Source of the DNA: Fibrobacter sp.
GTDB lineage: Bacteria > Fibrobacterota > Fibrobacteria > Fibrobacterales > Fibrobacteraceae
DNA: 33,350 bases
Direction: 5' to 3'
NCBI RefSeq assembly: GCF_017545445.1
Contig: NZ_JAFWOM010000040.1
Coordinates: 1-33,350, forward strand
The position numbers and the translations under genes were made by a program. Of the stretch, positions 1 to 33,350 are shown in pieces; the stretch's first letter is position 1, and the number at the start of each line of letters is the position of its first letter. The notes under the pieces are model-generated. The model made no database searches. It had not been told where the DNA came from and worked only from the letters and a program-made list of their open reading frames with translations.

Positions 1-16
1 CGTTCCTGAAATAAGG

Positions 17-298
17 ATGTCGTTATGGAATTCTAAAAAAGAAAATATATTAGATGTCTCTTGGGATGAAATCGGACATTTTGCGGATGCTAGATTGAAA
101 CAATGCAAGGTTCAAAAATCTTCTAAAGGAATTTTATCATACGTTGAAGACTTTCTGTGCAATCATTCTCTAGCCTCAGAAAAACGTTGTGCTGAATGGC
201 GTTCAAAATACTATAAGACTGAATACTGTGACTACCTTATCATTCGCAATGACGGCACAATCGAATACGGCCCGAAATCAGGGAATAAGCGGAGATGA
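17..298 (+). CDS. Hypothetical protein, possibly the C-terminal part of a longer one
   Basis: I do not recognise this 93-residue product. The frame is open from the ATG back to the window edge (no stop in bases 2-16), so the ATG at 17 may be internal and the gene may start outside the window. No Shine-Dalgarno is visible in the few upstream bases. The protein is hydrophilic, with four Cys (near residues 30, 48, 58 and 71) and a basic end (GNKRR). It has no signal peptide or membrane segment. It converges on the sulfatase-like gene, with only 6 bases between the two stop codons and no terminator there. Its base composition is more AT-rich than the sulfatase gene, which fits accessory DNA. Confidence 0.5.
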   Translation: MSLWNSKKENILDVSWDEIGHFADARLKQCKVQKSSKGILSYVEDFLCNHSLASEKRCAEWRSKYYKTEYCDYLIIRNDGTIEYGPKSGNKRR

Positions 299-304
299 CG
301 TTTT

Positions 305-2242
305 CTATTTTGATTCCGGCATCAGCAAATTCTTGGCGAGGAGGTATTCCCAAGCGTTTGCTGCGGCTCGCATCGAGTCCGTTGTCGTTTGCAGGTATTG
401 CTTTGGAATTTCGACAGGTTCGCCGACGACAAAACCTTCGACAACATCTGTCGTGTCCCACGTCGGTTGCAGATAACTTTTCCTTACGATGGCCAGTTCT
501 TCGCCTTCTACCGGAGTGAGGAAGAACGAAAGCGAATCGCGACGCATTGCCATGTCGCCCAGCCTAAACGAATACACCGGTGGGAACGTTTGCGGAGCGG
601 TGGAGTCGATGTTTGTAAGCAAATTGATTCCCATGAAGTGGTTGGATACGTCCAAGTTCAAATAGCTGATGATGGATTTGGCAATATCGCCTTGAGAAAC
701 AGGCTGCGTTTCGATTCTCGGGGTGAGTCCCGGCCCTGCAAATGCCATGGATATCCACGAAAATGCGTCGAAAATTTGTCCGTACTTTTCGATGAGGGGC
801 ATTTGTCCGCTGTTGGGGTAGGAGTGGTCGCCGACGACGATGAACAGCGTGTTGGCTGCGTTTGAATCTTGTGCGACGGCGTTGAAGATGAGGCCAAGGG
901 AACTGTCCATGAACGCTTCTGCTCGCAGGTAGGCTTCGCTTAAATCGCTTGGCGTTGGGCCGTATTTGTCGGGCAGTTCGAAGGCGAAGTGCATGGAATG
1001 GCTAATCCAGTAATAGAATGTCGGCTTGCTTCTGTCGCGTTCGCGGTAGCGTTCGACAAAGCGGTCGGCAAGCGAAACGTCGTCTTCGTTCTTGGGGTCA
1101 TATTCATAATAGTCGAACCATTTGCTGAACCATTTTTCTTCGTTGGCAAATTTTGGGTCCGAACAAAGGAGTACTTCTGTGTAGTAGCCTGCGGCAGAAA
1201 GCACTTCGGGGAGTGCTCGCATGCGTGTGTTCGGGTAGCTGTTGTACAAGGTGCCTTTGGGGTAGCTCCTGATGCCGAGCATGAGGCCGAGCATTCCTTC
1301 GATGGAGGGGGCGCCTACGCTGTGCGTGTTCGGGTAGAAGATTCCGTTTTGGACGAGCTTGCACAAGTTAGGGGAACGCTTGCAGTTCTTTTCGATACGC
1401 ATGTCGTTGCTCCAACCGCGTAACGATTCGATGGAAAGCAAGATGATGTCTGGTTTTTTGCTGAGCGGTTCTGCTTTGAATGCTTCGAGGTTTTCTTTTT
1501 CGTTTGCAGATTCGTGCCAGAAGGGGTATTTGGAATCCGGGTTTCCGCCGAGGGCGATGATGCCTTCGCGGAAGTGCGGCGGTTCGCTTTGGTGCTGGAG
1601 CAATTCGAGGATGTCGCCTGCGAATGTATAACAGACTGGCTTGATGCGAGCCCAGCGGCGGATGGAGTAGTTGTACCACAAATGCGATGTGCAACCCAGT
1701 ACGGCGAAAAGGAGTGTGAGCGCAAGTGCAATTTTTGTTTTACGGTGGAGAGGCCTTGCCACAGCTCCGCTCAAGTTCATTTTGCGTGAGAAAATGCTTG
1801 CCGCGACAACGGTTGCAACGACGATACCGATGGTCAAAAAGAAGTGGAACATGCCGGCACGGAAAATGCTCGAAAAGATGACTGTGTCTGCGGCAGCGTT
1901 CTTGTACGTGTCGATGAAAGAAAACGAGAGCTTTTGCCCCATCCAACGCATGACTTCGTCGTCGGCTCCGCTGAGTCCTAGATAAATCGCAGCGAAAACG
2001 ATAGAGACGATTTTTACAATGCGTAGCCCTTTGCCTTTGACGAACAGTGAAATCAAGAAGAAAATGGACGATGCAGCCATGGCAAAGCCGATTTCGGCAT
2101 AAAGCGTATGCCAAATGAACCGGTTGTAATCGACGACGAGGGAGCCTCCCATTGGTGTTTCGGGCAAATAAAGCGACCAGAGGAGGGCAAAACGGCCCAC
2201 AATGAGAATCCATGCAAAAATAAACCAGTAAAAAAAGTTCAT
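305..2242 (-). CDS. Membrane sulfatase-family phosphotransferase (LTA synthase / phosphoglycerol transferase-like)
   Basis: The 645-residue product has about five hydrophobic segments (roughly 1-25, 45-68, 75-92, 125-150 and 168-185), then a periplasmic alkaline-phosphatase-superfamily domain from about 263 to the end. Expected metal and catalytic positions are visible: Glu272 in LSIESLRGW, a nucleophile in GAPSIEG (Ser313, where LtaS has Thr), His414/His418 in SHSMHF, and Asp472-His473 in VVGDHSYP. Relatives transfer phosphoglycerol or phosphoethanolamine from a phospholipid to an envelope glycan. In a Gram-negative the target is more likely a periplasmic glucan or lipopolysaccharide, but the substrate cannot be read from sequence. 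The start is supported by an AAGGGA ribosome binding site and a TATATTTA box about 30 nt upstream. It is divergent from purF. Confidence 0.85.
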   Translation of the reverse strand: MNFFYWFIFAWILIVGRFALLWSLYLPETPMGGSLVVDYNRFIWHTLYAEIGFAMAASSIFFLISLFVKGKGLRIVKIVSIVFAAIYLGLSGADDEVMRWMGQKLSFSFIDTYKNAAADTVIFSSIFRAGMFHFFLTIGIVVATVVAASIFSRKMNLSGAVARPLHRKTKIALALTLLFAVLGCTSHLWYNYSIRRWARIKPVCYTFAGDILELLQHQSEPPHFREGIIALGGNPDSKYPFWHESANEKENLEAFKAEPLSKKPDIILLSIESLRGWSNDMRIEKNCKRSPNLCKLVQNGIFYPNTHSVGAPSIEGMLGLMLGIRSYPKGTLYNSYPNTRMRALPEVLSAAGYYTEVLLCSDPKFANEEKWFSKWFDYYEYDPKNEDDVSLADRFVERYRERDRSKPTFYYWISHSMHFAFELPDKYGPTPSDLSEAYLRAEAFMDSSLGLIFNAVAQDSNAANTLFIVVGDHSYPNSGQMPLIEKYGQIFDAFSWISMAFAGPGLTPRIETQPVSQGDIAKSIISYLNLDVSNHFMGINLLTNIDSTAPQTFPPVYSFRLGDMAMRRDSLSFFLTPVEGEELAIVRKSYLQPTWDTTDVVEGFVVGEPVEIPKQYLQTTTDSMRAAANAWEYLLAKNLLMPESK

Positions 2243-2271
2243 CGGGAGTCCCTTTTTGTAATAATTGGCGT

Positions 2272-2279
2272 TAAATATA
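2272..2279 (-). promoter_or_regulatory. Probable promoter -7/-10 box of the sulfatase-like gene
   Basis: The minus strand reads TATATTTA, one base off TAnnTTTG, about 30 nt upstream of the ATG at 2242 in the AT-rich divergent spacer. No clear upstream element is seen. Confidence 0.45.
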
Positions 2280-2321
2280 AAATAATATCGGCTGCAAAAA
2301 ATATTTTTTTATGCCAAGGGC

Positions 2322-2351
2322 TTTGCATACGGCTCAAGATTTCTATTTTTG
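2322..2351 (+). promoter_or_regulatory. Probable purF promoter of Bacteroidetes type
   Basis: TTTG at 2322-2325 is followed after 18 bases by TATTTTTG at 2344-2351. This matches the Bacteroidetes -33 TTTG / -7 TAnnTTTG pattern. It lies 35 nt upstream of the purF ATG at 2387. Confidence 0.55.
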
Positions 2352-2386
2352 AGCGTGGAAAATCCTTTTCTATCCAGGAGTCTTAT

Positions 2387-3868
2387 ATGGGCGGCTTTTG
2401 TGGTGTTATTTCCAAAGAAGATTGCGTTTGCGATCTCTTTTACGGAACCGACTACCATTCTCACCTTGGCACTCACCGCGGCGGTATGGCTGTTTTGAAA
2501 TCAGATGGAGTTTTCCATCGCTCGATTCACAACATCCAGAACACTCCGTTCCGCAGCAAGTTCGAGCACGATCTTTCACATTTTTCTGGCAAGGTTGGCT
2601 TAGGCGTCATCTCCGACACGGACCCGCAGCCGCTCGTCATGACCTCCAAGCTGGGAACGTTCGCGATTGTGACGGTTGGTCTCATTACGAACATCGAAGA
2701 TATCAAGAACGAACTTTTCCGCAACAACTGCATGCAACTTCAGTTCTCGACAACGAGTGGCATGGTCGGTCCGACCGAAGTTGTTTCAGCGCTGATTGCG
2801 ACGCAGGATTCAATTATTGACGGTCTCAAGTACGTTCAGGACAAAGTTAAGGGAAGTTGCTCCGTGCTGATTATGGATAGTACGGGGCGTTTTTATGCGT
2901 GCCGCGACAAGTGGGGCCGTACGGCAATTATCCTCGGCAAAAAGAACGGTGCGATGATTGCTGTGCAAGAAAGCTGCGCTCTTCCGAATCTCGGTTACGA
3001 ATACGTTCGCGATCTTGGTCCGGGTGAAGTGGTCGAGCTCACGCCGGATGGCGAAACGACGCTCGTGGAACCGCGCAAGAAGATGGCAATTTGTTCGTTC
3101 CTCTGGGTGTATTACGGTTATCCGGCATCCAGTTACGAAGGACGTAACGTGGAAATGACGCGTTATCGTTGCGGTTCGGCTCTTGCCAAGCGTACCCCGA
3201 CCGAAGCCGATGCCGCTTGCGGTATTCCGGATTCCGGTACGTCCCATGCGTTAGGTTATGCGCACGAAGCCGGCATCAAGTTTGCACGCCCGTTCGTGAA
3301 ATACACTCCGACTTGGGCTCGTTCGTTTATGCCGCAGGACCAGCGCCAGCGTGAACACGTCGCCTCGATGAAGCTCATCCCGATTCCAGGACTCATCAAG
3401 GACCGCCGCCTCGTTTTTTGCGACGACTCCATCGTTCGCGGAACACAGCTCGGCAAGCAGGCTGCAAAACTTTATTCGATGGGCTGCAAGGAAACGCACA
3501 TGCGTATCGCTTGCCCGCCGCTCGTTTATCCGTGCAAGTTCATCAACTTCTCCCGCTCCAAGAATGAATACGACCTCATCACGCGCCGTTACATTCGCGA
3601 CAAGGAAGGCGAAAATGCTGATTTGGACAAATACACGGATCCGAACGGCCAGCCGTACAAGGACATGGTCGAATACATCCGCAAGAAGCTGAACCTCACG
3701 TCGCTTGCGTTCCAGCGTATTGACGATTTGATCCAGGCTATCGGCCTCCCGGAAGAAGACCTTTGCACGTACTGCTGGACTGGCAAGGACTACGCTGAAA
3801 CGGGTGACTGCTATCATTGCCCGTGCCATTGCGGCGAATGCCAGGACAAGGAAAAGGATAAGGAATAA
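2387..3868 (+). CDS. purF: Amidophosphoribosyltransferase (PurF), Fe-S type
   Basis: PurF catalyses the first step of purine synthesis, PRPP plus glutamine to phosphoribosylamine. The frame is open further upstream, but ATG 2387 is chosen because it has AGGAG 6 nt before it and starts the N-terminal nucleophile domain MGGFCGV. Cys5 would be the nucleophile after removal of four residues. The protein is 493 residues, usual for the family. The PRPP loop is RLVFCDDSIVRGT (341-353). Four Cys match the ligand spacing of the Bacillus-type [4Fe-4S] enzyme: Cys236 (AICSF), Cys383 (YPCKF), and Cys460 and Cys463 (CTYC). After them comes an unusual Cys-rich tail, CYHCPCHCGEC (475-485), with five more Cys and two His. 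The gene stands alone, followed by a terminator. Confidence 0.9.
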   Translation: MGGFCGVISKEDCVCDLFYGTDYHSHLGTHRGGMAVLKSDGVFHRSIHNIQNTPFRSKFEHDLSHFSGKVGLGVISDTDPQPLVMTSKLGTFAIVTVGLITNIEDIKNELFRNNCMQLQFSTTSGMVGPTEVVSALIATQDSIIDGLKYVQDKVKGSCSVLIMDSTGRFYACRDKWGRTAIILGKKNGAMIAVQESCALPNLGYEYVRDLGPGEVVELTPDGETTLVEPRKKMAICSFLWVYYGYPASSYEGRNVEMTRYRCGSALAKRTPTEADAACGIPDSGTSHALGYAHEAGIKFARPFVKYTPTWARSFMPQDQRQREHVASMKLIPIPGLIKDRRLVFCDDSIVRGTQLGKQAAKLYSMGCKETHMRIACPPLVYPCKFINFSRSKNEYDLITRRYIRDKEGENADLDKYTDPNGQPYKDMVEYIRKKLNLTSLAFQRIDDLIQAIGLPEEDLCTYCWTGKDYAETGDCYHCPCHCGECQDKEKDKE

Positions 3869-3898
3869 TCCGTAATTAAGGATTCGCCGTCCTTCGCT

Positions 3899-3958
3899 TC
3901 CTCGTCCTGATGCCGACTGCTTCCTCGTCATCCTGACGCCGAAGGCGGAAGGAACCAG
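3899..3958. repeat. Interspersed palindromic repeat with a partial direct duplication
   Basis: Bases 3926-3958 carry a repeat whose reverse complement (CTGGTTCCTTC-CGCCTTCGGCG-TCAGGATGACG) resembles the element at 4377-4410. It has a small palindromic core, GCCgaaGGC. Just upstream, 3899-3915 is a degenerate copy of 3921-3942 (TTCCTCGTC..CTGAYGCCGA), so the left half was duplicated. Confidence 0.55.
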
Positions 3959-3981
3959 TGAATTCTTGACGGTTGAAATTG

Positions 3982-4016
3982 AAAAATCCGACCTCTTGCG
4001 AGGCCGGATTTTTTGT
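3982..4016 (+). terminator. Intrinsic terminator downstream of purF
   Basis: AAAAATCCGaCCTC, loop TTGC, GAGGcCGGATTTTTT: a long stem with one mismatch followed by a T-run. A-tract and T-tract on either side make it potentially bidirectional. Confidence 0.8.
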
Positions 4017-4090
4017 CAATTCAAGGGCTTGGTTAAAAAAGACAAATAATGTACCCTTCAAAAGAAAGGTCTCTTTGAAAGGGGGTGTCG

Positions 4091-4354
4091 ATGTCTTTAG
4101 AACTTCTAGAAAAAAAATTGCGAACGCTGCCTGAAAACAGCTTTGATGAAGTCGATGAATTCTTTGATTTCATTCTTTTCCGTTTTGAACGTGAAATTTC
4201 ACAAGATGATTTTAACGAGGATACAAAGGTTGCACTTCGTGAAGTTGAGGAAATGAAGGCTGACCCATCGAAAGGGGAGTCTTATACTGATGTAGATGCG
4301 ATTATCCTTTATTTGACAAGAACCGGAACTCATTCGGATTTGTTCAAAAAATAA
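4091..4354 (+). pseudogene. Toxin-antitoxin relic: RelB/DUF2281-like antitoxin fused to the tail of a YafQ/RelE-type toxin
   Basis: ATG 4091 is preferred over GTG 4085 because an AAAGGGGG ribosome binding site lies 6 nt before it. The 87-residue product has an antitoxin-like beginning (LPENSFDEVDEFFDFILF) and an antitoxin-like end segment (REVEEMKADPSKGESYTDV). It then ends in YLTRTGTHSDLFKK. RTGTHSDLF is the typical C-terminus of YafQ/RelE-family mRNA interferases, not of antitoxins. The simplest reading is an in-frame deletion that removed the antitoxin's last residues and nearly all of the toxin, joining the two genes. No separate toxin gene lies downstream. The product may still fold as an antitoxin but cannot act as a toxin. 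Confidence 0.65.
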
Positions 4355-4376
4355 GTAAATGCAATAAAATTTTAAC

Positions 4377-4410
4377 TGGATTCTTCAAGGCTTCGCCTTT
4401 CAGAATGACG
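4377..4410. repeat. Interspersed palindromic repeat (GGATTCTTC..GGCTTCGCC..CAGAATGACG)
   Basis: TGGATTCTTCAAGGCTTCGC followed by CTTTCAGAATGACG. The core AAGGCttcGCCTT is a hairpin with a TTC loop. Relatives occur at 3926-3958 (inverted), 26711-26745 and, weakly, 5641-5672. Confidence 0.6.
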
Positions 4411-4431
4411 GCAGAAAATCAATGAAAAATC

Positions 4432-4456
4432 CGACCTTATGCGAGGTCGTTTTTTT
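4432..4456 (+). terminator. Intrinsic terminator downstream of the antitoxin relic
   Basis: CGACCT, loop TATGCG, AGGTCG, then a run of T to 4456. The flanks resemble the purF terminator at 3982-4016. Confidence 0.7.
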
Positions 4457-4523
4457 GTGCGTGTATGAAATAATTAGAATAAAATTTAACAAATAAACTT
4501 AAAATATACGTTATTTTATTGTA

Positions 4524-4531
4524 TATATTTG
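4524..4531 (+). promoter_or_regulatory. Promoter box of the subtilase relic
   Basis: TATATTTG, a perfect TAnnTTTG, 25 nt before the ATG at 4557, which also keeps a good ribosome binding site (AAAAGGAGA). Confidence 0.5.
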
Positions 4532-4556
4532 TTGAACCTTTAAAAGGAGATTTAGT

Positions 4557-5556
4557 ATGAATGAAAAAATTGTTACATTAGCATGCTGTATGGGCATAGC
4601 TATGGCGTATGCTGAAGGTCCTTCCGTAGCGGTATCTTCTTCGCGTATGTATAAAGTTAATAAGTGCTGGTAATTTTGCTACGGCTCCAACGCAGAATAA
4701 GAATATCAGTCAAACAGGTCAGGCTTTTAATGTGATTACAGTTGGGGCTGCTCAAAGGCATGAAAACGGAAAATATTCATATTACGCGCAGTCCTCGATA
4801 AAAAATCCAAGATTGCCCATGACAAAAGAGTCCGAATCCTCCAAATATTACGATAAACCCGAAATTGTTAACATGGCAAATGTGTTCTTTAATAAGGGGG
4901 ATACGTACACTTACAATTATGGCAAGACGGACTCGTATGCCCCCACCTTCGGACATACGAGTGCCGCAACTCCATATACCGTTGGAATGATTGCAGATTT
5001 GCTCCACCAGAAACCTTTCTATAAGTGGCATCCTGAAGTGGTTAAGGCCTTGCTTTTGACATCTAGCGTTATGCCGCTCGAAATGAATACGAACCAACAG
5101 AATGACATTAACGGAAATACGAATAAACTTATTTGTCGGGGGATGCCTTCGTACAAGGCCATGGTTTATGGAAACCGTTCTCGTTATTGGATTGGTAATA
5201 AAGATGATCATTTTACAACAGCAACGATTTACTATGGAGGAAGTTATGTCTCTAAGAACGCTATTGTATTCGACGAACCCAACATTACAGCCGGTAAAAC
5301 TTACCGTATCGCAATTGCATGGCTTGTAGATGGCAACTATGTTGAGGAAAATGGGGCTTTCCCGCAGGATATTGACTTGATGGTATCTCAAGTAGGAACT
5401 TCGACCGAGAAATACTCAACTTCGGCTACGAATCCGTTTGAAATGGTCGAATTTAAAGCTGAAAACAGTAATAATTTGACCATCAAGATAGTTCGTTACC
5501 ATAACAATGGTAATAATCGTGTGATGCTTGGCTATAACCTTTACGAAGTACCGTAA
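4557..5556 (+). pseudogene. Degraded secreted subtilisin-like serine protease (S8)
   Basis: An intact ribosome binding site and ATG 4557 begin a signal peptide (MNEKIVTLACCMGIAMAYA), but this frame stops at 4671-4673 after 38 codons. The rest of a subtilase continues in another frame, open only from 4630. It starts with SAGN at 4663-4674 (the oxyanion-hole Asn), then ITVGAAQ, then the catalytic Ser motif GHTSAATPYTVG (Ser codon 4960-4962), and a C-terminal beta-sandwich region to 5556. The whole part that should carry the catalytic Asp and His is missing, so a deletion with a frameshift joined the signal peptide to the last third of the protease. The 274-residue ORF starting at 4732 is therefore not a real protein start. 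Confidence 0.8.
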
Positions 5557-5582
5557 TTATTTTAGTGTAAGTTTATGAATGA

Positions 5583-5616
5583 AAAAAGAGGTGCTCTATT
5601 AAGAGTGCCTCTTTTA
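5583..5616. terminator. Bidirectional terminator between the subtilase relic and the prenyl synthase operon
   Basis: AAAAAGAGGTGCTCT, loop ATTA, AGAGTGCCTCTTTTAG: a stem with two central mismatches. A-rich and T-rich flanks suit both strands. On the minus strand it would end the operon that finishes at 5677. Confidence 0.65.
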
Positions 5617-5640
5617 GTAAGAAATTCTTCGGCTGTACCT

Positions 5641-5672
5641 AATTCTATCGCCTTCGGCTCTAGAAAGACTGG
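5641..5672. repeat. Possible degenerate copy of the interspersed palindromic repeat
   Basis: AATTCTATCGCCTTCGGCTC followed by TAGAAAGACTGG shares the ATTCTATCG and CTTCGG core of the copy at 26711-26745, but the ends are poor. Confidence 0.3.
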
Positions 5673-5676
5673 GACC

Positions 5677-6678
5677 TTAATTCCCTCTTTCCGACATGCT
5701 TGCAAACATGGCGGTGATTTCTTCAGTGAAGTTGCTTTTAGGGAACTTGTCTGCGATGGCTAAAGCTTGTTCCAAGTGCTCTTGTGCTTCGGCTTTTGCC
5801 TTTGCGAAACTCTTTTTGGCCATCAAGCGGTCGTGTATTTTTTCAGGAGTGCCTTCATCGGAAGCCTTTGCGATAAGGTGTTCCATTTCAGCTCGTTCTT
5901 CGGGGCTGCAATCCTCAAAGTAATAGAGCAATGGGAGCGTGATGAGCCCGTTAGAAAGGTCTGTGAACTTCGCTTTGTCCATATTCACGGAACCATAGCC
6001 GTAATCGAGCAAGTCGTCAATGATTTGGAATGCGATTCCAAAGTGCGTTCCCATCTTGGCGCATTCATCGACCACGGGCTGTTCAAAGCCGGCCATGATG
6101 CCACCGAGGCGGGCTGCAGCGTCAATGAGCGCGGCTGTCTTTCCGTCAATGATTTCGTTGTAGGCTTTTCGCGAAAGAGCCATGTCACCGCAGTGGTCTA
6201 GCTCTAGAATTTCGCCAACGATAAGTTTGTCTGCTGCATCCGAGATGATTCCCGGTATGTTCGAATCTTCGTCGATGACGCAACGCATGGACTGCGAAAG
6301 CACGTAGTCGCCAATCAGCACAGCCACTTGCGTACCCCATTCGCGGTGAGCCGTCTTTTGCCCGCGTCGAACGTCCGTACCGTCGATGATATCATCGTGA
6401 ACAAGACTTGCAAGGTGCAACAGTTCTATGGCTGCACAAGCGTGTGCAACGCGATTAATATCGGGCTTTTGCGCCCCGCAGTTGGCGAGCAGGCAGAGAA
6501 GCGTAGAACGAATGCGTTTGCCTTTGCGGCTGAATAACGATACTAGACGGTCAGAAATCCCTGCCGGTGCATTTTGGGCCACCTGCATGATGACTCGTTC
6601 CGTCTGGTCAAGAGCTTCCTTTACCAGATCACGAGCTTGCGATAAAACGGCTTTGAAGTCGGCTTTCGTCGGACTCAT
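5677..6678 (-). CDS. ispB: Polyprenyl diphosphate synthase (long-chain trans-prenyltransferase)
   Basis: It condenses isopentenyl diphosphate onto an allylic diphosphate to make the long isoprenoid chain of the respiratory quinone. All family marks are present in the 333-residue product: GKRIR (53-57), the first Asp-rich motif DDIID at 95-99 followed by RRG, the GK-T segment near 179-181, and the second motif FQIIDDLLD at 217-225. Chain length (hepta-, octa- or nona-prenyl) cannot be read safely, so the symbol is by family only. Its ATG directly follows the gyrB stop codon (TAA-ATG with no gap), so it is very likely translationally coupled to gyrB at the end of the operon. Confidence 0.88.
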   Translation of the reverse strand: MSPTKADFKAVLSQARDLVKEALDQTERVIMQVAQNAPAGISDRLVSLFSRKGKRIRSTLLCLLANCGAQKPDINRVAHACAAIELLHLASLVHDDIIDGTDVRRGQKTAHREWGTQVAVLIGDYVLSQSMRCVIDEDSNIPGIISDAADKLIVGEILELDHCGDMALSRKAYNEIIDGKTAALIDAAARLGGIMAGFEQPVVDECAKMGTHFGIAFQIIDDLLDYGYGSVNMDKAKFTDLSNGLITLPLLYYFEDCSPEERAEMEHLIAKASDEGTPEKIHDRLMAKKSFAKAKAEAQEHLEQALAIADKFPKSNFTEEITAMFASMSERGN

Positions 6679-8640
<1,962 letters not shown>

Positions 8641-8964
8641 TTAGATGAATCGTATCCCTTGAATAAAAGGCTTCCCTAAGAGGGTATTGCACTTACCAAT
8701 AATAGCTTTTTTTTGGAGGTTCATTTCGAACTTTAACGCCGAATTAGCGACCTTAAGGACCAATATATTTTTATCGATTTTCTCGGGCTTTACATGGTCT
8801 ATCAACAGGGGACCGACCACCTCCGAAAAGCGCTCCGAAATGGTCTTAAAGTTGATATCTTCAGTGATATGGTTCTTCTGGAGAACGCGTTCTAAAAGGA
8901 CTTGTATGTCTTGGACTTTATTCCCCGTGTAGCTCCTGTTGCTTGTGCGTTTTGTTTCAAACAT
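8641..8964 (-). CDS. DUF721 / DciA-like protein
   Basis: A 107-residue protein of the DUF721 family, which includes DciA, the loader of replicative helicase DnaB in bacteria lacking DnaC. The core pattern is seen: an N-terminal helix with VLQKNHI, then FSEVVGPLLIDHVKP and NILVLKVANSALKFEMNLQKK, where the family usually has a W-x-x-hVGp segment and a hydrophobic strand followed by h-L. It sits 21 nt upstream of gyrB, a common location for this family. No Shine-Dalgarno is seen. Instead a TAAATTTG box ends 5 nt before the ATG, so it may have its own, near-leaderless transcript. Confidence 0.75.
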   Translation of the reverse strand: MFETKRTSNRSYTGNKVQDIQVLLERVLQKNHITEDINFKTISERFSEVVGPLLIDHVKPEKIDKNILVLKVANSALKFEMNLQKKAIIGKCNTLLGKPFIQGIRFI

Positions 8965-8969
8965 TTGTA

Positions 8970-8977
8970 CAAATTTA
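8970..8977 (-). promoter_or_regulatory. Internal promoter box for the dciA-like gene and gyrB, near-leaderless
   Basis: The minus strand reads TAAATTTG, then TACAA, then the ATG at 8964. It overlaps the last codons of the upstream permease region and would give gyrB expression independent of the protease gene. Confidence 0.4.
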
Positions 8978-8982
8978 TCGCT

Positions 8983-9768
8983 TTATACAAGCAATAGTTT
9001 GGAGAGCGTGAAACCGCCAATCAAGATGCTTGTCATGCCGGCAACCACGGTTGCTTTGGTGCTCTTGCCCACGCCTTCTGCACCGCTGTGGGTAAAGAAT
9101 CCAAAGAAACAGGCATAGCTCGAAATGAAGAAACCGTAAAGGGTTGCCTTGATTAGGCCTACGACCAAGTCCCAATTCTGGTAGAACATGCGTACGCCGT
9201 AAAAGAACACGGACCACGAAACTTCTTTGTAGAGGTGTGCCACTTCGTAACCGCCCGCGATACCGATAAAGATGCTCAAAATCGTAAGCACGGGGAGCAT
9301 GATGACTGTTGCGATAAGCCTTGGCGCAAGCAAGTATTTGTAAGGATTTAATCCTAATACTTTATATGCATCAAGCTGTTCTGTAACCGCCATCGTCCCG
9401 AGTTCCGAGCACATCGAAGCGCCGATACGCCCAGCTAGCACCATCGCCGTAAGGATAGGGCAGAGCTCCACCATCACGGACTTGCCGACGGCCATGCCGA
9501 CAAACATCATGGGAATCATGTCGCCAAACTGGTAGGCGAGCTGCCATGACATAATGGCGCCTGTGGCAAGCGATGCCGCGAACACCACGGGAATGCTCGT
9601 GATGCCCACGTGATGCATTTGTTCGACCGTTGTGTGCAAATTGGTGAAGGCTCCGGGAATGTTCTTGAACAATTCCCAGATGAACACAATGTAACCCACA
9701 ACCTTGTTCAGGAAGCGACGGACTGCACGTCCTAGGCCTTCAGCCATTTTGTTGATAAACCAAATCAA
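8983..9768 (-). CDS. MlaE-family ABC transporter permease
   Basis: A 261-residue integral membrane protein of the MlaE/YrbE family, which moves phospholipid between inner and outer membrane. An N-terminal amphipathic segment is followed by about five hydrophobic helices. The family signature E-x-G-T-M-x-V-T-E-Q-x-D-A is complete at 122-134 (ELGTMAVTEQLDA). The first codon is TTG at 9768, 9 nt after the upstream stop; an ATG at residue 8 (9747) is a possible alternative, and neither has a clear ribosome binding site. The usual ATPase (MlaF) and MCE-domain partner (MlaD) are not adjacent and must lie elsewhere. Confidence 0.87.
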   Translation of the reverse strand: MIWFINKMAEGLGRAVRRFLNKVVGYIVFIWELFKNIPGAFTNLHTTVEQMHHVGITSIPVVFAASLATGAIMSWQLAYQFGDMIPMMFVGMAVGKSVMVELCPILTAMVLAGRIGASMCSELGTMAVTEQLDAYKVLGLNPYKYLLAPRLIATVIMLPVLTILSIFIGIAGGYEVAHLYKEVSWSVFFYGVRMFYQNWDLVVGLIKATLYGFFISSYACFFGFFTHSGAEGVGKSTKATVVAGMTSILIGGFTLSKLLLV

Positions 9769-9777
9769 ATTGAACCG

Positions 9778-11565
9778 TTACTTCTTTGCTTTTGCGGCGT
9801 TCTTTTTAGACTTCGGCGGAGCGCTGATGGACTTCTTGAAGAGCTGCATGTCGCTCAGATACTTGATCGCTTCGTTCAACTGCTTGTCGCGCTTGAGCGA
9901 GAACGCCGTGCTGACAGAGTCGTTTACGAATGCCGTCAAGAGTTCGCGCTTGATGCCGTCCTTGATGTAGTCCTTGTTCGCTTCGAACTGGGCATCGCGG
10001 TTATCTTCAAGTGCCTTACGCATTTCATTGATGCGCTTGACGAGTACGGTGTCCGAAATTGTCTTTGCGCTGTCGCCCATGTAGTTCTGTTCGCGGATGA
10101 TGCTCTTTTCAAGCTGATCCACGCCTACAAGTGCGTTGCTCTTGACCTTCATGAAGTTCGTGTCTTTTTTGCAGAATTCCTTGAACTGCGTAAAGAGAGA
10201 ATCTGGCACCACCCAGTCTGGAGTCATTTGGACTTGTGCTTTTTCGAGGCTCGGACGAATCTTGACGGCGAACTTGAAATACATGGCCATACGTTCTTGC
10301 ACTTGGACGACCCACGGCATCGGGTCGAGTTCCACGTCAACGTCCGGCGTAATGCCGCCGCCGCCAAACATCATGCGGCCATTGTTTGTATAGAAAGTGT
10401 CACGCGCGGCGGTGTCTTTCTTGACGGAATCCGCCTTGGCGGTGTCCTTTTCTTCGTCATCGACGTCTTCTTCTTCTTGAAGTTTCAGTCCCTTGATGCC
10501 GTTTTCAGGCTTGTTGATGCAACGACCGAAGGGGAGATAATAGAATGCGGTCGTAAGCTTGAGGGCGTTGCCTGCGTTATCCAACGGGAAGATTGTCTGT
10601 ACGGAACCTTTACCGAAAGATGTCTTGCCGACGATTAACGCACGGTCCCAATCCTGAAGTGCACCGGAGACAATTTCTGCGGCACTGGCGGAACCCTGGT
10701 TCACGAGGACGACCATCGGAACGTCCGCCTTGAGCATCGGGTTGCGACGAGATGAACTTTCCGTTTTTTGCGTGCGTCCGCGAGTGCTAACGATGACGTT
10801 ACCCGGCTTGAGGAACAGTTCGCTGATTTCAATCGCTTGGTTCAAAAGGCCACCCGGATTGTAGCGCATGTCGAGGATGAGCTTTTTCATGCCCTGCTTC
10901 TGCAAGCCGCGGATAGCGTTTTCGACATCGCTTGTGGTCTTGTCGCTGAATGTCGCAAGCTTGATGTAACCGATGTCCGGCGAAACCATGCCGTAGTAAG
11001 GGACGGCGTGCACAATGATTTCGGCTCTTGTAATCGTGAAATCCATGAGGTCAGGAACGCCTTCGCGTTCGATAGCAACGGTCACGTCTGTACCGATTTT
11101 ACCGCGGAGCTTGTTCACTGCATCGTCGAGCGAAAGACCCTTGGTGTCCTTACCGTCGATTTTGCGGATGCGGTCGCCAGCGCGGATGCCGAGCTTGAAT
11201 GCCGGAGTGCCGGAGAGCGGTGAAATAACCGTGAGAATGTTGTCACGGAGGCTAATCGTAATGCCCACGCCACCGAACTTGCCTTCCATGGAAACTCTAA
11301 GGCTTTCGTAGTCCTTGGGGGCAAAAACCGCCGTGTGCGGATCCAAAATGTTTCGAATACCATTGATGGCTGCGTCCGTGATTTCTGTCGGGTTTACTTC
11401 TTCGACATACTTGCGGTTCACTTCGGAGAGAACCTTGTTCAGGCGCGAAACTTCATCGTAAAAATCTCCAGGAGGAGTTTTCTTTTCGGTAGCGGCGTTC
11501 GCAAAGCAAAGTGCGGACAGCGTCGCCATAAATACAGAGCGGAAACAGAAAGATTTAAACATCAT
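9778..11565 (-). CDS. C-terminal processing peptidase, S41 family (CtpA/Prc type)
   Basis: A periplasmic serine protease that trims or degrades envelope proteins. The 595-residue product has a signal peptide (cut near 24, FANA-ATEK), a PDZ domain at about 93-175, and the S41 catalytic domain. The Ser-Lys-Gln set is visible with family spacing: Ser294 in QGSASAAE, Lys319 and Gln323 in GKTSFGKGSVQ. An acidic, lysine-rich insert (about 365-395, EEEDVDDEEK onwards) lies late in the protease domain, and a helical C-terminal extension follows (about 430-595). Two ATGs stand in tandem at the start; there is no ribosome binding site, but a TATCTTTA box lies 4 nt upstream. It is the first gene of the minus-strand operon. 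Confidence 0.9.
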   Translation of the reverse strand: MMFKSFCFRSVFMATLSALCFANAATEKKTPPGDFYDEVSRLNKVLSEVNRKYVEEVNPTEITDAAINGIRNILDPHTAVFAPKDYESLRVSMEGKFGGVGITISLRDNILTVISPLSGTPAFKLGIRAGDRIRKIDGKDTKGLSLDDAVNKLRGKIGTDVTVAIEREGVPDLMDFTITRAEIIVHAVPYYGMVSPDIGYIKLATFSDKTTSDVENAIRGLQKQGMKKLILDMRYNPGGLLNQAIEISELFLKPGNVIVSTRGRTQKTESSSRRNPMLKADVPMVVLVNQGSASAAEIVSGALQDWDRALIVGKTSFGKGSVQTIFPLDNAGNALKLTTAFYYLPFGRCINKPENGIKGLKLQEEEDVDDEEKDTAKADSVKKDTAARDTFYTNNGRMMFGGGGITPDVDVELDPMPWVVQVQERMAMYFKFAVKIRPSLEKAQVQMTPDWVVPDSLFTQFKEFCKKDTNFMKVKSNALVGVDQLEKSIIREQNYMGDSAKTISDTVLVKRINEMRKALEDNRDAQFEANKDYIKDGIKRELLTAFVNDSVSTAFSLKRDKQLNEAIKYLSDMQLFKKSISAPPKSKKNAAKAKK

Positions 11566-11569
11566 GCGT

Positions 11570-11577
11570 TAAAGATA
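11570..11577 (-). promoter_or_regulatory. Promoter box directly before the S41 protease gene, near-leaderless
   Basis: The minus strand reads TATCTTTA, then ACGC, then ATGATG. Only 4 nt separate the box from the first ATG and no Shine-Dalgarno is present. Confidence 0.4.
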
Positions 11578-11610
11578 CAATTTCCTTTAAAAAAACACCA
11601 CCTTATAAGA

Positions 11611-11640
11611 AAAAAACCGACTAAGAATAGCCGGTTTTTT
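11611..11640 (-). terminator. Intrinsic terminator of the sigma factor gene
   Basis: The minus strand reads AAAAAACCGGCT, loop ATTCTT, AGTCGGTTTTTT: a stem with one wobble pair and a T-run, 40 nt after the sigma stop codon. Confidence 0.8.
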
Positions 11641-11679
11641 GGAGAAAGGAGAGTTATGAAACTTGTTTGGAGGAAAATA

Positions 11680-12531
11680 TTAAGCAGCTTCGTTGAGGAG
11701 GCGTTCCACGTTTGCTTCGCGGAGCTTGTTCAAGGCGTTTTCCTTGAGCTGGCGGACGCGTTCCTTGGAAAGACCCACCATCGGAGCGATTTCCTTCAAG
11801 TTCAAGTCGGAATCCATCTTGAAACCGTAGTAGAGCTTGAGGATTTCCTTTTCCTGGTCCGAAAGATTGTCGTCCATCACCTTGTTGAACACGTCAGCGC
11901 GGTTGTGCTTGCGGGCGAGTTCGTCGGTTTGATTCTGAACGTCAGAAATGGTATCGCCAAGCGTTGCATCTCCTTCTTCGCCTACCGGGGTGTCGAGCGA
12001 CGAAGCGGAGTTACCCATCATCAAAATTCTTTCAATTTCGTTTGCTTTGTACTTAGAAAGCCCTTCGAGTTTGTTCACATTGACGGTGTAAGTTCCGCCA
12101 ACCACTTGATGAACGTCCTTGGCATGACGGTTGAAACGGCTGAGCATCAATTCCTTTTCGGCGCTAATGCGGATCATGCGACCTTTTTCGGAAAGTGCAC
12201 GGGTGATGTTCTGGCGGATCCACCACACGGCATAGCTGATAAACTTGATGTTCTGGGAGCGGTCAAAACGGCGTGCTGCTTCGATGAGGCCCATGTTCCC
12301 TTCGTTGATGAGTTCCATGATGTCGAGACCGCGTCCTTTGTAAAGATTTGCGATATTCACGACGAAACGCAAGTTTGCGTTGACCAACATGTCCAAGGCG
12401 GCTTTGTTACCTTCTGCAGATTTCTTGAGCAAAATAGTTTCCTGTTCTCTTGTCAGCAACGGGTAACGTGCGATGTCGCTCAAGTATTGCATGTAAATGT
12501 CTTTCTGATCTCGATTGTTAAGGGTTTTCAT
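11680..12531 (-). CDS. RNA polymerase sigma-70 factor, short RpoD/SigA type
   Basis: The 283-residue product begins directly with region 1.2 (YLSDIARYPLLTREQE) and lacks region 1.1 and the non-conserved insert. Regions 2.1-2.4 span about 52-115 (NANLRFVVNIA to AVWWIRQNIT), region 3 about 116-175, and region 4 ends with the helix-turn-helix LSKERVRQLKENALNKLR (254-271). This architecture and length match the primary sigma factor of Bacteroidetes, though a group 2 factor cannot be excluded. A strong AGGAGG precedes the ATG and a perfect TAAATTTG lies 27 nt upstream. It is divergent from the histidine kinase. Confidence 0.9.
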   Translation of the reverse strand: MKTLNNRDQKDIYMQYLSDIARYPLLTREQETILLKKSAEGNKAALDMLVNANLRFVVNIANLYKGRGLDIMELINEGNMGLIEAARRFDRSQNIKFISYAVWWIRQNITRALSEKGRMIRISAEKELMLSRFNRHAKDVHQVVGGTYTVNVNKLEGLSKYKANEIERILMMGNSASSLDTPVGEEGDATLGDTISDVQNQTDELARKHNRADVFNKVMDDNLSDQEKEILKLYYGFKMDSDLNLKEIAPMVGLSKERVRQLKENALNKLREANVERLLNEAA

Positions 12532-12558
12532 GGGTAACCTCCTGTTCTTTTACGTATT

Positions 12559-12566
12559 CAAATTTA
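12559..12566 (-). promoter_or_regulatory. Promoter box of the sigma factor gene
   Basis: The minus strand reads TAAATTTG, a perfect TAnnTTTG, 27 nt upstream of the ATG. Confidence 0.5.
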
Positions 12567-12686
12567 CCTCCAGTTTGATTTCCTTGTGTCATCAATCGGA
12601 ATGCTGCGTGCAAAAGTTAAATTGAGTTTTTGTTAAAAATGTTCGTGATTTCTGTCATGGAATTGTCATAAAGCATGTAAGTTTTG

Positions 12687-12694
12687 TAATTTTG
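12687..12694 (+). promoter_or_regulatory. Promoter box of the histidine kinase gene
   Basis: TAATTTTG, a perfect TAnnTTTG, ends 15 nt before ATG 12710. No Shine-Dalgarno lies between. Confidence 0.45.
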
Positions 12695-12709
12695 ACTAAA
12701 TTTTTGACC

Positions 12710-13927
12710 ATGAATGACAATCGTTCTACATTTTGTAATGAAAAAAGTGCTGGCTTTATCCAGAAAATGCGAAACTTCCTCTCTGTCTTGCAAGAGATGG
12801 ACTTTGAACGTAATGAAGAAAAGGTTCGTAAGATTCTGGAGGACGACCGTGAATTTATTCGGTTCCCGATTCCCATTTTTTTGCCGGCGCTCCTTATTTG
12901 GCTGTTTATGCTTCTGTTCCCGCTGGTGTTTATCATGGACCCCTCAAACGCCTCTAGCGTCAATTTAAATGGTCTCCTTACCTTCTATTTTCCGTTATTT
13001 TGTACATTGCTTATCTTTATGCTGAACCAGAGGTACTTGGTCCCGCTTTGTATCTTTAAAAAACGTTACGGCTTGTATTTCCTTAGCAACTCGGTCTTGG
13101 TGTTTGCTACGCTGTTCTTGCGTGAAGTGATGTTGTTTGTAATGGAACGGACTCCGGACGATGGCGTCTCTTATTTTTTTGATGCTTATTGCTTTTCTTC
13201 GCTTAAGGGTCATTTTAGCTTTGGTACTGTGGCAACTTTTGTAATGCTGGTGAGCCTAGTTTGTCTGATTTGCGTCTTTTACCACCTGACGCTTCGTCAG
13301 ATTATGCGAGCTTTTATTTTGCGTGAGCAAAAACGCATGGGCCTCCAGTATGAACTGGATTTTTTGAAGAATCAGTTGAGTCCGCATTTTCTCTTTAATA
13401 CGTTGAACAACATTTCTGCTTTAATCCAGATTGATCCGAAACGCGCTGAAAGCTCCATGAACAAACTTTCGCAACTTTTGAGAATGATGCTTTACCAGGT
13501 CAAGGACAAGTACATTACATTGCAAGAAGATGTTGATATTTTGCAAAAGTATGCTGATTTGGAAAAACTTCGTTTGGACGAAAGCTTTGATTTTGTATTT
13601 GATGTAAAGCTTGAAAATCCGAACGTGATGATTGAACCGCTTTTGATGATGCCTTTGATGGAAAACGCGATGAAACATTGCGTGAATCCGAACGGCAAAA
13701 GTTTTGCGCATGTGTCGATTACGCAATCGGGGAATGAGGTGCATTTCCATTCCGAAAATTCCAATTTCCCGAGAAAGTCAGGACGCAAAAATGGCGGGCT
13801 AGGGCTTACGACATTCGAAAAGCGGCTAGACCTGATGTATCTCGATGCTCATGAGTATTCTGTGAACATTGTCGATGATATATATATAAGTGATTTGATT
13901 TTACATTTGAAACAAGAAAATTCATAA
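12710..13927 (+). CDS. LytS/YehU-type membrane sensor histidine kinase
   Basis: ATG 12710 is taken as start; a TTG at 12692 is in frame but overlaps the promoter box. The 405-residue product has four hydrophobic segments (about 52-76, 86-106, 121-145 and 171-192), a short helical linker, then the His_kinase domain. The phospho-acceptor is His226 in FLKNQLSPHFLFNTLNN. A later N-box, PLLMMPLMENAMKHCV (about 310-325), and a short glycine-rich loop, KNGGLGLTTFEKRL, complete the ATPase part. Kinases of this type usually pair with a LytTR-domain regulator; none is adjacent, so it is an orphan here. The sensed signal is unknown. Confidence 0.85.
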   Translation: MNDNRSTFCNEKSAGFIQKMRNFLSVLQEMDFERNEEKVRKILEDDREFIRFPIPIFLPALLIWLFMLLFPLVFIMDPSNASSVNLNGLLTFYFPLFCTLLIFMLNQRYLVPLCIFKKRYGLYFLSNSVLVFATLFLREVMLFVMERTPDDGVSYFFDAYCFSSLKGHFSFGTVATFVMLVSLVCLICVFYHLTLRQIMRAFILREQKRMGLQYELDFLKNQLSPHFLFNTLNNISALIQIDPKRAESSMNKLSQLLRMMLYQVKDKYITLQEDVDILQKYADLEKLRLDESFDFVFDVKLENPNVMIEPLLMMPLMENAMKHCVNPNGKSFAHVSITQSGNEVHFHSENSNFPRKSGRKNGGLGLTTFEKRLDLMYLDAHEYSVNIVDDIYISDLILHLKQENS

Positions 13928-13977
13928 AAATTTAATGAACCCCTTTACATTTCAAAAAAATTATTGTAGTTTATTGA

Positions 13978-14001
13978 GGCCTTGAGTTTTTGCTCAAGGT
14001 C
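13978..14001 (+). terminator. Hairpin after the histidine kinase gene, possible terminator
   Basis: GGCCTTGAG, loop TTTTTG, CTCAAGGTC: a nine-pair stem with one wobble, followed by a T-rich but interrupted tract. It could also be a leader structure of the downstream secreted-protein gene. Confidence 0.5.
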
Positions 14002-14092
14002 GTTACTTTTATTATTTCGCTATATCTTTTGCTATATCGTTACGGCTGATTAAGCCTGTTTATTCAAAAAAATCAATATAAAGGATAGTCCT

Positions 14093-15379
14093 ATGATTAA
14101 TAGGATGTTTAAGGGTATTGCCTTGATGGGTGCCTTGTTTGCACTCAATGGCTTTGCCGCTGAATGCAAGGATGTCGTGCTGTATTCTAACGGTAACGAT
14201 AAGGGTCAAATGATTGAATCGGGGATGACTTTCCCGGAGTTGCCTGAATGGAAGGCGAACTGGGGAAATCAAGATGGAATGAATGCTCCGTATATCCGGT
14301 TGTCTGGCATGAAAAATTTGCAGGATGATTGGAAAGGGCTGCTTTCGTTCCAGTCGCTTCCGCTGCATGTCGATGGCGGTGTGCTTCGTTTGAAGGTTCA
14401 TGCAACGCAAAACGCAAGGTTTGGCGTATGGCTTGTGAACTCTTCGGGGGTAAGCGACGTCCATTACGTCGGCTTGACGGCGAATCGGACGCAATCGCTT
14501 GAAATTCCGCTTGCGAATTTGGGCGTGACGGGTGCGGTCGATGTCATGAATGTGGGAATCGGGCTGTTCCATGTTCCGCAATATCAATATACGACTCTGT
14601 TTATTGATGATGTCGGATTCAGCTGCGTTAAAAATAACGCTGTTGCAAGCTCGTCTTCTGCGGTATCTTCTTCGTCGGTTCATGCAAATGACGATTATTT
14701 GGAATACGAATTCTCCAATGTCGAATCGTGGTCGGAAAAGCGCGATGCACGTTTCTTGCCGTCTGCGGAATCGAATTTCACTGCGGCATATTCCGCACAA
14801 AAGAGGGATTCGCTTCTTTCGAAAACGAATGTAAACTTTGTTGTCAGCGAACTAGAACACTTGAAAATCGTGAATACGGTTCGTGCGACCGACGTGTTGC
14901 CAGCGAAATCAAGAACATCATGGTACGATAATTTGTACTCTGTCGTTCGCAACAGACTTCGCGAAAACGTGGTAGCGAATCCGAAGCAGCTTTATTTCGA
15001 AGCCGAAGCGATTGCGGCTGCGTCGGATTATACGGTAATTCCGTTGCTTGTCGCTGATTTGGACTATGCGTACAATGCTTGTGCGGATTCCCTCTGCACG
15101 ACAATGCAAATCGTGAATGCACATTTGCTTGAAGCGGGGCTGCCGACTTCTTTTGTAAGAGGTTCTAAGGCGAGCTTTGTGTTGGATCCGTATTTTGTCG
15201 TGACGAAACAAAGGACTTTGCCTTCAATTTCCGTATGCGTTTCTGGGAAATGCAACTCGCTTCCGATGAAGGGAAGAATGGATTTGGAATTTCCTTCGTC
15301 AGGGAAGCAAAAGGTTGTCGTCAAGATGAAAAGCGGTGGACGAACTGTTGAACAGAATTTATTCGTGGAGGTGAAATAA
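14093..15379 (+). CDS. Secreted protein with CBM-like N-terminal domain and Ser-rich linker
   Basis: I do not recognise the family. The 428-residue product has a signal peptide (cut near 23, GFAA-ECK), then a beta-rich domain (about 25-180) resembling the jelly-roll, CBM-like domains common in Fibrobacter secreted proteins. A linker rich in Ser (184-196, ASSSSAVSSSS) leads to a second domain of unknown type (200-428) that contains four Cys, possibly disulfides. The last base of its stop codon is the first base of the next ATG (TAATG), so the downstream hydrolase is translationally coupled, and the two probably work on the same substrate. A weak AAAGGAT ribosome binding site precedes the start. 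Confidence 0.7.
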   Translation: MINRMFKGIALMGALFALNGFAAECKDVVLYSNGNDKGQMIESGMTFPELPEWKANWGNQDGMNAPYIRLSGMKNLQDDWKGLLSFQSLPLHVDGGVLRLKVHATQNARFGVWLVNSSGVSDVHYVGLTANRTQSLEIPLANLGVTGAVDVMNVGIGLFHVPQYQYTTLFIDDVGFSCVKNNAVASSSSAVSSSSVHANDDYLEYEFSNVESWSEKRDARFLPSAESNFTAAYSAQKRDSLLSKTNVNFVVSELEHLKIVNTVRATDVLPAKSRTSWYDNLYSVVRNRLRENVVANPKQLYFEAEAIAAASDYTVIPLLVADLDYAYNACADSLCTTMQIVNAHLLEAGLPTSFVRGSKASFVLDPYFVVTKQRTLPSISVCVSGKCNSLPMKGRMDLEFPSSGKQKVVVKMKSGGRTVEQNLFVEVK

Positions 15380-17892
15380 TGATGCGTTATTTGTGGCTTG
15401 CTATTGCTTCTTTGGCGATTCTCCTTTCGACAAACGTCATGGCTGCGAATAAGGATTTTTCGTTCTATGTCGATGCAACTAACGATAAGCTGTGCTTGTC
15501 TTTGTTTAATCTTAAAATTCCTGGTAATGCGGGAGTGGATGCTCAAAGAGAAGTCTGTTCTGTTGGCTATAATTCGATCCAGATTCGCGTTATTGACGCT
15601 CCTGAAGATGCGAACTTTCCGAAGGGTATTTATTTGGAGCGTCCCTTCTTGATTATTGATGGGATCAATTTGGACCCGGTGGAAAAACGGACGCTTACGG
15701 ATCTTGAAGAAGATGTCCAGCAGATGGGACTCCCTAAGATGCTCAAGAATTTAGGATATACGCCGATTCTTGTGCAGTTTACGGAAACTGTGCGGATTTC
15801 GCTTCAGCAGAATTCGGATGTTTTGAGCCGATTGTTCGCATTCTTGAACGATAACCGGCTGATTCCTTTTCCGGGGGCTCGAGAAGATGGCTTTATCGTC
15901 ATGGGGATAAGCCAAGGCGGCGTGATTGGTCGTTATGCGGCCTATTTATATGATATACACCGCAAGGCGACTGATGCTCCGATTCGGATTTTCTCTTCGC
16001 TTGATTCTCCGCATCAGGGGGCGGTTATGCCGAAAGGTTTGTTCAATACGGTGGCTTTTTGGAGCGATGAGGGCGGATCTTCTGCTGCGGAAATGTTCAA
16101 AGATATTTTGATGAGTCCCGGAGCTGCTGATCTTTTAGTCTATGAAAACAAGTGTGACGATACATATTGCTATTCAGTGCCAAAAACAAAGGGTCGCTTT
16201 CTTTTTGACGATTATCGCAAAGCCGCCGAATACAAGGGATTCCCGACGGTGCTTATTGCGCAAGGCCAGTTGAAGGGGGGTAGCCCAGAGCATGCGAATG
16301 AATATTATCGCTTGGGCCGTCATGTTGAAAAGGGACCGTTTTCACTTGGTTCCGCGATTAGCCGTATGTATTATTCCGATAAGGTTGATGGAACGATTGC
16401 TTATAACCGCAAAAAAGAAGGATCTGATGATGAAAGCCGATTGGAATTTACTGGTACAACCGAATATGACTTTATACAAGGTTCCACGTATCCGTTTGCG
16501 AGAACAATTTACAAATCGCTTCGCGAAGGATTCTTGGATGCCATACCAGAAAGCATGAATGCTGATGTATTGTTTTTTCGCGTGAACCTGAATACCTCTT
16601 GGATTTATGATGAGTTGATGCAGGATCGCAGCACGTTTATTCCGACGGCAAGTGCCATGGACATGAAATGCAATGGCGATTTGGCGATGCGATCGGAATG
16701 CGGGTTTACGCAGTCGTATCAAGGTTTCCCGTTTGAAAATCCGGGGAATAGGAGTACGGCTACTGCTACATTTGCTGTAGATCCGACGCATCCGCGATTT
16801 AATGAACCTATTAGCGGTCGTCATGTTGAAATGCCGTTGTCGTCCGGAACTTTAAATGTGGCTGCACTCGAAGGAATGCAGGTCGATATGTGGCGAATCT
16901 TGTGCGAAGTGGCCAAGTATGATTACGATTTTAGCTTAGGGCAGTTCAGGAATCCAAAGCTGGTTGGAGTATTCTCGCCGAATACATCGTGTATGGACTT
17001 GAGCAAGATGCCGGATATCATTCTCAATGCGGGTGCCGTTCAGGAAACTCCTTTTGCGTATGCACGTTATGATTATAATGCTACCGCGACTGAAAAAGAT
17101 TCTGCTGTGAAGTTTGTTTCTCCTGCCGGTTGGAAAAAAGTGGCTCTTTGGGATAATGGTGGAGACATTCAGAAGAATACATCTTTTGAGGTAGATGTCA
17201 AAATCGAAAATCCGAAGGGCAACTGGATGAAGGCGGAATTGCTACTTTGTCATATAAAGGCGTGTAGGTCCTATTTGCAGTTGAATGAAATTTCAGTTCC
17301 TCTGGATGGGATGACGCATACATTGCGTTGGCAGATGCCGCAAAATGACGGTGCGTTGAATGGACTTCGCTGGTTCAGCTTGGTCATCAATTCTGATGGC
17401 GCGGATGTGACGATTTCGAATCCTCACATGGTCTTGAATACAAGAGGCGATTTCGCAATGCCGCCAAGGATTGAGTCTCCCATTATTTATCCAAGTCGGT
17501 ATGATTACTTCCCGTGGACTGATGAAACTCATTTGAATCCGTATAGCGATAATTTGGGTTCTGGCCTTGAAATCAAGTATGATAAAGCGCGTCGCGGTAT
17601 GCATATTGAAATAGGCAAGATGGTGTCAATGGACGATTACACGAATCTTGTTGTCGATTATTGGCCGGGAACATGCCAAAAAACATTGGCTTATTTTGAC
17701 TCCAAAAAGCTACAAAATGCAAATCTTGCAAACGGTAGTTTGCAAAATGGATTTGTTCGCAAAATTTTACCTTTGACTGAAATCATCGACCAAAATATAA
17801 CGCCACAGGGGTCTAAATCCGCTCATCGCTTGAATTTGCAGTCGGTTACCCCTCATGAGCGTTGTGTAGTAAAATCTATTATGTTGCAATAA
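15379..17892 (+). CDS. Secreted alpha/beta-hydrolase, lipase/esterase-like
   Basis: The 837-residue product has a signal peptide (cut near 22, VMA-ANKD). It then has an alpha/beta-hydrolase core with the nucleophile elbow GISQGG (Ser178), preceded by a strand (FIVM) and followed by SLDSPHQGA (207-215), the pattern of PGAP1-like and bacterial triacylglycerol lipases. The acid and base are not certain; a His in DPTHPRF or GRHVEMP is a candidate. From about residue 570 a beta-rich region follows (NTSFEVDVKIENPKGNW onwards) that looks like a carbohydrate-binding or jelly-roll domain. AGGAGGTGAA precedes the ATG. Possible roles are an esterase on acetylated plant polysaccharide or a lipase; substrate unknown. 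Confidence 0.7.
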   Translation: MMRYLWLAIASLAILLSTNVMAANKDFSFYVDATNDKLCLSLFNLKIPGNAGVDAQREVCSVGYNSIQIRVIDAPEDANFPKGIYLERPFLIIDGINLDPVEKRTLTDLEEDVQQMGLPKMLKNLGYTPILVQFTETVRISLQQNSDVLSRLFAFLNDNRLIPFPGAREDGFIVMGISQGGVIGRYAAYLYDIHRKATDAPIRIFSSLDSPHQGAVMPKGLFNTVAFWSDEGGSSAAEMFKDILMSPGAADLLVYENKCDDTYCYSVPKTKGRFLFDDYRKAAEYKGFPTVLIAQGQLKGGSPEHANEYYRLGRHVEKGPFSLGSAISRMYYSDKVDGTIAYNRKKEGSDDESRLEFTGTTEYDFIQGSTYPFARTIYKSLREGFLDAIPESMNADVLFFRVNLNTSWIYDELMQDRSTFIPTASAMDMKCNGDLAMRSECGFTQSYQGFPFENPGNRSTATATFAVDPTHPRFNEPISGRHVEMPLSSGTLNVAALEGMQVDMWRILCEVAKYDYDFSLGQFRNPKLVGVFSPNTSCMDLSKMPDIILNAGAVQETPFAYARYDYNATATEKDSAVKFVSPAGWKKVALWDNGGDIQKNTSFEVDVKIENPKGNWMKAELLLCHIKACRSYLQLNEISVPLDGMTHTLRWQMPQNDGALNGLRWFSLVINSDGADVTISNPHMVLNTRGDFAMPPRIESPIIYPSRYDYFPWTDETHLNPYSDNLGSGLEIKYDKARRGMHIEIGKMVSMDDYTNLVVDYWPGTCQKTLAYFDSKKLQNANLANGSLQNGFVRKILPLTEIIDQNITPQGSKSAHRLNLQSVTPHERCVVKSIMLQ

Positions 17893-17922
17893 CGCCCTAT
17901 TGCTCTTATAAACAAATCATGG

Positions 17923-17930
17923 TATATTTT
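17923..17930 (+). promoter_or_regulatory. Promoter box of the lipoprotein gene
   Basis: TATATTTT (then G) with TTG at 17900-17902, 20 bases upstream. It lies 28 nt before the ATG at 17959, which has AGAAGGA as ribosome binding site. Confidence 0.45.
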
Positions 17931-17958
17931 GTGTAAGAACAAATAAGAAGGATGAATT

Positions 17959-18723
17959 ATGAAAAAAGCAATACTTTTCGGCGTTTTGTCTGTGTTTGCA
18001 TTCTCTTTGTGTGGTTGCTTGAATCCGCACTTGAGTTCGATGGGGGCATCGCAGATGATTGTGGCCCACCAGCCGCGTCTTGCGGTCAATGGCGATACTT
18101 CTGCAATGACGATGTCGATTGATGCTTATGGCGGTGCTAAGATGTCTGGCCGTAACATCAAGGACGGGTTTACCGGGGGAGCGACTGCTTCTCTGAATTA
18201 CAGGCCGCTCGGATTCTCTTCTCCGCTTTACGTGGAGGCTGCGTTTGGCGGCAAGGGCGGAAATGCTTCGTTTGACTGTACCGAAGGCGGTAAATGCAAT
18301 GACCTTTACGAAGCATGGCTTGACTATCCTGAGGGGAAGAAGAAGTATTCGTTCTGGAATTTGCAGGAACGCATTGCGGTCGGCGCAGACTTTGACGCAG
18401 GCCCTGTGATTTTGGGACTTGGCGCTGGTATCCAGATTTTTGAAGGTGGTGGCGATTTTGACGATATTCGCGACGAATTGGGCAAGGAGATGGCTGAAAA
18501 CGATGACGAAGGATATGGCGTAAAAGTCTATTCTGCGGCACGCATTGGAGCTAGGCTTGGACAATATGGCGCAATTATGTTGGAAAGCGATATCATGTGG
18601 CTCAAGACATTGAATGTCGGCTTTATGCTGAACTACTTTCATCCGTCAGGATTCCATGGTGGAGTTTTTGCCGCAGAAAAGGTTGGCTATGGTGTGAATT
18701 TCGGCAAGACGTTTAGCTTTTAG
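17959..18723 (+). CDS. Outer-membrane lipoprotein, beta-barrel-like, hypothetical
   Basis: The 254-residue product begins with a lipoprotein signal peptide with lipobox LCGC (Cys20). The mature part has alternating polar/hydrophobic strands rich in Gly and aromatics (for example VILGLGAGIQIFEGG, AARIGARLGQYGAIML, GFHGGVFAAEKVGYGVNFG) and ends in Phe (KTFSF), as expected for an outer-membrane barrel. A Cys pair (FDCTEGGKC) may form a disulfide. I do not recognise the family. It has its own promoter box and a downstream hairpin, so it is probably a single-gene unit. Confidence 0.65.
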   Translation: MKKAILFGVLSVFAFSLCGCLNPHLSSMGASQMIVAHQPRLAVNGDTSAMTMSIDAYGGAKMSGRNIKDGFTGGATASLNYRPLGFSSPLYVEAAFGGKGGNASFDCTEGGKCNDLYEAWLDYPEGKKKYSFWNLQERIAVGADFDAGPVILGLGAGIQIFEGGGDFDDIRDELGKEMAENDDEGYGVKVYSAARIGARLGQYGAIMLESDIMWLKTLNVGFMLNYFHPSGFHGGVFAAEKVGYGVNFGKTFSF

Positions 18724-18787
18724 CTGAATTGTTTTGCTTGTAAATTCAATTATCGGATTAATTCGAATTTCTTGTTGGGAAAAAATC

Positions 18788-18818
18788 AAGGATATCGGGT
18801 GAAAACTCGATGTCCTTT
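18788..18818 (+). terminator. Strong hairpin with GAAA loop after the lipoprotein gene
   Basis: AAGGATATCGGGT, loop GAAA, ACTCGATGTCCTT: 13 pairs with two wobbles and a GNRA tetraloop. The T-tract after it is short, so it is a terminator or an mRNA 3' stabiliser. Confidence 0.6.
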
Positions 18819-18843
18819 CTACGCATTTTGTAAGCAATGGTTC

Positions 18844-18872
18844 TTGACTTTTTGTTTGGGCTAGAGTATATT
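18844..18872 (+). promoter_or_regulatory. Canonical sigma-70-like promoter of the C25 protease gene
   Basis: TTGACT (18844-18849), 17-base spacer, TATATT (18867-18872). This is the clearest -35/-10 pair in the window, 43 nt upstream of ATG 18916. Confidence 0.6.
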
Positions 18873-18915
18873 CAAAAGTAGGATGAGATTCAATAAGTAT
18901 TTTGTGGAGGGTGGT

Positions 18916-21387
18916 ATGAAATCAATCGTGAAAATTGTATCTGCGTTACTTTTTTTAGGGCAGCTCTGTTTTGCTGTGGGGAATGCTGCGGAACAAGATG
19001 CTTCTTTAAATGCGATTCTAAGACGTGCCGAAATTTATGTGGATGAAGATCTTTATAAGGATGGTGAGGTGCTTGCGGCGATAAAAAAATATGCGGGCGC
19101 TGTCGAAAAGAATTTCAGTTTCAAGATCGATGTCAAGTCATTTCCGGTAGCGTTGGTGCTGGATTCCTCGACGCTTGATGGCGATAATCCAAGTTTTAAG
19201 GTGAAAACGTCTGCTGCCGAACTAAAAGCGGCGATTAAGAAATCGTGGGAAGACAAGAGCAAGGAACCGTTGGCGGGCGTTATTCTTGTTGGCAACTTGC
19301 CTTTTGCCGAAATGGAGTATTTCGTCAAGACGTCCGACGGGAAATTTGCATACCCGGAGGACGCAGGCCCTTATACGAATTACCAGCGTTGGGTCGCCGA
19401 TTTCTATTTCATGGATTTGGACGGAGAATGGAGAGACGAAATTACAGGTATCAATTGCGAAAATCGAGGAAAGTGCGATCGTTTGGTGCGAGCTGCCAAT
19501 GGAATTTTAGATGCCCATTACAGTAAAAATGGAGAGCTTGGGTCTGACGATTTCGAAATTTGGGTGTCCCGCGTGAACCCTTATGGTGAAGCTCGCGAAC
19601 ATACGGCTGCGAAATGGAAAAAACAGCTCCAAAACTATGATACGGAATATTTCCCCAAGGTGAAGGAATTTATGTTGAGGTGGCTTGCCAAGGCGTACGA
19701 CCAGCAAGTGAAAACATCTCGCCCGGACAAGGCTTTATATACCTATTCTTCAAAGACCGATATATTGGCAAGCGACTTTTCTATGGTGAACTACATCGAC
19801 AATCTATCGAATATGTTCAACGAAGTTGACGTGATGTGGGAGGCCAACAATCGAAAATACCTGGATTTCATAACGAAGGATTATGATTGGGTTTTCCATA
19901 TAGGCCATGCGATGGAAACGTACTTTGAAAGCGGTGTCAAGATTGAGGATTTCGATACTCTTGTCCATGTGAATGCTCGTGTGTTTGATTTGTATTCTTG
20001 TAGCGCTGCGCGAACGGTTGTTTTCGAAGGGAATGCTTATGACCGCAATATCGCCCTTGCACATATTTTTAGGACGGCTGGCGGCGGCGTGACGGTGATT
20101 GGCAATACAAAGACGGGTGGCGGCTATCAGGACAACGACTATTTCTACAAACAATTGAAAACGAATATGCTGGGGGACGCTTATCTCCAATGGGTTAATC
20201 ACAGGACTCAGGTGTTCGAAGCTTCCAAGCATACGAAAGATGTCTATGAATGGTTTTATCCGTACGGATTCTTTGGAGACCCGTTTATCAAGTTGAATGT
20301 CGATAGGGAAAATGTAAAAGAAGAGGAAATTCCGAAGAATGTCGCTTTGCATGCGTTTAAGGACTTCAACATTAGCGGAAAGTGCTATGACAAGTCGCAG
20401 GGGGCTAACGGAAGATGCAATGTGGTTTGCGGCTCTACGGCGAAAAATTATTGCGCGGGAGTCCATGGAAGTGCTGAAATTGGCGCTATTTACGCCAAGG
20501 GCGGACTGGTATTGAATGGAAGCGTCACTGCGACAAACGCTACGATATATAGCACGTTTGAAAATGCAAATGTTAATATCAATGCCAATGCGGAGTACAA
20601 TTACATCGCCTATAAAAATGCGAAAAAATGGAATGCGGAACTCGATTTTAAAGAGCCCCTGCCGGAGTTTCCGTTGAGCGGCTGCAAGGACGTGACGGTT
20701 GACAAGGTATATACTCCTGCGGATGGGGCGTGCATCAAGAATTTGACGGTGAAATCTTCCGGAACGCTTGCGATTCCGCAGGGAGGTTTTTACGTTGAGA
20801 CCGTTAATATGGAAAAGGGGTCTAAGTACAAGTTTGAAAAGCCTGGGTACTATTCCGCGATGCACGTCAAGAACGGCTTCGCTTGGGACGCTTCACCGGC
20901 AAGCGCTGTGGCGGATAGTGCGGAATGGGCGAAGGGATTTAAGTTGTTTGTGCGTGGCGATGCTAAAGAAGTGGATTTGGACAGTGCTTTTTATGGTTCT
21001 GTTTATGCGCCGAATACAATGGTGAACGTTCGCGGCAAGGCGTTTGGAACGTTTACTGGGAATGGCGTCGCGGTCCATGACAAGTCGGTCGCTTATTATG
21101 TGCCATTCGCTCCTGTTGACGGCGAACCTAAAACAGAATCCATCGATTTTGCAGATAAACGTTTAATTTCGTTTGGCAAGGCGCGTGTTGGGGCTGCTTT
21201 GTTTAATCGCGGAGTGATTGAGTTTGATGTGACCAAGGCTGGTTCGTACAAGATTATTGTGATGAACATGCTTGGACAAAAGATTGATTCTTTTGACGTG
21301 TATGCGAACGCCGGGCGAAATTCCGTGGTGTGGGCGAACGCGAAAATGGGTGAAGCCCGCTATTTCGTAAAAGTACGTGCAAATTAA
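18916..21387 (+). CDS. Secreted gingipain-like cysteine protease (C25/caspase fold) with type IX-like sorting domain
   Basis: ATG 18916 is chosen over the in-frame ATG at 18883 because GGAGGGTGGT lies just before it and a signal peptide starts there (MKSIVKIVSALLFLGQLCFA). Of 823 residues, about 75-410 look like peptidase C25: VILVGNLP, the motif ADFYFMDLDGEW, then His331 in FHIGHAMETYF and Cys362 in FDLYSCSAART followed by AGGGVTVIGNTKTGGG. These fit the His-Cys dyad. About 500-740 is Gly/Ala/Asn-rich beta structure with paired Cys. The last 70 or so residues (GVIEFDVTKAGSYKIIVMNM to YFVKVRAN) resemble a type A Por/T9SS C-terminal sorting domain. It probably cleaves proteins at the cell surface. 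Confidence 0.72.
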   Translation: MKSIVKIVSALLFLGQLCFAVGNAAEQDASLNAILRRAEIYVDEDLYKDGEVLAAIKKYAGAVEKNFSFKIDVKSFPVALVLDSSTLDGDNPSFKVKTSAAELKAAIKKSWEDKSKEPLAGVILVGNLPFAEMEYFVKTSDGKFAYPEDAGPYTNYQRWVADFYFMDLDGEWRDEITGINCENRGKCDRLVRAANGILDAHYSKNGELGSDDFEIWVSRVNPYGEAREHTAAKWKKQLQNYDTEYFPKVKEFMLRWLAKAYDQQVKTSRPDKALYTYSSKTDILASDFSMVNYIDNLSNMFNEVDVMWEANNRKYLDFITKDYDWVFHIGHAMETYFESGVKIEDFDTLVHVNARVFDLYSCSAARTVVFEGNAYDRNIALAHIFRTAGGGVTVIGNTKTGGGYQDNDYFYKQLKTNMLGDAYLQWVNHRTQVFEASKHTKDVYEWFYPYGFFGDPFIKLNVDRENVKEEEIPKNVALHAFKDFNISGKCYDKSQGANGRCNVVCGSTAKNYCAGVHGSAEIGAIYAKGGLVLNGSVTATNATIYSTFENANVNINANAEYNYIAYKNAKKWNAELDFKEPLPEFPLSGCKDVTVDKVYTPADGACIKNLTVKSSGTLAIPQGGFYVETVNMEKGSKYKFEKPGYYSAMHVKNGFAWDASPASAVADSAEWAKGFKLFVRGDAKEVDLDSAFYGSVYAPNTMVNVRGKAFGTFTGNGVAVHDKSVAYYVPFAPVDGEPKTESIDFADKRLISFGKARVGAALFNRGVIEFDVTKAGSYKIIVMNMLGQKIDSFDVYANAGRNSVVWANAKMGEARYFVKVRAN

Positions 21388-21423
21388 AAAAGGCTTCGAG
21401 CGAAATGCTCGAAGTCCTTTTTA
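21386..21423. terminator. Bidirectional terminator between convergent genes
   Basis: A-run, GG-CTTCGAGC, loop GAAAT, GCTCGAAG-T-CC, T-run. It has eight perfect pairs, a one-base bulge and two more G-C pairs. It serves the protease gene and the convergent carboxyltransferase gene. Confidence 0.8.
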
Positions 21424-21462
21424 AAGCTTGAAACGAAGTCTTTCGACTTTCGCGAATGCCTA

Positions 21463-23040
21463 TTACTTGCTGAGGGTCTGAACTTGAACGTCCCAGCTCT
21501 GGTTGCCGAGGGCGATACGGTAGGTGCTTGCAGCACCGGCCTTCATGTTCTTGGTATCGACAGCAGGAGCGGCGTTCGGATCCTTCTTCGGCACGCCGAT
21601 GTGACGGTTGCCCTTGAGGAATTCGATACCCTTGTTGCCAGCCTTCGTCTGGAGGCAGCCCGTGATGAAGATGGTTTCGTCGTTGACCGGGAGACCATTT
21701 TCTTCGAGGAGCTTCTTTGCTGCAGGAATGCCCGGCGGAAGAATTTCTTCTGCGCACTGGACGCCCGGATAGGCTTCCTTGAACGGCTTCATGTTGAACT
21801 GGTCGGCTGCGATCTTCACGAGTTCCGGATCCGGTTCGCAAGGAATCTTGCCCTGGTAACCGAGGAGCATCTTGCCGTAGCCTTCGGTCATCTTGAACCA
21901 AGTACCGCGGCCTGCGGCCTGGTTCAGGGTGTTCATGTAAGCCTGCTGGAAGTAGAACTGAGAAACCGGCGTCACAGAGGAAGCGAAGCCACCGCGGCGT
22001 ACGCATTCACTCATGTTTTCGATAACCTTCGGGAAGAGGTGGAAGGTCTTGGTTTCGCGCATCATGAGCGTGTTAGCCGTGAGAGCGCCACCCGGCATCG
22101 GGCTGAAGATAACGTCGGTCGTAATCTGACGTGCTTCAGGCGGGAAGTTGTAGTCCTTGAGGCATTCAACAGCGACGTTGTTAGCTTCCATGAGTTCCGG
22201 AATGTGATCGTCAACGATGCTGTCTTCACCGAGGGCGAGCTTGTATTCCGTGCCCTTGAGGGCGTGGAACATGGAGAAGAGGTCCGGCTGAGCCGTACCG
22301 CCAGAAAGCGGCTTGCGGCCGAGGTCAACGCCATCGGCGCCACCTTCGATAGCGGCTTTGTACTGAGCCACACCAGTACCGCAAGTGTCATGGCTGTGGA
22401 TGCGGAGTTCGACCTTGTCACCGAGGAGCTTACGAGCGCGCTTGAACGTTTCATAAACCTTGGTCGGGTTCGTCGTACCGGAAGCGTCCTTGAAGCAGAC
22501 GGAAGCGAACGGAACACCGGCGTCCAAGATGTTGCGGAGGATGCGTTCGTAGAATTCCGGGTTGTGGGCGGCGTTGAGGTCGCATCCCGGAGGAAGTTCC
22601 ATCATGGTGACGACGACTTCGTGTTCGAGGCCTGCGTCCGTGATGCACTTGCCGGAGTAGATGAGGTTGTTGACGTCGTTCAAAGCGTCGAAGTTACGAA
22701 TACGGGTCATGCCGTGCTTCTTGAACATGTCGGCATGGAGCTTGATCATATCGCGCGGCTGCGGAGCGAGAGCGACCACGTTGATACCACGAGCGAGAGT
22801 CTGGAGGCGAATCTTCGGACCGACAACGCGACGGAATTCGTCCATCATGTCGAATGCGTCTTCGCCGCAGTTCTGGTACAGAGCCTGGAAACGAGCGCCA
22901 CCACCTGCTTCGAAGTGAGTGATGCCAGCCTTAACAGCTGCTTCAACGGCAGGCATGAAGTCTTTCATGAACACGCGAGCTCCGAAAATGGACTGGAAGC
23001 CATCACGGAACGAGGTGTCTTGGAACAGAATCTTTTTCAT
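21463..23040 (-). CDS. Biotin-dependent carboxyltransferase alpha subunit (pyruvate/oxaloacetate carboxyltransferase family)
   Basis: A 525-residue TIM-barrel carboxyltransferase related to OadA, PycB and transcarboxylase 5S, which exchange a carboxyl group between biotin and pyruvate/oxaloacetate. Motifs are QDTSFRDGFQS (7-17, with Asp8, Arg12 and Asp13), the carbamylated-Lys segment VCFKDASG (Lys184) and metal ligands IHSHDTCG (His215, His217). The C-terminus ends at TYRIALGNQSWDVQVQTLSK, which looks like the first strand before a biotinyl domain, but no biotinyl domain or M-K-M site follows, so biotin must sit on a separate protein. A role in succinate or methylmalonyl-CoA metabolism is plausible. 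Codon use is biased to C-ending codons, suggesting high expression. Confidence 0.85.
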   Translation of the reverse strand: MKKILFQDTSFRDGFQSIFGARVFMKDFMPAVEAAVKAGITHFEAGGGARFQALYQNCGEDAFDMMDEFRRVVGPKIRLQTLARGINVVALAPQPRDMIKLHADMFKKHGMTRIRNFDALNDVNNLIYSGKCITDAGLEHEVVVTMMELPPGCDLNAAHNPEFYERILRNILDAGVPFASVCFKDASGTTNPTKVYETFKRARKLLGDKVELRIHSHDTCGTGVAQYKAAIEGGADGVDLGRKPLSGGTAQPDLFSMFHALKGTEYKLALGEDSIVDDHIPELMEANNVAVECLKDYNFPPEARQITTDVIFSPMPGGALTANTLMMRETKTFHLFPKVIENMSECVRRGGFASSVTPVSQFYFQQAYMNTLNQAAGRGTWFKMTEGYGKMLLGYQGKIPCEPDPELVKIAADQFNMKPFKEAYPGVQCAEEILPPGIPAAKKLLEENGLPVNDETIFITGCLQTKAGNKGIEFLKGNRHIGVPKKDPNAAPAVDTKNMKAGAASTYRIALGNQSWDVQVQTLSK

Positions 23041-23096
23041 AATGTTTTCCTGTGGGATAGGATCCCTGAGTTTTACTGTACAATAAAATACGGGGG

Positions 23097-23104
23097 CAAA
23101 TATA
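23097..23104 (-). promoter_or_regulatory. Promoter box of the carboxyltransferase gene next to heptad repeats
   Basis: The minus strand reads TATATTTG, 57 nt upstream of the ATG at 23040. The -35 region is occupied by the 7-bp repeats at 23111-23138 and shows no TTGACA-like hexamer. Confidence 0.55.
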
Positions 23105-23110
23105 GAAAAG

Positions 23111-23138
23111 TAGGAAGTAGGAAGTAGGAAGTAGGAAG
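23111..23138. repeat. Four perfect tandem copies of a 7-bp repeat upstream of the promoter box
   Basis: TAGGAAG repeated four times on the plus strand (CTTCCTA on the strand of the gene). It ends 6 nt upstream of the TATATTTG box. Confidence 0.9.
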
Positions 23139-23179
23139 GGAAATGAGGGGTGAATTGGAGGGTGGATTGCTTTTGTGAA

Positions 23180-24577
23180 TCATATGTGTAACGCCCAGCG
23201 GATGTCGAGGGCTAGGCCTTTGAAGCTTATTCCGCTCCATTTGGTGGTTAGCCCGATGCTCCAACCGTTGATGATTCCGTAGCGGTTCTTGACGGTCGAT
23301 TCGATGGTCTGCATGGATTTTTCGTAGCGGATTCCGAGGGCGTAGTAGAAAATGTTGTCGTCTAGTAAATAAAGTCCTGTCCCGAATTCTGGGAGGATTG
23401 CCCATGTATTAAATATGTTGTGTACAGAAATTGTGGGTCTGTATAAAATAGATATATCTGCGGTGCTCAAAAAGGAGTTGTGCTTGAAAACTTTTTTATC
23501 GTCTTTGTAGATAAATTCTTTACCAGTGTTTGCTCCGAAGGCTATTGCTGATTTAAGGGCGAATGTTCCTATGGGCGTGAATCCCCCTAGAAAAATTAAA
23601 TCAAGCCCCAACAATTCTCCATATACAGATTCGTTGTCGCCAAATAAATGCATTGCTGATACTCCGGCGGCAAAGTAAAATGAAGGATTGCGCCGCTTGG
23701 GAATTTGTCCCATGTTGTAATGGTATTTGTAAACAGGTTCGTTGTATTGCGGATGTTCTTGTACAATGGAATCTGCCAAGGTTTGCATTTTTAGCTGGTG
23801 CTTATACCATGCGATGTCTTTGGAAATCTCGTTTGGGGTGTTGATCTTTTTTTCGTAATCCAGAAGGGCTAGTGTTGCCGAACGGCGTTTGAGAGGTGAT
23901 AGCTTTTTTATTGAATCTGAATATAAATTGCGGTTCGTGGCATAGACCTCGTCAAATATGGAGTCGGGATATAGGCTGAAAATGGTCGCTAGGCTATCCC
24001 ATTCCATTCTTGCAAAAAAGAAGTTGCTTTTATTTATTCTTAATTTATTCTTGATGAACTGGTCGTGCTCTAGGAGATGATATGGATTTTCCATGTAATA
24101 GCGGTAGAGCGAATCTTTTATAGCGTTAAAGCGAAGAGAAAATTTAGAGTCGTCAGGATGGTGAAAAAATTTTGTGGAATCCAAGTAGCTGTAGAGTGTG
24201 GAATCTCCGTAATAAATGGCTATGGAATCGGCGAGGTTTTTTTGAATGTTGTATAACGTATTTGCATCTGCTGGGAGTATGTCTAAAATACAGGAAGGTG
24301 GGGGTTCTGCGAGGGAGGCTTGCGTTATATACTCCAAATCTTTATTCTTGGCCCAGCCTTGGCATCCTGATGTTGTTTGTAATAGAACTACTTCTTCGTC
24401 TGGGAGACTTTTTAGGATGGTGGCGGATTCACTGGATTGCATTGTGCAGGTGCTTCCGCTTCCGTCTTTTAATTGCGTCAGTTGAATATCGCCTTTTTTT
24501 GACGCAACAGGAGGGGCTGCGTTGATGCACGAAAGTAATGTAAATAGCATCAAAAAAGGAATTTTGCGGCGAATCAT
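23180..24577 (-). CDS. Hypothetical SH3-domain lipoprotein with barrel-like C-terminal part
   Basis: ATG 24577 is chosen; the frame is open to a TTG at 24592, but that overlaps the promoter box. The 465-residue product starts with a signal peptide having a lipobox-like LLSC (Cys17). Residues about 25-85 resemble a bacterial SH3 domain (TCTMQSSESATILKSLPDEE followed by GCQGWAKNKDLEY). The middle (about 90-280) is helical and charged, with many Tyr and Asp-Ser pairs. The last 170 residues are beta-rich, with a Gly/aromatic strand pattern and end in LDIRWALHI, suggesting an outer-membrane barrel. I do not recognise the family. It precedes the carboxyltransferase gene by 139 nt but is probably separate, since that gene has its own promoter. 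Confidence 0.6.
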   Translation of the reverse strand: MIRRKIPFLMLFTLLSCINAAPPVASKKGDIQLTQLKDGSGSTCTMQSSESATILKSLPDEEVVLLQTTSGCQGWAKNKDLEYITQASLAEPPPSCILDILPADANTLYNIQKNLADSIAIYYGDSTLYSYLDSTKFFHHPDDSKFSLRFNAIKDSLYRYYMENPYHLLEHDQFIKNKLRINKSNFFFARMEWDSLATIFSLYPDSIFDEVYATNRNLYSDSIKKLSPLKRRSATLALLDYEKKINTPNEISKDIAWYKHQLKMQTLADSIVQEHPQYNEPVYKYHYNMGQIPKRRNPSFYFAAGVSAMHLFGDNESVYGELLGLDLIFLGGFTPIGTFALKSAIAFGANTGKEFIYKDDKKVFKHNSFLSTADISILYRPTISVHNIFNTWAILPEFGTGLYLLDDNIFYYALGIRYEKSMQTIESTVKNRYGIINGWSIGLTTKWSGISFKGLALDIRWALHI

Positions 24578-24581
24578 GACA

Positions 24582-24589
24582 AAAATATA
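24582..24589 (-). promoter_or_regulatory. Promoter box of the SH3 lipoprotein gene, near-leaderless
   Basis: The minus strand reads TATATTTT, then TGTC, then the ATG at 24577. No Shine-Dalgarno is present. Confidence 0.4.
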
Positions 24590-24652
24590 CAATTTGGGAC
24601 GTTAAAAGACTTGAATACGGGCTTTCATTAAAAAAATGGAATTTGAATTTTG

Positions 24653-24660
24653 TATCTTTA
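24653..24660 (+). promoter_or_regulatory. Promoter box of the FISUMP-OmpA gene
   Basis: TATCTTTA, 53 nt upstream of ATG 24714. The same box occurs before the S41 gene. Confidence 0.35.
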
Positions 24661-24713
24661 GTCTAATCATAATATTACGAACACTTTTAATTGTGTTGGA
24701 ATACGGAGTTTCT

Positions 24714-26693
24714 ATGAATAAAAAGTACGCTCTTGCTATAGCGACTTCTCTTATTGCTGCGGAATCGGTTTTGGCAGCCTCGTCTGGCGACAAGACTGTG
24801 TTGAGATGCAGCTTTGACGACATGTTCGGTAGCTCTTGCTACTGGCGCTGCCCGGACATGGATGATACTTTTAGAACGGAACAGAAAGACGGCCGTTGTG
24901 CCAATGTGCTTTTCAGGTGTGCCAACATGCCTCGTTCCTATATGCGTTCGTCTGTAGGCAATAGCGAAATTTGGATTACGCCGGACAAGTATAATTATTA
25001 TTTCGGAAAGCTTCCACAAGATTACGATTGCAGTATTTCTGAGGATGAACGTGCTATCTTGGGATCGAATAGTCAAGCGGTAACCCAGCATGTTCAGTCA
25101 GATCCTTATGCAGCAGCCAAGTATCAGAATACATCGACTTACGATGAAGTGAAAAATGTCTTGACGGATAATCGCGATGGTTCCCGTTACTATACGGTCA
25201 AGATTGGCGGTCGCGTCTGGATGGCTGAAAACTTGAAGTTCCGTTTGCCGGAAAGCTACTGCTATGACAATTCCACTGAAAACTGCGAACGCTATGGCAG
25301 ACTTTATACGTGGAACGCTGCGAAAAACGCATGCCCGGATGGTTGGAGCTTGCCTATGGGCGATGACCTCAACTATCAGGACTTTAATTTGAACAACTTT
25401 AGAGTGCTGGATGGCGGTTATTATGTCGATGGCGAAAGCTACATTGACCTTGGAAATCGTGCGTTCTTCTGGTTGGGTGATGAAAAACCGGGTGACCGTG
25501 CCGATGCGATGAGCTTCAGGGGCACAAACTTGGAAACGCTTTCGTTCCAGGGAAGAAAGGCGAATGCTTATTCTGTGCGTTGCATCATGAATTGGGATGC
25601 TGCTTGCAAGGATCGCATTGGAACCGTGAACGACCATTCGGGCAAGTCTTATAGGACGCTTAAAGTGGGCGACCAGGTTTGGCTGGCCGAGGACTTGATT
25701 TTCGAACGCCTTGACGAAATGGAAGCGAGAAATATTGGGCGTGCATGCCCGAGCGGTTGGCATGTCCCGGATCAGGCTGAATACGAGGAACTTTTCTCGA
25801 AGGCTTCTGATTTTGAAATGCATGCGAATGACAAGCGTAAAAAGACGAACCGCGATACGAAGGAAAATCCGTGCAGCTTGAATTTCGACTTCAAGCGCGG
25901 CTACTGGACTTCTTCGAAGAGCGGTAACGAGATGACTTTCGTGGATTGGAAGTACAATGCCATTCGCGAAAAAGGCATTCCGTACTTTAAGCATGGCGAC
26001 GCTTATACGAACAAGGTGCGTTGCGTGAAGGATGGTTCATCGAGAGCTTCTCAAAAGCCGCAAGCTTCTAGACTGGATAATGCTCCGCAAAAGCCTGCCG
26101 CACCGACTGGAGCGCCTGCTGCAAACAAGACTGTCTTGGAACACTTTGTTTTGCAGGGTGTAACTTTTGGCGTGGGACAGTCCAGATTTACGCGTGAATC
26201 TGCGGATGGTTTGAAATCTACAGCAGACCATCTCAGAAACTACCACGGAAAGAAAATAGAGATTGTTTCGCATTCGGACAACCTTGACCGTCCGGAGAGA
26301 AGCCGTGCTCTTACAGCAAAGCGTGCTGAAGAAATCAAGAGCTACTTGGTTATGTCGGGAATTCCGGGACAGGATATCATTGCGACCGGCAAGGGCGGTG
26401 ATGAACCGATTGTTCCGAATACGACAGCGGACAACCGTTCGAAGAACAACCGTGTTGAAATTTTTGTGTATTCTTATGATGCTCCTGTTACGATTCCGCC
26501 TCCTGCTTCTGCACCGCAGCAGAAGAATGCTCCGCAGGGTAACCCGGCTCCGAAGAGGGTGTGCAAGGAACGCGACATGGCGAATAAAAAGCTTGGCGAA
26601 TGCTATTCTTACACCGAAGGTACGATTGATCATAGAAAGTGCATGGCGGCATACAAGAATTTGTTGAACATTGCAAATGCCAAGTGCAGATAA
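24714..26693 (+). CDS. FISUMP-domain protein with C-terminal OmpA peptidoglycan-binding domain
   Basis: ATG 24714 is chosen over 24636 because GGAG lies 5 nt before it and a signal peptide follows (cut near 21, VLA-ASSG). Of 659 residues, about 144-292 and 302-440 are two FISUMP copies, each with a YxTVKIGxxVWMAENL-type start, a P-x-GW-x-(L/V)-P segment and an S-V-R-C or K-V-R-C end. The second copy is more divergent. A Pro/Ala linker (450-470) leads to an OmpA domain (about 474-586, SHSDNLDRPERSRALTAKRA and NRSKNNRVEIF) that should bind peptidoglycan. A Pro-rich stretch and a Cys-containing helical tail (Cys617, 630, 643 and 658) end the protein. The N-terminal 50 residues also hold many Cys. 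It probably anchors a FISUMP module in the outer envelope; the FISUMP function is unknown. Confidence 0.85.
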   Translation: MNKKYALAIATSLIAAESVLAASSGDKTVLRCSFDDMFGSSCYWRCPDMDDTFRTEQKDGRCANVLFRCANMPRSYMRSSVGNSEIWITPDKYNYYFGKLPQDYDCSISEDERAILGSNSQAVTQHVQSDPYAAAKYQNTSTYDEVKNVLTDNRDGSRYYTVKIGGRVWMAENLKFRLPESYCYDNSTENCERYGRLYTWNAAKNACPDGWSLPMGDDLNYQDFNLNNFRVLDGGYYVDGESYIDLGNRAFFWLGDEKPGDRADAMSFRGTNLETLSFQGRKANAYSVRCIMNWDAACKDRIGTVNDHSGKSYRTLKVGDQVWLAEDLIFERLDEMEARNIGRACPSGWHVPDQAEYEELFSKASDFEMHANDKRKKTNRDTKENPCSLNFDFKRGYWTSSKSGNEMTFVDWKYNAIREKGIPYFKHGDAYTNKVRCVKDGSSRASQKPQASRLDNAPQKPAAPTGAPAANKTVLEHFVLQGVTFGVGQSRFTRESADGLKSTADHLRNYHGKKIEIVSHSDNLDRPERSRALTAKRAEEIKSYLVMSGIPGQDIIATGKGGDEPIVPNTTADNRSKNNRVEIFVYSYDAPVTIPPPASAPQQKNAPQGNPAPKRVCKERDMANKKLGECYSYTEGTIDHRKCMAAYKNLLNIANAKCR

Positions 26694-26710
26694 CATAGAA
26701 CTCCTGTTCG

Positions 26711-26745
26711 GTGGATTCTATCGGGGCTTCGCCCCTCCAGAATGA
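26711..26745. repeat. Interspersed palindromic repeat copy
   Basis: GTGGATTCTATC, GGGGCttcGCCCC, TCCAGAATGA. It has the same ends as the copy at 4377-4410 (GGATTCT, CAGAATGA) but a different, self-complementary core, so the pairing is conserved rather than the sequence. Confidence 0.6.
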
Positions 26746-26750
26746 AAAAA

Positions 26751-26780
26751 AAACACGGCTTTGATGCCGTGTTTTTTTTT
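26751..26780. terminator. Bidirectional terminator
   Basis: A-run, ACACGGC, loop TTTGAT, GCCGTGT, T-run. It sits between the convergent FISUMP-OmpA gene and the small membrane protein gene. Confidence 0.85.
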
Positions 26781-26800
26781 GTGTGTTCATGCGGAACTTT

Positions 26801-26992
26801 TTAAATGAATTGCATTTCCCTAAGCCAGAGGTATGTACAAAGTGCGAACATGCCTGTCATGAACAACAGAACGATGACGAACTGTACGGGATGCTCATGA
26901 AAGCTGTATTCAACGTTTGAATAAGAGAAATGCCCACGAATGATTGCTCCTACGACAAAAGCAAAAAATAGTATGGCGAGGAGCAAGGTCAT
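26801..26992 (-). CDS. Small two-helix membrane protein
   Basis: A 63-residue product with two hydrophobic segments (about 1-20, MTLLLAILFFAFVVGAIIR, and 36-56, VQFVIVLLFMTGMFALCTYL) joined by a short polar loop rich in Ser, His and Glu. I do not recognise it. It starts 18 nt after the stop codon of the thioredoxin/TPR gene on the same strand and ends just before a terminator, so it is the second gene of that unit. The ribosome binding site is weak. Reading-frame position, hydrophobic pattern and spacing make it likely real. Confidence 0.6.
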   Translation of the reverse strand: MTLLLAILFFAFVVGAIIRGHFSYSNVEYSFHEHPVQFVIVLLFMTGMFALCTYLWLREMQFI

Positions 26993-27010
26993 TAGCTTGG
27001 GCCTATTGTT

Positions 27011-27835
27011 TTAGATGAACATCATTGTGTTGAGCTTGGCGCGGTACTTCCAAGTGAGTTCGTGCTTGGGGCCGAGAACGCCGAACAGCGTAAGCATTGC
27101 CTTTTTGGCAGCTCCATCGTTCCAGTCGGGGGCTTCGATGAACAAGTTTAGGAATGCTTGAAGCGCAGCTTCGAATTGTTCTTCGCAGGCGAGTTTGCAG
27201 GCTTCGTGATAGACGATGGCCTCTTTGCCTTGTACGTCTTTCTTGGCGACTTCGGCGTGGAAGTCGAGAAGTTCCAAGAGCGATTTCGCTTCGCGGTACT
27301 GGTCATCGGCTTCGTTAAACTTGTTTAAAATTTCTTTTGCTTTTTCGGTATCGCCCATGCCGAGGCTTGCTTTTGCCCACAAGAGTTGGAGCTTCTTGTC
27401 GTTTGGCGATTTGGAAAGCGCGTTGTTCAAAAGTGGTAACGCTTCATCGTAACGCTTGTCTGCAATAGCCTCTTCGAGTGCGTTCATCATGCGGGCTTCG
27501 TCCGAGACGTAGAACTTTTCGAGGCGTTTTTTGAGGTCTGCTTCGGGGAGAACTCCTTGGATGACGTCTGCAATTTGCCCTTTTTCGACGATGTGGATCT
27601 CTGGGACGGACTGCACGCGGAACATCTGGATGAGGCGCATGTTTTCGCGGTCGTCGCAACTTACGACACCGAGCGTAAAATCCATGCTCGTAGAAAGTTG
27701 TCCGAGCAACTGGGAGTACGGGGCGCAATCGGGGTATTCTGCGGAAGAAAAAAGAATGGCGACTGCACGGGTTTCGGAGGCTTGGATAACCTCTGCTTCA
27801 AAATTTTCTGCGGTAATCTGAACTACTTTAGCCAT
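27011..27835 (-). CDS. Thioredoxin-fold/TPR protein, CnoX (YbbN)-like
   Basis: The 274-residue product has a thioredoxin domain (about 1-108) with the cis-Pro segment VQSVPEIHI. At the active site it reads SSAEYPDCAPY, keeping only the second Cys (Cys37), so it cannot be a CxxC oxidoreductase. About 115-270 is helical with TPR-like repeats (RYDEALPLLNNALSKSPNDK; EQFEAALQAFLNLFIEAPDW). This is the layout of CnoX/YbbN, a chaperedoxin that guards substrates for GroEL/DnaK under oxidative stress and also lacks the first Cys. No Shine-Dalgarno is present (CTCCC before ATG); a TATATTTA box lies 5 nt upstream, behind heptad repeats. Confidence 0.8.
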   Translation of the reverse strand: MAKVVQITAENFEAEVIQASETRAVAILFSSAEYPDCAPYSQLLGQLSTSMDFTLGVVSCDDRENMRLIQMFRVQSVPEIHIVEKGQIADVIQGVLPEADLKKRLEKFYVSDEARMMNALEEAIADKRYDEALPLLNNALSKSPNDKKLQLLWAKASLGMGDTEKAKEILNKFNEADDQYREAKSLLELLDFHAEVAKKDVQGKEAIVYHEACKLACEEQFEAALQAFLNLFIEAPDWNDGAAKKAMLTLFGVLGPKHELTWKYRAKLNTMMFI

Positions 27836-27840
27836 GGGAG

Positions 27841-27848
27841 TAAATATA
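27841..27848 (-). promoter_or_regulatory. Promoter box of the CnoX-like gene, near-leaderless
   Basis: The minus strand reads TATATTTA, then CTCCC, then ATG. The repeats at 27854-27881 begin 5 nt upstream of it. Confidence 0.5.
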
Positions 27849-27853
27849 GGAAA

Positions 27854-27881
27854 GTGGTTAGTAAACAGTGGTTGGTAAACA
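27854..27881. repeat. Two 14-bp copies (four 7-bp steps) upstream of the CnoX-like promoter
   Basis: GTGGTTAGTAAACA and GTGGTTGGTAAACA in direct tandem with one mismatch. On the strand of the gene they read ACTAACCAC-like, close to the repeats at 27918-27950 in opposite orientation. Confidence 0.85.
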
Positions 27882-27917
27882 GGGGCGCAACAGAAAAATC
27901 CTTTTTTTTAAAACAAA

Positions 27918-27950
27918 ACCTAACTACTAACCACTAACCACTAACCACTA
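27918..27950. repeat. Tandem 7-bp repeats upstream of the zinc-ribbon gene
   Basis: CTAACCA three times in perfect tandem (27927-27947), plus CTA, and a degenerate CCTAACTA before it. The block ends 5 nt upstream of the TATATT box at 27956. Confidence 0.9.
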
Positions 27951-27955
27951 TTAAC

Positions 27956-27963
27956 TATATTCA
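27956..27963 (+). promoter_or_regulatory. Promoter box of the zinc-ribbon operon, near-leaderless
   Basis: TATATTCA, then AAAGC, then ATG 27969. The same TATATTCAAAAG occurs in the C25 protease promoter at 18867. Confidence 0.5.
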
Positions 27964-27968
27964 AAAGC

Positions 27969-28472
27969 ATGTGTAAATGTTCTTTTTGTGGTTCTGAAGT
28001 CGAGTCTCTCAAAATCGTAAACCTTGATTTGCGGTTTTGTCCGAAGTGCTATTCCATTTATTTCCCGTGCAACCAGACGTTTGCTTTTTATGGCGGACTT
28101 TCGGACAAGACGCGGGAATTGTGGCTCAATGATTTGAAAAAGAAAAATGTGCAAGATCCTCCGTGCGAAAACCCAGTGTGTATTGATCACGGTCAGCCGC
28201 TTGTAAAGGGAAAACTCCCGCATTACGGTTTTGACGGTTACGTGACGACATGCTGCGAAACGTTCCATATGCCGCCATCGAAGGTGATGGAGCTTTTGCA
28301 GTGGTCTTTGGATATCAAGGCCGCTCCGCAGGCGAAAGAAGGAAAACATCATTTCTTCTTCATCCATTGGATAGACTCGTTTGTGACAAAGTTGTTTGGC
28401 GAAAAAGTTGTGGAAGAAGATCCGCTTGATTTGATACAGTACAATCGAACTTTAAGGAAGTTTTTTGAGTAA
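27969..28472 (+). CDS. Zinc-ribbon protein of unknown function
   Basis: A 167-residue hydrophilic protein that begins directly with a zinc ribbon: CSFC (Cys4, Cys7) and CPKC (Cys24, Cys27), with Cys2 and Cys34 beside them. More possible ligands follow (Cys66, Cys71, His74; Cys95, Cys96, His100), so a second metal site is possible. There is no membrane segment. I do not recognise the family. No Shine-Dalgarno is present; the promoter box is 5 nt upstream. Its stop codon is directly followed by the ATG of the next gene (TAA-ATG), so it heads a three-gene operon with a membrane jelly-roll protein and an AI-2E family transporter. Confidence 0.65.
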   Translation: MCKCSFCGSEVESLKIVNLDLRFCPKCYSIYFPCNQTFAFYGGLSDKTRELWLNDLKKKNVQDPPCENPVCIDHGQPLVKGKLPHYGFDGYVTTCCETFHMPPSKVMELLQWSLDIKAAPQAKEGKHHFFFIHWIDSFVTKLFGEKVVEEDPLDLIQYNRTLRKFFE

Positions 28473-29258
28473 ATGAAAAAAGTTAGATGGTGGGGGGTGC
28501 CCTTTTTTCTTGCGCTTTTGATGGCGTGGGGATTCTTTTATATTCGCAGCGGCGAAACGTCGTTGGAACTTTTCCCTGAGCGGACGTTTGAAATCTTTCC
28601 GCTAAATGATAGTGCCGTCGGAGGATATTCGACGAGCGAAGTCCAAGTGACGGATACGCTTTTGACTTCGTCTGTAACGATCCGCTTGGGTAAGGCGTTT
28701 TCTTATGCGGGGGTAGGCTTTAATTTGAAGTCTATGAATAAACGTCCGGCGGGTCTTTTGGACTTGACGAAATACGATTCCATCGAGGTGCGTGTGGCGT
28801 CGAAACGGATGAACTCTATGAACGTTCGCATTTTGACGGATGATCCGGTTTATTCACGCAAGGGCGATTACGCGACGCTCCGTGTTTTGGAAAAACAGAT
28901 TCCGTCGTCGCCTTATTTGCTGATGGGCGGCCCGAAGGAACGTTTCGCGGTGAGCAAGTTTGCGCTTAGCGAGTTCAGAGTTCCCGAATGGTGGTTCTCG
29001 CAACAGGGGCTTGAAAAAGATGACGGTAAGACGTACTTGAACCGGGCTTCGTTCTTTGAAATTGTCAGTGGAGGCTCTACACTTCGTGGCATTCCTGACG
29101 ATATGGAAATCCGCTATGCTCGTATTTGGGGTGACAATGCAGAATTGCACAAAATAATGTATGTCGTGCTTGGCGGAATTTTGCTTGCCTTTGTTCTGTT
29201 TTTTGTTTTGACTTCGAAAAATTGCAGGAGTGAAAATGCAAAGAAATTGGACGCTTGA
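28473..29258 (+). CDS. Membrane-anchored jelly-roll protein of unknown function
   Basis: The 261-residue product has an N-terminal hydrophobic segment (about 7-25) and another near the C-terminus (about 230-250, IMYVVLGGILLAFVLFFVL), with a beta-rich domain between. That domain has segments such as YDSIEVRVASKRMNSMNVRI and ASFFEIVSGGSTLRGIPDDM followed by EIRYARIWG, typical of CIA30/CBM-like jelly-rolls. It is probably a periplasmic sensor or binding domain held by two helices. The short basic cytoplasmic tail has no visible output domain. It abuts the zinc-ribbon gene and overlaps the transporter gene by 23 nt, so the three are co-translated. The function is not known. Confidence 0.6.
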   Translation: MKKVRWWGVPFFLALLMAWGFFYIRSGETSLELFPERTFEIFPLNDSAVGGYSTSEVQVTDTLLTSSVTIRLGKAFSYAGVGFNLKSMNKRPAGLLDLTKYDSIEVRVASKRMNSMNVRILTDDPVYSRKGDYATLRVLEKQIPSSPYLLMGGPKERFAVSKFALSEFRVPEWWFSQQGLEKDDGKTYLNRASFFEIVSGGSTLRGIPDDMEIRYARIWGDNAELHKIMYVVLGGILLAFVLFFVLTSKNCRSENAKKLDA

Positions 29259-30363
29259 TAGGGTAATGCGCTATGTGATGATTGCCGTAGCAGTTGCAGT
29301 GACCCTTTATGTGTTGAATTATTTGAGTGGAGTTTTGTTCCCGTTTTTTGCGGCGTTCTTGATGGCATACATTATGGACCCTCTTGTCTGTAGATTACAG
29401 ATAAGGTTTAAACATCGTGTGATTGCGGTGGTCCTTGTGTTGCTGGGGTGTGCAATCGTGATTGGCGGTTGTATGTATTTCTTTGTGCCAAAAGTGGTTC
29501 ATGAAGTGCAATATCTAGGAACGCTCCTTTCAAAAGTTTTCACGGACTCGACGTGGAGTGAGCGTATTTTAAAATTCTTGCCTGCGGATATGTGGGCATC
29601 GGTGAAGTCGCTTATTTCTTGGGACAGTATTGCAGAAGCGATGGAATCGCTTGATGTTTGGAATGTCCTCCAGACAGTTTCGGGCAAGATTCTTCCTGGA
29701 GCCTGGGACGTGCTGTCGAAAACAACTACTATACTAGTTGGTATTTCGAGTGCGGCTGTCGTATTTATGTACCTTGTCTTCATTATGCTGGATATGCATA
29801 AAATAAGGAAAGGCATTCATCGCTTGATTCCGAGACGTTATCGTCGCGAGGCTGGAGAATTTGCAGGCGCTATTGACCAGTTTATGGGAACGTATTTCCG
29901 AGCTCAGTCCATGGTTGCTTTTACCGTCGGAGTTCTTTATGCGATTGGCTTTAGCATTATGGGACTCCCGATGGGGATTGCGTTTGGACTATTCTCTGGG
30001 GCACTCAACATGATTCCTTACATGCAACTAACGACTATTCCGCTCGCCCTTCTACTGGCTGTGGTTTACGCTTTGGATAAGGGAATGCCGTTTTGGGAAG
30101 TCGCAATTATCATCCTTGCAATATACCTTGTCGTGCAGATTATTCAAGACTTCTTTTTGGTGCCGCACATTGTCGGAAAGTCGATGAACCTTCCGCCGGT
30201 AGGCATTCTTCTTTCGCTCTCGATTTGGGGTAAGTTGCTAGGTTTCTTGGGACTCTTGGTTGCGATTCCGTTTACATGCCTTTGCCTTGTTTATGTCGAA
30301 AAATTGAGGACCAAAGCGGACCAATACGTGGAAGAATCGGGCAGACTGGCTCCCAAGGCTTGA
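29236..30363 (+). CDS. AI-2E family transporter (PerM/YdiK type)
   Basis: ATG 29236 is chosen because AGGAG (29226-29230) lies 5 nt before it; the GTG at 29230 has no spacing. The 375-residue product has paired N-terminal helices (about 10-60), another near 65-85, a soluble segment (about 90-150), then helices to the end. Family segments are visible: a positively charged IRKGIHRLIPRRYRREAG, then FMGTYFRAQSMVAF, GLPMGIAFGLFSGALNMIPY and FFLVPHIVGKSMNLPPVGIL. Members include the TqsA exporter and Na+/H+ antiporter-like proteins; the substrate cannot be predicted. Confidence 0.87.
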   Translation: MQRNWTLDRVMRYVMIAVAVAVTLYVLNYLSGVLFPFFAAFLMAYIMDPLVCRLQIRFKHRVIAVVLVLLGCAIVIGGCMYFFVPKVVHEVQYLGTLLSKVFTDSTWSERILKFLPADMWASVKSLISWDSIAEAMESLDVWNVLQTVSGKILPGAWDVLSKTTTILVGISSAAVVFMYLVFIMLDMHKIRKGIHRLIPRRYRREAGEFAGAIDQFMGTYFRAQSMVAFTVGVLYAIGFSIMGLPMGIAFGLFSGALNMIPYMQLTTIPLALLLAVVYALDKGMPFWEVAIIILAIYLVVQIIQDFFLVPHIVGKSMNLPPVGILLSLSIWGKLLGFLGLLVAIPFTCLCLVYVEKLRTKADQYVEESGRLAPKA

Positions 30364-30424
30364 TTTTATAGGGTTTTAAAAAACTTTTTTCAAATAAAAC
30401 TATTCTACTGGAAGAAAAAAAAAG

Positions 30425-30430
30425 TATAAT
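30425..30430 (+). promoter_or_regulatory. -10 box of the HU gene
   Basis: A perfect TATAAT, 40 nt upstream of the ATG, in an AT-rich stretch with no clear -35. AAGGAG is the ribosome binding site. Confidence 0.45.
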
Positions 30431-30470
30431 ATTACCAAACATTTCACAAATCTAACTCAAGGAGTTAAAA

Positions 30471-30773
30471 ATGAACAAACAAGATCTCATTGAAGCCGTG
30501 CTCGCCAATAAGGAAGCTGGCATCGAATCCAAGGCTGCTGCAGCTCGCGCTATCGACGCAGTTCTCGATGGCATCGCCGCTGGTATCAAGAAAGACGGCA
30601 ACGTCCAGTTGATCGGCTTCGGCACCTTCTCTGTGAAGACCCGCGCTGCTCGCACTGGCCGCAATCCGCAGACTGGCGAAACGATCAAGATCAAGGCTTC
30701 CAAGACCGTGTCCTTCAAGGTCGGTGCCGCTCTCAAGGAAACCGCTGCTAAGAACAAGCCGGCTAAGAAGTAA
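30471..30773 (+). CDS. HU-family DNA-binding protein
   Basis: A 100-residue histone-like protein that bends and compacts DNA. The N-terminal dimer helices are followed by IGFGTFSVKTRAAR and the DNA-binding arm RTGRNPQTGETIKI (61-74), then SKTVSFKVGAALKE. A Lys/Ala-rich tail (AAKNKPAKK) extends about 8 residues past the usual end. Strong AAGGAG ribosome binding site. Codon use is strongly biased to C-ending codons, as expected for a very abundant protein. It is a monocistronic unit with a terminator at 30806-30836. IHF is a less likely alternative. Confidence 0.93.
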   Translation: MNKQDLIEAVLANKEAGIESKAAAARAIDAVLDGIAAGIKKDGNVQLIGFGTFSVKTRAARTGRNPQTGETIKIKASKTVSFKVGAALKETAAKNKPAKK

Positions 30774-30805
30774 TTTCTCTGAGCTAGATTTGCTTTTACG
30801 CAAAG

Positions 30806-30836
30806 AAAAGGGTCGCTTTATGGCGGTCCTTTTTTT
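30806..30836 (+). terminator. Intrinsic terminator of the HU gene
   Basis: AAAAGGGTCGC, loop TTTATG, GCGGTCCTTTTTTT: a stem with two G-T wobbles and a T-run. Confidence 0.85.
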
Positions 30837-30855
30837 GATTGTAGAAAAAGTTTAT

Positions 30856-30861
30856 TATATT
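30856..30861 (+). promoter_or_regulatory. -10 box of the small lipoprotein gene
   Basis: TATATT, 25 nt upstream of ATG 30887. A poor -35-like TTTTGA lies 17 nt further upstream, inside the HU terminator's T-run. Confidence 0.35.
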
Positions 30862-30886
30862 GAGTGTCAATAACTTAGAGGTCTTT

Positions 30887-31087
30887 ATGAAACGATTTTT
30901 TGTGGGAATGCTCCTTGCTGTATCGCTTTTGGGAATTGTTGGATGTACTGAGTATGACCCGAATAGTACAGAAAGGCAAGATCTTCTTGAACAATGCTTG
31001 AATGAGCCGACTCTTCCGATATGCCGAGATAATCCAGGAAATACAGAGCCGGATGATCCTCCTTCAATGGATGAGGATGATTTTTAG
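30887..31087 (+). CDS. Small acidic lipoprotein
   Basis: ATG 30887 (AGAGG upstream) is preferred over the in-frame ATG at 30860 because it starts a clean lipoprotein signal, MKRFFVGMLLAVSLLGIVGC (Cys20). The 66-residue product leaves a mature part of about 47 residues, very acidic and Pro-rich (EPDDPPSMDEDDF), with two more Cys (CLNEPTLPIC) that may form a disulfide. No family is recognised. It may be an outer-membrane or periplasmic lipoprotein. It lies between the HU gene and the carB leader. Confidence 0.7.
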   Translation: MKRFFVGMLLAVSLLGIVGCTEYDPNSTERQDLLEQCLNEPTLPICRDNPGNTEPDDPPSMDEDDF

Positions 31088-31096
31088 CAATTCCTA

Positions 31097-31127
31097 TTGA
31101 AAGGCGCGTTTACATATTCTATATTTG
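31097..31127 (+). promoter_or_regulatory. Probable carB promoter
   Basis: TTG at 31097-31099, 20-base spacer, then a perfect TATATTTG at 31120-31127. Transcription would begin near 31131-31135, about 185 nt upstream of carB, leaving a long leader. Confidence 0.6.
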
Positions 31128-31161
31128 CGCAAGTTTAAGTTTTTGCGAAATAGGGAAGTTG

Positions 31162-31296
31162 ATGAACGTGATGCTGAAAAACTTGAAGCGCAATTGCGAC
31201 ATGCATAGTGTCGCGCCGTTCGCTGCTTTTGCTATTTCCAATGTTGTTTTTAATGCTGGACCATTTGGTTCAGCTTTTTTGTTTTTTAATAAATAA
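31162..31296 (+). CDS. Putative 44-residue leader peptide of carB
   Basis: ATG 31162 has AGGGA at 31152-31156, 5 nt upstream. The ORF codes 44 residues, begins MNVMLKNLKRNCDMHSVAPF and ends in FFNK with TAA at 31294-31296. It runs straight through the hairpin at 31196-31214, the U-rich tract (about 31221-31254) and the whole terminator at 31255-31287, stopping 22 nt before carB. In the enteric pyrBI operon a leader peptide of the same length overlaps the attenuator in the same way; a ribosome close behind RNA polymerase stops the terminator from forming. I infer the same role here: translation of the leader matters, not the peptide itself. Confidence 0.6.
   Translation: MNVMLKNLKRNCDMHSVAPFAAFAISNVVFNAGPFGSAFLFFNK
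31196..31214 (+). promoter_or_regulatory. Possible pause hairpin in the carB leader
   Basis: GCGACA, loop TGCATAG, TGTCGC: six perfect pairs, followed by a T-rich stretch (GCTTTTGCTATTTCC...GTTGTTTTTAAT) where RNA polymerase could slow when UTP is low. Confidence 0.55.
31255..31287 (+). terminator. Attenuator terminator in the carB leader
   Basis: GCTGGACC, loop ATTT, GGTTCAGC: eight pairs with one wobble, then TTTTTTGTTTTTT. It is a convincing intrinsic terminator placed upstream of carB and inside the leader ORF, so it must be bypassed for carB expression. Confidence 0.75.
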
Positions 31297-31318
31297 TTAG
31301 TTCAACGGAGAAAACAAA

Positions 31319-33350
31319 ATGAAGATTGAAGGCATCGACAAAGTCCTTATCATCGGTTCTGGCCCGATCGTAATCGGTCAGGCTTGCGAATTCGACTATT
31401 CCGGCACCCAGGCTTGCAAGGCCCTGCGCGAACAGGGTTACAAGATTGTGCTCGTGAACTCTAACCCGGCTACCATCATGACCGACCCGGTCATGGCCGA
31501 TGCCACCTACATCGAACCGCTGAACGTCGCCCGCTTGACCCAGATTATCGAAAAGGAACGCCCGCAGGCCCTCCTCCCGAACTTGGGCGGTCAGACTGGC
31601 TTGAACCTCGCTTGTGCCCTCAACAAGGCCGGCGTCTTGGACAAGTACGGCGTGAAGGTCATCGGTGTGAACCTCGACGCTATCGAACGCGGCGAAGACC
31701 GTGAAGTCTTCAAGGAAACCATGCAGAAGCTCGGCATCGACACCCCGCGCTCCGGCATTTGCCACTCCGTGGAAGAAGCCGAAAAGATCGTTGCAGAAAT
31801 CGGCTACCCGGTCGTCGTTCGCCCGGCATACACCATGGGCGGTGCAGGCGGCGGTTTCTGCTACAATGTGGAAGAACTCCGCACCATTTGCTCCAACGGT
31901 CTTGAACTCTCGATGACGCACCAGTGCCTCATCGAAGAATCTATCCTCGGTTGGGAAGAACTCGAAGTCGAAGTGGTCCGCGATTCCAAGAACCAGATGA
32001 TCGCCATCTGCTTCATCGAAAACATCGACCCGGTGGGCGTGCATACCGGTGACTCCTTCTGCGCAGCCCCGTTCCTCACCATCGACAAGAAGCTCGAAGA
32101 AGAACTGAAGGAAAAGGCCTTCAAGATTGTGGAATCTATCGGCGTGATTGGCGGTACCAACGTGCAGTTCGCTCACGACCCGAAGACCGGCCGCGTGGTG
32201 ATTATCGAAATCAACCCGCGTACCTCTCGTTCTTCTGCTCTTGCTTCCAAGGCTACCGGCTTCCCGATTGCCCTCATTTCTGCAAAACTCGCCGCAGGCC
32301 TCACCCTCGACCAGATTCCGTACTGGCGCGATGGCTCCCTCGAAAAGTACACCCCGAGCGGTGACTACGTGGTGCTCAAGTTCGCTCGCTGGGCATTCGA
32401 AAAGTTCCGCGGCGTGGATGACTGCCTCGGCACCCAGATGAAGGCCGTGGGCGAAGTCATGGCTATCGGCAAGACCTACAAGGAAACCCTCCAGAAGGCT
32501 ATCCGCGGCCTCGAAAACGGTCGCTCCGGCCTCGGCTTTGCCAAGGACTTCAACAAGAAGAGCAAGGAAGAACTCCTTGAAATGATGAAGACCGCTTCTT
32601 CCGAACGCCACTTCCAGATGTACGAAGCCCTCCGTAAGGGTGCTACCGACGAAGAAATCTTCGCCGCCACTTACGAAAAGGCTTACTTCGTGCAGCAGAT
32701 GCGCGAACTCGTTCAGCTCGAAGAAGAAATGCTCAAGACTCCGGGCCGCCTGCCTGCTGACGAACTCCTCATCAAGGCCAAGAAGGATGGTTTCAGCGAC
32801 AAGTACATCGCGAAGATCCTCGGCATCCGCGAAAAGGATGTGCGCAAGAAGCGCACCGAACTCGGTGTGGTCGAAGGCTGGTGCGCAGTGCCGGTGAGCG
32901 GCGTGAAGGACCAGTACTACTACTACAGCACCTACAACTGCAAGGACGAATCTACCGCTTCCAACAACCCGAAGAAGATCATGATTCTCGGCGGTGGCCC
33001 GAACAGAATCGGTCAGGGTATCGAATTCGACTACTGCTGCTGCCACGCTGCAATGGCCCTCCGCGAAATGGGTTACGAAACCATCATGGTGAACTGCAAC
33101 CCTGAAACGGTTTCTACCGACTACGATACTTCCGACAAGCTGTACTTCGAACCGGTTTCTTTGGAAGACGTGCTCCAGATTTACCACAAGGAAAAGCCGG
33201 CTGGCGTGATCGTGCAGTTCGGTGGTCAGACTCCATTGAAGCTGGCTAAGAAACTTGAGGCTGAAGGTGTACCTATCATCGGTACCTCACCTACCGACAT
33301 CGACCGTGCAGAGGATCGTAAGCTGTTCCAGGAAGTTGTAAACAAGCTAC
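31319..33350 (+). CDS. carB: Carbamoyl-phosphate synthase large subunit, 3' end outside the window
   Basis: CarB makes carbamoyl phosphate, the precursor of pyrimidines and arginine. About 677 codons are present of the usual 1,050-1,100. The first ATP-grasp half is complete: N-terminal IIGSGPIVIGQACEFDYSGT, the ATP-grasp segment VVVRPAYTMGGAGGGF, IEINPRTSRSSALASKATGF, and the oligomerisation domain. The second half begins at about residue 555 (MILGGGPNRIGQGIEFDYCC, QFGGQTPLKLA). GGAG precedes the ATG. Codon use is strongly C-biased, indicating high expression. The small subunit gene carA is not adjacent upstream. The leader with its attenuator suggests control by pyrimidine supply. Confidence 0.95.
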   Translation, partial: MKIEGIDKVLIIGSGPIVIGQACEFDYSGTQACKALREQGYKIVLVNSNPATIMTDPVMADATYIEPLNVARLTQIIEKERPQALLPNLGGQTGLNLACALNKAGVLDKYGVKVIGVNLDAIERGEDREVFKETMQKLGIDTPRSGICHSVEEAEKIVAEIGYPVVVRPAYTMGGAGGGFCYNVEELRTICSNGLELSMTHQCLIEESILGWEELEVEVVRDSKNQMIAICFIENIDPVGVHTGDSFCAAPFLTIDKKLEEELKEKAFKIVESIGVIGGTNVQFAHDPKTGRVVIIEINPRTSRSSALASKATGFPIALISAKLAAGLTLDQIPYWRDGSLEKYTPSGDYVVLKFARWAFEKFRGVDDCLGTQMKAVGEVMAIGKTYKETLQKAIRGLENGRSGLGFAKDFNKKSKEELLEMMKTASSERHFQMYEALRKGATDEEIFAATYEKAYFVQQMRELVQLEEEMLKTPGRLPADELLIKAKKDGFSDKYIAKILGIREKDVRKKRTELGVVEGWCAVPVSGVKDQYYYYSTYNCKDESTASNNPKKIMILGGGPNRIGQGIEFDYCCCHAAMALREMGYETIMVNCNPETVSTDYDTSDKLYFEPVSLEDVLQIYHKEKPAGVIVQFGGQTPLKLAKKLEAEGVPIIGTSPTDIDRAEDRKLFQEVVNKL

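What the first reader, a model, noticed from the sequence alone, without database searches (positions are those of the whole stretch)
31097..31319. carB leader looks like a pyrBI-type UTP-sensitive transcription attenuator
Read directly, in order: a TATATTTG promoter box; a leader ORF of 44 codons with its own ribosome binding site (ATG 31162); a perfect 6-bp hairpin at 31196-31214; a T-rich tract to about 31254; an 8-bp terminator hairpin with T6-G-T6 at 31255-31287; the leader stop codon at 31294, after the terminator; then carB at 31319. In the pyrBI operon of enteric bacteria, a 44-residue leader, a pause hairpin, a U-rich tract and an attenuator inside the leader ORF have this order, and low UTP stalls polymerase so the ribosome catches up and blocks termination. 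I infer the same control of carB, in a distant phylum and a different pyrimidine gene. I know of no report of this in Fibrobacter.
Basis: partly seen in the sequence, partly recalled or inferred. Interest (0 to 1): 0.85.

Follow-up and report, generated by a model that had tools for sequence, protein, structure and literature searches.

The report
Twin ribosome-gated switches on carbamoyl-phosphate genes
In gut bacteria of what is very likely the genus Fibrobacter, both sets of genes for making carbamoyl phosphate are preceded by a tiny reading frame that contains a transcription stop signal and runs on to the gene, an arrangement that would likely let the genes be read only when the building block UTP is scarce, as is known for a different gene in E. 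coli.

Summary
In 32 of 32 distinct genus leaders the carB leader ORF stays open through the terminator and stops 14-28 nt before carB. In 17 of these, repeat-like inserts lie between terminator and carB: the leader frame stays open in 17 of 17, the other frames in 5 and 0 of 17. The peptide drifts freely: 10 synonymous and 90 non-synonymous codon changes, against 160 and 20 in carB over the same 10 pairs. The frame is kept, not the peptide.

New here: the genus's other carbamoyl-phosphate synthase operon (carA, usually followed by CTP synthase) has a dissimilar leader of the same design in 17 of 17 loci examined, the window's own genome included; its ORF starts about 10 nt after the promoter box and overlaps carA in 10 of 17.

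pyrBI-type attenuation by transcription-translation coupling is the best reading. UTP as the signal is inferred (CTP synthase linkage, U-rich tract, invariant GUUU start region); no experiment was possible. New variant of a known kind.

The parts
31097..31127 (+). sigma-70-like promoter, TTGAAA - 17 bp - TATATT(TG)
   Evidence: box present in 23 of 23 loci found by CarB protein
31128..31138 (+). discriminator and predicted initially transcribed region CGCAAGTTTAA; start predicted near 31132-31133, giving (A)GUUUAA
   Evidence: invariant apart from two positions (R) in the leaders compared; transcription start not mapped
31147..31159 (+). 5' strand of the predicted long-range helix P1, overlapping the leader's ribosome-binding site AGGGAAG
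   Evidence: folding and clade-wise covariation
31162..31296 (+). leader ORF, 44 codons, stop TAA 31294-31296
   Evidence: open in 32 of 32 distinct leaders
31196..31214 (+). central hairpin GCGACA-loop-TGTCGC
   Evidence: central hairpin in each of the four clade folds
31224..31239 (+). 3' strand of predicted helix P1
31224..31254 (+). U-rich tract; U5 run 31247-31251 lies 8-12 nt after the end of P1
   Evidence: U content 47% against 20% after the ATG, higher in 32 of 32
31255..31287 (+). intrinsic terminator inside the leader ORF, T6-G-T6 tail
   Evidence: read in the same frame in 32 of 32
31305..31311 (+). putative carB ribosome-binding site ACGGAGA, between leader stop and carB
   Evidence: read from sequence
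31319..33350 (+). carB, carbamoyl-phosphate synthase large subunit, runs off the window
   Evidence: NF003671 1005.7 bits, cut-off 599

Best explanation
The carB leader is predicted to be a pyrBI-type attenuator: a terminator lies inside a short leader ORF, and low UTP likely makes RNA polymerase pause in the U-rich tract just before it, so that the ribosome translating the leader would catch up, keep the terminator from folding and let transcription enter carB. With ample UTP the polymerase would outrun the ribosome, the terminator would fold and the RNA would end near 31287. Shown by sequence and comparison: promoter-like box, ORF, terminator, U-rich tract, kept frame, free peptide, and a second device of the same design on the carA-(pyrG)-carB2 operon. 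Predicted from folding and covariation: a helix P1 between the 5' end and the stretch just before the U tract, which could stabilise the pause and hide the leader's ribosome site while no ribosome is there. Inferred: that UTP is the signal, and that the leader ribosome must run up to the gene, to hand over to its translation or to shield the RNA from Rho.
For: Same order of parts in 32 of 32 distinct leaders, stop 14-28 nt before carB. Leader frame open through inserts 17 of 17, other frames 5 and 0 of 17. Peptide free, frame kept: 10 syn and 90 nonsyn changes against 160 and 20 in carB. U-rich tract before the terminator 32 of 32. Four clades each fold into P1, central hairpin and terminator. 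Second device on carA in 17 of 17 loci, with its own U-rich tract 17 of 17. CTP synthase beside carA in 11 of 16 genus loci searched. AAGUUU at the predicted start resembles GUUUGC of E. coli carAB P1, where breaking the T run abolishes UTP control (PMC6245113 passages). The pyrL terminator depends on coupling of translation to transcription in E. coli (PMC5021804 passages).
Against: No measurement of RNA ends, pausing or UTP response. The P1 swap test is grouping-dependent (p median 0.007 with 17 groups, 0.067 with nine). By the same 45-nt measure E. coli pyrL shows no U excess before its terminator (31% against 36%). The leader is kept open far past the terminator, more than the classic model needs. 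Single-genome rarity is modest (2 of 7 candidates at 429 terminators). Some leaders lack a good ribosome-binding site (for example L005, L008). Inserts are shared between relatives, so the Fisher p of 1.8e-9 is too small. carA leaders hold 2-9 Arg codons over their whole length.
Confidence: 0.68

Rival explanations
1. A coupling-based attenuator with another signal: the leader senses general translation or growth state (ribosome supply, ppGpp, other NTPs), not UTP.
For: Anatomy proves at most that translation must cross the terminator; any change in ribosome or polymerase speed would act.
Against: U-rich tracts directly before both terminators; invariant GUUU start region at carB; CTP synthase in the second operon.
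Confidence: 0.16
2. A protein or ligand works the terminator: PyrR, present in the genus, or an unknown RNA-binding regulator or riboswitch ligand.
For: pyrR stands before pyrB; the leader folds into a structure kept in four clades.
Against: No Rfam family reaches its gathering score at either leader; no loop sequence is shared between clades; a ligand switch would not need an open frame through terminator and inserts.
Confidence: 0.06
3. Amino-acid attenuation (arginine above all) or a nascent-peptide arrest governs read-through.
For: Carbamoyl phosphate also feeds arginine; carA leaders hold 2-9 Arg codons over their whole length.
Against: 0-2 Arg codons before the carB terminator in 32 leaders; no conserved peptide, codon positions 53/47/40.
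Confidence: 0.03
4. Translational coupling only: the leader ORF serves to feed ribosomes to carB or carA, and the terminator matters little.
For: Stops lie close to the gene or overlap it; inserts are kept open up to the gene.
Against: A terminator is kept inside the ORF at two dissimilar leaders, which coupling alone does not need.
Confidence: 0.05
5. No regulation: an upstream terminator with a chance ORF over it.
For: Chance ORFs over terminators occur: most of the other 5 of 7 candidates in G028 look like it.
Against: Frame kept in 32 of 32 leaders and through 17 of 17 inserts while the peptide drifts; a promoter-like box stands directly upstream.
Confidence: 0.02

Closest known systems
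pyrBI (pyrL) attenuator of Escherichia coli
   Same: Promoter, short leader ORF (44 codons in both), central hairpin, terminator inside the ORF, leader stop at the structural gene (3 nt before pyrB; 14-28 nt before carB), and a predicted long-range helix between the ribosome-binding region and a U-rich stretch.
   Different: Other phylum and other genes (carB; carA-pyrG-carB2); two devices per genome; leaders vary from 43 to 102 codons; the carA leader starts about 10 nt after the box; the U-rich tract is longer. UTP control is shown in E. coli, not here.
UTP-sensitive reiterative transcription at E. coli carAB P1 (GUUUGC)
   Same: Same gene function and a GUUU at the predicted start.
   Different: Start not mapped here; E. 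coli carAB P1 works at initiation, and PMC6245113 describes no attenuator there (passages).
Start-site switching at E. coli pyrC (recalled)
   Same: 12 of 17 carA leaders hold their ATG in a 5'-end hairpin CCGAU..AUCGG that would need the first C residues.
   Different: Starts unmapped; 5 of 17 lack the hairpin, four of them with CCCCG before the ATG.
carA motif of Polynucleobacter (PMC8632094, passages)
   Same: A conserved element directly upstream of carA.
   Different: Described there as an imperfect hairpin next to the carA ribosome site, proposed to act on translation; no leader ORF over a terminator is mentioned in the passages seen.

Membership tests
pyrBI-type attenuator | Short leader ORF after the promoter | tested here: met
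   32 of 32 distinct carB leaders, 17 of 17 carA leaders
pyrBI-type attenuator | Leader ORF has a ribosome-binding site | tested here: inconclusive
   Window AGGGAAG; several others weak; carA leader has almost no 5' leader
pyrBI-type attenuator | Intrinsic terminator inside the ORF, stop codon beyond it at the gene | tested here: met
pyrBI-type attenuator | U-rich tract after a hairpin and before the terminator | tested here: met
   32 of 32 and 17 of 17; E. coli pyrL itself shows no excess by this measure
pyrBI-type attenuator | Leader peptide sequence unimportant | tested here: met
   (10 pairs); shown for carB leaders only
pyrBI-type attenuator | Gene of pyrimidine synthesis | tested here: met
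   carB, carA, pyrG by NCBIfam; carbamoyl phosphate also feeds arginine
pyrBI-type attenuator | UTP-sensitive pausing and ribosome-dependent read-through | not testable with these tools
   needs in vitro and in vivo transcription
pyrBI operon proper | The regulated gene is pyrB | tested here: not met
   carB and carA; in Fibrobacter pyrB follows pyrR and no terminator was found before it (19 of 19 loci, a weak negative)
Amino-acid attenuator | Clustered codons of the sensed amino acid | tested here: not met
   0-2 Arg codons before the terminator in carB leaders; no conserved codons
PyrR-type attenuator | PyrR-binding RNA | tested here: not met
   No such Rfam match at E up to 5 (carB leader) or 2 (carA leader); the PyrR gene is present. 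That Rfam holds a PyrR site is recalled
UTP-sensitive reiterative transcription | U run at the transcription start | tested here: inconclusive
   AAGUUU invariant near the predicted start; start unmapped

The most novel reading that the evidence does not exclude
Fibrobacter puts its whole carbamoyl-phosphate supply, and with it CTP synthase, under two independently evolved ribosome-gated attenuators, each doubly tuned to pyrimidine nucleotides: by an NTP-sensitive start (GUUU at carB, C-rich CCG-AUG at carA) and by polymerase-ribosome coupling over a U-rich tract. The leader ribosome is not only an antiterminator but must run into the gene, so that leader translation also licenses translation of the enzyme.
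Probability: 0.35. Interest if true: 0.85.

Novelty: new variant of a known kind. Interest (0 to 1): 0.76.

Why it matters
The pyrBI attenuator is a textbook case known from enteric bacteria. Its logic in a distant phylum, on a different enzyme and at two dissimilar leaders in one genome would mean that coupling-based sensing of nucleotides arises repeatedly and is under-counted: it keeps neither RNA nor peptide sequence, so family searches miss it. Repeat inserts that stay in frame up to the gene are a natural experiment: they indicate that translation of the stretch is under selection, and ask why it must reach the gene. It also makes transcription-translation coupling outside the Proteobacteria directly testable.

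Tried and rejected
Rfam at the carB leader: seven matches, all far below gathering scores; at the carA leader none. Alifold on all 32 leaders at once found only the terminator, because the clades do not align well; four clades (30 of 32 leaders; L006 and L042 left out) were folded apart instead. The first genome scan was too strict and missed carA (68 terminators, 9 hits); the second covered 132 terminators with 6 hits, the third 429 with 7. Of its other five hits one looks like FeoA before FeoB (recalled); none was followed. A scan of 74 of the 80 carB loci (six left out for short or absent upstream DNA) found one leader ORF over a terminator, L069, with 0.0 expected from shuffles; it missed the true case L061, so its sensitivity is low. 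The first codon-position control on carB was spoiled, probably by broken or shifted sequences (36 pairs), and repeated on 10 clean pairs. UMP-pocket residues (positions recalled) do not separate the two CarB types. Nine paper searches (one search was too loose to inform) listed no paper whose title or abstract start tells of such an attenuator on carB or carA or in Fibrobacter; (Fibrobacter succinogenes with transcription start site) held none. Papers were seen as listings only, except passages of PMC6245113, PMC5021804, PMC8632094 and PMC2965389. Most subscription journals are not in the library.

Full report
Observation. The window lies in G000, a genome of 4.88 Mb in 176 contigs with 7% contamination. 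The genus is taken to be Fibrobacter because contig G010:C9 has the length and carB position of the named record JAKSIH010000017.1, Fibrobacter sp. Horse_feces16; this is an inference.

Comparison of the carB leaders. A CarB search over 60 related genomes gave 23 genus loci with upstream DNA, found without any leader pattern (L001-L022 and L024; L023 starts inside carB). All 23 have the box TATATTTGC(G/A)CAAG, a leader ATG 41-46 nt after its start and an ORF through a terminator (for L022 the terminator is read). The pattern TATATTTGCNCAAGTTTRA occurs in 35 of 41 genus genomes, once in 33 and twice in two. Together these give 52 rows and 32 distinct leaders with carB; L040 ends before carB and was dropped, and four sites without a locus were not examined. 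Leaders have 43 to 101 codons. All 32 stop 14-28 nt before carB. The terminator is read in the same frame in 32 of 32, over 11 different distances from the ATG (93 to 126 nt); the motif was sought in the ORF's translation, so that a leader with another frame would have failed the script. Both other frames from the ATG close before the end of the terminator in all 31 leaders computed (L015, whose contig begins close upstream, failed there and is read).

Inserts keep the frame. In 17 of the 32, more than 60 nt separate terminator and carB; many of these stretches look like short dispersed repeats (GTCATCCTGAGC...GAAGGATCC and others). The leader frame has no stop from the terminator to 30 nt before carB in 17 of 17; the other two frames in 5 and 0 of 17 (Fisher p 1.8e-9). 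Relatives share inserts, so the p value is too small, but several different inserts are present. Covering the terminator does not require this; it suggests that the ribosome should reach the gene.

The peptide is free. In 10 pairs with clean carB sequence the leader differs at codon positions 53/47/40, with 10 synonymous and 90 non-synonymous codon changes; carB in the same pairs differs at 16/10/166, with 160 and 20. A wider set of 36 pairs gave 217/136/171 and 63 against 323 for the leader (its carB control was spoiled and is not used). Frame kept and peptide free is what ribosome-coupled attenuation predicts, and it argues against an arrest peptide. Arg codons number 0-2 before the terminator.

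RNA. The 45 nt before the terminator are 47% U on average against 20% in the 45 nt after the ATG, higher in 32 of 32; by the same measure E. coli pyrL shows no excess (31% against 36%). Four clades (30 of 32 leaders), aligned and folded apart, each give a helix (P1) between the 5' region and the stretch just before the U tract, a central hairpin and the terminator, with two-sided changes at 4, 4, 3 and 7 pairs over the whole structures, terminator included; 23 of 434, 5 of 282, 7 of 160 and 18 of 210 cells do not pair. Own segments pair better than swaps between clades or shuffles (-13.1 against -10.7 and -10.1 kcal/mol), but the permutation test depends on grouping: p median 0.007 (0.001-0.023) with 17 groups, 0.067 (0.007-0.27) with nine. 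In 28 of 32 single folds at least four long-range pairs form, and in 22 of 32 a run of four U starts 5-12 nt after the helix, a distance at which a hairpin can act on a paused polymerase (general knowledge). E. coli pyrL is predicted to fold in a like way.

The second device. The genus has two carB paralogues, the other about 62% identical, which in G028 lies in an operon carA-pyrG-carB2. Upstream of carA, 17 of 17 genus loci examined (L142, L147-L161, L174; the window's own genome is L153; L163, which lacks the N-terminus, was left out) have a leader ORF that starts about 10 nt after a box such as TACTATATTTTG, crosses a terminator (GGCAAA(A/G)GC..GCTTTTGCC, then T-rich) and stops -8 to +26 nt from the carA start, with overlap in 10 and an ATGA overlap in 9 of 17. 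Its ATG-to-terminator distances (125 to 188 nt, six values) share one phase. In the five loci with more than 80 nt after the terminator (L148, L152, L153, L158, L160) the leader frame comes within 30 nt of carA in 5 of 5, each other frame in 1 of 5. Its U-rich tract is 53% against 20%, 17 of 17. In 12 of 17 the ATG lies in a 5' hairpin CCGAU..AUCGG. Leader sequence, terminator and start differ from those of the carB device, so the two look independent. A scan of 120 stretches (2.39 Mb with overlaps) of G028 found 7 candidates at 429 terminators, both carbamoyl-phosphate synthase loci among them. Before pyrR-pyrB-pyrC (19 of 19 loci) and pyrE (7 of 7) no terminator was found, but the same scan flagged only 3 of 15 carA loci, all of which carry one, so these negatives are weak. 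carA of G038, from another family of the order, has no such leader (L162), and carB of Fibrobacteria bacterium AD312 has a TATATTTG box without a leader (L064).

Signal. The pyrimidine link rests on CTP synthase beside carA in 11 of the 16 genus carA loci searched (L142, L147-L156; L157 and L161 have only 37-39% matches, L158-L160 none), on the U-rich tracts, and on the invariant AAGUUU near the predicted carB start, which resembles GUUUGC of E. coli carAB P1, where breaking the T run abolishes UTP control (PMC6245113, passages). The looser pattern TATATTTG-N5-GTTT occurs five times in the window's genome, so it is not a common promoter feature. PyrR is encoded in the genus but no PyrR site was found. 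carA leaders hold 2-9 Arg codons over their whole length, so arginine is less well excluded there. UTP sensing remains inferred.

Verdict. A well-supported pyrBI-like attenuator on carB, in fact one of a pair; new as to phylum, genes and leader anatomy; mechanism class known. Nine paper searches listed nothing on this in Fibrobacter or for carB or carA (listed under Tried and rejected); the library lacks most subscription journals.

Noticed in passing
L142 10271-13300 (G028:C2) and L153 (own genome, G000:C44): The carA-pyrG-carB2 operon has its own leader ORF over a terminator, overlapping the carA start; it became part of the finding.
   Followed up: yes
L069 1821-1999: carB of an Opitutales MAG (Verrucomicrobia) is preceded by a 43-codon ORF that spans a terminator and stops 32 nt before carB, perhaps an independent case.
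   Followed up: partly
window 31275-31287 and 31311-31319: The terminator tail UUUUGUUUU is complementary to AAAACAAAA in front of the carB start; the tail might mask carB's ribosome site when the leader is not translated.
   Followed up: no
window 31125-31132: The promoter holds the palindrome TTGCGCAA (TTGCACAA in some relatives), a possible operator.
   Followed up: no
L062-L069 (gut MAGs called Spirochaetaceae, Treponema, Verrucomicrobia, Kiritimatiellae, Opitutales): CarB 74-84% identical to the window's occurs in gut MAGs of other phyla, which suggests gene transfer or mixed bins. The Treponema copy (L063) has a terminator 57 nt before carB without an ORF over it.
   Followed up: no
L177-L196: pyrB follows a PyrR gene and is followed by a pyrC-like ORF in the genus; no terminator was found upstream.
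   Followed up: partly
L002, L007, L013, L014, L053, L056 between terminator and carB: Short repeat-like elements (GTCATCCTGAGC...GAAGGATCC and others) sit directly behind the attenuator terminator in many species.
   Followed up: partly
window 30887-31087: A short lipoprotein-like ORF (MKRFFVGMLLAVSLLGIVGC...) ends 10 nt before the carB promoter.
   Followed up: no
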